Source of the DNA: Reyranella massiliensis 521
Lineage (GTDB): Bacteria > Pseudomonadota > Alphaproteobacteria > Reyranellales > Reyranellaceae
Assembly: GCA_945860205.1 (NCBI GenBank)
Contig: CAMARK010000029.1
Location: 1 to 47,999 of the forward strand
Direction: 5' to 3'
DNA length: 47,999 nucleotides
Position 1 is the first letter of the stretch. The number at the start of each line of letters is the position of its first letter. A model generated the notes under the pieces. That model made no database searches and was not told where the DNA came from. It saw only the letters and a list, made by a program, of their open reading frames with translations. A program made the position numbers and the translations under genes. Of the stretch, positions 1 to 47,999 are shown one piece after another.

Positions 1-69
1 GGGAGCGATGTAGACGACCGGGCTTCCGCGTCGCGGCGTGAACAGACACGCCGTAATGCGATCGGCGAT

Positions 70-144
70 GGGCGCGTAGCTCAGCGGTAGAGCACTGTCT
101 TGACATGGCAGTGGCCACAGGTTCGATCCCTGTCGCGCCCACCA
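70..144 (+). tRNA. tRNA-Val (anticodon GAC), CCA encoded
   Basis: The acceptor stem GGGCGCG pairs with CGCGCCC, followed by discriminator A and an encoded CCA. The D-arm has GCTC/GAGC. The anticodon stem CTGTC/GGCAG (one G-U pair) carries the loop TTGACAT, giving anticodon GAC, which reads the valine codon GTC. The T-arm is ACAGG-TTCGATC-CCTGT. All arms are complete, so the gene looks functional. Nothing recognisable lies in bases 1-69. No integrase follows, so there is no sign that the 3' end serves as an attachment site here. Confidence 0.96.
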
Positions 145-211
145 TCGCCCCTTCAGCAGCCCTTGATCTGGATCGAGCGCCATCGGACTGTAGAACGTCA
201 CTGGAGTTCCG

Positions 212-2257
212 ATGTCCGATTTCTTCTCCCTCTACAGCCATGACTTCGCTCGCATCGCCTGTTGCGTCCCCCGGACCCGGGTGGCGGATGCACCGTTCAA
301 TCTCGCCGAGACCTTGAGGCTGGCGGCCAAGGGCGACAAGGCCGGTGCCTCGTTGATGGTCTTTCCGGAACTCGGGCTTTCGTCCTACGCCATCGAGGAC
401 CTGCTGCTGCAGGACGCGCTGCTGGACGAAGTCGAGCGTTCCGTCGCCGAGGTCGTGAAGGCGTCGAAGAAGCACAATCCCGTGCTGATCGTCGGGGCGC
501 CGCTGCGCGTGCGCGGCAGGCTCTACAACACGGCCATCGTGATCCATCGCGGCGTCATTCTCGGCGTGGTGCCCAAGATCTACCTGCCGAACTACCGCGA
601 GTTCTACGAGAAGCGCCACTTCATCTCCGGCGCCAACGTGCTGGAGCCGGAAATCACGCTGGCCGACCAGACGGTTGCCTTCGGCACCGACTTCCTTTTC
701 CGCTCCACAGGCAGCGTGCCGTTCACCTTCCATGTCGAGATCTGCGAGGATGTCTGGGTTCCGGTGCCGCCCTCGAGCCACGCAGCCCTTGCCGGCGCCG
801 AGGTGCTGGTGAACCTCTCGGCCAGCAACATCACCATCGGCAAGGCCGAGACGCGCCGGCTGCTGTGTGCCAGCCAGTCCTCGCGTGCCATCGCTGCCTA
901 TGCCTATTCGGCGGCGGGCGCCGGTGAATCGACGACCGACCTCGCCTGGGACGGCCACGCCGCCATCTTCGAGATCGGCGACCTGCTGACGGAGTCCCAG
1001 CGCTTTGCCCAGGAATCGACGATCATCCAGGCCGATATCGATCTCGGCCGCATTCGCCAGGAGCGGCTGCGTTACAACGGCTTCGCCGATTGCGCGGCGA
1101 ACGAGGGTACCAGGGTGACGCGTTTTCGCACCGTCACCTTCGAGCTCGACGCGCCGAAGAAGAGCGTGAAACTGCAGCGCGCCATCGAGCGCTTTCCCTA
1201 TGTGCCGTCAGATCCGGCCAAGCTGCGCGACAATTGCTACGAGGCCTACAATATCCAGATCCAGGGCCTGGCCCAGCGCCTGCAGTCGAGCCGCGTCGGC
1301 AAGGCGGTCATCGGCGTGTCGGGCGGCCTCGATTCGACGCATGCGCTGCTGGTGACCTGCCGGGCGATGGATCTGCTCGGCCTCGATCGCAAGAATGTGC
1401 TGGCCTTCACCATGCCGGGCTTCGGCACGTCGGACAAAACCCACAAGAACGCCTGGCGCCTGATGCGCGAGCTGGGGGTGACGGCGGCGGAAATCGACAT
1501 CAAGCCGTCGGCCCTGCAGATGCTGAAGGACATTGGCCATCCCTTCGGCAGCGGCAAGAAGGTCTACGACGTCACCTTCGAGAACGTGCAGGCGGGGCTT
1601 CGCACCGATTATCTGTTCCGCCTCGCCAACCAGCATGGCGGCATGGTGGTGGGCACAGGCGACCTCTCCGAACTGGGCCTCGGCTGGTGCACCTACGGCG
1701 TGGGCGATCACATGTCCCACTACAATCCCAACGGCTCGGTCTCCAAGACGCTGATCCAGCACCTGATCCGTTTCGTTGCCGCCTCCGGCGACGTCGACAA
1801 GGACACGGCCAAGACCCTGCACGACATTCTTAATACGGAAATCTCGCCGGAGCTGATCCCGGCCGGCGCAAGCGGCGCCATCCAGTCGACCGAGCAGTCG
1901 GTTGGTCCCTATGCGCTGCAGGACTTCAACCTGTTCTACCTGACGCGGTTCGGCTTCCGGCCATCGAAGATCGCCTTCCTCGCGTGGAATGCCTGGCACG
2001 ACGAGGCCAAGGGGGCCTGGCCCGCCAACCTGCCGGCCGATGCCAAGCGCGCCTTCACGCTGGCTGAGATCAAGGAGTGGATGACGCTCTTCCTGCGCCG
2101 CTTCTTCACCAACCAGTTCAAGCGCTCGGCGCTGCCCAATGGTCCCAAGATTTCGTCGGGTGGCTCGCTGTCGCCGCGCGGCGATTGGCGCGCGCCTTCC
2201 GACGGCAGTCCCGATGTATGGTTGGCCGAACTCGCCGGGCATGTCCCGGAGAAGTAG
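212..2257 (+). CDS. nadE: glutamine-dependent NAD(+) synthetase
   Basis: Makes NAD+ from deamido-NAD+ with ATP, using ammonia released from glutamine; the last cytosolic step of NAD synthesis. The 681 residues show the two-domain layout of the long, M. tuberculosis-type NadE. The N-terminal nitrilase-fold glutaminase has the Glu-Lys-Cys triad visible at E53 (FPELGLSS), K122 (PKIYLPNY) and C178 (EICEDVW). The C-terminal synthetase has the PP-loop SGGLDST near residue 370 and the VGTGDLSELGLGW segment. The start was chosen because GGAG lies 7 bases upstream and the glutaminase domain begins within 15 residues. It heads a plus-strand run with the rhodanese gene 29 bases downstream. Length and motifs are complete. 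Confidence 0.95.
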   Translation: MSDFFSLYSHDFARIACCVPRTRVADAPFNLAETLRLAAKGDKAGASLMVFPELGLSSYAIEDLLLQDALLDEVERSVAEVVKASKKHNPVLIVGAPLRVRGRLYNTAIVIHRGVILGVVPKIYLPNYREFYEKRHFISGANVLEPEITLADQTVAFGTDFLFRSTGSVPFTFHVEICEDVWVPVPPSSHAALAGAEVLVNLSASNITIGKAETRRLLCASQSSRAIAAYAYSAAGAGESTTDLAWDGHAAIFEIGDLLTESQRFAQESTIIQADIDLGRIRQERLRYNGFADCAANEGTRVTRFRTVTFELDAPKKSVKLQRAIERFPYVPSDPAKLRDNCYEAYNIQIQGLAQRLQSSRVGKAVIGVSGGLDSTHALLVTCRAMDLLGLDRKNVLAFTMPGFGTSDKTHKNAWRLMRELGVTAAEIDIKPSALQMLKDIGHPFGSGKKVYDVTFENVQAGLRTDYLFRLANQHGGMVVGTGDLSELGLGWCTYGVGDHMSHYNPNGSVSKTLIQHLIRFVAASGDVDKDTAKTLHDILNTEISPELIPAGASGAIQSTEQSVGPYALQDFNLFYLTRFGFRPSKIAFLAWNAWHDEAKGAWPANLPADAKRAFTLAEIKEWMTLFLRRFFTNQFKRSALPNGPKISSGGSLSPRGDWRAPSDGSPDVWLAELAGHVPEK

Positions 2258-2286
2258 ACTGGCTTGCGTGTAGGGAGGACGAGCCG

Positions 2287-2694
2287 ATGCCACTCGAGAT
2301 CAAGAAGACCGTGCAGCAGATGGTCGACGAGGCCAATGCCGCGATCGAGACCCTGCCTCTGGTCGAGGCGATGAAGGCCCACGGCTCGTCGGGGATTACC
2401 TTCATCGATATCCGCGATCCGCGCGAGCTGTGGCGCGACGGCACGATCCCGGGCGCCATCAACGTGACCCGCGGCATGCTCGAGATGTGGATCGATCCCA
2501 AGAGCCCCTATGCCAAGGAGTTCTTCCAGACCGGCAACAAGTTCGTGTTCTTCTGCGCCGGCGCCTGGCGCTCGGCGCTCGCGACCAAGACGGCGCAGGA
2601 TATGGGCCTCACGCCGGTGGCTCACTTCGAAGGTGGCTTCGGCGCCTGGAAGAAGGCGGGCGGCCCGGTGGAAACGGTCGAACCCAAGAAGTAG
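2287..2694 (+). CDS. rhodanese-like sulfurtransferase domain protein
   Basis: A single rhodanese domain of 135 residues. The catalytic loop is C90-A-G-A-W-R-S, preceded by a hydrophobic strand (FVFFC), with the family's earlier DIRDPREL and GTIPGAINV motifs at residues 41-60. Such proteins carry a persulfide on the loop cysteine and pass sulfur to acceptors; the acceptor cannot be told from sequence. The longer open frame upstream (from 2077) overlaps nadE and is not coding. The ATG at 2287 has a good ribosome site (GGGAGG, about 2273). It sits between nadE and an acyl-CoA synthetase and is probably co-transcribed with both. Confidence 0.87.
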   Translation: MPLEIKKTVQQMVDEANAAIETLPLVEAMKAHGSSGITFIDIRDPRELWRDGTIPGAINVTRGMLEMWIDPKSPYAKEFFQTGNKFVFFCAGAWRSALATKTAQDMGLTPVAHFEGGFGAWKKAGGPVETVEPKK

Positions 2695-2710
2695 CCGAGG
2701 GCCTTCCGCG

Positions 2711-4312
2711 ATGGGTTCCGACCAGGCGTTGGTGCCGCAACCGACTGAAGCGGACTTTCCCGAGTTCCTCTCGATCCCCGTGCGCGTGGCGCGCAATGCC
2801 GCGCTTTTTCCCGACAAGCCCGCGGTCAAATGCGAAGGCACGACGCGAAGCTGGCGGGATTTCGACCGGCGGGTGAACAGGATTGCCCGCAGCCTGGCCG
2901 GCATGGGTGTCGGCCGCGGCGACAAGGTCGCCATCCTCGCCGCCAATTCGGTCGAGTATCTGGAAACCTTCATGGGCGGCCTGCGGGCCGGCGCCTGCGT
3001 CGTGCCGCTGTCGACCATGGCGGCGGCCGACTCGCTTGAAAAGATGGTCGACGATTGCGACGCCAAGGTCCTGTTCCTGTCGGATCAGTATCGCAGCCTG
3101 GTCGAACCCTACGAGGACCGGCTGGGCAAGCTGATCCCCGGCGGCTGCATCGCCTACGATTTCACCCGCGCGGGCTGGCGGAACTTCGAGGAATGGCTGT
3201 CATCGGCCAGCGACGAGGCCTTCTCCGTGCCGATTGGCGTGCTCGACGACTTCAACATCATCTACAGTTCGGGCACCACGGGCCTGCCCAAGGGCATCCT
3301 GCATAGCCACGTGATGCGCGACATGCTGGCCGTGCGCTTCACCGCGTTCGACTATGGCCCCGACACGATCTCGCTGGCCTCGACGCCGCTCTATTCCAAC
3401 ACGACGCTGGTCTCGGTCCTGGCGACGGTCGGTGTTGGCGGCACCACCATCCTGATGACCAAGTCCGATGTGCCGAAGTTCCTCGAGATCGCCCAGCGCG
3501 AACGCGTGACGCACGCGATGCTGGTGCCGGTACAATATCAACGTGTCCTCGCGCATCCGGACTTCGACAAATACGACCTCAGCTCGTTCAAGGCCAAGCT
3601 TTCGACCAGCGCGCCGCTCAGGGCGCATATCAAGGCGGATTGCCTGGCCCGCTGGCCGGGCCGGTTGATCGAAATCTACGGGCTCACCGAGGGCGCGGGC
3701 AGCTGCATGCTGGAGGCCAACCTCAACCCCGACAAGCTCCATACTGTCGGCAAGCCGGGTCTGGGCAGCGAGATCGTGGTGCTGGACGAGCAGGGCAGGG
3801 TGCTGCCGCAAGGCGAAGTGGGCGAGCTGGCCGGCCGCGCCCAGTTGATGATGAAGGGCTACTACAAGCAGGAAGACAAGACGCGCGAACTCTTCTGGCA
3901 CGACCCCGACGGCCGGCTGTACTTCAAGTCGGGCGACATGGGCAAGATCGACGAGGATGGCTTCATCGTCCTGCTCGATCGCAAGAAGGACATGATCATT
4001 TCCGGCGGTTTCAACGTCTACGCCGCCGACATCGAGGTGATGCTGCTTCGGCATCCCGACGTGATCGACGTGGCGGTGATCGGCATTCCGAGCGACCAGT
4101 GGGGCGAATCGCCGATGGCACTTGCGGTTCTGGCGCCGGGATCCAGGGCGACACCAGAGGAGATCCGCGAATGGGCCAACGGCCAGCTTGCCAAGACGCA
4201 GCGTCTCGTGGCTGTTGAAATTCGCGACTCGCTACCGCGCAGCACCATCGGCAAGATCATGAAACGGGAATTGCGGGAGCCCTACTGGGCAGGCCGCGGC
4301 AGCAAGATCTGA
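2711..4312 (+). CDS. AMP-forming acyl-CoA synthetase (class I adenylate-forming)
   Basis: Activates a carboxylic acid to its CoA thioester via an acyl-adenylate. The 533 residues carry the full ANL-family set: the phosphate loop YSSGTTGLPKG (near residue 180), the A5 motif IYGLTEGAG, the A7/A8 hinge region KSGDMGKIDEDGF and DRKKDMIISGGFNVY, and the catalytic lysine in RSTIGKIMKREL near the C-terminus. The start at 2711 follows the rhodanese stop by 16 bases; the open frame further upstream is in the shadow of the rhodanese gene. Substrate is not predictable, but the family resembles the long-chain or aromatic acid ligases common in alphaproteobacterial catabolic operons. The DUF3237 gene follows after 7 bases. 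Confidence 0.92.
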   Translation: MGSDQALVPQPTEADFPEFLSIPVRVARNAALFPDKPAVKCEGTTRSWRDFDRRVNRIARSLAGMGVGRGDKVAILAANSVEYLETFMGGLRAGACVVPLSTMAAADSLEKMVDDCDAKVLFLSDQYRSLVEPYEDRLGKLIPGGCIAYDFTRAGWRNFEEWLSSASDEAFSVPIGVLDDFNIIYSSGTTGLPKGILHSHVMRDMLAVRFTAFDYGPDTISLASTPLYSNTTLVSVLATVGVGGTTILMTKSDVPKFLEIAQRERVTHAMLVPVQYQRVLAHPDFDKYDLSSFKAKLSTSAPLRAHIKADCLARWPGRLIEIYGLTEGAGSCMLEANLNPDKLHTVGKPGLGSEIVVLDEQGRVLPQGEVGELAGRAQLMMKGYYKQEDKTRELFWHDPDGRLYFKSGDMGKIDEDGFIVLLDRKKDMIISGGFNVYAADIEVMLLRHPDVIDVAVIGIPSDQWGESPMALAVLAPGSRATPEEIREWANGQLAKTQRLVAVEIRDSLPRSTIGKIMKRELREPYWAGRGSKI

Positions 4313-4319
4313 GGACACG

Positions 4320-4790
4320 ATGACCGACCCGCAACTGCGCTCCTCGCACCTCTTTACCCTGACCCTTGATGTCGATCCGAACATGACGGACATCGGCGAG
4401 ACACCCTATGGGCGTCGCCGTATCGCCACCGTCACGGGCGGCAGCTTCGACGGCGAGGAACTGCGGGGCAGCGTGCTGCCGTCGCCGGGCGGCGACTGGC
4501 TGCTGCTGCGGCGTGACGGCATCCTCCAGCTCGATGTCCGCCTGACGCTCAAGACCGACGACGGCCACCTCATTTACATGAGCTATCGCGGCATGCGGCA
4601 CGGCCCGGCCTGGGTGATCGAGCAGCTCAACAAGGGCGAGAAGGTCGACCCCAGCCAATACTATTTCCGCGCGACCCCGTGGTTCGAGACCTCGTCGGAG
4701 AAGTATCGGTTCCTGAACCGCATCGTCTGCGTGTCGACCGGCCGGCGCGAGCCGACGGGGCCGGTCTACGAGGTCTTTCAGATTCTTTAG
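4320..4790 (+). CDS. DUF3237 (UPF0311) family protein
   Basis: A 156-residue protein matching the DUF3237 family by its overall pattern: an N-terminal LFTLTLDVD strand, a GGSFDGEELRGSVLP glycine-rich turn, GGDWLLLRRDG, a central YMSYRGMRHGP and a C-terminal PWFETSSEKYRFLNRIVCV. The family forms a small beta-barrel and is frequently found beside CoA-ligases and aromatic or terpenoid catabolic genes; its biochemical role is unproven. It starts 7 bases after the acyl-CoA synthetase, so they are likely one transcript. Its 3' end overlaps that of the convergent hydrolase by 4 bases, leaving no room for a terminator between them. Confidence 0.85.
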   Translation: MTDPQLRSSHLFTLTLDVDPNMTDIGETPYGRRRIATVTGGSFDGEELRGSVLPSPGGDWLLLRRDGILQLDVRLTLKTDDGHLIYMSYRGMRHGPAWVIEQLNKGEKVDPSQYYFRATPWFETSSEKYRFLNRIVCVSTGRREPTGPVYEVFQIL

Positions 4791-5638
4791 CGCGCGATCC
4801 TGTCCAGCACCGGCAGGATGTACTCGCGGAACTTCGCCGGGTTCTCGCTCATCGGGAAGTGGCCGAGTTCCTTCATGACCTGGACTTCGACGCCTTGGAT
4901 CTGTGCCGCCGTTCGCAGCGTATCTTCGGCCGTGCAGGAGAAGTCGTACTCGCCGGTCAGTAAGTAGAGCGGACAGACCTTGGTGTCGATCGTCTTCACC
5001 TTTTCGCGCAGGTCGCCATCGACGCGATAGAAGTAGAGGTCGCCTTTGAAGACGCCGGGACCGCCCTGCATGTACATCCAGAGCGTCTCGTGCCGGCTCA
5101 CCGGCGGGCTTTGCGGCGCGATCAGGCCCGAGATGAGAGCGGCGCAGACTTCGCCGCCGTGGACGTCAGGCCGGTGCAGCCACGCCGTGTCGTACCATGG
5201 CTTCTGGAAATCGGCGGCCTCGAGCGCGATGAGCGCGCGGAATTCGGCGGCATGCTCGATCGCAAGGTTGAGGACGATGCGCCCGCCGATCGAACAGCCC
5301 ATGACCACCGGACGGTCGAGTTCGAGGGCGGCGCAGAAGGCGCGGACGGCGGCGGTGTAGGAGGCCGTGGTCAGGCGATATTCTTCGCGTTCCCAGCCGT
5401 CGGGCGGTGTCGATTTGCCGTGCCAGGGCATGTCGAAGGCGAGCACGCGGAAACGGCGCGTGACCTCGGGGTCGGCCAGCAGGTGGCGGAACTGCCGGTT
5501 GTCGGCGCCGGCGGTGTGCAGGCAGACGAGGGAAATGCCGTTTTCGGGCCCGGCCTCCTCGAAGTAGAGGCGATGGGCAACGCCGTCGATCGCGAGCCGG
5601 ACGTAGCGGCCCACCATCGGATCAAAAGCCGGCGCCAT
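4787..5638 (-). CDS. alpha/beta hydrolase
   Basis: A 283-residue alpha/beta-hydrolase fold protein. The oxyanion region CLHTAGADNRQFRHLL, the DMPWHGKS strand, the nucleophile elbow GCSIGG (serine nucleophile), and a late LTGEYDFSC and LGHFPMSENP (acid and histidine) are all present in order. It probably hydrolyses an ester, thioester or C-C bond; the substrate is unknown. I start at 5638 rather than at the longer frame reaching 5797, because the extra 53 residues lie over the upstream gene and are proline/alanine-rich without family similarity. It is the last gene of the minus-strand run, 2 bases after the SCP2-like gene. Confidence 0.85.
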   Translation of the reverse strand: MAPAFDPMVGRYVRLAIDGVAHRLYFEEAGPENGISLVCLHTAGADNRQFRHLLADPEVTRRFRVLAFDMPWHGKSTPPDGWEREEYRLTTASYTAAVRAFCAALELDRPVVMGCSIGGRIVLNLAIEHAAEFRALIALEAADFQKPWYDTAWLHRPDVHGGEVCAALISGLIAPQSPPVSRHETLWMYMQGGPGVFKGDLYFYRVDGDLREKVKTIDTKVCPLYLLTGEYDFSCTAEDTLRTAAQIQGVEVQVMKELGHFPMSENPAKFREYILPVLDRIAR

Positions 5639-5640
5639 GG

Positions 5641-6024
5641 TCAACTCGCCCCGGCCAGCCGGCGCGGCAGCGCCAGCAGGTCCTTGAAGTATTGCAGGTT
5701 CTGCAGGAGCGGCCGCAGGTCGCCGTCGAATGACGCGGCACCGCGCTTGGTCAGCGCGAAGAGATCGTGCCAGCCGGGTTCGGGGATCGTTTGCCAATGG
5801 CGCTGCCAGGCGTCCTCGGTGCCGCTCACGGAAAATGCCACCGAGCGCAGCAAGCGAGGCCCGCGGACCAGATCGACGAGGGCACCGTCGCGCAGGGTCA
5901 GATAGAAGGGCTCGGCGCCGATATCGATGCGGCAGTCAGCGTTCAGCCAGCGACCGCGGCGGCGGAGGTCGGAGTCGGCAGCAAGCAGATCAGGCAGTCG
6001 GGCGAAGCGTTCGGCAGGGCTCAT
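5641..6024 (-). CDS. small SCP2-like (sterol-carrier/lipid-binding) protein
   Basis: A 127-residue cytosolic protein. The pattern of a short strand with DCRIDIGAEPFYLTLRDG, a following hydrophobic block, a middle tryptophan-rich helix and a C-terminal LLQNLQYFKDLLALPRRL resembles the SCP2 lipid-transfer domain. The match is by feel and weaker than for neighbours. The start at 6024 overlaps the stop of the DUF6134 gene in an ATGA, a sign of translational coupling; the longer frame to 6105 overlaps that gene out of frame and is rejected. The pairing with the hydrolase suggests a role in presenting a hydrophobic substrate, which is inference. Confidence 0.6.
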   Translation of the reverse strand: MSPAERFARLPDLLAADSDLRRRGRWLNADCRIDIGAEPFYLTLRDGALVDLVRGPRLLRSVAFSVSGTEDAWQRHWQTIPEPGWHDLFALTKRGAASFDGDLRPLLQNLQYFKDLLALPRRLAGAS

Positions 6025-6722
6025 TCCTGCAGAATGTACTCGATCGTCGATCCGTCGGAAGCCTTGAATACCGATTTCACCCAACGACCGCGATCGTCGA
6101 ACCATTGATCCATCAGAACGTCGCCGCTGTAGCTGTAGCGACTTGCCTGCAGAGTGCCATTGGCGGTCTTGATGGTCTCGCGCCCCATGGGCGTGATCCG
6201 CACTTTCGCGAGATTGCCGTTTTGGCTGTTCAGCATTGCCGACTGCCTGACTTGACTCAGGTTCCAGTGCGTCGATGGTACGGTGTTGGCCGGCAGGGTG
6301 AGCTGCCTGGCGCTGCCCTGCTGGAAGCCGACATCGTTCATCGACGTTTTCGGCGCCGAGCCGCCATCACGAACCACGGCCACGCCGTCAGGTTCGTGCT
6401 TGGCTTTCAAAGTATATTTGGTGCCGTTGTCGTCGGTCTGTGTGGTGATCGATTCAAAGGTATTGCCGTTCCATACTTCCTGGCCACGATGCATGTAGCG
6501 ATACATGGTGAGACCTAGCGCCTTGACTGCGAAGTCGATCGAGGTCGACACCGTGCGGGTGTTGCCGGCTTGCTGGAAGGAGAGGGTATGAGTGCCGATC
6601 CTCTCGCCGTTCCGAAAAGCGGCAAAAACATGGCTCGTTGAATACGGGAATTCCTCGGCAGCCTGAGCGGCCGCCGAACCGCAACCCATCACCAACAACA
6701 TGAGGATCAGACAACGCTTCAT
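6021..6722 (-). CDS. secreted DUF6134-family protein
   Basis: 233 residues beginning with a clear signal peptide (a lysine/arginine start, LILMLLVMGCG core, cleavage near AQAAEE). The mature part is beta-rich, with GERIGTHTLSF, GLTMYRYMHRGQEVWNG and late MDQWFDDRGRWVKSVF. This matches the DUF6134/DUF3108-like outer-envelope proteins whose function is unknown. It is separated by 53 bases from the CoA-transferase upstream, so it may start a sub-operon with the SCP2-like and hydrolase genes, or be the continuation of the transporter operon. The stop overlaps the next start (ATGA). Confidence 0.72.
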   Translation of the reverse strand: MKRCLILMLLVMGCGSAAAQAAEEFPYSTSHVFAAFRNGERIGTHTLSFQQAGNTRTVSTSIDFAVKALGLTMYRYMHRGQEVWNGNTFESITTQTDDNGTKYTLKAKHEPDGVAVVRDGGSAPKTSMNDVGFQQGSARQLTLPANTVPSTHWNLSQVRQSAMLNSQNGNLAKVRITPMGRETIKTANGTLQASRYSYSGDVLMDQWFDDRGRWVKSVFKASDGSTIEYILQE

Positions 6723-6775
6723 TTACAGGCTCCTGATCCTTTATACGCTATTTGGAACCGCCGGATCATTCCCTG

Positions 6776-7960
6776 TCAGACCACGCGGTCGGCCCGCAGT
6801 TTTTCTATAACGGCCGGCTCGTAGCCAAGTTCCCGCAGGATCTGGTCGGTATGCTCGCCCAGCGTCGGAGCGCGGCGGCGGATGGTAAGCGGCGTGCGTG
6901 ACAATTTTACCGGCTCCTGAAGCACCGGGACCGGCTTGGTCGCGCCCGGAAAATCCATCGCATGCATGAATTTGGCGTCCTGTACGTGCTTGTCGTCCAG
7001 CGCCTGCTGCGGCGTATAGACCGGGCCGGCGGGGATGCGATTGGCCTCCAGGGCGGCCAGCGCTTCGGCAGACGTGCGGGTATCGCACCACTTCTGCATG
7101 ATCGACGACAGCGCCTCGCCATTGTCGCCGCGGGCAAGGTCGTCCTTGAAGCGCGGATCCTTGGCCAAGGACTCGTCGCCCATCAGCTTGCACCAGCGCA
7201 CGAACAGGGGCTGGCCGATGGTCATGGCGTAGATCCAGCCATCCTTGCATTTGAAGGTGTCCGACGGGCCGGCGGTGAAGCCGCGATTGAGGGTGGCGAT
7301 GCGGTTGAGGCTGAGCATCGCCTGCTCGATCAGATGGCTATTGGTGATGTTGATGGCGGTGCGCAGCAGCGCCGTCTCGACCTTCTGGCCTTTGCCGCTC
7401 TTGGTGCGGTCGATCAGCGCGGCCAGCACGCCGACAGTATTGAGCAGTGCCGTGCCGAAATCGACGAACGAGGCGTTCATGCGGGTCGGCACCTCACCGT
7501 CGCCCGACAGGAACATGGCGCCGGACATCGCCTGTCCGATCGTGTCGAAGCCCACTCGCGTCGCGTAGGGGCCTTCGGAGCCGAACGTCGAGGTCGTGGC
7601 GAGAATGATCCTGGGGTTGATGTCGGCGAGGGTGTCGTAGTCGATGCCCATCTTCTTCAGGTCTTCGTAGGGCAGGTTGGCGATCACCACGTCCGAGATC
7701 GCGACCAGCTTCTTCACGATCTCGCGGCCTTCGGGCTTCATCGGATTAAGCGTGAGGCCGAGCTTGTTGCGGCCCATCTGGAGGAACATGGCGCCTTCGC
7801 CGCCTTCGACCACCGGGGTCACCCAGCGGTCCTCGCTGCCGCCCAGCTTCTCGATGCGGATGACCTCGGCGCCGAGGTCGCCCAACATCGTGCCGCAGAA
7901 CGGTCCGGCGATGTACCGGCCGAAGTCGAGAACGCGAATACCTTCCAGAACGCCAGCCAT
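6776..7960 (-). CDS. class III (CaiB/BaiF/Frc) CoA-transferase
   Basis: Moves CoA between acyl groups through a covalent aspartyl intermediate. The 394-residue length is normal for the family. The N-terminus GIRVLDFGRYIAGPFCGTML and the GDLGAEVIRIE motif are typical, and the expected catalytic aspartate is D167 in ASFVDFGTALL, close to D169 of formyl-CoA transferase. I start at MAGVLEG (7960); the longer open frame overlaps the TRAP permease. It lies 25 bases downstream of the TRAP permease gene, which suggests it activates the acid imported by that transporter. The HMG-CoA-lyase-like gene in the same run would then cleave a CoA ester. Donor and acceptor cannot be named. Confidence 0.9.
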   Translation of the reverse strand: MAGVLEGIRVLDFGRYIAGPFCGTMLGDLGAEVIRIEKLGGSEDRWVTPVVEGGEGAMFLQMGRNKLGLTLNPMKPEGREIVKKLVAISDVVIANLPYEDLKKMGIDYDTLADINPRIILATTSTFGSEGPYATRVGFDTIGQAMSGAMFLSGDGEVPTRMNASFVDFGTALLNTVGVLAALIDRTKSGKGQKVETALLRTAINITNSHLIEQAMLSLNRIATLNRGFTAGPSDTFKCKDGWIYAMTIGQPLFVRWCKLMGDESLAKDPRFKDDLARGDNGEALSSIMQKWCDTRTSAEALAALEANRIPAGPVYTPQQALDDKHVQDAKFMHAMDFPGATKPVPVLQEPVKLSRTPLTIRRRAPTLGEHTDQILRELGYEPAVIEKLRADRVV

Positions 7961-7985
7961 GGGCCGCCTTGCCTCCCCGTTCAGA

Positions 7986-10226
7986 TCAGGCGGTGCGAAA
8001 GCGCCCGCGACGGACCAATAGCAGAGCGAGCAGCGCCGTGGGAACCAGCACGGCAAGCCCCAGCATCTCCATCTCTGCATTGCTGAGCGGCATGATCCCG
8101 CCGCCCGGCGTGGCAAGGACCAGGCCGCCCACAATTAGCAGCACGCGGATCGGCCATTCCATGAAGCCAGCGCCGCGAAGGTCGCCGATGCCGGCCTGGT
8201 AGCCCTGGATGCCGCCGCAGATGAATACGATGCCGATCCCGGCCGTGACAGTCAGATAGATCGCTTCGAGCCAGGGGATGGGGTCGCCCGGCGCCGCGGC
8301 CTGCAGGACGAGTGCGGGATTGAGGACGAAGAAGAAGGGAATGAAGTAGATGATGCTGCCCACCCACATCGATTCCCAAGCCGTCTTCATCGCCGGCGCG
8401 CCGGCGATGCCGGCGGCGGCAAAGGAGGCGATGGCGACCGGCGGCGTGATCGACGACAGCATGCCCCAGTAGAAGATGAACATGTGGACGGCCATTTTGT
8501 TGAGGCCGAGCTTCTCGAGCGCCGGGCCGACCAGGATGGCGAGGAAGATGTAGCAGGCGGTGGTGGTGAGCCCGAGACCGAGGATCATGCTGGTGAAGGC
8601 GCACATCACCAGCAGCAGGAGTGCGTTGTTGCCGGCCAGATTCAAAAGATCATTGGCCAGCGAGGCGATGACGCCGGTCAGCGAGAAGGCGCCGATCAGC
8701 AGGCCGCAGCCAGCCAGGATGCCGATCAATTCGACGAACGTCCGGCCATTGACCTCGAGGAAGACCACATAACGGCCGAGGCCCCAGCGCTTCCTGCCCC
8801 ATATTTCGTTGAAGACCAGTAGCGCCAACATGCCGCCCAGCAGCGGCAGCAGGCAGGCGTTCAGCCAGGCGTCGAAGGCCTGCTCCGGCGCGGCCGCCAG
8901 CGCCTTGGGGTAGTTCTCGCCGATCAGGACGAACACGGTCGTGACAGCCGCGGCCGCGGCCAGATTGATGGTGTTGGCGATCCCCCATTTGCCCGGCTGC
9001 GTCCACTGGTTCATCACGAGAAGCAGCGCCGTGGCGTAGAAGGGCGCATGACTCTCGCGCTTGAAGTAAAGCAGCATGACGACGAGGAGGGCGACGACGA
9101 AAGCGTAGTACCAGCCATCTTTGATCGCATCCCATGCGCTCGGCAGCTCGGCCCTGTCCAATCCCTTCAGGTTGCGCCGCCCGGCGTAGGAATCGACCTG
9201 AAAGTAAAGCCCGATATAGAACAGCGCGGTCGGGATGGTCGCGGCCAACGCTACTTCGGCGTAGGTCGTGCCGATGAATTGGGCCATGACGAAGGCCGTG
9301 GCGCCGAGCAGCGGTGGCGACAGCACCGCCCCGGTCGAGGCGCAGGCTTCAATGGCGCCGGCATAGCTTGGCGTGAAGCCGGTGCGCTTCATGGTGGGGA
9401 TTGTCATGGTCCCGGCAGTCAGCACGTTACTGACGATGCTTCCCGACATCATGCCGAGCAGGCCCGAGGCCACGATGCAGACCTTGGCGGCACCACCGCG
9501 CAGTGTGCCGCAAAGCGCGAAGGCCAGATTGATGAAGAACTTGCCGGCACCGGTCACCATCAGCGCCGTGCCGAAAACCAGGAAGCCGATCACCGTATCG
9601 GCGAAGGCCTGGATGGGAATGCCGAGCAGGCTCTCGGTCGAGAGCATGTGGTAGGCGGTGGTCTGGTCGAGCGTCGACTGGTTGCCCCTGAGCGGTCCGA
9701 GCCAGGAAACGCCGGCGAACAGCGGATAGACTGTGAACGGGAAGACGCACAGCACCAGGCTCCAGCCGCCGGTGCGACGCAGCGCCTCCATCAGCACGCC
9801 CCACATGAACAAGCCGGTCCAGAGGATCGGCTGAGGTGGATCGCCGAACTCCCAGCCGAGTTCGGCGGCCTTGCGAATGTTGATCATCAGGTAGAACGAG
9901 GCGCCGACCGTGCCGATGAACAGCAGGATGTCGTACCAGGCGACCCGGTCGAGCGATGCCTTGGGGCTGCCGGGAAAGATCACGAACGTGAAGGGCAGCA
10001 TGCAGAGGATCAGGAGATAGAAATACTCGGTGTTGAGTGGCGTGAAGCCCACGAAGAAGCGCAGCGTGAACTGCTGGTTGATGCATAGGAAGATCGTGAC
10101 GGCGGTCAGTACGACGAGCAACCATCGCCAGACGCCCGTGAGGACGCGGACGCGCATGGTCTCGGCTTCGACCGGCGCCGTCTGATGCGGGTCGTCGAAG
10201 GTGACCCGCGCGGCCTCATTTGCCAT
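7986..10226 (-). CDS. fused TRAP transporter permease (TAXI-type, DctQM fusion)
   Basis: A 746-residue inner-membrane protein with about 17-18 hydrophobic segments. It is the fused small and large TRAP permease that partners with TAXI receptors. Recognisable DctM-like signatures are SGSIVSNVLTAGTMTIP and ACASTGAVLSPPLLGA in the first half of the transport core, and a second inverted half containing GLGLTTTACYIFLAIL and SSITPPVAIASFAAA. These permeases drive sodium- or proton-coupled uptake of organic acids. It starts 15 bases after the receptor gene. The extra N-terminal segments (residues 30-160) replace the separate DctQ subunit. Confidence 0.93.
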   Translation of the reverse strand: MANEAARVTFDDPHQTAPVEAETMRVRVLTGVWRWLLVVLTAVTIFLCINQQFTLRFFVGFTPLNTEYFYLLILCMLPFTFVIFPGSPKASLDRVAWYDILLFIGTVGASFYLMINIRKAAELGWEFGDPPQPILWTGLFMWGVLMEALRRTGGWSLVLCVFPFTVYPLFAGVSWLGPLRGNQSTLDQTTAYHMLSTESLLGIPIQAFADTVIGFLVFGTALMVTGAGKFFINLAFALCGTLRGGAAKVCIVASGLLGMMSGSIVSNVLTAGTMTIPTMKRTGFTPSYAGAIEACASTGAVLSPPLLGATAFVMAQFIGTTYAEVALAATIPTALFYIGLYFQVDSYAGRRNLKGLDRAELPSAWDAIKDGWYYAFVVALLVVMLLYFKRESHAPFYATALLLVMNQWTQPGKWGIANTINLAAAAAVTTVFVLIGENYPKALAAAPEQAFDAWLNACLLPLLGGMLALLVFNEIWGRKRWGLGRYVVFLEVNGRTFVELIGILAGCGLLIGAFSLTGVIASLANDLLNLAGNNALLLLVMCAFTSMILGLGLTTTACYIFLAILVGPALEKLGLNKMAVHMFIFYWGMLSSITPPVAIASFAAAGIAGAPAMKTAWESMWVGSIIYFIPFFFVLNPALVLQAAAPGDPIPWLEAIYLTVTAGIGIVFICGGIQGYQAGIGDLRGAGFMEWPIRVLLIVGGLVLATPGGGIMPLSNAEMEMLGLAVLVPTALLALLLVRRGRFRTA

Positions 10227-10241
10227 GACGGTGTCGACCGC

Positions 10242-11387
10242 CTACTCGAAGATGACGTCCATGCCGGCCTTCTGCAGCGCCGCGGCTCGCGCCTTCATCC
10301 AGCCCTCCGCGAATGCCTTGTCGTCGGCCGGTGCGTTGGCCGAATAGGCCTTCCAGGTGTCGATCATGACCTGCTGGCGCTTGACGAGGCCGTCATTGTG
10401 CTTCTGCGCCGCGTCGGTCCAGACGCCCTTCTCCTTGAAGGCCCGGATGGTGCCGTCGTGATAGGGCACGACCCAGGTCAGATTCTGCTGCGACAACGCC
10501 ATGCCTTCGGCGCCCGGAGCGCCACCCTTGTAGGCGTCGTAGGTATCGATCATCGCCTTGGTGATGGCGTAGATCGTGTCCGTCGGCCGGTCGGCGTAGG
10601 TCATGAAGATCGGATAGGCATAGCTCGCCAGGACGAGCGACGTCTGAGGCGACAACCCGCCGGCACCGCAGGTGACTTTCTGCGGGATAAAATAGGGTGC
10701 AATCTTGTGGACCCGTGCCCAGCCCTGCTTGTCCTCCGCCGGAAACGATGGCCAGACGACGCCGCGGGGCGAACTGTCGGCTTCCTTTGATTGGCCGGAG
10801 ATCGTCGAACTTAGAGCGACGTCGACCTCGTTGTTGACGAAGCCCTTCCACATGGCGTTGTTGGAAGAGAATTGGACCAGAGTGACGTCCTTGGCCGTCA
10901 GGCCGCCGAATGCGATCAGCGCCAGTACACCCTGCGTCAGGGCAGGCGATCCGACGACGACGCCGACCCGCTTGCCCTTGATGTCCTTGACCTCTTTAAC
11001 CCCTGTGTCCTTGGCGACAGCAAGGGTTATCCCGTTGCAGGCCGTTGCGGCCATGAGGAGGCGGCTGGGCTGCGGCCCCCAGCTCCTGGTGCCGAACTCG
11101 AAGACGCCTTCCTGTGCAAAGTAGACGCCGATGCCCATCTGAGAGATGACGGCGCGGTTCGCCTTGACAGGTGCCAGCCGGCCGGTGTCGTTGCCCGACG
11201 GCAGGACGCGCACGTCGACGCCCAGCACGTTTTTGAACTGCTGACCCATGGCCACGGCAATGTTGAAGCCCGAGGAGCCGGTGTCGTAGGCGGTCCAGGA
11301 CATTTCCTTTGGAAGCGCCTGGCCGAAGGCGGGGCCGCAGACAAGCAAAGCAGCGACAGCGCCCGCCATGACGGAGCGTTTGATCAT
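10242..11387 (-). CDS. TAXI-family TRAP solute-binding receptor
   Basis: A 381-residue periplasmic receptor. MIKRSVMAGAVAALLVCG is a signal peptide with cleavage near AFGQALP. The mature protein has the TAXI hallmarks: SGFNIAVAMGQQF, a glycine/serine ligand region, VGVVVGSPALTQGVLALI and a long helical C-terminus. The start at 11387 has a strong ribosome site (AGGAGGAT just upstream), whereas the 20 extra upstream residues look untranslated. It immediately precedes its fused permease, the classic TAXI-TRAP gene order. Ligand unknown; the neighbouring HMG-CoA-lyase-like and CoA-transferase genes point to a carboxylic acid. Confidence 0.9.
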   Translation of the reverse strand: MIKRSVMAGAVAALLVCGPAFGQALPKEMSWTAYDTGSSGFNIAVAMGQQFKNVLGVDVRVLPSGNDTGRLAPVKANRAVISQMGIGVYFAQEGVFEFGTRSWGPQPSRLLMAATACNGITLAVAKDTGVKEVKDIKGKRVGVVVGSPALTQGVLALIAFGGLTAKDVTLVQFSSNNAMWKGFVNNEVDVALSSTISGQSKEADSSPRGVVWPSFPAEDKQGWARVHKIAPYFIPQKVTCGAGGLSPQTSLVLASYAYPIFMTYADRPTDTIYAITKAMIDTYDAYKGGAPGAEGMALSQQNLTWVVPYHDGTIRAFKEKGVWTDAAQKHNDGLVKRQQVMIDTWKAYSANAPADDKAFAEGWMKARAAALQKAGMDVIFE

Positions 11388-11462
11388 TCTATCCTCCCTG
11401 TGCGTGGCACCTTGTTCCCGGCACTCGACGCCGGGACATGTTGCCAAGCCGGAAGGCCGGGT

Positions 11463-11810
11463 TCAATCGAAGAAGGTGTTGGGCTTGATAAAGAAAGCGA
11501 GCATCAGGCAGCCCTCGTCGGTCCAGGCATCGTGGCGGCTGCCTGGGCGGCGCCAGACGTAGTTGCCCGCCGTGCAGACGCCGGCGTGGTCGGAGAACGA
11601 TCCTTCGAGCACGAAGGTCTGCTCGATGGCGACGTGCTCATGCAACGGAAGGCGCGCTCCGGGTGCCCACCGCATCAGGGCCGTCGACATGCCCGTGGCC
11701 TTGTTCTCCATCAGGATCTTCCATTCGACGCCGGGAAAGCGCGCCGGCTGCCAGGGCACTTCGGCGACATCGACGTAGGTCGAGTCGGGAACCATCGTTT
11801 CGGCGTTCAT
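11463..11810 (-). CDS. cupin-domain protein
   Basis: A 115-residue single-domain cupin. Metal ligands of the two cupin motifs are in place: H57, H59 and E63 in PLHEHVAIEQ, then H93 in RPGSRHDAW. It resembles the ChrR-like/dihydroxyacetophenone-dioxygenase-type cupins. It could be a small dioxygenase, an isomerase, or a substrate-sensing protein; the sequence does not decide. The ATG at 11810 overlaps the stop of the lyase gene as ATGA, so the two are translationally coupled. The larger open frame starting at 12158 only shadows that gene. Confidence 0.84.
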   Translation of the reverse strand: MNAETMVPDSTYVDVAEVPWQPARFPGVEWKILMENKATGMSTALMRWAPGARLPLHEHVAIEQTFVLEGSFSDHAGVCTAGNYVWRRPGSRHDAWTDEGCLMLAFFIKPNTFFD

Positions 11811-12778
11811 GCGGCTGCCCTCTGTTTTGCGGCCCTCTCTTTTGCAACTCGTAGCGTGCCACCCCGCATGACATGGCCAGGCAGGGGGCGGCCGACGACA
11901 TCCTCGGCGATTTTCGCGACCTCGATCAGCCTGTCGACGTCGAGGCCGGTCTCGATGCCCATTTCCTCGCACATGTAGGCGAAGTCCTCGGTGCAGATGT
12001 TGCCGACCGCGCCGTCCGTCGCTGCGAACGGGCAGCCGCCGAGGCCCGCGATCGAGGCGTCGAACCTGGTGACGCCCAGCCTGAGGCCGGCATAGGCGGC
12101 GGCCATGCCGGTGCCGCGCGTATCGTGCAGGTGGAGTGAAATCTCGAGTTCCGGCCACTTGCTGCGGATGGCGCCGATCAGGCGTTCGACAGATTGCGGT
12201 GTCGCCCAGCCCATGGCGTCGGTGAGCTTGATGCCCTTGAGCGTGAAGCCTGCCAGTTCGGCCTCGTCGAGCGCCAGCCGAACGCGCTGCAGAATCAGTT
12301 CGGTGGAAAGCTCACCCTCATAGTTGCAGCCGAAGGCGCCGAGGATGATACCCCATTCGACGGGCATGCCGCGCTCCTTGAAGGTCTTGAGCGACATGCG
12401 CTGCTCGACCATGGCGTCCGGCACCGACTTGCCGATGTTCTTGCGCGAAAAAGTGTCCGATGCCGTGACCCGCACGCCGCCGTCGACATGAAGGGGGCCG
12501 CGCAGGGCCCTTTCGAGGCCCTGCTGGTTCAGCCACAGCGCGCTGTACTGGACACCGGGTTTCTGCCGGATGGCGGCCGCCACTTGCTCGGCGTCGGCCA
12601 TGGTCGGAACGCGCTTGGGGTTCACGTAGGAGACGCAGGCAATGCGTTTCAGGCCTGCGTCCGCCAGCGCCTCGATGAGGCGAACCTTGTCGGCGACCGG
12701 GATCGCCTTTTTCTCCGACTGGAACCCTTCGCGAGGGCCTTCCTCGTCGATCGACACTCGCTTGGGCAAGTCGGACAT
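11807..12778 (-). CDS. HMG-CoA lyase-like (HMGL/DRE-TIM) enzyme
   Basis: 323 residues, normal length. Family members cleave 3-hydroxy-3-methylglutaryl-CoA or related hydroxyacyl-CoAs to acetyl-CoA plus a ketoacid, in a TIM barrel with a divalent metal. Metal and catalytic features are seen: the N-terminal DEEGPREGFQ (residues 11-20), HxH in SLHLHDTRG, and the cysteine loop IAGLGGCPFA. The usual Arg-Asp pair of HMGCL (GPRDG) is Arg-Glu here, a change seen in a sister clade, so the true substrate may not be HMG-CoA; citramalyl-CoA-like substrates are possible. Stop overlaps the cupin start. Confidence 0.85.
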   Translation of the reverse strand: MSDLPKRVSIDEEGPREGFQSEKKAIPVADKVRLIEALADAGLKRIACVSYVNPKRVPTMADAEQVAAAIRQKPGVQYSALWLNQQGLERALRGPLHVDGGVRVTASDTFSRKNIGKSVPDAMVEQRMSLKTFKERGMPVEWGIILGAFGCNYEGELSTELILQRVRLALDEAELAGFTLKGIKLTDAMGWATPQSVERLIGAIRSKWPELEISLHLHDTRGTGMAAAYAGLRLGVTRFDASIAGLGGCPFAATDGAVGNICTEDFAYMCEEMGIETGLDVDRLIEVAKIAEDVVGRPLPGHVMRGGTLRVAKERAAKQRAAA

Positions 12779-12798
12779 GCAGGCTCTCCTTCGGCGCG

Positions 12799-14301
12799 TC
12801 AGCCTTCTTCCTGGAAGGCCTCCTTGCGCGCTTTCTTGATGCTCGGCAGGGCCATCAGGACCAGCAGCAAGGCCGTGGTGATGAGAAGGCCGAGGCTGAT
12901 CGGCCGCTGGAGGAAAACCATCGCATCGCCGCGCGACAGCAACATGGCGCGGCGGAAATACTCCTCCATCTGCGGGCCAAGCACGAGTCCCAGCAAGAAG
13001 GGCGCTCCCTCGCAGCCGAGGCGGGAGAAGATGTAACCCAGCACCCCGAAGCCGGCGACCTGTATCACATGAAAGGTACTATTCTGCAGGCTGTAGGCGC
13101 CGATACAGCAGAACAGCAGAATGGCAGGAGCCAGGAAGCGGTAAGGCACCGTCAGCAGCTTCACCCACATGCCGATCATCGGCAGGTTGATGACCACCAG
13201 CATGGCGTTGCCGATCCACATCGAGGCGATCATGCCCCAGAAGAGGTCGGGCTTCTTGGTCATGACCTCGGGGCCGGGCTGGATGCCCTGGATGATCATG
13301 GCGCCGACCATCAGCGCCATGACGGCGTTGGACGGAATGCCGAGTGTGAGCATGGGAATGAACGAGGTCTGGGCCGCGGCATTGTTCGCCGCTTCCGGCG
13401 CCGCCACACCCTCGACGGCGCCCTTGCCGAACTCGCCAGGGTTCTTGGAGAGCTTCTTCTCGAGCGTATAGGCCGAGAAGGCACCAAGCGTCGGGCCGCC
13501 GCCCGGCAGCACGCCGAGTGCTGCGCCGAGCATGGTGCCGCGCAGGATGGCGGGAATCGACCGCCTGGTTTCCTCGCGCGTTGGCCAAAGCGAGCCGACC
13601 TTGATCGTGCCGGTTCGCGTCAAATGTCGTTCGAGGTTGACCACGATCTCGGCGATGCCGAACAGACCCATGGCGATTGGCGCAAAGTCGATGCCGTCGC
13701 TGAGTTCCGGGATATCGAAAGTGAATCGCTGGGCGCCGGTATTGACGTCGGTACCCACCAGGCCGAACAGCAAGCCGAGGAAGACCATGGCGATGGCCTT
13801 CAAGACCGAGCCGCTAGCCAGTACCACCGCGGCGACAAGGCCCAGGGCCATCAGAGCGCAGTAGTCAGCGGGGCCGAACTTCTGCGCCATGCGCGTTAGC
13901 GGTTCAGCGAACAAGACGATGATGATGGTGCCGACCGTGCCGGCGAAGAAAGAGCCGACCGCCGAGATCGAAAGCGCTGCACCGGCGCGGCCCCGGCGCG
14001 CCATCTGATAGCCGTCGAGGCAGGTCACCACCGACGCTGCTTCACCCGGCAGATTGACCAGGATCGAGGTCGTCGAACCGCCGTAGGAGGCACCGTAGTA
14101 GATGCCCGCCAGCATGATCAGGGATGCGACCGGCGGCAGGTGGAAGGTGATCGGCAGCAGCATGGCGATGGTCGCCACGGGACCGATACCGGGAAGAACG
14201 CCGATCAGCGTACCGAGCATGCAGCCCAGAAGGGCGTACATGAGGTTCTGGAAGCTGAAGGCGACGCTGAAGCCCAGGGCCAGGTTGTCTAGGATTTCCA
14301 T
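12799..14301 (-). CDS. tctA: tripartite tricarboxylate transporter, large permease TctA
   Basis: A 500-residue inner-membrane protein with about 11-12 hydrophobic segments. Family signatures include GTLIGVLPGIGPVATIAML near the N-terminus, YYGASYGGSTTSILVNLPGE and LPGGGPTLGAFSAYTLEKKL, then FIPMLTLGIPSNAVMALMVGA. It carries citrate-like tri- or dicarboxylates together with TctB and a periplasmic TctC. It begins 1 base after the tctB stop, consistent with coupling. No tctC lies in this run; the only Bug/TctC protein in the window is at 20731, in another operon. Confidence 0.93.
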   Translation of the reverse strand: MEILDNLALGFSVAFSFQNLMYALLGCMLGTLIGVLPGIGPVATIAMLLPITFHLPPVASLIMLAGIYYGASYGGSTTSILVNLPGEAASVVTCLDGYQMARRGRAGAALSISAVGSFFAGTVGTIIIVLFAEPLTRMAQKFGPADYCALMALGLVAAVVLASGSVLKAIAMVFLGLLFGLVGTDVNTGAQRFTFDIPELSDGIDFAPIAMGLFGIAEIVVNLERHLTRTGTIKVGSLWPTREETRRSIPAILRGTMLGAALGVLPGGGPTLGAFSAYTLEKKLSKNPGEFGKGAVEGVAAPEAANNAAAQTSFIPMLTLGIPSNAVMALMVGAMIIQGIQPGPEVMTKKPDLFWGMIASMWIGNAMLVVINLPMIGMWVKLLTVPYRFLAPAILLFCCIGAYSLQNSTFHVIQVAGFGVLGYIFSRLGCEGAPFLLGLVLGPQMEEYFRRAMLLSRGDAMVFLQRPISLGLLITTALLLVLMALPSIKKARKEAFQEEG

Positions 14302-14302
14302 C

Positions 14303-14752
14303 TCACCACACTCCGCGCAAGATGGTGATATTCATTCCGAGGCCCACCTTGAACACGAGGGTACATACGACCGCCAGAACGACCATGTTGGCGAGCACTT
14401 CCTTCAAATTGAATTCCTCACCGGCCAGCGAGGCGATCAGGATCAGTACGACCAGGGCAGGCAGCAGCCCGGCGCGCTCGAACAGTAACGCGAAGCAGAT
14501 GATGCCGATGGTCACCAGGGTGATCGGCTTCCATTTCGGCTTTTCGGCAGGTTCGGCGTTGGTCACCAGGGCGACCAGGCAGATCACCACGCCCAGCCCC
14601 ATCATGATCAGCGCCAGCATGCGCGGCACATAGCCCGGTCCCATGCGAACCGTCGTGCCGAGTGCCAGCTTTTGGCCGAAATAAAGCGCTATCAGGCCGA
14701 AGCCAATGAACATCAGCCCGGACAAAAAGTCCTTGCTTAGGAATCGATTCAA
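14303..14752 (-). CDS. tctB: tripartite tricarboxylate transporter, small permease TctB
   Basis: A membrane protein of about 149 residues with four hydrophobic segments (FLSGLMFIGFGLIALYFG, MLALIMMGLGVVICLVAL, TLVTIGIICFALLF with LPALVVLILIASL, VLANMVVLAVVCTLVF), the TctB pattern. I place the start at TTG 14752: GGGGAGG lies 5 bases upstream and TctB proteins normally begin right at LNRF-LSKDFLSG. An in-frame ATG at 14800 would add 16 basic, non-family residues and has no good ribosome site. It is the first gene of the long minus-strand run. Confidence 0.85.
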   Translation of the reverse strand: MNRFLSKDFLSGLMFIGFGLIALYFGQKLALGTTVRMGPGYVPRMLALIMMGLGVVICLVALVTNAEPAEKPKWKPITLVTIGIICFALLFERAGLLPALVVLILIASLAGEEFNLKEVLANMVVLAVVCTLVFKVGLGMNITILRGVW

Positions 14753-15254
14753 CGATGCCTCCCCAGAAACGCGTCGTCTTCCATGTATCTTTGGGCCCAA
14801 GCCCCTGGGCCAGTACTAAGGACTAGATAAACACGAATTCACCGCTTTGCCCAAGCCCCAAGTTCAGGAAGCCGTAAGCTGACGGAATATAACGGTGGCG
14901 AAACAGAAGGACGAACAAGCGGCTCCGCGGGGGCTGGAAGCGTGAAGTCGACCGGCACACCGCGACAGCCGCGACAAAGAGCGCGGCAGGCGACCGCCGC
15001 CATGCAGAATGATAGACAGGCCCGGCATTGATCGCGATTTTGACAGGGGCGGGAAAGGGCAGATCGATGTGCCCAAAGTTCCATCACGAGGTGCTCGTGG
15101 ATCGGGCGGATGTCCCCGGCGCAGACCGGAGCGGCTCCCAACTCCCCCGCTGGTCGATATTGCGTGCGCGGTGGCGGGCGAGCAAACTCCCGGCAAATGA
15201 ACGACCGTTCAGGGGCAGTGTTTGGCACGTCAAGGCGCAGATTACATCGGCACG
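14753..15254. other. gene-free divergent intergenic region (tctB / phosphotransferase)
   Basis: About 500 bases between divergent genes, so promoters for both directions should be here. A GGCCCA/TGGGCC hairpin lies at 14794-14811, in what would be the tctB leader. A TetR-type palindrome lies at 15198-15211. No family-like reading frame is present; the open frames on the minus strand (14839-15228) have unnatural arginine/cysteine/proline-rich translations. No confident -35/-10 pair stands out. Confidence 0.5.
15198..15211. promoter_or_regulatory. candidate TetR-family operator
   Basis: Inverted repeat TGAACG-AC-CGTTCA, a perfect 6-base half site on each side of a 2-base spacer. It lies 43 bases before the chosen start of the phosphotransferase gene, which overlaps a TetR regulator gene. 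TetR proteins usually bind short palindromes of this kind next to their own operon, so autoregulation is a reasonable inference. Confidence 0.45.
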
Positions 15255-16301
15255 ATGGAGGTGCAGGAGAAGCATCGTTTCGACGAGAAATCGCTGGGCC
15301 GGTTCATGGCAGCCCATGTCGATGGCTTCGTTCAGCCGGTGCGGGCGGAGCAGTTCCGCGGGGGCCAATCCAACCCGACTTACCGACTGACGGACGGTGC
15401 CGGCCGGCATTATGTGCTGCGCCGCAAGCCGCCGGGGAAGCTTCTGCCCTCGGCTCACGCCGTCGACCGTGAATTCCGGGTGATTTCCGCTCTCAACAAG
15501 ACCGACGTTCCGACGCCCCGGGCTTATGCCTTGTCCGAGGACGAAAGCGTGGTCGGCACGCCTTTCTACATCATGGAGTATTGCGACGGTCGCGTGCTGT
15601 GGGACCCGCTTCTGCCGGATGTGCCGAAGGAAGGACGCCTGGCCATCTATCGCGCCAAGTTCGAGACGCTGGCCCGGCTCCACGCCGTCGACTATGTCGC
15701 TTTGGGCCTTGCGGATTTCGGCCGTCCCGGCAGCTATGTTGCCCGCCAGCTCTCGCGCTGGGGCAAGCAGTACAAGGCCTCGGAGACCGAAGCGATCGAG
15801 GCGATGGACAGACTGCTGGAATGGTTGCCGGCGCATCTGCCGTCCAACGACGAGACGGTGCTGGTCCATGGCGACTATCGGCTGGACAACATGATCTTTC
15901 ATGCCAGCGAGCCGCGTGTGCTGGGCATCATCGACTGGGAGATCTCGACGCTGGGCGATCCGCTCGCCGAACTCGCCTATCTCTGCATGTTGTGGCGGAC
16001 GCCCAAGGACTGGGGCGGCCTGGGTGGTCAGGATCTCGAGGCACTCGGGCTGCCGACCGAGCGCGAGATGGTCTCCTACTACTGCGGTCTGTCGAAGCGG
16101 GCGGTGCCCGACGCGGCGCTGTGGGATTTCTACATGGCCTACAATCTGTTTCGCGTTTCGTGCATACGCCAGGGTGTCTATGCCCGGGCGCTCGACGGTA
16201 CGGCATCGAACGTGCGTGCGGCAGATTCCGGAAAGCTGGTGCGGCCGGCCGCTGAACTCGGCTGGAAGATTGTCGAAAGCATCGGCGGAGGAACGAGATG
16301 A
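15255..16301 (+). CDS. APH-fold phosphotransferase (ACAD10/11-like)
   Basis: 348 residues of the aminoglycoside-phosphotransferase/choline-kinase fold. The Brenner motif HGDYRLDN is at 205-212, the DFG-equivalent IIDWEISTLGDP begins near 225, and the N-lobe has the ATP-site strand YVLRRKPPG. Proteins of this type next to acyl-CoA genes resemble the kinase domain of ACAD10/11, which phosphorylates 4-hydroxyacyl-CoAs so that they can enter beta-oxidation; that role is inferred from family. The ATG at 15255 has a poor ribosome site; an in-frame TTG at 15222 is an alternative start. Its stop overlaps the TetR start (ATGA). Confidence 0.85.
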   Translation: MEVQEKHRFDEKSLGRFMAAHVDGFVQPVRAEQFRGGQSNPTYRLTDGAGRHYVLRRKPPGKLLPSAHAVDREFRVISALNKTDVPTPRAYALSEDESVVGTPFYIMEYCDGRVLWDPLLPDVPKEGRLAIYRAKFETLARLHAVDYVALGLADFGRPGSYVARQLSRWGKQYKASETEAIEAMDRLLEWLPAHLPSNDETVLVHGDYRLDNMIFHASEPRVLGIIDWEISTLGDPLAELAYLCMLWRTPKDWGGLGGQDLEALGLPTEREMVSYYCGLSKRAVPDAALWDFYMAYNLFRVSCIRQGVYARALDGTASNVRAADSGKLVRPAAELGWKIVESIGGGTR

Positions 16302-16951
16302 CCAAGCGCAAGCCGGTGCGACCGGCCGTCGTGGTGCCCGTCGCCACTGAGCGCGAGCAGCGGCCGCCGATCGAGGCAATCCGTGCCGCGGCGTTCCAGC
16401 AGTTCGCCGAGCGAGGCTACCCGGTGGTGACGGTGCGCGACATCATGAAGGCCTGCGGGCTGACGCAGGGCGCGCTCTACAATCACTTCAAGTCGAAGGA
16501 CGAGCTGCTGCACGACATCATCGCCTCGACCCAGGGCGAACTCGAGCGGATATGCCAGCAGGCGGTGACCGCGGCGGGAGACGATCCGCGGGCCAAGCTG
16601 GCGGCGTTCGTGCGCGTCTATGTCATGCGGCACTGCCGGCTGAGGGTGGAAGCCCTGGTTGCCAACCGCGAGATCGGCTGGCTCGATGCGGCGCACGTCG
16701 CCGACATACGCCGCAGCCGTCGTGCCATCCGCGACGTCGTCGTCGGCATCCTGAGGCAAGGGGTCGAGAGCGGCCTGTTCGATCCGCCTTTGACCGGCGG
16801 CCGCCAGGATCTCAAGGCCATCGCCATGGCCTTGCTCGATCAGTGGACCCACGTCTCGATGTGGTACGGCCCCGGCGGGGAGATCACGGAAGAGGAGATG
16901 GCCCAGCTCTACGCCGACATGGCGCTGCGCGCGGTCGGCGCCCGGCCTTAA
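16298..16951 (+). CDS. TetR-family transcriptional regulator
   Basis: 217 residues. After about 20 basic residues the N-terminal helix-turn-helix is clear: AAFQQFAERGYPVVTVRDI, ACGLTQGALYNHFKSKDELL (residues 28-75). The C-terminal ligand/dimer domain is helical and variable. TetR proteins usually repress and are released by a small ligand, often an acyl-CoA in this kind of neighbourhood. The start overlaps the phosphotransferase stop (ATGA), so both are one unit; the palindrome at 15198 is the likely target. Confidence 0.92.
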   Translation: MTKRKPVRPAVVVPVATEREQRPPIEAIRAAAFQQFAERGYPVVTVRDIMKACGLTQGALYNHFKSKDELLHDIIASTQGELERICQQAVTAAGDDPRAKLAAFVRVYVMRHCRLRVEALVANREIGWLDAAHVADIRRSRRAIRDVVVGILRQGVESGLFDPPLTGGRQDLKAIAMALLDQWTHVSMWYGPGGEITEEEMAQLYADMALRAVGARP

Positions 16952-16981
16952 TTAAGCCCAAGAGTATTGGAGTATCCGGGC

Positions 16982-17755
16982 ATGTTCGCACGTCTGGCCG
17001 TCGTTGCCGTGGCTTTCCTGTCCGCCGCCGCCTGTACCCCGGAGGCGGCGGGCACGCCGCCGCCCACGACACGCAGCACGGCAATCGCTGCGGCACCGAG
17101 CAACGGCACCGTGCCGGCCGGGCGCTGGCGGGCGGTGCTGATCGCCGGCGACAACAACAGCCCGGCCTTCGACAACGGCGTGCAGTCCTTGCGCGAGAAA
17201 CTCGTGGCGCATGGTGTGACCAACATCTCGGTCTATTCATCGAATGCTGCGGCGACGGCGCCGGCACAGCTCGCGAGCGTCGCCAATGTGGCGACCGCGT
17301 TGCGCACAGGCGGCGGCGACGCCTGTCTCGTGTTCATCACCAGCCACGGCGAGGAGAAGGGGTTCGTCTTGAAGACCGATCGCCGGCTGTTCGACCCCGG
17401 CTCGCTCGAGCGCCTGCTGAGCGCCGGTTGCGGCTCGGTGCCCACCGTGGTCGTGGTGTCGGCCTGCCACAGCGGGACTTTTCTGACGCCCGACATGCGC
17501 AAGCCCAACCGGGTGATCCTGACCGCGGCTGCGAAGGATCGCAGCAGTTTCGGCTGCGGCGCCGGCGATCAGTACACCTACTACGACCAGTGCCTGCTGC
17601 AGCAGTTCGACGGCGCCAGGACTTGGCGGGATCTCGCCGCGGCCACGCGCACCTGCGTCGAGAACCAGGAACGCCGCATGGGCATTCGCCAGTCCTCCCT
17701 GCCGCAGATGTTCGTGGGCGCCCAGGTCGAGGACTTGCGGCTGCCGCAGCGCTGA
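16982..17755 (+). CDS. peptidase C13-like (legumain/caspase-fold) putative lipoprotein
   Basis: 257 residues. MFARLAVVAVAFLSAAAC is a signal sequence whose C18 could be a lipidated cysteine (a permissive lipobox). The body has the caspase-like clan CD dyad: H122 in FITSHGEEKG and C162 in VVSACHSGTF, each after a hydrophobic strand, as in C13 (legumain/GPI8) peptidases; RWRAVLIAGDNN marks the first strand. Bacterial C13-like proteins are known from proteobacterial envelopes but their substrates are not. ATG 16982 is preferred over TTG 16967 because GGAG lies 10 bases ahead of the ATG. Convergent with the RidA gene, 11 bases apart. Confidence 0.82.
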   Translation: MFARLAVVAVAFLSAAACTPEAAGTPPPTTRSTAIAAAPSNGTVPAGRWRAVLIAGDNNSPAFDNGVQSLREKLVAHGVTNISVYSSNAAATAPAQLASVANVATALRTGGGDACLVFITSHGEEKGFVLKTDRRLFDPGSLERLLSAGCGSVPTVVVVSACHSGTFLTPDMRKPNRVILTAAAKDRSSFGCGAGDQYTYYDQCLLQQFDGARTWRDLAAATRTCVENQERRMGIRQSSLPQMFVGAQVEDLRLPQR

Positions 17756-17766
17756 GAGGGCGGGCG

Positions 17767-18153
17767 CTAGCCGATCACGGCCGTGAAGTCGCAGGTCACG
17801 AGGTGTGCGCTGTCGGCCGCCAGCGTCAGCGTGTGACGCGCCGGGCGCGAGCCCTCGTCCGGGAACATCTTCACCCACTCGTCGTTCAGCGCCGCGCGGC
17901 CCGTCGAGGGCTGCTTCATCCAGAAGTTGATCTTGATGATGTCGTCGACCGTGCCACCGCCGGCTTCGACGCACAGGCGGATGTGCTTGAAGATGTTGGT
18001 GACCTGGCCGGCGAGATCGAGGGGCGCGGTGCGTGTGCCCGGCTCGGTGCCGTTCATGATGCTCGACATCAGGATGTTGCCGATCCGGCTGCCGTTGGGG
18101 ATCGGGTTCTGGTGGCTGTAGCCGGGATAGTTGACGCTCTTGCGCTTGGCCAT
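17767..18153 (-). CDS. RidA/YjgF/YER057c-family protein
   Basis: A 128-residue Rid-family protein, usual length. GNILMSSIMNGTEPGTRT, QVTNIFKHIRLCVEAGGGTVDDIIKI-type helix region, and the C-terminal SRPARHTLTL carrying the conserved active-site arginine are visible. Family members hydrolyse reactive enamines/imines, or act on ketone intermediates in catabolic operons. Start chosen at 18153; the 27 residues of the longer frame overlap the divergent promoter region. It is divergent from the enoyl-CoA hydratase with 80 bases between. Confidence 0.88.
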   Translation of the reverse strand: MAKRKSVNYPGYSHQNPIPNGSRIGNILMSSIMNGTEPGTRTAPLDLAGQVTNIFKHIRLCVEAGGGTVDDIIKINFWMKQPSTGRAALNDEWVKMFPDEGSRPARHTLTLAADSAHLVTCDFTAVIG

Positions 18154-18233
18154 GGTTTCGCTCCCTGGAAAAGGCCGGGAGCATTGCATTTCCGCCGGCG
18201 TTGGCAAATGGTCGTGGTCGGAGGAAACGAACA

Positions 18234-19034
18234 ATGACCGGCACCAAATCGGACTCCCTCGTCGAATACGCGCGCGACGGCGCGATCGTCACCCTGACGC
18301 TCAACCGTCCGGAGAAACTGAATGCCTTCAGCGACGAGCTGGTGGGCGCTCTGTCGGAGGCGCTTCATCGTTTCGATATGGACGATGAGGCAGAGATCGC
18401 GATCCTGAACGGACGCGGCCGTGCCTTCTCGAGCGGCGCCGACGTTCAGCAGCGCCAGCTTCGCAGCCGCGAGGAATTCCTGAGACTGGGCGGACCGCAG
18501 GGCCGCGGCACGCATTCCTCCGATCTCCTGACTAAGGCGGTCAACTGGAAGCCGGTGATCGCCGCCGCACACGGCTATGTGCTGGGCCTGTCCGTCGGCA
18601 TCGCGCTGGAGTGCGATCTGGTCGTGGCCGAGGCAGGGACCAAGTTCCAGGTCACCGAGACGTCGCGCGGTCTGGGCGCCGGGAAATACTGGGCCTTGAT
18701 GCATTACCGCGGCGGCGGCGCCTTCACCATGGAGGCAGCGCTCACCGGCCGCTTCTTCACCGCCGAGGAGGCCTTCAAAGCCAACCTCATCAATCGCGTG
18801 GCGCCGAAAGGCAAGTATCTCGACGTGGCCCTCGAACTGGCACGCGACGTGATCAAGAATCCGCCGCTCAGCGTGCGCTCCACCGTGCGGATGCGGCGCT
18901 GGTACATGGATCGCCTGAGCCGCGAAGTCATGTTCATGACGGCGCCGGAGCGGCTCTACCTGACGGAGGATTTCGGCGAAGCCGCGCGCGCCTTCACCGA
19001 GAAGCGCGAGCCGAAGCCATTCAAGGGCCGCTGA
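18234..19034 (+). CDS. enoyl-CoA hydratase/isomerase family protein
   Basis: 266 residues of the crotonase fold. VTLTLNRPEKLNAFSDEL opens the domain, the first oxyanion segment is GRAFSSGADV, the second is AHGYVLGLSVGIALECDL, and the acid position is in VTETSRGLGAG. One active-site glutamate is retained, so hydratase or isomerase chemistry on an acyl-CoA is possible. The ATG at 18234 follows GGAGG by 9-10 bases; the longer frame from 18201 is rejected. Its last 14 bases overlap the convergent acyl-CoA ligase. Confidence 0.9.
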   Translation: MTGTKSDSLVEYARDGAIVTLTLNRPEKLNAFSDELVGALSEALHRFDMDDEAEIAILNGRGRAFSSGADVQQRQLRSREEFLRLGGPQGRGTHSSDLLTKAVNWKPVIAAAHGYVLGLSVGIALECDLVVAEAGTKFQVTETSRGLGAGKYWALMHYRGGGAFTMEAALTGRFFTAEEAFKANLINRVAPKGKYLDVALELARDVIKNPPLSVRSTVRMRRWYMDRLSREVMFMTAPERLYLTEDFGEAARAFTEKREPKPFKGR

Positions 19035-20625
19035 GTTGCGCCGCCGCCAGGTCGCGCAGCCTGGCGCGCTGGATCTTCGGGCCGTTGGGCGAGGGCGTGA
19101 CCGGAAACTCCGGGACGGCGAAGACGCGCACCGGCACTTTGTAGTTCGCGAGGCCTCGCCGGCAGTGGGCGATGATGGCGGCTTCGTCGAGCACCGCACC
19201 TGCCTCGAGGATGACGAAGGCGACGGCACGCACGCCCTCGGGCCGGGGCAGGGCGATGGTCTGGCAGGCGGAGATGCCGGGAACTAACTGGATGTGGCTC
19301 TCGATTTCGAGCGGATTGACGAGGAAGCCCGAGAGCCGCAGCACATCGCCCATGCGGCTGAGGAATGTGAAGCCGCCGTCGCCGTCGAGTTCGGCTAGGT
19401 CGCCGGTCCGGACATAGCCGTCCGGGGTGATGGTCTCGGCGGTGGCCGCGTCGTTGCCGTAGTAGCCGACCATCAACGATGGTCCTGCACATTCCAGGAC
19501 GCCCGGCTGGCCGGCGCCGAGAAGGACGCCGCTTTCCGGGTCGCGGATCCGGACATGGGCGAGGGGAGATGTCGGCACGCCGCCGCCGCGCTTGCGTTGC
19601 GCCACCGCGGTGCCGGCTGCCCGTGACGAATAGAGCGCCTGGACCTCGCTCATGCCGTAGAGGCCGCATAGCAGCAGGCCGCGCGCCTCGGCCTGCTCGG
19701 GCAGTGCCGCGAGTGCTGCATTGAAGGCGGCGTAGCCCGCCCACTTCACTGATGGAAAGGGCTTGTTGCCAGGAACGATGTCGAGCAGGCGTGCATACAT
19801 ATCGTCGCTGCCGAACAGCGTGGTCGGCTGGTGATGGGCGATCAGGCGGGCGATCTCGTCGATCTCGTAGGACTCGATCAGCACGCAGGGCTTGCCGGCC
19901 GCCAGCGTCGCCAGGGTCTGGTTGAAGCCGAAGACGCCGCACAAGGGCAGGATGGAGAGCGAGAGCGTGTCGGGCGCGGTGAGGCCGAAGGCGCGCGCGA
20001 CCTGCTGGGCGTGACTGGCGATGGCACCCTGTCGATGCAGCACGAACTTGGGCGCACTGGTCGTGCCCGAGGTGGTGAAGATGTTGCAGCGGGCATTGGG
20101 TCGCGCGTGGTTGGCGCCCAGCGGCGGGCGTGACAGCAGCCGTTCGAACGGCAGCCGCCGCAGCCGCTCGATGGCTGTGGGTACGGCGGCAGGCTCATCG
20201 CCCACGATCACGAGGGCCGCGAGCTTGTCGAGGGCGGCGGGATCGATCTCCGAGAGGATCGAGAGAAAGTCGATGCGCCGGAAACCTGGCGCGCAGGCCA
20301 GCACCTTGGCGCCGCTCCGGCCGACGATGTCGGCCACTTCCACAGCGCGGTAGCGCGTGTTCACCGCGACCGCGATGGCACCCAGCCGCGCGCAGGCGAA
20401 ATAGAGGATGGGATAGGCCGGCACGTTGGGCAGCCACAACGCCACCCGATCGCCCGGCACGATCCCGAGATCGGCCAATCCCTGTGCCACGCGGCCGGCT
20501 GCGTCGTGCAGTTCGGCGAAGGAGAGTGTCCGGTCGCCATGGATGAGCGCCGGCGCGCCGGGCTTGTCTTCGGCAATGTCGGCCAGCAGTGTCCAGACGT
20601 CGGCGGCAGGGCGGGCGAGAGGCAT
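19021..20625 (-). CDS. acyl-CoA ligase (AMP-binding family)
   Basis: 534 residues. The phosphate loop is FTTSGTTSAPKF (near 180-192), A5 is LYGMSEVQALY, A7/A8 are YVRTGDLAELDGDGGFTFL and RMGDVLRLSGFLVNP, and the catalytic lysine is in PNGPKIQRARL. The loop SGTTSAPK lacks the usual glycine after the threonines, which is tolerated in the family. It activates an unknown acid and converges with the enoyl-CoA hydratase, so the two are not co-transcribed but probably serve one pathway. It diverges from the Bug/Hyu operon across a 105-base promoter space. Confidence 0.9.
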   Translation of the reverse strand: MPLARPAADVWTLLADIAEDKPGAPALIHGDRTLSFAELHDAAGRVAQGLADLGIVPGDRVALWLPNVPAYPILYFACARLGAIAVAVNTRYRAVEVADIVGRSGAKVLACAPGFRRIDFLSILSEIDPAALDKLAALVIVGDEPAAVPTAIERLRRLPFERLLSRPPLGANHARPNARCNIFTTSGTTSAPKFVLHRQGAIASHAQQVARAFGLTAPDTLSLSILPLCGVFGFNQTLATLAAGKPCVLIESYEIDEIARLIAHHQPTTLFGSDDMYARLLDIVPGNKPFPSVKWAGYAAFNAALAALPEQAEARGLLLCGLYGMSEVQALYSSRAAGTAVAQRKRGGGVPTSPLAHVRIRDPESGVLLGAGQPGVLECAGPSLMVGYYGNDAATAETITPDGYVRTGDLAELDGDGGFTFLSRMGDVLRLSGFLVNPLEIESHIQLVPGISACQTIALPRPEGVRAVAFVILEAGAVLDEAAIIAHCRRGLANYKVPVRVFAVPEFPVTPSPNGPKIQRARLRDLAAAQLSGP

Positions 20626-20730
20626 GCGGCGCGGAGACTAGCGGAACACCGTTTCATCTCAAGGGGTAGGGCGCTTGACCCGGCACGGCGCTTGCTCGAC
20701 GTTTCCCTTTGGGGTTTGGGAGGCACTGCC

Positions 20731-21696
20731 ATGTTTCGTCGTAGCCTGTTCGCCGCGCCGCTCGTTCTTGCGGCGGCACCTGCATTCGCTCAATGGCTGC
20801 CCAAGCAGCCGATCAAGATCCTGGTCGGTTACGCGCCCGGCGGCACCGCCGACATCACCGCACGCATCGCGGCCGACGCGATCCAGCGCCAGCACGGCTA
20901 CACCGTCATCGTCGAGAACAAGACCGGTGCGGGCGGCTTCATTGCGCTGAAGCAGGTCTCGCAGTCGCCGCCCGACGGCTACACGGTCGGCATAGGCATC
21001 ATGGGCCAGATCGCGGTCGGCGCCGTCGTGCCCGGCTCCAACATTCCGCTCGACCTCGACAAGGAGCTGGTGCCGATCGCCAATCTTGTCGGCGTGCCGA
21101 TGGCGCTGATCGTGCGCCCGAACGCACCGTTCAAGACCATTCCCGAGCTGGTGGCCTACGCCAAGGCCAATCCCGGCAAGCTGTCGTATGCCTCGACCGG
21201 CCTCGGGTCGACCAACCAGCTCGCCGCGGAATTCCTCGGCTTCGAGTCCGGTGGCTTGAAAATGATTCACGTGCCTTATCGCGGCGGCGCGCCGGCGATC
21301 GCCGACGTGGCGGCGGGCAACGTCGACATGTTCTTCGGCAACGTGTCGGAGCTGATGAGTCTTGCCAATGCCGGCAAGGTGCGCGTGCTGGCGCTGGCCG
21401 CGACCAAGCCGACGCCGCTGGCGCCCGATCTGCCGTTGCTCACCAAGGACATTCCCGCGCTCGACATCAACAACTGGTTCGGCATCTTCGGACCTGCCGG
21501 TTTGCCTGCAGACATCCTGGCGGGTATCAGCAAGCTCTTCATCAACGCGATCGACGATCCTTCCAACAAGGAAGCGCTCGCCAAGCAGGGCCTGGAGTCG
21601 CTCAAGCAGGATCCGGCGGCGTTCAAGGCCTACATCATGAAGGATCGCGAACGCTGGGCGAAGGTGGTCAAGCAGGGCAACATCAAGGCCGAGTAG
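20731..21696 (+). CDS. Bug/TctC-family periplasmic solute-binding protein
   Basis: 321 residues with a signal peptide (MFRRSLFAAPLVLAAAPAFA). The mature protein has IKILVGYAPGGTADITARI, the NKTGAGG turn, QSPPDGYT and VPYRGGAPAIADVAAGNVD motifs that define Bug receptors. Start fixed by GGGAGG 7 bases before ATG 20731; the longer upstream frame covers a promoter region. It heads the hydantoinase operon, so its ligand may be the hydantoin-like or lactam substrate of HyuA/HyuB. No TctA/TctB follows; it may use the distant TctAB at 12799-14752. Confidence 0.93.
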   Translation: MFRRSLFAAPLVLAAAPAFAQWLPKQPIKILVGYAPGGTADITARIAADAIQRQHGYTVIVENKTGAGGFIALKQVSQSPPDGYTVGIGIMGQIAVGAVVPGSNIPLDLDKELVPIANLVGVPMALIVRPNAPFKTIPELVAYAKANPGKLSYASTGLGSTNQLAAEFLGFESGGLKMIHVPYRGGAPAIADVAAGNVDMFFGNVSELMSLANAGKVRVLALAATKPTPLAPDLPLLTKDIPALDINNWFGIFGPAGLPADILAGISKLFINAIDDPSNKEALAKQGLESLKQDPAAFKAYIMKDRERWAKVVKQGNIKAE

Positions 21697-21714
21697 AGTA
21701 GCAAAGGACATTTA

Positions 21715-23784
21715 ATGAGTGCGCCGCTGTCCCTCGGTATCGATATCGGGGGCACCTTCACCGATCTCGTCATCCACGATCCGCGCGACGGCCGCGCCAT
21801 CATCTGGAAGGAGAGCACGACGCCCGACGATCCGGCGCGCGGTGCACTCGAAGGCACAAGGCGCGTGCTGGAGAAAGCGGGCGTGCGGCCCGACCAGGTC
21901 GGTCGCGTCGTGCATGCCACGACGCTGTTTACGAACGCGCTGATCGAGCGCAAAGGCGCGAAAACTGGCCTGCTGACGACGGCGGGCTTCGCCGACGTGC
22001 TGGAGATCGCGCGCGAGCGCAAGTATGAGCTCTACGACCTCTTCATCGAAATGCCCAAGCCGCTGGTGCCGCGGCCGTGGCGGCGCGAAGCCAGGGAGCG
22101 GTTGGCGCCCGACGGCACCATCGAGATTGCGCTCGATGTCGAGGCGGCCCTGGAGGAAGTGGCCGAACTGGTGGAGCAGGGCGTCGAAAGCCTCGCCATC
22201 TGCTTCCTGCACAGCTACGCCAATCCCGTGCACGAGCGCGCCATCGCCGCAGCCGTGGCCGAGCGTTTCCAGAACCTGTCGATCTCGCTGTCGTCGGACA
22301 TCGCACCGGAAATCCGCGAGTACCAGCGCGCCAGCACCACGGTGGCCAACGCCTATATCCGTCCGTTGGCCGAGATTTATCTCGAGCGCCTGGAGCAGGC
22401 CTTGAGCTCGTCGGGCATTCCCGGCGGTCTCTTTCTGATGTTGTCCAACGGCGGGCTGACGCATGTGAGCGAAGCCAAGCGTGCGCCCGTGCATCTGCTG
22501 GAAAGCGGTCCGGCGGCCGGCGCGCTGGCCGGTGCCTGGTTCGGACGCAACGCCGGACTGGAGCGCGTGCTCGCCTTCGACATGGGTGGCACGACAGCCA
22601 AGCTCGCCCTCGTCGACGATGGGGAACCGCTGGTTGCCTATGGCTTCGAGGCGGCGCGTGAAAAGCGATTCCTGCGCGGCTCTGGCCTGCCGATCATGAT
22701 CGCCACGGTGGAACTGATCGAGATCGGCGCCGGTGGCGGTTCCATCGCGCGCCGGAGCGACCTCGGCACCTTGCAGGTCGGTCCCGAGAGCAGTGGCGCC
22801 CAACCCGGCCCGGCCTGCTACGGCCGCGGCGGCACGGAGGCCACTGTGACCGACGCCGACCTGGCGCTGGGCTATCTCAATGCCGATTTCTTCCTGGGCG
22901 GCGCCATGAAGATCGATCGCGCTGCGACCGAGGCGGCGCTGGGCGGCCTCGCCACGGCGCTGGGCGTTGGACGCGATCGCGCGGGCTTCGGCGTGCACGA
23001 CGTGGTGAACGAGAACATGGCGGGCGCGGCGCGCGTGGCCATCGCTGAACGCGGCCGCATTCCGGCGGAGTATGCGCTGCTGGCAACCGGCGGCGCCGGG
23101 CCTGTCCACGCGTGGAACGTGGCACGCAAGCTCGGCGTCACCCGCGTCGTCTGCCCGCCCGGTGCGGGCGCTGGCAGCACCATCGGCATGTTGATGGCCC
23201 CGGCCCGTGTCGATCGCGTTGCAAGCTTCAGTGCGGCCCTGACAGGGGCAGATTTCCGGCAGGCCGAGGCGATCTTTGCCGCACAGGAGAAAGAATCGCT
23301 CGACGTGCTGCGGCCGACCGGTGCCGACGCCGCAGGCCGTGTCGTGCGGCGGCTCGCCGACATGCGCTACGTTGGCCAGGGGAGCGAGGTCACGGTCGTG
23401 ATGCCGTCGCCGCTCACCGAAGCGGGCGTGCGCACCGCCTTCGAGGCCGCCTACAAGGCGCTGTTTGCCCGCACGCCGCCGGGCGCCGCCATCCAGTTCG
23501 TGGCACTTCGGCTGTCGGTCAGCGCGCCGATGCCCGGCGCCGGCGGCAAGCTCGAACTGCCGCGTCATCCAAGGACGCAGGCGCTGAAGGGCACGCGGCC
23601 GGTGTTCTTCGCCGATGCCGGCAAGATGCTTCCGACAAATGTCTATGACCGCTATGCGCTGGAGCCCGGCGTGGTCGTGCAAGGACCTGCCGTGTTCGAA
23701 GAAGACGAAAGCACCTTTATCGTCGGTCCGGGCGGCACCGCGCGCCTGCTGCCTGACGGATCCATTCTGGCGGAGGTCGTCTGA
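21715..23784 (+). CDS. hyuA: hydantoinase/oxoprolinase family protein, subunit A
   Basis: 689 residues, the usual length. ATPase-fold motifs LGIDIGGTFTDLVIHD at the start and AFDMGGTTAKLALVDD near residue 290 mark the two halves of the HyuA (N-methylhydantoinase/acetone carboxylase beta-like) fold; IGAGGGSIARR and GPACYGRGG follow. With HyuB it opens cyclic amides such as hydantoins or 5-oxoproline using ATP. It lies 18 bases after the Bug receptor gene and overlaps hyuB by a single base at TGATG (23782-23786). Exact substrate unknown. Confidence 0.92.
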   Translation: MSAPLSLGIDIGGTFTDLVIHDPRDGRAIIWKESTTPDDPARGALEGTRRVLEKAGVRPDQVGRVVHATTLFTNALIERKGAKTGLLTTAGFADVLEIARERKYELYDLFIEMPKPLVPRPWRREARERLAPDGTIEIALDVEAALEEVAELVEQGVESLAICFLHSYANPVHERAIAAAVAERFQNLSISLSSDIAPEIREYQRASTTVANAYIRPLAEIYLERLEQALSSSGIPGGLFLMLSNGGLTHVSEAKRAPVHLLESGPAAGALAGAWFGRNAGLERVLAFDMGGTTAKLALVDDGEPLVAYGFEAAREKRFLRGSGLPIMIATVELIEIGAGGGSIARRSDLGTLQVGPESSGAQPGPACYGRGGTEATVTDADLALGYLNADFFLGGAMKIDRAATEAALGGLATALGVGRDRAGFGVHDVVNENMAGAARVAIAERGRIPAEYALLATGGAGPVHAWNVARKLGVTRVVCPPGAGAGSTIGMLMAPARVDRVASFSAALTGADFRQAEAIFAAQEKESLDVLRPTGADAAGRVVRRLADMRYVGQGSEVTVVMPSPLTEAGVRTAFEAAYKALFARTPPGAAIQFVALRLSVSAPMPGAGGKLELPRHPRTQALKGTRPVFFADAGKMLPTNVYDRYALEPGVVVQGPAVFEEDESTFIVGPGGTARLLPDGSILAEVV

Positions 23785-25433
23785 TGACCAACTCAAAATC
23801 TCCGAGGGTATTTGACGCGATCGAGCTCGAACTTCTCTGGCGGCGGCTGATCTCGCTGGTCGACGAGGCGGCGGCGGCGATGGTGCGCACCAGCTTCTCG
23901 ACCCTGGTGCGGGAGAGCTACGACTTCTCCTGTGTCGTCACCGACGCCACGGGCCAGTCGCTGGTCCAGGCCAGTGAGAGCATCCCGAGCTTCATCGGCA
24001 CGCTCCCCGAAACGGTAAAGCACTTCCTGCGCTTCTTTCCACCCGACCAGCTGGAACCGGGCGACGTGCTGATCACCAACGACATCTGGCTGGGCACCGG
24101 CCATCTGCCCGATATCACCTTGGCCAAGCCGATCTTCCGCGGCGGCAAGCTGATCGCCTTCAGCGCCACGACGGCGCACGCGCCCGACATCGGCGGCAAG
24201 ATCCGAAGCCCCGAGCCGCGCGAAGTCTTCGAGGAGGGGTTGCAGATCCCGCCGATGAAGATGATCGCGGCCGGCAAGACCGACGAGACGCTGGTCACCA
24301 TCATCCGCAAGAATGTGCGTACGCCCGACCAGACCATGGGCGATCTCTGGGCCCAGGTCGTGGCGCTCGATTTGATGGAGGACCGGCTGCTGGTCCTGAT
24401 GGAGAATTATAGCCTGCCCGACCTCACCGACCTGGCGCGTGAAATTCAAGGCCGCTGCGAGACCGCGATGCGGGCGGCCATCTCTGAACTGCCCGATGGC
24501 ACCTACCACAGCGAGCTAAAAACCGACGGCATCATGGAGACGCCGATCACGCTTCGCCTGAAACTCACCATCAAGGGCGACGAGATCGCGATGGACTTCG
24601 CTGGCACCGACGGCCAGGTCGATCGCGCCATCAACTGCGCGCTTTGCTACACCACGGCGATGGCCATGTACGGGGTCAAGGTCTGCACCAGCCCCAACCT
24701 GCCCAACAACGAAGGCGCTTTTAGGCCGATCAGCCTTAGCGCGCCGCCAGGCTGCATCGTCAACCCGCAATTCCCGGCGCCGGGCGGCTCGCGCATGCTG
24801 ATCGGTCACTACGTGCCGATGCTGGTGTTCGGTTGCCTGGGCCAGATCGTGCCGGAGCGCGTGATGGCGGCCTGCGGCTCACCGATGTGGGGCATGAACC
24901 AGTCAGGCGTGCGCAATGACGGCAAGGGTGGCGGCAAGCCCTACGCCAACATGTTCTTCTACAACGGCGGCATGGGCGGCAATACGCAGCGCGACGGCGT
25001 GACGTGCCTCTCATGGCCGTCAAACGTCTCTTCGACCTCGATCGAGATCAGCGAGCACATCGCACCGCTGCGCTTCCATCACAAGAAGCTGCGCGTCGAT
25101 TCGGGCGGGCCCGGCCGGCATCGCGGCGGCCTTGGTCAGGCGATCCTGATCGAAAGCCGGAGCGACACGCCGATCGCGGTCTCCTTCTTGGCTGAGCGCA
25201 CCATCTTCCCGGCCTTCGGCATCGAGGGCGGCAAGGATGGCGCGCCGGGTGAGTTGCACATCAACGGCAAGAAGACCGATCCCAAGAAGCAGTACGTGCT
25301 GAACAAGGGAGATACGGTTTCCCTCGGCACGCCGGGCGGCGGTGGACATGGCGATCCGGCGACGAGATCCGAGGCTGCTCTCGCGGCAGATGTGACGGCG
25401 GGATACGTGTCAGGTCGGGCAGTCTATCGCTAG
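23784..25433 (+). CDS. hyuB: hydantoinase B/oxoprolinase family protein
   Basis: 549 residues, standard HyuB length. LELLWRRLISLVDEAAAAM, the SLVQASESIPSFIGTLP turn, PGDVLITNDIWLGTGHLPDI and AHAPDIGGK, and the C-terminal GGGHGDP tail are typical. HyuB holds the catalytic metal site of the N-methylhydantoinase/oxoprolinase complex. Start and hyuA stop share a base (TGATG), indicating coupled translation and equal amounts of the two subunits. The Hsp70-like gene follows with no gap. Confidence 0.92.
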   Translation: MTNSKSPRVFDAIELELLWRRLISLVDEAAAAMVRTSFSTLVRESYDFSCVVTDATGQSLVQASESIPSFIGTLPETVKHFLRFFPPDQLEPGDVLITNDIWLGTGHLPDITLAKPIFRGGKLIAFSATTAHAPDIGGKIRSPEPREVFEEGLQIPPMKMIAAGKTDETLVTIIRKNVRTPDQTMGDLWAQVVALDLMEDRLLVLMENYSLPDLTDLAREIQGRCETAMRAAISELPDGTYHSELKTDGIMETPITLRLKLTIKGDEIAMDFAGTDGQVDRAINCALCYTTAMAMYGVKVCTSPNLPNNEGAFRPISLSAPPGCIVNPQFPAPGGSRMLIGHYVPMLVFGCLGQIVPERVMAACGSPMWGMNQSGVRNDGKGGGKPYANMFFYNGGMGGNTQRDGVTCLSWPSNVSSTSIEISEHIAPLRFHHKKLRVDSGGPGRHRGGLGQAILIESRSDTPIAVSFLAERTIFPAFGIEGGKDGAPGELHINGKKTDPKKQYVLNKGDTVSLGTPGGGGHGDPATRSEAALAADVTAGYVSGRAVYR

Positions 25434-26684
25434 ATGATTGCCTGCGGACTGGATTTCGGAACGTCGAACTCGGCGATCGGCGTTGCTCGCGACGGGGCAG
25501 CTGCACTCGCGCCTATCGAAGCGGGCAACACGCTGATGCCGAGTGCGGTGTTCTTCGACTACGAAACCAAGGGCCGGGTGCTGTTCGGCAATGAGGCGAT
25601 CTCGGCCTATGTCGGGCAGACCGAAGGCCGGCTGATGCGCGCGCTCAAGTCTATCCTGGGCTCTCCGCTGATCGACGAGGAGACGAGCCTGGGAGGCCGC
25701 AAGGTGCCGCTCAGGGAAGTCGTCGAGATCTTCGTGCGGCATCTGAAGCACAAGGCCGAAGCCTTCGCAGGCCGGGAGATCACTTCCGTCGTGCACGGCC
25801 GGCCGGTGTGCTTCGTCGATGACGACGACAAGGCGGATGCGCGGGCGCAGGCGGTGCTCGAGGGCATTGCGAAACGGGCGGGCTTTCGCGACGTCGCCTT
25901 CGTGTACGAGCCGATCGCGGCGGCCCACCAATACGAGCAGACGGTGCAGAAGGAAGAGCTGGTGCTCATCGCTGACATCGGCGGTGGCACGAGCGACTTT
26001 TCCATCGTCCGCGTCGGCCCGCAGCACCGCGACCGCGCCGATCGCGGCCAGGACGTCCTGGCAAATGCCGGTGTGCGCGTGGGCGGCACCGACTTTGACG
26101 CAGCCCTCAGCCTCGCCGCGGTGATGCCGCTCCTCGGCCTCGGCACGCAGCTCATCGAAAAGAACCTGCCGATGCCGAACGCGCTCTACCACGAGCTCGC
26201 CATCTGGCAGACGATCAACTTCGCGTACACCTACAGGAACGAGCGCGAGCTTGCCGAACTGGTCTCGCTAGCGTGCGAACCCGAGAAGGTGAAGCGCCTT
26301 CTCGCGGTCCTGCGCCAACGGCTCGGCCATCGCCTGGCGTTCGCCGTGGAGGACGCCAAGATCGCGCTCAGCGCCGAGGAGCGGGTGACTGTGCCTCTGA
26401 CCTTTCTCGAGGCGGGTCTCGCGATCACCGCGACGCGCGCCGCGTTCGACCGCGCCATCGACTCCAGGATGGACCGGCTGCACAAGACGGCGCGCGCGTG
26501 TATCGCGGCGGCGGGCCTCAAGCCTGAGGCCATCGAAACGATCTTCCTCACTGGCGGGTCGAGCCGCGTGCCTTCCGTGCGCGCCGCGATCGGCCGGGCG
26601 GCCCCGTCGGCGCGTCTGGCCGGCGGCTCGGACCTTCTGTCCGTCGCGCTGGGATTGACGCAGATGGCGAGTATCAGGGCCTGA
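25434..26684 (+). CDS. Hsp70-family (YegD-like) ATPase
   Basis: 416 residues. It has the actin/Hsp70 nucleotide-binding motifs: CGLDFGTSNSAIGVA at the N-terminus, ADIGGGTSDFSIVRV for phosphate 2, FLTGGSSRVPSVR for adenosine. The substrate-binding beta-sandwich and the DnaK C-terminus are missing, as in YegD-like proteins, so it is an ATPase without a classical peptide domain. The ATG abuts the hyuB stop directly (TAGATG), so it is certainly part of the hydantoinase operon. A chaperone for HyuAB assembly is an attractive but untested idea. Confidence 0.88.
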   Translation: MIACGLDFGTSNSAIGVARDGAAALAPIEAGNTLMPSAVFFDYETKGRVLFGNEAISAYVGQTEGRLMRALKSILGSPLIDEETSLGGRKVPLREVVEIFVRHLKHKAEAFAGREITSVVHGRPVCFVDDDDKADARAQAVLEGIAKRAGFRDVAFVYEPIAAAHQYEQTVQKEELVLIADIGGGTSDFSIVRVGPQHRDRADRGQDVLANAGVRVGGTDFDAALSLAAVMPLLGLGTQLIEKNLPMPNALYHELAIWQTINFAYTYRNERELAELVSLACEPEKVKRLLAVLRQRLGHRLAFAVEDAKIALSAEERVTVPLTFLEAGLAITATRAAFDRAIDSRMDRLHKTARACIAAAGLKPEAIETIFLTGGSSRVPSVRAAIGRAAPSARLAGGSDLLSVALGLTQMASIRA

Positions 26685-26690
26685 GTGTGC

Positions 26691-26718
26691 TTGACATTTC
26701 TTCGTGAATTCCTATCCT
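26691..26718 (+). promoter_or_regulatory. candidate sigma-70 promoter with no gene downstream
   Basis: TTGACA, a 16-base spacer and TATCCT, just after the Hsp70-like stop. It points right into 26719-26885, which holds no reading frame and meets the convergent tauD end. A weak hairpin (CGGGG/TCCCG around an A-rich loop, near 26772-26793) followed by T-rich sequence could end a transcript of about 75 bases. A short RNA is possible; the box match could also be chance. Confidence 0.35.
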
Positions 26719-26885
26719 ATGATCCTGCTCTATTCATCGTTTGAACCGAACTTCTGGCGTTTCGCGGGCCGTGCGGGGGATGAAAAAAAGTCCCGTTTCG
26801 TTTCCCATTCCCATTTTGAATAGCCGGGGAATTTCAACGGGTTGAGGCCGGAATCGCCGCGCAAGATAGGAAGCGGTCGGAGGCC

Positions 26886-27725
26886 TCAGTAGGGCGCGGT
26901 GCCGGCCACGATGACGCGGTGCATCAGACGGCGCTCGCCGTCGGGATAGTCGGCATTGGCCTTGTGCATGGTGCAGCGGTTGTCCCAGATCACGATGTCG
27001 CCCTGCCGCCAGGCATGGCGATACTCGTAGGCGGGCTGCGTCGCATGGGCGATCAGCGCGTCGAGCAGCCGGTCGCTCTCGGCCCGGTCCAGGCCCACGA
27101 CCTGCTCCATGCGGTTGGGATTGAGATAGAGCGACTTGCGGCCGGTCTCGGGATGGGTGCGCACCAGCGGATGGGTCGCCTCTGGCATGGCCGCCATCTC
27201 GGCCGCCGGCCGCGTCGAGATCCGACTGAGTTTGCGGCTCGAACTGTACTTGTGAATCACTTTTAGTCCATCGATGCGCGCCTTCATCTCGTCCGGCAGG
27301 TCGGCGTAGGCGGCATACATGTTGGTGAACTGCGTGTCGCCGCCCACCGCCGGCACGACCACACCATAGAGCATTGTGAGGGAACAAGGCTCGCGCATAA
27401 AACTGTCGTCGGTGTGCCAGTTCTCGCCGTTGACCAGCCTCTTGCCGTCGCCCAGCACGTCGCGGTCCTCGCTCGAGATGATGTTGACCTCGGCGCACTC
27501 GGTCGTCCGCGCCAGTTGCTTGCGCAGCACCGGCACGCCGAACTGCGCCATGGCATCGCGGAACGGCACCGGCGCCAGCCTCTGGCCGCGGATGCAGAGC
27601 ACGAGATTGTCATGCAGAACACGCGTCAGTGCCGCCTGGGTGGGCGCGTCCGGCAGGCGATTGAGATCGACCCCGTCCACTGCCGCGGCCATGTGCGGGC
27701 CAAGCCGCTCGGTCTGGAAATTCAT
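26886..27725 (-). CDS. TauD/TfdA-family Fe(II)/2-oxoglutarate dioxygenase
   Basis: 279 residues. The iron-binding facial triad is visible: the HxD of ENWHTDDSF, and the distal histidine of CTMHKANADY, followed by the 2-oxoglutarate arginine in RRLMHRVIV. TauD-type enzymes hydroxylate taurine, aryloxy acids or similar substrates, releasing succinate and CO2; the substrate is not defined. ATG at 27725 is preceded by GGGAGG. It is divergent from GST with a 67-base gap that contains a palindrome. Confidence 0.9.
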   Translation of the reverse strand: MNFQTERLGPHMAAAVDGVDLNRLPDAPTQAALTRVLHDNLVLCIRGQRLAPVPFRDAMAQFGVPVLRKQLARTTECAEVNIISSEDRDVLGDGKRLVNGENWHTDDSFMREPCSLTMLYGVVVPAVGGDTQFTNMYAAYADLPDEMKARIDGLKVIHKYSSSRKLSRISTRPAAEMAAMPEATHPLVRTHPETGRKSLYLNPNRMEQVVGLDRAESDRLLDALIAHATQPAYEYRHAWRQGDIVIWDNRCTMHKANADYPDGERRLMHRVIVAGTAPY

Positions 27726-27742
27726 GGCGTACCTCCCGGCAA

Positions 27743-27756
27743 GCACGATAACGTGC
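27743..27756. promoter_or_regulatory. inverted repeat between divergent tauD-like and GST genes
   Basis: GCACG-ATAA-CGTGC, a perfect 5-base inverted repeat in the 67-base divergent spacer. Position suits an operator shared by both genes. No regulator gene adjoins it, so the binding protein is unknown. Confidence 0.3.
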
Positions 27757-27792
27757 GCGTCGATCCAGCCAATCGCAAGAGGGAACGCCCCA

Positions 27793-28389
27793 ATGAAGAT
27801 CGCCCATTCCGCCGCCAGCCCCTATGTGCGCAAGGTCATGGCCTGCGCCATCGCCCGCGGTCTCAACGACAAGATCGAGCGCATGAAGATCGGCACGACC
27901 GATCCGGCGCTGCTGGCCTTCAATCCGCTGTCGAAGGTGCCGACGCTGATCACCGACGATGGCATGTCGCTCTACGACAGCCCGGTGATCTGCCAGTATC
28001 TCGACAGCATCGGTACCGCGCCGAAGCTCTATCCCACGCCAGGCCCGGCGCTGTGGAACGCGCTCCGCCAGGAGGCGCTGGCCGACGGCATCCTCGACGC
28101 CACCCAGCCGCGCCGCCGCGAGATCGCCCTGCCACAGGACGAGGGCCGCAAGGGCTACATCGCGCTCCAACAGGGCAAGGTCACGCGCGCCCTCGACGCG
28201 CTGGAGAAGGAGGCGGGCTCGCTCGGCATGCTGACCACGATCGGCGAGATCGCGATCGGCTGCGCCATCGGCTACCTGGAATTCCGCTACGCCAGCGAGC
28301 CGTGGCGGCCGGGCCATCCCAAGCTGGAAGCCTGGTACGACAAGGTCCTCAAGCTGCCGCCGCTCGCCGAGACCATGCCGGTTGGGTGA
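27793..28389 (+). CDS. glutathione S-transferase family protein
   Basis: 198 residues. The thioredoxin-like N-domain has SPYVRKVMACAIARG (the helix that carries the catalytic serine), NPLSKVPTLITDDG with the cis-proline, and the glutathione-binding DSPVICQYLD. The C-domain is helical. It probably conjugates glutathione or uses it as a thiol donor. It starts the operon leading into the AhpD/CMD-like gene 6 bases downstream and the HpaB-like gene after that. Start at 27793 follows an AGAGGG region; the larger open frame upstream covers the divergent gene. Confidence 0.9.
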   Translation: MKIAHSAASPYVRKVMACAIARGLNDKIERMKIGTTDPALLAFNPLSKVPTLITDDGMSLYDSPVICQYLDSIGTAPKLYPTPGPALWNALRQEALADGILDATQPRRREIALPQDEGRKGYIALQQGKVTRALDALEKEAGSLGMLTTIGEIAIGCAIGYLEFRYASEPWRPGHPKLEAWYDKVLKLPPLAETMPVG

Positions 28390-28395
28390 GGAAAG

Positions 28396-29007
28396 ATGGC
28401 CCGCATCCCACTTCTGCAGGAAGACGATCCCTCGATCTCACCCGACCAGCGTGCCTTCCTGAGAGACGCCGGGCAGGCACGCGGCCGTCTGCTCAACATC
28501 TACCGCGCCATGGCCAACCGGCCAGAGGCGGGGCGGGCTTTCTCAAATCTCATCAAGACGGCGTACCGGTCGGACTCGACGTTGGCCCCCAAGCATGCCG
28601 AGCTTGCCTATCTGACCGCAACCGTCGTCAACGACTGTTACTATTGAATTCCCACCCACACGACGCTCGGTCGGAGCGTGGGACTGACGGAAGACCAGAT
28701 GCATCATCTCGGCGACGCCGAGTTACCGGCGAGTGTCTACGATCCGGCGGAAGCGGCGATCGTACGCTATGCGCAGAAGTCGACGCGGCTGGAGCCGATC
28801 GACGACGCGACCTATGGCGAGCTGGCGGCGCATTTCACGCCGCAGCAGATTGTCGATATCTGTCTCACCGTTGGGCTGAGCAACTTGGTGAACCGCTTCC
28901 ACGCGACTTTTCGGACCGACCTCGACCAAGCGACGATCGACGAGGCCGAAGCGGGTGACCGGCTCGCCGGAGCCTGCCCGATCCCCAGGCCCCGGCCGCC
29001 GCGCTGA
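28396..29007 (+). CDS. carboxymuconolactone decarboxylase/AhpD-like protein, probable selenoprotein (Sec84 at TGA)
   Basis: Read through the TGA at 28645-28647, the frame gives 203 residues of one uninterrupted CMD/AhpD-like protein. The AhpD catalytic spacing is exact: E69, then C81, residue 84 and H88 correspond to E118, C130, C133 and H137 of M. tuberculosis AhpD. Residue 84, the reactive cysteine, is TGA, giving CYY-U-IPTH. After it the frame runs on with normal codon use (TTLGRSVGLTEDQ, then 100 more family-like residues). A bSECIS-like hairpin starts at 28650. Ordinary gene calling would give two fragments, 28396-28647 and one from 28678. Expected role: thiol/selenol peroxidase or reductase. 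The alternative is a single-base TGC/TGT to TGA nonsense mutation. Start follows GAGGAAAG, 6 bases after GST. Confidence 0.75.
28645..28684 (+). promoter_or_regulatory. candidate bacterial SECIS element
   Basis: Immediately after the TGA: an upper stem ACGCTC (28663-28668) with GAGCGT (28674-28679), apical loop GGTCG (28669-28673), and a lower stem TCCC (28650-28653) with GGGA (28680-28683), with a 9-base bulge on the left. From the TGA to the loop is 21 bases, inside the known bacterial range. The loop begins GGUC, as in the SelB-binding loop of E. coli fdhF, where the G and U are essential. Gly and Arg at the loop are written GGT CGG, unlike the GGC and CGC that dominate neighbouring genes. 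Confidence 0.7.
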
Positions 29008-29073
29008 CGTGGCCAAGCGGGGAAATGTTAGGGTCACCACGTCACGTGAAGATGCGAGACAGGGGAAAAACCA

Positions 29074-30513
29074 ATGCCGGCACGGTCGGGCGAACAGTTC
29101 CTGAAAGGCCTGCGCGGGCCACGCGCGGTCTGGGTCGATGGCGAGCGGGTGACCGATGTCGTCGATCACCCGAAGCTCCGCGGCGCCGCCCATGCGCTGG
29201 CCGAGGTCTACGACCTTCAGCATGCGCACGCCGCGACCTGCCTGATACCCGATCCCGAGACCGGCGAGCCGATCGGCACGAGCCACATCATCCCGCGCTC
29301 GCGCGACGACCTCGGGCGGCGCCATAAGGCGCTGCGTCAGGTTGCCGAATACTCGGTCGGCCTGATGGGCCGCACGCCCGACTACATGAACGTCACCTAC
29401 GCGGGTTTCGCCGGCCGACCGGACGAATGGGGCGCGAACGGCAACGAGGTGGGCGTCGAGCGGCTGGTCGACTACCAGAAGTTCCTGCGCCGCGGCGACA
29501 TCTCGCTCACCCACACCATCGTCCAGCCGACGGTCGACAAGGCGATGGGCGACGCGCCGCGTGCCGACAACGTCCACGCGCTCCGCAAGGTCGCCGACAC
29601 CGAGCATGGCATCGTGGTGCGCGGCGCCCGCGTGCTGGCCACCCTGGCGCCCTTCGCCGACGAGATCGCCGTCTACCCGGCGTTGCCGCTGCCCGAAGGC
29701 GCCGACGCCTATGCTCTGTCCTTCTGCGTACCGATGAGCGCGCCGGGGCTGAAGTTCCTGTGCCGCGACAGCATGTCGACGCCCGACAACCGCTTCGACC
29801 ATCCGCTGTCGGGCCGCTTCGACGAACAGGACGCCTTCGTCATCTTCGACGATGTCGAGGTCCCGCGGGACCGCATCTTCATCGACGCCAACCGTGCCGC
29901 CTACAACACGGTGATGACCACGAGCTGGCCGGCCAACATCCAGCAGCAGACCGCGATCCGGGCTTGTACCAAGCTCGACTTCGCCTGGGGGCTGGCGCTG
30001 CGCATGGCTAGCGCGATCAACGCGGCCGATCCCGAGACCATGCGCATCGTGGGTGAGATCTGGGCCTATGCCGAGTTTGCGCGCTCTGCCGTGGCCACGG
30101 CCGAAGCCGAGGCCCGCGAATGGCCAGGCGGCATGTGGACGCCGGCGGTGGCGCCGCTGCATGCGCTGCGCGCGATCCTGCCGATCTGGATGCCGCGGGT
30201 GAACGAGATCCTGCGCCTGATCGGCTCGCACAATCTTCTGGCCGCGCCGATGTCGGCCCAGCTCGCCGACCCAGAGCTGCGGCCCTTGATCGACCGCTAT
30301 CTGCCTGGTGCCAAAGGCATGGCGGCGGAGGAACGCATCCGCATCTTCCGTCTCGCCTGGGATTTTGCCGGCAGCGCGCTCGCCAGCCGCAACGAGCAGT
30401 ACGAGCGCTTCTATCTCGCGTCGTCGCCGCGCAACCTGGCGCGCCATCTTGCCTTCACCGACCGCAGCCGCGCCGACCGTCTGGTCGATCGGTTCCTGAA
30501 GGAGCCATACTAG
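29074..30513 (+). CDS. HpaB-family flavin-dependent monooxygenase (4-hydroxyphenylacetate 3-monooxygenase-like)
   Basis: 479 residues, the length of HpaB/PvcC-type oxygenases. LKGLRGPRAVWVDGERV at the start and LTHTIVQPTVDK are family-typical, followed by the FADH2-binding region FDEQDAFVIFDDVEVPRDRIF and the helical C-domain with IGSHNLLAAP. It would hydroxylate an aromatic or related ring using reduced flavin from a separate HpaC reductase, which is not in the window. It sits 66 bases after the CMD-like gene and 18 bases before clpS. Confidence 0.88.
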   Translation: MPARSGEQFLKGLRGPRAVWVDGERVTDVVDHPKLRGAAHALAEVYDLQHAHAATCLIPDPETGEPIGTSHIIPRSRDDLGRRHKALRQVAEYSVGLMGRTPDYMNVTYAGFAGRPDEWGANGNEVGVERLVDYQKFLRRGDISLTHTIVQPTVDKAMGDAPRADNVHALRKVADTEHGIVVRGARVLATLAPFADEIAVYPALPLPEGADAYALSFCVPMSAPGLKFLCRDSMSTPDNRFDHPLSGRFDEQDAFVIFDDVEVPRDRIFIDANRAAYNTVMTTSWPANIQQQTAIRACTKLDFAWGLALRMASAINAADPETMRIVGEIWAYAEFARSAVATAEAEAREWPGGMWTPAVAPLHALRAILPIWMPRVNEILRLIGSHNLLAAPMSAQLADPELRPLIDRYLPGAKGMAAEERIRIFRLAWDFAGSALASRNEQYERFYLASSPRNLARHLAFTDRSRADRLVDRFLKEPY

Positions 30514-30531
30514 AGAGTGTCGGAGGGGCCG

Positions 30532-30837
30532 ATGAGCGACATCGACGTCAAGCCCGAGACCATCGCCAAGCCCAAGGCCAAGCAGCCGCCGCTGCACAAG
30601 GTCATCCTGCTGAACGACGACTACACGCCGCGCGATTTCGTCGTCGTGGTGCTCCGGACGGTGTTCCACACCACCGATGACCAGGCCTACGGCATCATGC
30701 TGACGGCCCACCAGCGCGGCGCCTGCGTCGTCGCCGTCTTCACCCGCGAGATCGCCGAGACCAAGGCGTCCGAAGCCACCGACCTCGGCCGCCGCGCCGG
30801 CCATCCGCTCACCTTTACGACGGAGCCCGAGGAGTAG
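30532..30837 (+). CDS. clpS: ATP-dependent Clp protease adaptor ClpS
   Basis: 101 residues. After a basic, lysine-rich disordered tail (residues 1-20) comes the ClpS core HKVILLNDDYTPRDFVVVVL with the N-degron-binding Asn-Asp-Asp, then HTTDDQAYGIMLTAHQRG and VFTREIAETKASEA. ClpS delivers N-degron proteins to ClpAP. ClpA is not adjacent. The ATG at 30532 has GGAGGGG just before it; five extra upstream residues are excluded. Convergent with the GlcG-like gene across 5 bases. Confidence 0.94.
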   Translation: MSDIDVKPETIAKPKAKQPPLHKVILLNDDYTPRDFVVVVLRTVFHTTDDQAYGIMLTAHQRGACVVAVFTREIAETKASEATDLGRRAGHPLTFTTEPEE

Positions 30838-30842
30838 GGGCC

Positions 30843-31268
30843 TCAGCCCGCGACCAGTCCCGCCGCCGTGACGCCCACGATGCAGGCCGCCTCGTCCTCG
30901 TCGCCCGTGCCGCCGCTGGCACCGGCGGCGCCCAGGATTTTGCCGTCCTTGTCCTTGATCAGCACCGCGCCGGTCTGCGGCAGGAACTTGCCCTGCGCCG
31001 TTGCCGACAGCGCGCCGAAGAACTGCGGGTTCTCCTTGGCGCGGCCCAGCAGCACGCGGCTCGACGCGCCCATGCCGACGGCGGCCCAGGCCTTGCCGAT
31101 GGCGATGTCGTTGCGGAACATGCTGGCGTCGTCCTCGCGCTGCAGGGATTTGACGTGGCCGGCGGTGTCCAGCACCGCCACCGCCAGCGGCTTGATCTTG
31201 AGCCGGCGGGCATCGGCCAGGGCGGCTTCGACGATCTTGTTGGCCTGGGCCAAGGTGAGGGACGGCAT
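30843..31268 (-). CDS. GlcG/HbpS-family protein
   Basis: 141 residues. LTLAQANKIVEAALADARR, PLAVAVLDTAGHVKSLQRED, and the C-terminal GAAGASGGTGDEDEAACI are hallmarks of the GlcG/HbpS fold, some members of which bind haem and others of which lie in glycolate operons. Here it is close to glcDEF (31684 onward) but on the opposite strand. A GGAG site precedes the ATG at 31268. Function beyond family membership is open. Confidence 0.87.
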   Translation of the reverse strand: MPSLTLAQANKIVEAALADARRLKIKPLAVAVLDTAGHVKSLQREDDASMFRNDIAIGKAWAAVGMGASSRVLLGRAKENPQFFGALSATAQGKFLPQTGAVLIKDKDGKILGAAGASGGTGDEDEAACIVGVTAAGLVAG

Positions 31269-31379
31269 GGTGATCTCCTTAAGCCTTTGAAAACATGGCT
31301 AAAGTCGTTCTTGGCAGCGCTTCTGTCCAGTGGCTCTCTTTTCCCCGGACTTTGCCGAAAAGGCGTGTAAATCAATGGG

Positions 31380-31408
31380 TTGACGGGAGCGGCTCCGATC
31401 CGTATTTT
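31380..31408 (+). promoter_or_regulatory. candidate promoter of rpmJ
   Basis: TTGACG, a 17-base spacer and TATTTT, 58 bases ahead of the rpmJ start and on its strand. Predicted transcription would begin near 31415, only about 15 bases before the intrinsic-terminator-like hairpin at 31429. Confidence 0.55.
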
Positions 31409-31428
31409 CCGCCCGCTTTTGGAATTCT

Positions 31429-31451
31429 CCCCGGCCTCGCCGGGGTTTTTT
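31429..31451 (+). terminator. terminator-like hairpin in the rpmJ leader
   Basis: CCCCGGC-CTC-GCCGGGG followed by six T: a perfect 7-base stem, 3-base loop and U-tract, ending 14 bases before the rpmJ ATG. The gene behind it runs the other way, so it does not end an upstream plus-strand gene. It may be an attenuator in the rpmJ leader or end a short RNA. Confidence 0.7.
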
Positions 31452-31465
31452 GTCGAGTAAGGACC

Positions 31466-31591
31466 ATGAAGATCCGTCATTCGCTCAAGTCGGTGAAGGC
31501 CCGTCACAAGGACTGCCGCATCGTGCGCCGCAAGGGCCGCGTCTACGTCATCAACAAGACCAATCCGCGCTTCAAGGCCCGCCAAGGTTAA
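31466..31591 (+). CDS. rpmJ: 50S ribosomal protein L36 (type B)
   Basis: 41 residues: [17 protein letters not shown] followed by [24 protein letters not shown]-type sequence ending at 31591. The extended C-terminus ([12 protein letters not shown]) marks the alternate L36 common in alphaproteobacteria. Only one of the zinc-binding cysteines (C17) is left, so this is the zinc-free C-minus type. An AAGGA site lies about 5 bases before the ATG. Flanked by a terminator-like hairpin on each side, so it is a one-gene transcript. Confidence 0.95.
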
Positions 31592-31631
31592 TTGGCGCGC
31601 TAGTTCGCGGAATAGCGTCTCTGTGATCAAG

Positions 31632-31663
31632 GCGGCGGAGCCCTCGGCTTCCGCCGCTTTTTT
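31632..31663 (+). terminator. rho-independent terminator after rpmJ
   Basis: GCGGCGGAGCC-CTC-GGCTTCCGCCGC with one bulged T, then six T (31658-31663). It ends 20 bases before the glcD start and so also separates rpmJ from the glycolate oxidase operon. Confidence 0.88.
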
Positions 31664-31683
31664 ATTTGGCGTATGAGCGAAGC

Positions 31684-33171
31684 ATGCAGATGCCGCCGCT
31701 CGATCCCGCCATTCTCGCCCGCCGGTCCGAGATCGTCGCCGCCCTGCGCGCGGTCGTTCCTGGCGAGGGCGTGATCGACGATCTCGAAGGCATGCGGCCC
31801 TACGAGTGCGATGCGCTCTCGGCCTACCGCCAGATGCCGCTGGTCGTGGTGCTGCCCGAGACGGTGGCCCAGGTCTCGGCGATCCTGCGCTACTGCCAGG
31901 ACAACAAGGTCAAGGTCGTGCCGCGCGGCGCCGGCACCTCGCTCTCGGGCGGTTCTATGCCGGTGGGCGATGCCATCCTGCTGGGCCTTAGCAAGTTCAA
32001 CCGCGTGCTGGAGATCGACTACGCCAACCGCTCAGCCCGCGTGCAGCCCGGCGTCACCAACCTCGGCATCACCAAGGCGGTCGAGCACGAGGGCTTTTAT
32101 TACGCGCCCGACCCCAGCTCGCAGATCGCCTGCTCGATCGGCGGCAATGTCGCGGAGAATTCCGGCGGCGTGCACTGCCTGAAGTACGGCCTCACCACCA
32201 ATAACCTACTGGGCATCGAGATGGTGCTGATGACGGGCGAAGTGGTTCGTCTGGGCGGCAAGCATCTCGACTCTGAGGGCTACGATCTTTTAGGCGTGAT
32301 GACCGGCTCCGAAGGCCTTTTAGGCGTCGTCACCGAAGTGACGGTGCGGCTCCTGCGCAAGCCGACCACGGCGCGCGCGGTGCTCCTGGGATTTCCGACC
32401 GAGGCGGGCGCTGCCGACTGCGTTGCCGCCGTCATCGCCTCGGGCATCATCCCCGGCGGCATGGAGATGATGGACAAGGAAGCGGTGAAATGCGCCGAGG
32501 CCTATGTCGGCGCGGGCTATCCGCTCGATGCCGAAGGCCTGCTGATCGTCGAACTCGATGGCCCGTCGGTCGAGGTCGATCACCTGGTCGACCGCGTGGC
32601 CGAGATCGCGCGCGGCCGCGGCGCCACCACGGTGCGCGTCAGCAACGACGAACAGGAGCGGGTGTTGTTCTGGGCCGGCCGCAAGGCCGCGTTCCCCGCC
32701 GTCGGCCAGATCACGCCCGACTATATGTGCCTCGACGGCTCGGTGCCGCGTGGCCGGCTGGTCGAGGTGCTGGCCGAAATGCGCGAGATGTCGAAGAAGC
32801 ACCGCCTGCGCGTGGTCAACGTCTTCCATGCCGGCGACGGCAACCTCCATCCGCTGATCCTGTTCGACGCCACCGATGCCGACGAACTGCACCGCGCCGA
32901 GGAATTCGGCGCCGACATATTGCGGCTCTGTGTCCGTGTCGGCGGCGTGCTGACCGGCGAGCATGGCGTCGGCATCGAGAAGCGCGACCTGATGGGTGTG
33001 CAGTTCACCGAGATCGACTTGGACCAGCAGATGCGCGTGAAGTGCGCCTTCGATCCAGACCATCTGCTCAATCCCGGCAAGGTCTTCCCCCAGCTCCGCC
33101 GCTGCGCCGAGCTCGGCCGCGTTGTGGTCCATCACAACAAGCTGCCCTTCCCCGACATCCCGCGGTTCTAG
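31684..33171 (+). CDS. glcD: glycolate oxidase subunit GlcD (FAD-linked oxidase)
   Basis: 495 residues. FAD-binding type-4 domain: LVVVLPETVAQVSAILRYC, PRGAGTSLSGGSMP, CSIGGNVAENSGGVHCLKYG, GVMTGSEGLLGVVTEVTVRL. The C-terminal FAD-oxidase domain has VVNVFHAGDGNLHPLILFD and GGVLTGEHGVGIEKRDL, with the histidines and the conserved HGVG. With GlcE and GlcF it oxidises glycolate (or D-lactate) to glyoxylate and passes electrons to quinone. ATG 31684 is chosen; a further TTG at 31666 overlaps the terminator T-tract, so it is unlikely. Confidence 0.92.
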   Translation: MQMPPLDPAILARRSEIVAALRAVVPGEGVIDDLEGMRPYECDALSAYRQMPLVVVLPETVAQVSAILRYCQDNKVKVVPRGAGTSLSGGSMPVGDAILLGLSKFNRVLEIDYANRSARVQPGVTNLGITKAVEHEGFYYAPDPSSQIACSIGGNVAENSGGVHCLKYGLTTNNLLGIEMVLMTGEVVRLGGKHLDSEGYDLLGVMTGSEGLLGVVTEVTVRLLRKPTTARAVLLGFPTEAGAADCVAAVIASGIIPGGMEMMDKEAVKCAEAYVGAGYPLDAEGLLIVELDGPSVEVDHLVDRVAEIARGRGATTVRVSNDEQERVLFWAGRKAAFPAVGQITPDYMCLDGSVPRGRLVEVLAEMREMSKKHRLRVVNVFHAGDGNLHPLILFDATDADELHRAEEFGADILRLCVRVGGVLTGEHGVGIEKRDLMGVQFTEIDLDQQMRVKCAFDPDHLLNPGKVFPQLRRCAELGRVVVHHNKLPFPDIPRF

Positions 33172-33212
33172 GGAATGTCTACTCACGAGCCAAAGACGCC
33201 TGAACACCACCA

Positions 33213-33318
33213 CCTCACCCTGAGGAGGGCGCGAAGCGCCCGTCTCGAAGGGTGGGCTGGCGACGAATGCGTTGCCCATGCTTCGAGACGCTCGCCGTGC
33301 TCGCTCCTCAGCATGAGG
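33213..33318. repeat. palindromic intergenic repeat between glcD and glcE
   Basis: An imperfect long inverted repeat of about 106 bases. It starts CCTCACCCTGAGGAG and ends CTCCTCAGCATGAGG, has an inner arm GTCTCGAAG (after 33240) pairing with CTTCGAGAC (near 33280-33290), and a small GGCGC/GCGCC hairpin. Repeats with this CCTCA...TGAGG edge and TTCGAGAC core are a common dispersed intergenic element in alphaproteobacterial genomes. It fills nearly all of the glcD-glcE gap and could fold in the mRNA. Confidence 0.8.
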
Positions 33319-33338
33319 TTTTGGGGGCGACTTAGCGC

Positions 33339-34508
33339 ATGACCTCAACGATCAAGCCGCGGTCGCCGGAGGAATTGCGACAGGCGGTGGAATGGGCGCT
33401 GAACGACGGCAAGACGCTCGACGTGCGCGGCGGCGGCAGCAAGACCGCGCTCGGCAAGCCGATGGACTGCGATCAGCTGCTCGATCTCTCCGGCATCAGC
33501 GGCATCGTCGACTACGCGCCTGAGGAACTGGTCGTCACGCTACGCGCCGGCACGCCGATGCGCGACGTCGAGGCGCTGCTGGCGCAACGAAACCAGATGT
33601 TGGCCTTCGAGCCGCCCGACCTCGGGCCGTTGCTCGGCCGCGAAGCCGGGCAGGGGACGCTGGTCGGCGCGGTGATGGGCAATCTCGCCGGACCGCGCCG
33701 GCTTTCCGCCGGCGCCGCACGCGATCACCTGCTGGGCTTCAGCGGCGTCAACGGGCGCGGCGAGATCTTCAAGTCCGGCGGCAAGGTGATGAAGAACGTC
33801 ACTGGCTACGATCTCTCCAAGCTGCTCGCAGGTTCCTGGGGCACGCTCGCCGTGCTCGATCAGGTATCGGTCAAAGTGCTGCCGGCGCCCGACCAGACTC
33901 GCACCCTGATGCTCCTGGGCCTCGCCGACGAAGCGGCGGTGAAGGCCATGTGCGCCGCCCTCGGCAGCCCGCACGAAGTCTCCGGCGCCGCCCATCTACC
34001 GGGCAGGACAGCCTTGCGCATCGAAGGCGTCGCGCCCTCGGTCGAGGCACGCTCGAAGGCGCTGCGCGAACTGATGACCGAGACAGGCGCGCGGATGGAA
34101 GAGCTGGGCACGCTCGAAAGCCGCACTTTCTGGCGTGAGGTGCGCGACGTGGCGCCACTCAAAGCCGCGATCGATTCCGTCGTCTGGAAGATTTCCTGCC
34201 CGCCGACCGAAGGCCCCGCCATCGTCGCGCGCATCAACGCGCAGCGTCCGGCCGCCGAGGCATTCTATGACTGGTCGGGCGGCCTCATCTGGCTGACGCT
34301 TCCGGCCAGCGCCGATGCCGATCATGCGATCGTGCGCGGCGCCATCGGCGCCAAGGGCGGTCACGCCACGCTCATTCGCGCCTCCGAGCAGGTGCGCGCC
34401 GCCGTGCCGGTGTTCCAGCCGCAGCCCGCCGCGCTCGCTGCGCTGTCGTCGCGCGTAAAGGAAAGCTTCGACCCCAAGCGCCTCTTCAATCCCGGGCGGA
34501 TGGGCTAG
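33339..34508 (+). CDS. glcE: glycolate oxidase subunit GlcE
   Basis: 389 residues. The half-length FAD-binding type-4 domain shows LDVRGGGSKTALGKP, IVDYAPEELVVTLRAGTP, GTLVGAVMGNLAGPRRLSAG and KSGGKVMKNVTGYDLSKLL; the C-terminal oxidase domain is reduced, and the tail KRLFNPGRM is typical. Its partner GlcF is not next but 661 bases on, after the higBA module. The ATG follows the palindromic repeat by 20 bases. Confidence 0.9.
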   Translation: MTSTIKPRSPEELRQAVEWALNDGKTLDVRGGGSKTALGKPMDCDQLLDLSGISGIVDYAPEELVVTLRAGTPMRDVEALLAQRNQMLAFEPPDLGPLLGREAGQGTLVGAVMGNLAGPRRLSAGAARDHLLGFSGVNGRGEIFKSGGKVMKNVTGYDLSKLLAGSWGTLAVLDQVSVKVLPAPDQTRTLMLLGLADEAAVKAMCAALGSPHEVSGAAHLPGRTALRIEGVAPSVEARSKALRELMTETGARMEELGTLESRTFWREVRDVAPLKAAIDSVVWKISCPPTEGPAIVARINAQRPAAEAFYDWSGGLIWLTLPASADADHAIVRGAIGAKGGHATLIRASEQVRAAVPVFQPQPAALAALSSRVKESFDPKRLFNPGRMG

Positions 34509-34518
34509 GCATGTTGCT

Positions 34519-34543
34519 CATACTAATCAAGTTGGTTAGTATG
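34519..34543. promoter_or_regulatory. candidate HigA operator
   Basis: A 25-base palindrome with outer arms CATACTAA and TTAGTATG and inner arms CAA and TTG around a central G, with one mismatched pair. It lies 7 bases before the higB start. HigBA-type modules are repressed by HigA at palindromes in exactly this position. Confidence 0.7.
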
Positions 34544-34550
34544 GGGACTG

Positions 34551-34838
34551 ATGGTCGATGAAGGTCGGTTTCGTAACGAGAGCACGCTCCGCCTCTTCTA
34601 CGGCGAGCGGTTGCGGCGCTAGCCGCCGGATTTGGCGCAACGGACGCAGAACAAGCTGAAGATCGTCTATTCGGCCAGCCGGTTGGAAGACTTGGCGGTG
34701 CCGCCAGGCAACCGGTTGGAGGCACTGAGGGGCGATCGCAGAGGGCAGTGGAGTATTCGTGTCAACGAACAATGGCGCATCTGCTTCATCTGGGATGGCA
34801 CGCGAGCGACGGCAATCGAGGTCGTGGACTATCATTGA
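34551..34838 (+). pseudogene. higB: HigB/RelE-family toxin gene with amber codon 24
   Basis: The frame from ATG 34551 to 34838 would give a normal 95-residue HigB/RelE toxin: FRNESTLRLFYGERLRR, then TAG at 34620-34622, then PPDLAQRTQNKL and the C-terminal VPPGNRLEALRGDR, SIRVNEQWRICF. In relatives the interrupted position is leucine (RRLPPD), so one T-to-A change of TTG would explain TAG. Translation restarting at TTG 34632 could yield the last 68 residues, which still contain the catalytic-end motif WSIRVNEQWRICF, but lack the first helix. I consider the toxin inactive or reduced. Confidence 0.8.
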
Positions 34839-34850
34839 GAGGACCGAGAC

Positions 34851-35159
34851 ATGAAGCGCACGATCAAGCCAGTGCATCCCGGGCGCATTCTTCGTGACGA
34901 GTTCATGGAGCCCGCGGGCATTTCGCAATACCGTTTGGCTCAGGCGGCCGGACTGTCGCAGGTGCAGGTTGGCAACATCATTCGCGGCAGACGGGGCATT
35001 AGCGCCGAGACGGCGTTGCGTCTGGAACGCGCCCTTGGCACGAGCGCGCAAACCTGGATGAACCTGCAGACTCTCTACGAACTCGAGAAGGCGACGCTCG
35101 AGGCGGGGCAGCGGATCAAGCAGACCACGGAGCGGCTCAAGCTGCGCGACGCGGCCTGA
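34851..35159 (+). CDS. higA: HigA-family antitoxin, XRE helix-turn-helix
   Basis: 102 residues. IKPVHPGRILRDEFMEPAGI begins the family-typical N-terminus, followed by an XRE helix-turn-helix YRLAQAAGLSQVQVGNIIRG and ETALRLERALGTSAQTWMNL. It neutralises HigB and represses the operon through the palindrome at 34519. It starts 12 bases after the higB stop with a GAGGA site. Intact although its toxin partner carries a nonsense codon. Ends 10 bases before glcF. Confidence 0.93.
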   Translation: MKRTIKPVHPGRILRDEFMEPAGISQYRLAQAAGLSQVQVGNIIRGRRGISAETALRLERALGTSAQTWMNLQTLYELEKATLEAGQRIKQTTERLKLRDAA

Positions 35160-35169
35160 TCGGGGCTTC

Positions 35170-36489
35170 ATGCAAACCCACTTCACCCTGGCCCAGCTTG
35201 CCGATCCCGAGACCGCGCGCAGCAACGACATCCTGCGCAAGTGCGTGCATTGCGGTTTCTGCACGGCGACCTGCCCGACCTTCGTGCTGCTGGGCGACGA
35301 GCGCGACTCGCCGCGTGGGCGCATCTATCTCATCAAGTCGATGATCGAGGACGATCGCGCGCCGACGGCTCGGGAAGTCCGCCACATCGATCGCTGCCTG
35401 TCGTGCCTCTCCTGCATGACGACCTGCCCGTCGGGCGTGAATTATATGCATCTGGTCGATCACGGCCGGCATCACATCGAGACCACTTTTACGCGCTCGC
35501 CGTCCGACCGCTTCATGCGCGGGCTGCTGGCCTATCTCATGCCGCGGCCCGCGGCCTTCCGCTGGGCCATGGTGCTGGGCCGGCTCGCCAAGCCGCTGGC
35601 GCCGCTCTTGCCGGCGACCAGCCCCGATCCCGGCGGCGCCACCTTCCTGCGCCGGCTGCGCGCCATGCTCGAGGCCGTTCCCGACAGAGTGCCGACGCCG
35701 TCGCCGGTCGACCGGCCGCAAGTCTTTCCGGCGCTGGGCCTGCAGCGCAAGCGCGTGGCGCTGATGCCGGGCTGCGGCCAGCAGGTGCTGGCGCCCGAGG
35801 TGAACGAGGCCACGGTGCGGCTGCTGACCCGGCTCGACATCGAAGTGGTGAACGTCGCGGGCTCGGGTTGCTGCGGCTCCTCGGTGCTGCATGTCGGCAG
35901 GAACGAGCAGGCGCTCGAGCTCGCCAAGCGCAACATCGACGCGTGGCTGCGCGAGATCGACGGCGCCGGCCTCGATGCCATCGTGATCAACGCCTCGGGC
36001 TGCGGCACGACGGTGAAGGACTACGGCAACATGCTGATCGATGATCCGGTCTGGCACGAGAAGGCCATGCAGGTGGCGGCGCTCGCCAGGGACGTGACCG
36101 AGATCGTGGCCGAGGTCGGCTTGAGCAACGTGGCGCCGCAGCCGCTCACCGTCGCCTATCACTCGGCCTGTTCGATGCAGCACGGCCAGAAGCTCACCGA
36201 ACTGCCGAAGAAGCTGCTGCGCGACGCTGGCTTTGTCGTAAAGGATGTGCCCGAGGGCCACCTCTGCTGCGGCTGGGCCGGCACCTACCAGGTGCTGCAG
36301 CCCGTGCTGTCGCGGCGGCTGCGCGACCGCAAGGTGGCCAACATCGAGAGCATCCGGCCCGACGTGATCGCTTCCGGCAACTTCGGCTGCGTCGGCAATA
36401 TCGCGTCGGGCACCGGCATACCGATTGCACATACGGTCGAGCTGCTGGACTGGGCGACCGGGGGCCCCAAGCCGGCGGCTTTGGGGTAG
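35170..36489 (+). CDS. glcF: glycolate oxidase iron-sulfur subunit GlcF
   Basis: 439 residues. Two 4Fe-4S binding sets: C25-x2-C28-x2-C31-x3-C35 (CVHCGFCTATCP) and C76-x2-C79-x2-C82-x3-C86 (CLSCLSCMTTCP). The C-terminal half carries two CCG-type domains, with GSGCCGSS and HLCCGWAG. It carries electrons from GlcD/E to the membrane. Separated from glcE by the higBA module, so its expression may depend on the higBA promoter or on read-through. The stop precedes the repeat at 36501. Confidence 0.93.
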   Translation: MQTHFTLAQLADPETARSNDILRKCVHCGFCTATCPTFVLLGDERDSPRGRIYLIKSMIEDDRAPTAREVRHIDRCLSCLSCMTTCPSGVNYMHLVDHGRHHIETTFTRSPSDRFMRGLLAYLMPRPAAFRWAMVLGRLAKPLAPLLPATSPDPGGATFLRRLRAMLEAVPDRVPTPSPVDRPQVFPALGLQRKRVALMPGCGQQVLAPEVNEATVRLLTRLDIEVVNVAGSGCCGSSVLHVGRNEQALELAKRNIDAWLREIDGAGLDAIVINASGCGTTVKDYGNMLIDDPVWHEKAMQVAALARDVTEIVAEVGLSNVAPQPLTVAYHSACSMQHGQKLTELPKKLLRDAGFVVKDVPEGHLCCGWAGTYQVLQPVLSRRLRDRKVANIESIRPDVIASGNFGCVGNIASGTGIPIAHTVELLDWATGGPKPAALG

Positions 36490-36500
36490 GAGAGTCCCGA

Positions 36501-36574
36501 TGTCATCCCGAGCGCAGCGAGGGACCTTTGCTCATGGCCTTAAAGGTCCCTCGGCTTTCAGCCTCGGGATGACA
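36501..36574. repeat. palindromic repeat overlapping a start codon
   Basis: Perfect 12-base inverted ends TGTCATCCCGAG and CTCGGGATGACA, with an inner pair CGAGGGACCTTT and AAAGGTCCCTCG. This is a widespread alphaproteobacterial palindrome type (TGTCATCCCGAG edges), unlike the one at 33213. The right end contributes the ATG (36569) of the TPR gene, so the element set or moved the gene's 5' end. Confidence 0.82.
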
Positions 36575-37201
36575 CGTACTGTTGCGGCGAGGAATGTTCT
36601 TCGCTCTTGCCTTGCGGCCCTGCTGGGCCTGATGCTGGGCGCCAACGTCATGGCGCAGAACGCCGGGAGCGGCACCGTGCTCGACACACTCTTTGCCAAG
36701 CTGCAGGACGCCACTGATCCCGTCGCCATCCAGACACTGGAGGCCGCGATTTGGGAGCAGTGGACGATGGTTCCCGACCAGCAGCAGCGCGCCATGCTGA
36801 TGCGTGGCATTACCGAGATGAACCAGCGCGAACTGAAATCCTCGGTCGAGACTTTCACCCGGCTGGTCGAGACGGCGCCCGAGCTGTCGGAGGCGTGGAA
36901 CAAGCGTGCCACCGCCTATTGGCTGATGGGCAACTTCACGGCCTCGCTCGCCGACATTTGCGAGACGGTGAAGCGCGAGCCGCGCCACTTCGGCGCCTAT
37001 TCGGGCCTTGGCATGATCCGCGCCGAGATGGGCGAGAACGCCCGCGCGGTCGCGGCCTTCGAACTGGCGCGCAAGTGGAACCCGCACATCGTCGGCATCG
37101 ACAGCGAGATCGAGCGGCTGAAGGCGCTGGGCGGCGACGTGCCGGCCGATCCGCTGGGCTGCGGCCAACGCATTGCCGGCCGTCAGGTCGACAAGACGTG
37201 A
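36569..37201 (+). CDS. secreted tetratricopeptide-repeat protein
   Basis: 210 residues with a signal peptide (RNVLRSCLAALLGLMLGANVMA). TPR units are visible: ELKSSVETFTRLVETAPELSEAW, KRATAYWLMGNFTASLADICE, HFGAYSGLGMIRAEMGENARAVAAF. It probably binds partner proteins in the periplasm. The ATG lies in the palindromic repeat; a start at 36500 inside the repeat is possible but would give a repeat-derived tail. Its stop overlaps a GTG in frame with the receptor gene. Confidence 0.82.
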   Translation: MTRTVAARNVLRSCLAALLGLMLGANVMAQNAGSGTVLDTLFAKLQDATDPVAIQTLEAAIWEQWTMVPDQQQRAMLMRGITEMNQRELKSSVETFTRLVETAPELSEAWNKRATAYWLMGNFTASLADICETVKREPRHFGAYSGLGMIRAEMGENARAVAAFELARKWNPHIVGIDSEIERLKALGGDVPADPLGCGQRIAGRQVDKT

Positions 37202-37218
37202 GCATCGGCGGGCTCGCT

Positions 37219-38199
37219 ATGAGGCGTCGGAGCTTCACAATTATCCTCGGCAGCGCCGCCGCTGGACTCGGCATCGCCGCCACCGCGGTGAGCGCACAGG
37301 ATGGCAAGAAGCGGATTGCCATCCTGGGGCCGAACGAGGAGCCGAGATTTTCCGACCTCGCCGGCGGGCTGCAGGTCGGCCTGCGCGATCAGGGCTATAC
37401 GGGAGCGGCCCTCGATCTCATCCAGCTCAAGGTGGCGAGAGGCAATCTCTCGGGCGCGCGCGTGCAAATCGACGAGGCGGTACGGCGGGGTGTCGTCCTG
37501 CTGTTTGTGATCGGTTCGGAGCTGGCACGGGCTGCTCGGGAAGCGTCCTCTGCGATTCCGATCGTCTTCATCACGCCCGGCGACCCGGTCGCCGCGGGTC
37601 TCGTGGCCAGCCTGGCCCGCCCCGGCGGGGATACGACCGCGATGACGTTCGAGTTCCCGGAGCTGTCGGCCAAGCGCCTTGAATTTCTGAAGGAACTCGC
37701 GCCGCGCGTCCGGAACGTGTTGGTCCTCCATGATCCGAGGGATGTGTCATCACGGCAAAACCTTGCGGTTGCGCGTGTGACCGCGCCGAAGTTGGAGATG
37801 ATGCTGGTCGAACGCGAAGTAAGGAGCGAAGCCGATGTCTCGCAAGGCCTCGCATCGCTTGGCGACATCGACGCGCTGCTCTCGATTCCTGGCGGTGTGA
37901 CGACCGGTCATTCGGCGGAGATCATTCGCACGGCCAACGCCAGGCGCCTTCCGACATTCTTCCATTCACATACGGCGCGCTCGGTCGACGCGTTGGCGAG
38001 CTATGGGGCCAGCGACGCCAACGTCGCCCGCCAAGCGGCCAAGCTCGTGGACAAGATTCTGAAGGGTGCGAAGGCAGGGGACCTGCCGGTCGAGCGCCCC
38101 TCGAAACTGGAATTGGTCATCAACCAGAAAACCGCCAAGATGCTTGGCCTGACAATCCCGCCGTCGTTGCTTGCGCGCGCCGACGACGTGATCGAATGA
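37219..38199 (+). CDS. ABC-transporter substrate-binding protein (PF04392 family)
   Basis: 326 residues. MRRRSFTIILGSAAAGLG is a signal, possibly Tat-like by its arginine run. KRIAILGPNEEPRFSDL, an LFVIGSELARAA strand and PIVFITPGDPVAAGLVASLARPGGDTT are characteristic of the ABC_sub_bind family that is greatly expanded in Bradyrhizobium-type bacteria. No permease or ATPase is adjacent, which is common for this family. A GTG at 37198, overlapping the TPR stop as GTGA, is an alternative start adding 7 residues; ATG 37219 gives the better signal peptide. Confidence 0.87.
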   Translation: MRRRSFTIILGSAAAGLGIAATAVSAQDGKKRIAILGPNEEPRFSDLAGGLQVGLRDQGYTGAALDLIQLKVARGNLSGARVQIDEAVRRGVVLLFVIGSELARAAREASSAIPIVFITPGDPVAAGLVASLARPGGDTTAMTFEFPELSAKRLEFLKELAPRVRNVLVLHDPRDVSSRQNLAVARVTAPKLEMMLVEREVRSEADVSQGLASLGDIDALLSIPGGVTTGHSAEIIRTANARRLPTFFHSHTARSVDALASYGASDANVARQAAKLVDKILKGAKAGDLPVERPSKLELVINQKTAKMLGLTIPPSLLARADDVIE

Positions 38200-38211
38200 A
38201 CCACCGCCTAA

Positions 38212-39174
38212 ATGAGTGAGAACGCCAATCCAATGCGCTACGGCTTCTATCTTCCCACCCGCGGCCCCACCGCCACACGCGACGGCGTCCTCGCCCTGGC
38301 GCGTGAAGGCGAGCGGCTGGGGCTGCATTCGGCCATGATCGCCGACCACATCGTTTTTCCGGTCGAGAGCGACTCGGCCTATCCCTACACGCTCGATCGC
38401 AAGCATCCCAGCGGCGGCGATGCGCTCGAAACCTTCTCCATCCTGGGCGTCGTCGCGGGTGCCACGGAGAAACTGCGCCTCGTCACGTCGGTTCTCGTGC
38501 TGCCTTATCGCAACCCGGTGCTGACCGCGAAGATGGTGGCGTCGCTCGATATCCTGTCCGGCGGTCGCGTCACGCTGGGTGTCGGCGTCGGCTGGCTGAA
38601 GGAAGAGTTCGAGGCATTGGACAGCCCGGACTTCGACCGGCGCGGCGCCGTGAGCGACGAATGGCTCACGATCTTCAAGCAGCTCTGGACGAATTCGCCC
38701 GCCAGCTTCGCCGGCCAGTTCTATAGCTACAACGACATTCGCTGCGAACCCTTGCCGCTGCAGAAGCCCCATCCGCCCATCTGGGTCGGTGGCCACTCGC
38801 GCGCCGCGCTGCGTCGCACCGCGAGGTATGGCAATGGCTGGCATCCGGTCGGGGCCGTTGCCGCATCGCCGCTGCCGCCCGAGGAAATGCGCGCGCATCT
38901 CGCGACGCTGAAGCAGATGACCGAAGCAGAGGGGCGCGATTTCGCGGCCCTCACCATTTCCTACAAGGCGCCGCTCTACGACACCGGCATTCCCGACCGC
39001 GACGGCGCCCGCCGCAGCTTCTCGGGAAGCGCCCAGGATATCGCGGGCGACATTCGCTCATTCGCCGCTACTGGCGTGCACGAGCTGATCTTCGACTTCC
39101 GCGGCCAGTCCACAGCCGAGAGCATCGAACGACTGCAGCGCTTTGCCGCCGAGGTGATGCCGCTGGTCGATTGA
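38212..39174 (+). CDS. LLM-class flavin-dependent oxidoreductase
   Basis: 320 residues of the luciferase-like monooxygenase fold. MRYGFYLPTRGP, the GLHSAMIADHIVFP barrel strand, LRLVTSVLVLPYRNPVLTAK, GGRVTLGVGVGWLKEEF and PPIWVGGHSRAALRRTARYG are clear. It uses reduced FMN or F420; the segment order resembles the TIGR03619-like F420 branch, but the cofactor cannot be set from sequence. It is 12 bases after the receptor gene. A strong terminator follows 52 bases on. Confidence 0.9.
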   Translation: MSENANPMRYGFYLPTRGPTATRDGVLALAREGERLGLHSAMIADHIVFPVESDSAYPYTLDRKHPSGGDALETFSILGVVAGATEKLRLVTSVLVLPYRNPVLTAKMVASLDILSGGRVTLGVGVGWLKEEFEALDSPDFDRRGAVSDEWLTIFKQLWTNSPASFAGQFYSYNDIRCEPLPLQKPHPPIWVGGHSRAALRRTARYGNGWHPVGAVAASPLPPEEMRAHLATLKQMTEAEGRDFAALTISYKAPLYDTGIPDRDGARRSFSGSAQDIAGDIRSFAATGVHELIFDFRGQSTAESIERLQRFAAEVMPLVD

Positions 39175-39226
39175 GAGTCATTCCTGATTCGACAAGTTCA
39201 GCAGGTTCTGGCATGATTTTTCTGTA

Positions 39227-39254
39227 GGCTGGTGCTTCTTGCGCCGGCCTTTTT
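39227..39254 (+). terminator. rho-independent terminator after the LLM gene
   Basis: GGCTGGTGC-TTCTT-GCGCCGGCC, nine pairs including two G-U, followed by TTTTT (39250-39254). It closes the TPR-receptor-LLM operon. Confidence 0.82.
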
Positions 39255-39706
39255 CGTTCCGGCAAGGGCCTCCCGTGGCCGTCCACGGGTGCGCGCAGCA
39301 AGCGCCAGGTCGCCGCCGCGGGTCCTGACCCGTGGGCTGGATAAAACGATGAGCCGCCGCTTCGGAAGACCGTCCGAAGTTGCCTCAAGGACGCCGGCCA
39401 ACCGGCGCAATGGCCAGGATTGGCGAATGACGGTCGTCGGATAAAGGAAACAAGCCCGAGGTGCCACGCCAGGCACAACTTCGGGCACAACACACGATAC
39501 GTTCAGGTGGGCTGCCTCAGTCGCGGGAAGACGAGGAATTACTGCCTTCTAGGCGGTTCGGAAGCCGAAATTCCATCGGTCGAGTTGGGCCACAACCGCA
39601 GGCCCAATCGCACAAGTCCGGCTCATGGGACGGGCCGTGTCCCGGTCCTTGCCGCGCGGCGGGCGCGCGGGCAAAGTCGCGTCACGTTTCAATTCGGGAG
39701 TTTCGT
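39255..39706 (+). other. hairpin-rich gene-free region, possible structured RNA or leader
   Basis: About 450 bases with no credible protein. Perfect hairpins in order: CCCGTGG-CCGT-CCACGGG (39272-39289), CTTCGGA/TCCGAAG (39360-39379), CGCCGG-CCAA-CCGGCG (39392-39407), a two-stage stem GCCCGA/TCGGGC with GTGCC/GGCAC (39454-39486), and TTGGGCC/GGCCCAA (39585-39607). A GC-rich stem beginning CTTGCCGCGCG lies just before the amidohydrolase ribosome site. No tag peptide, anticodon or RNase P core is recognisable. It could be a cis-acting leader of the amidohydrolase gene or an independent RNA. Confidence 0.45.
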
Positions 39707-40942
39707 ATGGCTACCTTGTATGTCGGCGGGCGTCTGTTCGACGGTGAGAAAGTTCACGACGGACAGGCGGTCCTGGAAGAGGGCGGCAAGATCAAGCGCG
39801 TCGCCCCCCAGGGTGAGTTCGCGGGCTTTGCGGGCGAGCGGGTCGATACCTCCGGCGGCACGCTGATCCCCGGCATCATCGACTGCCACGTCCATTCGCT
39901 GTCCGGCGCCGAGGGCAATCCCGGTGCGGCGCAGGACCGGTTGAGCGCCGCCCAGATCGCGGTGCGCGGCATGGAGTATATGCGCAGCACGCTCGAAGGC
40001 GGCATCACCGCGGTGCGCGACTGCGGCGGCAAGGATTACATCGAGTTCGCCCTGCGCGACGCCTTCAATGCCGGCAAGTTCCTGGGACCGACGATGCGCT
40101 GTGCCGGCCGCATGATCTGCATGACCGGCGGCCACGGCAACCGCACCGGCCGCGTCGCCGACGGAATCGACGAGGTCGTGAAGGCGGTGCGCGAGCAGGT
40201 CCATGCCGGCTCCGACCTGGTGAAGATCATGGCGACCGGCGGCGTGATGACCCAGGGCGTCAATCCCGAGGACGCCCACTATTCGGCCGAGGAGATGAAG
40301 GCGGGCATCAGTGAGGCGCATCGCTTCCACAAATGCTGTGCCAGTCACGCCCAGGGCGCGCTCGGCATCCTGAACGCCGTGCGCGGCGGCATCGATTCGA
40401 TCGAGCACGGCATCTTCATGGACGAGGAGTGCTGCGCGGAGATGAAGGCGCGTGGCGTCTGGCTGGTGCCGACGCTCGCGGCCGTGAAGAACATCCTGAA
40501 GGGCTACGACGACGGCGACCGCTCGATCCCCGACTACGTGATCGAGAAGAGCCGCCGCGTCTACGACCGTCACATCGAAGCGACCAAGATGTACTACAAG
40601 GCCGGTGGCCGCATCGCGATGGGCACCGATGCCGGCACGCCGCACAATCGCCACGGCGAGAATGCGCGCGAGCTCGAATATATGTGCGACATCGGCATCT
40701 CGGCGCGCGATTCGCTGTTCTTTTCCACCGCAAGCGCTGCCGACCTGATGCGCCTGGCCGACCAGGGCCGCATCAAGGAAGGCAACAGCGCCGATCTGGT
40801 GGTGTGCGACGGTGATGCGCTCAGCGACATCAAGCGCGCCGCCCGCAAGGAGAACCATCGCATGGTGGTGAAGCGCGGCGTCGTCGCCCGCGACAACCGC
40901 GCTGCCTTCGTCCGCCAACCCACCCGCGTCGCGGCGGAGTAA
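39707..40942 (+). CDS. metal-dependent amidohydrolase (imidazolonepropionase/prolidase-like)
   Basis: 411 residues of the amidohydrolase superfamily. The metal HxH is CHVH in LIPGIIDCHVHSLSG; the lysine region is LVKIMATGGV, then histidines in FHKCCASHAQG and SIEHGIF, and the aspartate in MGTDAGTPH. The N- and C-terminal beta-sandwich parts (MATLYVGGRLFDG, SADLVVCDGD) are complete. It cleaves an amide, dipeptide or lactam, not further defined. GGGAG ends 6 bases before the ATG; the longer frame upstream extends into the hairpin-rich region and is rejected. Confidence 0.88.
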   Translation: MATLYVGGRLFDGEKVHDGQAVLEEGGKIKRVAPQGEFAGFAGERVDTSGGTLIPGIIDCHVHSLSGAEGNPGAAQDRLSAAQIAVRGMEYMRSTLEGGITAVRDCGGKDYIEFALRDAFNAGKFLGPTMRCAGRMICMTGGHGNRTGRVADGIDEVVKAVREQVHAGSDLVKIMATGGVMTQGVNPEDAHYSAEEMKAGISEAHRFHKCCASHAQGALGILNAVRGGIDSIEHGIFMDEECCAEMKARGVWLVPTLAAVKNILKGYDDGDRSIPDYVIEKSRRVYDRHIEATKMYYKAGGRIAMGTDAGTPHNRHGENARELEYMCDIGISARDSLFFSTASAADLMRLADQGRIKEGNSADLVVCDGDALSDIKRAARKENHRMVVKRGVVARDNRAAFVRQPTRVAAE

Positions 40943-40973
40943 GGAAAGAGGGCCGGGGGGCAGCGCGGCTTCC

Positions 40974-43544
40974 GTGGAAGAGATCCTCCTCGGTCTGCTG
41001 GCCGTCGCCTGGGCGCTGGGCACGCCGATCGTCGCCATCGTGGCGCTGGTCCGCACCTCGCGGCTGCGCGAGGCGAATGAGCGGCTCGTTGCGGAAGTAG
41101 CGTTGCTCAAGCGGCAGAGTCTTGCTGGCGAGAGCCTGCCGCCGCCCTTCGAACCCGTCGCAGAGTCCATCGTCGAGCAGCTGCCGTCGCCCGTCGAACC
41201 AGTCGTGGTGGCGGAAGCGCCGCCGTCCGAGCCCGTCCTGCCGCCGCCTCTGGTGATAGAGCCTGTGCACGGTGGCTGGGAGCAGCGCCTGGGGGCGCGC
41301 GCCTTCCTGTGGGTGGGCGCGGTCACGCTGGCGCTGGCCGCGATCTTCCTGGTCCGCTACTCGATCGAGGAGGGCTATCTCTCGCCCGAGGTGCGGGTGA
41401 TCCTGGCCGCGCTGTTCGGCTTCGCGCTGGTTGGCGGTGCCGAGAAGATGCGCGTCCGCGACGATCGCGTGGCCCAGGCACTGGCGGCAGCCGGCGTCGC
41501 GGCGCTCTACGGCGCCTTGTTCTCAGCCGTGGCGCTCTACGGCATGGTTTCCAAAGTGGCGGCCGGCGGCGGCGCGATGGCGTTGACGGCCTTCGCCATC
41601 GGCGTGTCGCTGCGCCACGGCATCTTCGTCGCGGGCCTGGCTTTCGTGGGCGGCTTTGCCAGTCCCGCGATCATCGGCAGCGAGACACCCAACACGCCGG
41701 TCCTGTTCGGCTATCTGCTGGCGATCGCCGCCGGCACGCTGTGGGTCATTCGCATCAGAGGCTGGTGGCCCTTAGGCTGGGGCGTTCTCGCGGGTTCGGC
41801 CCTCTGGACAGCCGTCTGGATGCTGGCGTCCCGCGATGGCGGTGAGTTGCATTGGGTCGGCCTGTTCCTGGTGGCGGTGGCCGGCCTCTTCGTGTGGGCG
41901 ACCTGGCGGCGGATGAATGAGCGCGAAAATCCGCCGAACGACGTCGTGGCTCTGGTCTGGGCAGCCCTCGCCGGCACCGGCGTGCTGCTGGTGTGCCTGG
42001 TGGTCGACGACAGCGGCCAGCAGAAAGCGGGCTGGCTGGCGCTGGCGCTTCACGGGGCAGGGGCCTTTGCGCTTGGCCGCTGGACGCCGCGCTTCCAGTA
42101 CGCGGCAGGCTTGGGACCGGGCCTCTCTCTTCTGGCGCTGGCCCTGTGGTGGGGTGCCACGCGCGGCACCGGGGTGGACTGGGATGCCGATCGCTTTGCC
42201 TGGCTCACGATCCTGTTCGGCGGCTTCTATGCGGCTGCGGCCTTCGCGCTGCTGTGGAACGCCGGGCGGCCGGGGTTCTGGGCGGCATTGTCGGTGGCCG
42301 CAGCCTTCACGCATTTCCTGCTCTGCTGGTACGTGCTGCGAAGCACCGTGACGGGCGTGCCGTGGGGCCTGATCAGTATCGGTCTCGCCGTGCCCTTCCT
42401 GATCGGCGCCGAGCGGCTCGCGCGCTGGCGGGAGAGCATGGCCGGCGCCACCGAGGCGCTGGGCTATCTGGCGGCCGGCGTCACCTTCTTCATCGCCGCC
42501 GCCATTCCGATGGAATTCAGCCGCGAGTGGATCACGGTCGCCTACGCCATCGAACTGGCGGCGGTGGCGGCCATTGCAGCGACGCTCAACCTGCGCGCCA
42601 TGCGTCTGCTGTGCTGGCCGCTGCTGGCGGTCATCGTCGTGCGCTTCGTGCTCAATCCCGAAGTGCTGAAGTATCCGCTCGGCGTCACGCCGCTCTTCAA
42701 CTGGATCCTGTGGGGCTACGGCATTTCGATCGCGGCCCTGGTCGTGGGGCTGCGGTTCCTGCGCCCGACCGGTGATGAGCGGCTGGTGCGCGCGGTCGAG
42801 GCGACCGTCGCGCTGCTCGCCTTCGTGCTGGCGACCCTGGAAGTCCGCAGCCTCTTTCAGCCCGGCTCGATGGCGACACCCGAAGCGGGCTTCATGGAAC
42901 GCTCGTTCTATGTGGCGATTTGGGGCGCCTTTGCCCTGGCGGCACTTTGGATGGCGCGCCGCCGGCCGGATCCGGTGGCGCTCTGGGCGTGGCGGCTGAG
43001 CGGCGGGCTCGCCGTCGCGGTGGTGTTGATCGTGCAGGTGCTGACCGCCAATCCGGTGTTCGAGAAGGCCGACGTCGGACGCCTGCTGATCTTCAATGGC
43101 CTGTTCCTGGCCTATGCGGTGCCGGCGGCGATGGCGGCACTGGCGCGGCGCTGGATCGACGTCGAACCCGACCGGCGCATCGACCTGCTGATCGAGATCA
43201 CGGCCTCGATTCTTGCTTTCGTCTATGTCTCGCTCGAAGTCCGGCACCTGTTCGATCCCGCCTTCGAGCGCAGCGGCTTCGCGGCTGATGGGCTGGAACT
43301 CTATACCTATTCGATCGTGTGGCTGCTGTTTGGTACAGCCTTGCTGGCGCTGGGCTTCCTGCGCAATACCGCGGCCTTCCGGCACGCCGGCATGGTGCTG
43401 GTCTGCATCGTGGTGGCAAAGGTGTTCCTGATCGACATGGCCGGGCTGAAAGGCCTGCTGCGCGTGTTCTCGTTCCTCGGCCTGGGGGCGGCGTTGATCG
43501 GCCTGGGCTATGTCTATCGACGTTTCGGGTTCGACAGAAAATGA
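40974..43544 (+). CDS. DUF2339 multi-pass membrane protein
   Basis: 856 residues. A first hydrophobic helix (LGLLAVAWALGTPIVAIVAL) is followed by a coiled-coil-like stretch (REANERLVAEVALLK) and a proline-rich linker, then GWEQRLGARAFLWVGAVTLAL and about 25 further membrane helices to the end. This is the DUF2339 layout, an envelope protein of unknown function. The start is GTG 40974, 31 bases after the amidohydrolase stop. Its stop overlaps the next ATG as ATGA. Confidence 0.88.
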   Translation: MEEILLGLLAVAWALGTPIVAIVALVRTSRLREANERLVAEVALLKRQSLAGESLPPPFEPVAESIVEQLPSPVEPVVVAEAPPSEPVLPPPLVIEPVHGGWEQRLGARAFLWVGAVTLALAAIFLVRYSIEEGYLSPEVRVILAALFGFALVGGAEKMRVRDDRVAQALAAAGVAALYGALFSAVALYGMVSKVAAGGGAMALTAFAIGVSLRHGIFVAGLAFVGGFASPAIIGSETPNTPVLFGYLLAIAAGTLWVIRIRGWWPLGWGVLAGSALWTAVWMLASRDGGELHWVGLFLVAVAGLFVWATWRRMNERENPPNDVVALVWAALAGTGVLLVCLVVDDSGQQKAGWLALALHGAGAFALGRWTPRFQYAAGLGPGLSLLALALWWGATRGTGVDWDADRFAWLTILFGGFYAAAAFALLWNAGRPGFWAALSVAAAFTHFLLCWYVLRSTVTGVPWGLISIGLAVPFLIGAERLARWRESMAGATEALGYLAAGVTFFIAAAIPMEFSREWITVAYAIELAAVAAIAATLNLRAMRLLCWPLLAVIVVRFVLNPEVLKYPLGVTPLFNWILWGYGISIAALVVGLRFLRPTGDERLVRAVEATVALLAFVLATLEVRSLFQPGSMATPEAGFMERSFYVAIWGAFALAALWMARRRPDPVALWAWRLSGGLAVAVVLIVQVLTANPVFEKADVGRLLIFNGLFLAYAVPAAMAALARRWIDVEPDRRIDLLIEITASILAFVYVSLEVRHLFDPAFERSGFAADGLELYTYSIVWLLFGTALLALGFLRNTAAFRHAGMVLVCIVVAKVFLIDMAGLKGLLRVFSFLGLGAALIGLGYVYRRFGFDRK

Positions 43545-44821
43545 CTTTTCCTGAAGTGAAGATGTCGCTCGATGAGTTGCGGGCGCTGCAGATCCGGCGG
43601 CTGCGCGACACGCTGCGCCAGGCTTACGAAGGCCAGGCGCCGTACCGCGCCAAGTGCCAGGCGGCGGACGTTCATCCCGACGATTTCCGGGAGTTGAAGG
43701 ATCTCGCCCGCTTTCCCTTCACGTCGAAGGCCGATCTGCGCGACGCCTATCCCTTCGGCATGCTGGCGATCCCGCGCGAGCAGTGCGTGCGGCTGCATGC
43801 CTCGAGCGGCACGACGGGACGGCCGACGGTGGTCGGCTACTCGGCGCGTGATATCAACACCTGGTCGGACCTGATGGCGCGCTCGCTCCATGCCGGCGGC
43901 GCGCGGCCGGGCGACATCATCCACAACGCCTTCGGCTACGGCCTGTTCACCGGCGGGCTCGGCGCGCACTACGGCGCGGAGCGGCTCGGTTGCACGGTGG
44001 TGCCGATGTCGGGCGGTTTTAGCGAGCGTCAGGTCCAGCTCATCCGCGAATTCGGCGCCCGCGTCGTGCTGATGACGCCATCTTACATGTTGGCGATCGC
44101 CGACGAGTTCGAGCGCCAGGGCATCGACCCGCGCAGCACGGCGATGCGCGTCGGACTGTTCGGGGCCGAGCCTTGGACCGAGGGCATGCGGGCCGAGATC
44201 GAGCGGCGGCTGGGCGTCGATGCCGTCGATCTCTATGGCCTGAGCGAAGTGATGGGGCCCGGCGTCGCCTGCGAGTTCATCGAGACCAAGGATGGGCCCA
44301 CGATCTGGGAGGATCATTTCTATCCCGAGATCGTCGATCCAGCCTCGGGCACTTCAGTGCCCGATGGCGAGCCGGGCGAGCTGGTGTTCACGACGCTCAC
44401 CAAGGAGGCGATGCCGGTCATCCGCTACCGCACGCGCGACCTCACGCGGCTGATGCCGGGATCGGCCAGCGTCATGCGGCGCATGGCCAAGATCACGGGC
44501 CGCAGCGACGACATGCTGATCGTGCGCGGCGTCAACCTGTTCCCGAGCCAGGTCGAGGAGCAGATCCTGCGCGACCCGGCGCTGAGCGGCCACTACGTGA
44601 TCGAACTCACGCGCACCGGCGCGCTCGACGACCTGCTGGTGCGGGTCGAGGCGCGGGCCGTGCTGGCAAGTGACGCGGCGGGACGGTCGGCGGCGGAGCT
44701 GGGGCAGCGCCTGAAGGGAATGTGCGGGCTCTCGGCCACGATCGATGTCGCGGGCCCAGGGATGATCGAGCGCTCGATGGGCAAGGCGCGCCGGGTGATC
44801 GACAGGCGCCCGAAGGCCTAA
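43541..44821 (+). CDS. PaaK-like phenylacetate-CoA ligase family protein
   Basis: 426 residues, typical PaaK length. ASSGTTGRPTVVGYS is the phosphate loop, VDLYGLSEVMGPGVACE the A5 motif, then IRYRTRDLTRL and RSDDMLIVRGVNLFPSQVE, ending with the C-terminal domain MIERSMGKARRVIDRR. It would activate an aryl acid such as phenylacetate or a related substrate to its CoA ester; no other paa genes are here. Start overlaps the DUF2339 stop; the longer open frame from 43319 is the shadow of that gene. Convergent with a small membrane-protein gene 9 bases away. Confidence 0.9.
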   Translation: MTFPEVKMSLDELRALQIRRLRDTLRQAYEGQAPYRAKCQAADVHPDDFRELKDLARFPFTSKADLRDAYPFGMLAIPREQCVRLHASSGTTGRPTVVGYSARDINTWSDLMARSLHAGGARPGDIIHNAFGYGLFTGGLGAHYGAERLGCTVVPMSGGFSERQVQLIREFGARVVLMTPSYMLAIADEFERQGIDPRSTAMRVGLFGAEPWTEGMRAEIERRLGVDAVDLYGLSEVMGPGVACEFIETKDGPTIWEDHFYPEIVDPASGTSVPDGEPGELVFTTLTKEAMPVIRYRTRDLTRLMPGSASVMRRMAKITGRSDDMLIVRGVNLFPSQVEEQILRDPALSGHYVIELTRTGALDDLLVRVEARAVLASDAAGRSAAELGQRLKGMCGLSATIDVAGPGMIERSMGKARRVIDRRPKA

Positions 44822-44830
44822 TTCCAGCCC

Positions 44831-45052
44831 TTAGTTCCAGGGGCCGCCGTTCGCGAGCTTGATGCGCGCGCGTGCAAGTTCCGGGTCGTTCGGAAGCTGG
44901 CCGATCTCGACGGGCAATTCGCCCGGCCGGGTGGTCGTGCGCAGCGAGGATTTGCCGCTCGGCATGTTGGCCATCAGGACGGCGCCAAAGGTCAAAACGG
45001 TGGCGGCGATGACCAGGAAATCCAGCCATGTCAGGGCGAGTTTCGGTTTCAG
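44831..45052 (-). CDS. small single-span membrane protein, non-standard start
   Basis: A coding-like frame of 73 residues. It has one membrane span (LDFLVIAATVLTFGAVLMA) and a short tail ending RARIKLANGGPWN. The frame has no ATG, GTG or TTG before the span. The best fit is CTG at 45052, 5-6 bases after GTGAGG; the first in-frame ATG falls inside the span and would destroy it. The gene-like tail and the position directly behind pyk support it; the function is unknown. Otherwise the N-terminus is damaged. Confidence 0.45.
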   Translation of the reverse strand: MKPKLALTWLDFLVIAATVLTFGAVLMANMPSGKSSLRTTTRPGELPVEIGQLPNDPELARARIKLANGGPWN

Positions 45053-45057
45053 GGATG

Positions 45058-45080
45058 CCTCACAAGTTTTGCTTGTGAGG
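45058..45080 (-). promoter_or_regulatory. hairpin covering the ribosome site of the small membrane protein
   Basis: CCTCACAAG-TTTTG-CTTGTGAGG, a perfect 9-base inverted repeat. On the minus-strand transcript the right arm CTTGTGAGG contains the likely ribosome-binding GAGG of the downstream CTG frame. It has no T-tract in the minus direction, so it is not a classical terminator for pyk. Confidence 0.6.
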
Positions 45081-45118
45081 ATTACGAGCTGACCCCGCCG
45101 GCCATCCCCCGAATTCGG

Positions 45119-46531
45119 TCAGACGTAGGCGATCCGCAGGATATTGGTCGCCCCGGGCGTGCCGAAGGGCACGCCGGCGGTGATCACGAGGCGCTCGCCT
45201 TCCTTGGCCAGCTCTTCCTTGCGGGCGACGCTGACGGCCCGCTGCACCATGTCGGCGAAATTGTGCGCGTCTTCTGCATGAACCGGATGGACGCCCCAGG
45301 TCAGCGTCATGCGCCGGGCGGTGTCGATGTTGGGCGTCAGGCAGAGGATGCGGACGTCGGGCCGCTCGCGGGCGGCGCGGAGCGTGGTCGAGCCGGTGTT
45401 GGTGTACGTGACGATGGCGGCGGCCGACAGCGTATGGGCGCATTGACGCGCCGCGGCGCTGATGGCGTCGGCGGCGGTCGCCTCCGGCTCATGCCGGCTG
45501 GCATCCATCAGGCGGCGGTAGAGCGGATCGCCTTCGGCCGCGCGGATGATGCGGTCCATGATGGTGACCGCCTCGATCGGATAGTCGCCTGACGCCGATT
45601 CGGCCGACAGCATCACCGCATCGGTGCCGTCGTAGACGGCGGTGGCCACGTCGGAGGCCTCGGCGCGCGTCGGCGTCGGCGAATGAACCATCGAGTCCAG
45701 CATCTGTGTCGCCACGATGGCGGGTTTGCCGGAGATGCGGCAGGCGGCGAGGATCCGCTTCTGCAGCGGCGGCACCGCCTCGGGCGGCATCTCCACGCCG
45801 AGATCGCCGCGTGCCACCATGATGCCGTCGCTCTGCTCGATGATCTCGTCGAGATGGTCGATGGCGGCCGGCTTCTCGAGCTTGGCCATCACCGCGGCGC
45901 GGCCGGCCACCAGCTTCTTGAGCTCGGCGATGTCATGGGCATGCTGCACGAAGGACAGCGCCACCCAGTCGACGCCCAGCGACAGGCCGAAATCGAGGTC
46001 CTTGCGGTCCTTCGGCGTCATCGGCGACATCGGCAGCACGAGGTTGGGCAGGTTCACGCCCTTGCGGTCGCTGATCTGGCCCGGCACCTCGACCACCGCG
46101 TCGATCGTGTCGGCATCATGAGCGATGATGCGGAGCCGCACCTTGCCGTCGTCGATCAGCAGCAGCCCATCGGGCTTGGCCGCCTTGAAGATCTCGGGAT
46201 GGAGCAGGGGCACGCGCTTGGCGGTGGCCGGCTTGGGATCCATGTCGAAACGCAGCTTCTGGCCCTTCTTGAGCTCCATCGGCTGCTTGCCGATGACGCC
46301 CAGCCGCAGCTTCGGCCCCTGCAAATCCATCAAAATGGCGATGGGGTGATTGTATTTCTTCTCGAGCGCGCGGAGCTGCTCGACGCGCTTGCGATGATCG
46401 TCTGGCACGCCGTGGCTGAAATTGAGCCGGAAGACATCGGCGCCGGCCTCGAACAGCTCGCGCAGCCGCTCAGTCGTGGAAGTAGCTGGCCCCAGGGTGG
46501 CGACGATCTTGGTGAAACGCTGACGACGCAT
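45119..46531 (-). CDS. pyk: pyruvate kinase
   Basis: 470 residues. Converts phosphoenolpyruvate and ADP to pyruvate and ATP. KIVATLGPATST opens the barrel, ILMDLQGPKLRLG follows, then the catalytic lysine in VMAKLEKPAAIDHLDEI, metal/Mg region MVARGDLGVEMPPE, and TRAEASDVATAVYDGTDAVMLSAESASG. The C-domain ends ITAGVPFGTPGATNILRI. Start at MRRQRF (46531); 14 earlier residues overlap the upstream gene. It is 10 bases after the threonate-dehydrogenase-like gene, an unusual pairing that links pyruvate formation to C3/C4 sugar-acid breakdown. Confidence 0.95.
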   Translation of the reverse strand: MRRQRFTKIVATLGPATSTTERLRELFEAGADVFRLNFSHGVPDDHRKRVEQLRALEKKYNHPIAILMDLQGPKLRLGVIGKQPMELKKGQKLRFDMDPKPATAKRVPLLHPEIFKAAKPDGLLLIDDGKVRLRIIAHDADTIDAVVEVPGQISDRKGVNLPNLVLPMSPMTPKDRKDLDFGLSLGVDWVALSFVQHAHDIAELKKLVAGRAAVMAKLEKPAAIDHLDEIIEQSDGIMVARGDLGVEMPPEAVPPLQKRILAACRISGKPAIVATQMLDSMVHSPTPTRAEASDVATAVYDGTDAVMLSAESASGDYPIEAVTIMDRIIRAAEGDPLYRRLMDASRHEPEATAADAISAAARQCAHTLSAAAIVTYTNTGSTTLRAARERPDVRILCLTPNIDTARRMTLTWGVHPVHAEDAHNFADMVQRAVSVARKEELAKEGERLVITAGVPFGTPGATNILRIAYV

Positions 46532-46541
46532 CGGATCCAGT

Positions 46542-47456
46542 CTACTTCTTGGGTGACGACACTTTGAAGTCACCCGCCTGCTGGTAGACCTTTACCACGG
46601 CGGCGTCATCCAGGCGGCCCCAGCCGGCGCCCGCGGCGGCCAGGAAAAGCTGGTGGGCGGCGGCAGCCATCGGCAGCGGCAGGCGGTGTTCGTGGCCGGT
46701 ATTCAGCACCAGGCCAAGATCTTTTACGAAGATTTCCACCGCCGAGAGCGGCGAGAAATCGTCATCGAGCATGTGCGGCACGCGGTTGCCGAACATCCAG
46801 GAATTGCCGGCGCTGGCCGAGATCACCTCGTAGACCGCGCGCGTGTCGGCCCCGGCCTTGGCCGCGAGCGCCATGGCTTCGGCGGCGGTGGCGATATGCA
46901 CGCCGGCCAGGAGCTGGTTCACGGTCTTCACCAGAGAGCCAATGCCGGCGGCGTCGCCCAGGCGGAAGACCTTGGCCGAGGTGGCGGAGAGAATGGATTC
47001 GGCGGTCGCGAAAGCTTGCGGCGCACCTGAGGCCATGAAGGTGAGTTCGCCGCTCTCGGCGCGGGCGCGGCCGCCCGACATCGGTGCATCGAGCAACTGA
47101 TGCCCGCTTCCGGTCAGCCGCTCGCCCAGCGCCTTTGCGAAGGCAGGTGGGACGGTGGCGCATTGCATGACAAGTCCGCCCTTGCGCAATCCCGAGACGG
47201 CACCTTTGTCGCCGTAGAGCACGGTCTCGACCTGCTTGTCGTTCACGACGGCGACCACGACGACGTCAGCGGTCTTGGCCGCGTCGGCAGGGGAGTCCGC
47301 GATCGTGCCGCCCGCCGCCTTGAGCGCATCGCGTGCTGCCGCACTCGGATCGACGCCGATCACCTTGTGGCCGTGCTTGAGAAGATTCTTCGCCATGCCG
47401 AGGCCCATTGAACCCAGCCCGACGAAGGCGACGACCGGCGTGTTCTTGTCTGCCAT
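46542..47456 (-). CDS. L-threonate dehydrogenase-like (3-hydroxyisobutyrate dehydrogenase family)
   Basis: 304 residues. NAD-binding Rossmann start VAFVGLGSMGLGMAKNL, substrate loop DAPMSGGRARAESGELTFM, and the catalytic lysine in GSLVKTVNQLLAG are clear. The neighbouring isomerase-like gene suggests the LtnD branch, which oxidises L-threonate to 2-oxo-tetronate in the four-carbon acid sugar pathway; tartronate semialdehyde reductase is the main alternative. Three bases separate it from the isomerase stop. The kinase and the aldolase of that pathway are not in the window. Confidence 0.82.
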   Translation of the reverse strand: MADKNTPVVAFVGLGSMGLGMAKNLLKHGHKVIGVDPSAAARDALKAAGGTIADSPADAAKTADVVVVAVVNDKQVETVLYGDKGAVSGLRKGGLVMQCATVPPAFAKALGERLTGSGHQLLDAPMSGGRARAESGELTFMASGAPQAFATAESILSATSAKVFRLGDAAGIGSLVKTVNQLLAGVHIATAAEAMALAAKAGADTRAVYEVISASAGNSWMFGNRVPHMLDDDFSPLSAVEIFVKDLGLVLNTGHEHRLPLPMAAAAHQLFLAAAGAGWGRLDDAAVVKVYQQAGDFKVSSPKK

Positions 47457-47459
47457 CGC

Positions 47460-47999
47460 TCAGGCCTTGATGCCGTATTTGGCCGCCCAGCCGAGGCCCG
47501 CGGCAGTCGTGGTCCTGGGCTTGTATTCGAGGCCGACGTAGCCTTGGTAGCCGAGGCGATCGAGCACATCGAGCAGATACAGATGATTGACCTCGCCGAT
47601 GTCGGGCTCGTTGCGGTCCGGATTGCCGGCGATCTGCACGTGCGCCGTGATCGGGAACAGGCGCTCGGTGCGCTTCTGCAGGTCACCTTCGGTCACCTGC
47701 ATATGATAGAGGTCGAGCTGCAGTTTCAGATGCGGTGCGCCCACTTCGTCGATGATCTGCTTCACCTGGTCGGTGGTGTTGGTGAAGTAGCCGGGAATGT
47801 CGCGGTGGTTGATCGGCTCCATCACGATGGTGAGACCGCTCTTGGCCGTCCGATCACAGACCTTCTTGAGGTTCGAAACGAAAGTGCGGTGCATGGCCTT
47901 GGTGTCGGCGCCAGGCGCGATCATGCCCGACATCACATGAAGGGTCCGGCACTCCAGCACCTTGGCATAGTCGAGCGCCTTCTCCAGGGCGGCCGCGAA
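47460..47999 (-). CDS. hydroxypyruvate isomerase-like (OtnI/Hyi) TIM-barrel protein, 5' end outside window
   Basis: The frame is open to the window's end; 179 residues of the C-terminal part are seen. TIM-barrel motifs of the AP-endonuclease-2-like family are present: IVMEPINHRDIPGY, LKLQLDLYHMQVTEGDL (a metal-binding region), HVQIAGNPDRNEPDIGEV and GYVGLEYKP. Known members isomerise hydroxypyruvate or 2-oxo-tetronate. The call as OtnI-like rests on the adjacent threonate dehydrogenase-like gene. The N-terminal 80 or so residues lie beyond 47999. Confidence 0.85.
   Translation of the reverse strand, partial: FAAALEKALDYAKVLECRTLHVMSGMIAPGADTKAMHRTFVSNLKKVCDRTAKSGLTIVMEPINHRDIPGYFTNTTDQVKQIIDEVGAPHLKLQLDLYHMQVTEGDLQKRTERLFPITAHVQIAGNPDRNEPDIGEVNHLYLLDVLDRLGYQGYVGLEYKPRTTTAAGLGWAAKYGIKA

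Follow-up and report, generated by a model that had tools for sequence, protein, structure and literature searches.

What is encoded in the hairpin-rich gap between two genes of Reyranella massiliensis 521? The gap lies in contig CAMARK010000029.1, of which a stretch of 47,999 nt was analysed (henceforth termed the window; all coordinates are positions in it), and it separates a plus-strand gene for a luciferase-like monooxygenase (PF00296, 38212–39174) from a plus-strand gene for an amidohydrolase (PF01979, 39707–40942). An earlier note, made from the letters of the window, had described positions 39255–39706 as a candidate structured RNA or leader. The first half of that proposal gained ground through compensatory changes and an excess of G-U over A-C combinations in most helices, whereas the second half did not. 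We consider it likely that the region belongs to a clade-specific gene family, whose paralogs are transcribed independently and yield structured non-coding RNAs.

A dispersed element in a hairpin-rich gap

The earlier description of at least five perfect hairpins with stems of 6–7 base pairs holds: five non-overlapping ones occur in 39255–39706, at 39272–39289, 39360–39379, 39392–39407, 39585–39607 and 39652–39670. Their density had been called higher than in other gaps; the excess is real yet modest, since 7 of 300 dinucleotide shuffles of the region and 11 of 421 sliding 452-nt windows from the same 48 kb also reach five. A two-stage stem reported at 39454–39486 is present, although the outer stem (GCCCGAGGT/ACTTCGGGC, 89%) contains one non-pair. 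Single-sequence folding is slightly better than chance for the plus strand (z −1.85; 3 of 100 shuffles at least as good) and not better than chance for the minus strand (z 0.40; 68 of 100). Hairpins and folding of this one region alone are a weak signal. The region had been said to match none of the common RNAs, and Rfam agrees: a scan of the whole window with Rfam 15 (4227 families) at the gathering threshold returned only a tRNA at 70–141, as did ARAGORN near the window start, while region 39100–39800 gave three matches far below threshold (E 1.9–3.6) and the loci of two other copies (L011, L022) gave none up to E 0.5.

Searching the own genome (G000; 4.98 Mb, 210 contigs) with positions 39175–39708 returned 27 DNA matches at E 0.001 or better, the own place included and two conserved blocks counted apart; the two blocks keep their order among these matches. 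A model of the 3' domain finds at least 27 own-genome places, and among the loci fetched, 21 hold a full copy, one has a recognisable 3' domain only and five have just the 5' module. The 5'-domain model reports 39 own-genome places at E 0.01, the weaker ones being short or diverged. Not all short matches can be taken for "solo" promoter-hairpin modules: in several (L167–L169, L179–L183, L185), different hairpin-rich sequence is seen by eye after the module, and these look like diverged subfamilies, with an exact tandem 6-mer and its complement in L168, L179, L180, L182 and L183, and in L013 and L184 an apparent protein gene follows closely.

From a by-eye reading of the copy alignments and of alignments of six orthologous sites, the whole element, one copy of this repeat family, spans 39186–39592 on the plus strand, its start 11 bases after the monooxygenase gene. 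The limits first drawn around the region therefore need shifting, with the unit beginning at 39186 and ending at about 39592, and with 39644–39706 belonging to the amidohydrolase. Near the start of the element lies a sigma-70-like promoter (39189–39217; TCGACA-17-CATGAT, with TG before the second hexamer), the sole promoter-like site that a promoter scan found in 38900–39800 (shuffled mean 0.2). It scores 9/12 in the window copy. The same stretch reaches at least 9/12 in 38 of 79 elements compared with 1 of 790 random 75-nt windows, the copies being related rather than independent, and the best -10 hexamer falls at two adjacent positions in 60 of 79 elements, a nearly fixed position. Transcription would thus be expected to start near 39225.

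Nine nucleotides past the -10 hexamer begins the 5' hairpin (39226–39254, plus strand; AGGCTGGTGC-TTCTT-GCGCCGGCCT followed by TTTT), which is terminator-like and sits at the predicted transcript start. What was taken for a "terminator" bounding the region upstream is this hairpin, which is part of the element and closely follows the promoter-like motif. A terminator scan reports this hairpin as its one site, but since shuffles average 1.0, that result carries no weight by itself; at the 3' end of the element, no terminator was recognised. In one copy (L097; MEMN01000063.1, element 3822–4282, minus strand), a different GC-rich hairpin, also ending in a T-run, replaces the usual one, hinting by eye that terminator-like character rather than sequence is what is kept here. 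In two further own-genome loci (L184 and L186, contigs C41 and C42), the promoter-hairpin module stands by eye ahead of apparent protein-coding frames, in L186 with a second terminator-like hairpin behind it, and there the module may act as a promoter with attenuator for ordinary genes.

Behind the 5' hairpin, a 19-copy consensus fold places a multi-branch 5' domain (39260–39315, plus strand) closed by a nearly invariant CGGC/GCCG stem; in its inner hairpin (CCCGTGG/CCACGGG, 39272–39289), three pairs are changed on both sides among copies. The adjoining hairpin at 39316–39335 (CCGCGGGT-CCTG-ACCCGTGG, plus strand), in which 5 of 8 pairs are changed on both sides in 19 copies, is the strongest family signature (CCGCGGGTCCTGACCCGTGG) and the basis of the exact search pattern. 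A middle domain (39336–39463, plus strand) follows that is exchangeable between copies, as judged from spacing classes; the version here is particular to the window's site, and the middle-domain class can differ at orthologous sites. The spacing between the two end domains is 143–151 nt in 44 of 79 elements (type B), 107–129 nt in 21 (type C) and other in 14; the window copy is type C by length only. One additional full own-genome copy, seen by eye, is of type B (L187, contig C35). The 3' domain (39464–39592, plus strand), supported by covariation tests on aligned copies, contains two tandem arms (39472–39479 and 39483–39491), a single 3' arm that forms helix P1 (39506–39516), hairpin P2 (39522–39535), which is weakly supported with 55.7% of cells paired, hairpin P3 (39542–39568) and a tail, GTTGGGCC (39584–39591), all on the plus strand.

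Outside the own genome, the 3'-domain model matched 18 of 65 same-genus genomes, 16 of them with at least 4–46 copies (per-genome counts from this model are lower bounds) and two with one weak match, and none of 11 other genomes of the order Reyranellales. The 5'-domain model matched 17 of 76 genomes, the same 16 and G059. The weak single 3'-domain matches are in G001 (E 3e-6) and G059 (E 3e-4); G059 additionally shows a single good 5'-domain match (E 4e-14), perhaps a relic of the element, and G001 shows none. In a class sample of 385 genomes, scored on the best 8 candidates per genome so that weak relatives could be missed, three genomes gave weak 3'-domain matches, which we take as chance: that of G187 lies inside a 750-codon open frame that resembles RNase E, and those of G114 and G413 score 21–22 bits with the fold fitted only in part (one of the two in G413 being examined). 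With the exact pattern, 72 stretches were recovered from 12 named assemblies, whose titles read Reyranella, "Alphaproteobacteria bacterium" or, once, "Rhizobium sp. Q54". The last title looks wrong, as this assembly (CAMDOT010000000) shares contig coordinates with G069, a genome of the window's genus. A tree of the amidohydrolase gene has 30 rows, chosen as the best matches among 59 genomes. Of the 16 bearing genomes, 12 are present in this tree, and they form one side of a branch (support 92/94), which is consistent with one origin of the element within the genus. Several copies in G031 lie at contig ends (L135, L145, L156, L158, L159, L171, L172); the element seems to break assemblies, and copy numbers from draft genomes are therefore underestimates. 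No paper on such an element in Reyranella was found in the open-licence PMC literature. By these searches, the family is clade-specific, so far found only within the genus Reyranella.

A conserved fold with putatively competing arms

The copies are dispersed, covary on the plus strand and keep a common layout, in the order promoter-like motif, 5' hairpin with T-run, multi-branch 5' domain, exchangeable middle domain and 3' domain; from this we infer that the element is transcribed and functional. Where covarying pairs were sought, in aligned copies and relatives (19–84 copies), compensatory changes on the plus strand were found. In the own-genome alignment of 19 copies, changes on both sides leave pairing intact at 14 of the 47 pairs in the consensus. 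In the 3' domain (84 copies), 109 cells are changed on both sides (shuffled mean 57.6) and the covariation score is 0.252 (shuffled mean 0.177), neither value being reached in any of 500 shuffles, which leave relatedness in place; the statistics are not tree-corrected, and cells are not independent because copies are related, orthologous sites are counted repeatedly and blocks are exchanged. Both structures of the 3' domain, formed with the first or the second tandem arm, beat all 500 shuffles and all slid versions on three measures: the cells that pair, the cells with changes on both sides and the covariation score. In the arm-1 structure, 78.8% of cells pair, and no slid version exceeds 53.0%. 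The count of pairs changed on both sides is not significant for the arm-1 structure (15 versus a shuffled mean of 13.0; 70 of 500 shuffles do as well) and is reached by 4 of 500 for the arm-2 structure, and a slide of +3 yields 18 and 16 such pairs, above the two unslid structures. The type B middle domain (41 copies) is a closed domain of its own with covarying hairpins; one pair, for example, is C-G in 23, G-C in 11 and U-A in 6 of 41 sequences. Judged from these alignments, the element has conserved secondary structure with compensatory changes, as in large structured non-coding RNAs.

The folded strand can be read from mismatch types. G-U cells outnumber A-C cells in P3 (173 versus 27), P2 (33 versus 10) and the 5' hairpin (25 versus 2, in 19 copies that keep the hairpin with no pair changed on both sides), and the plus strand is therefore the one that folds; helix P1 behaves in the opposite way, A-C exceeding G-U by 41 to 27 with arm 1 and by 29 to 13 with arm 2. 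A protein-coding gene was considered and rejected. Mean stop-free runs on the plus strand are near or below those of shuffled sequences (82.0 versus 100.0 codons in type B, 104.8 versus 103.2 in type C, 91.9 versus 107.8 in others), and the phase between anchors varies among the 30 of 44 type B elements that have all anchors. Runs on the minus strand are somewhat above the shuffled mean (112.4, 110.4 and 110 for types B, C and other), and this test alone does not exclude openness there. The earlier statement that no reading frame occupies the region needs rewording, since open frames mechanically cross it, but it stands for the family's plus-strand runs.

In helix P1, the single 3' arm covaries with both tandem 5' copies: with arm 1 over ten pairs (75.5% of cells paired) and with arm 2 over eight (86.7%; 84 copies). 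Within their final 190 nt, 42 of 79 elements have an exact tandem 6-mer with a downstream complement, compared with a shuffled mean of 1.3 and a maximum of 4 in 30 rounds; on the reverse strand, the same test gives 7 elements. By far the commonest word is GGCCCA (30 elements), and GGCACA, CGGACA, TGGACA, GTCACA and CGACAC also occur. Diverged members behind the promoter-hairpin module have a tandem word, with other words, in 5 of 10 cases (shuffled mean 0.5), a weak support given 4 of 10 on the reverse strand. The window copy is imperfect, with 5 of 6 core pairs to either arm and no exact tandem 6-mer. The tail GTTGGGCC may offer a further partner: GGCACAA/TTGTGCC could pair with the second arm in L037, L058 and L088 and with the first in L092, which is suggestive of pairing with either tandem arm. 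Three own-genome loci (L180, L181 and L182 on contigs C34, C24 and C66), mutually alike by eye, form another subfamily behind the module, in which TTTTCCGACAC...TCGACACGCGGGTGTCGGAAAA and a second similar block again make a tandem word plus complement.

Shared sites, apparent exchange between copies and rival explanations

To what extent do copies stay in place? Of 22 own sites, 14 have an orthologous counterpart with an element of the same orientation in G031, where 33 places were sampled (seven recognised by both flanks, seven by the downstream flank only), and the window's site, common with G031 via L110, brings this to 15 of 22. At shared sites, element identity averages 72.0% in the 5' domain (12 pairs) and 74.7% in the 3' domain (15 pairs), with flank identities of about 78–93%. 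Own paralogs average 67.1% and 62.6% in the two domains; orthology is still visible because they are on average less alike than orthologs. The best own paralog is nevertheless closer than the ortholog in 10 of 12 (5') and 13 of 15 (3') cases, at up to 92%, in a comparison that takes the best of many, and the ortholog is the best G031 match in only 4 of 12 and 4 of 15, one low value stemming from a cut-off copy. The middle-domain class differs at sites matched by both flanks (L024/L029, L022/L087 and probably L032/L081). From these relationships, blocks appear to be exchanged between copies, most simply by gene conversion, and copies to be partly homogenised. The window copy is an exception, its ortholog being its best match (90.5%, 5' domain). 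As a separate observation, L022 (contig C12) and L042 (CAMDOT010000002.1, another assembly of the genus) are 100% identical over 1,300 bases to either side of the element, although the amidohydrolase of G069 is only 93% identical in protein to the own one; the identity reflects either cross-contamination of bins or very recent transfer.

These data bear on the rival that we take most seriously while thinking it unlikely, namely a MITE-like, non-autonomous mobile or selfish DNA element that carries promoter and hairpins by chance and spread once in the ancestor of the branch. Dispersal to 4–46 copies in 16 same-genus genomes, with no good match elsewhere in the order and class samples, fits it well, as do near-equal numbers of elements with and against co-directional neighbours, none of them in a divergent gap. 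Presence is also polymorphic at some sites: among 12 bearing genomes whose locus at the window's site was fetched, six have the element (G000, G039, G051, G031, G025, G055) and six lack it (G050, G021, G069, G048, G029, G018). No clean empty site could be read. At the L016 site, compared in 20 genomes, no place with both flanks adjacent and the element missing occurs among the matches listed, and no exact junction can be read because the own upstream flank is matched in G019, G025, G051 and G053 only, among the matches listed; in G029, a diverged element is seen by eye some 150 bases away from the gene conserved at this site. The copy alignments show, by eye, no terminal inverted repeats. Standing against mobility are the 15 of 22 sites common with G031 in position and orientation, even though half of the 14 flank-matched ones rest on the downstream flank, and the G-U bias in most helices, which points to selection on a folded RNA. 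The one transposase family searched (PF01797, the IS200/IS605-type Y1 transposase) is absent in 12 of 16 bearing genomes; one full copy used as query found no match among 72,556 plasmid and 50,697 phage records, nor did one exact pattern in viral contigs.

Placement bears on two further readings. Among 79 elements, 39 lie between convergent genes, 20 between genes that both run with the element and 19 between genes that both run against it, none in a divergent gap and one undetermined, as judged with a simple GC3-based gene caller and without collapsing orthologous sites; among 142 background gaps of at least 80 nt, 72 are co-directional, 40 divergent and 30 convergent. Called frames of more than 500 bases reach into eight elements (the window's, L050, L052, L055, L056, L071, L073, L097); if such frames are taken as neighbours, L056 and L071 join the class with both genes opposite, and still none is divergent. 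Elements might accordingly be insulators that end transcription between convergent genes, a DNA-level or terminator function that would account for the convergent excess (39/79 versus 30/142) and the terminator-like 5' hairpin, and that sits well with an ordinary terminator-like hairpin seen by eye at one element-free site in L190, L194, L197, L200 and L201. We regard this function as improbable: termination needs neither a covarying, multi-domain structure of about 370 nt nor a promoter-like motif at fixed spacing, and as many elements, 39 of 79, lie outside convergent gaps.

It is very improbable that the element is a cis-acting leader, i.e., a riboswitch or attenuator, of the amidohydrolase, the alternative named in the earlier note. 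The element does lie upstream of this gene, in the same direction, in the window and five relatives, and the gene itself is widespread, matching at E 1e-100 in 59 of 65 same-genus genomes; six other bearing genomes, however, have it with no element upstream. Across the family, both neighbours are co-directional in only 20 of 79 elements and the downstream gene runs the opposite way in 59 of 79, so that no fixed upstream position and orientation is kept and a leader function is unlikely for the family, given the simple gene caller. The amidohydrolase moreover has a leader and probable promoter of its own at 39644–39706 (plus strand; CTTGCC, 16 bases, GGCAAAGT), outside the element. Among the relatives' loci examined (among L105–L134), this motif is exact in 6 of 11 printed orthologous loci that lack the element (L113, L115, L117, L121, L124, L129) and altered in the others; on this evidence, the last ~60 bases before the amidohydrolase are a leader separate from the element. 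Chance hairpins in GC-rich sequence, a reading to which the modest single-sequence excess might have lent credit, are already refuted by the repeat family and its covariation.

Proposed mechanism and relation to known RNAs

For a family of structured non-coding RNAs, the reading we prefer, the layout suggests a course of events. RNA polymerase would start near 39225 and produce an RNA of about 370 nt that ends near 39592. At the transcript start, the 5' hairpin and its U-run may cause most initiations to abort, in which case full RNA would arise by read-through only. In the 3' domain, the two tandem copies of one word would compete for the one arm complementary to them, and the copy that does not pair would stay single-stranded; in the mechanism we favour, this free word, or its loop, would bind a partner RNA or protein in trans, and the many copies would raise dosage and diversify the word. 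Against this reading, a terminator-like hairpin at the start of a supposed 370-nt transcript is odd, the copy in the window is a divergent one, and a one-genus family sited outside divergent gaps also fits a selfish element.

A bolder extension, which we hold to be rather doubtful, is that the two tandem 5' arms and their complement in the shared 3' arm constitute a copy-specific "address word" that changes in concert across paralogs and subfamilies. Elements would then be bistable switches with word-specific pairing to themselves, each other or targets. They would stay orthogonal inside a genome even as gene conversion homogenises the remainder of the RNA and middle domains are swapped. If true, this would be a modular, self-addressed RNA family of an undescribed kind.

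How does the element compare with known systems? FopS of Bacteroides thetaiotaomicron is described as a 14-member paralogous sRNA family of ~65–70 nt with a seed and tested targets (PMC11697453). As there, the Reyranella family consists of multi-copy paralogous non-coding RNA candidates with conserved putative promoters, recognised at the sequence level in the 38 of 79 elements with at least 9/12 at a nearly fixed position. The likeness is one of working only: the Reyranella element has ~400 nt, several domains and an exchangeable middle domain and belongs to another phylum. Conserved secondary structure over hundreds of nucleotides is shared with the large ornate bacterial RNAs OLE, ROOL and GOLLD, for which covariation can reflect pairing between molecules (PMC12286853). 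A repeated genetic element was also reported from an sRNA search in Bordetella pertussis (PMC3110155); the likeness lies in a repeat met in such a search.

OLE, ROOL and GOLLD are usually single-copy per genome or prophage. Unlike them, the Reyranella element has no Rfam match and is dispersed in tens of copies. With REP/BIME and RAYT-linked palindromic repeats it shares a dispersed, palindrome-rich, mosaic organisation, but REP/BIME repeats are tens of bases long, whereas the element has ~400 nt, a promoter-like motif and multi-domain covariation; assignment to this class was rejected, as the Y1 transposase is missing from most bearing genomes (12 of 16 for PF01797). The element works most like multi-copy paralogous sRNAs and looks like large ornate RNAs, and we assign it to neither group.

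There are few large structured RNAs in bacteria, and several of those found have led to new biology. The element combines a size of ~400 nt, tens of paralogs per genome and many shared sites with signs of homogenisation, exchangeable middle domains and a competing-arm helix. If it should be selfish instead, it would be an unusually complex selfish element. Since it seems to have arisen once in one genus, close relatives without the element offer a comparison for testing what it does.
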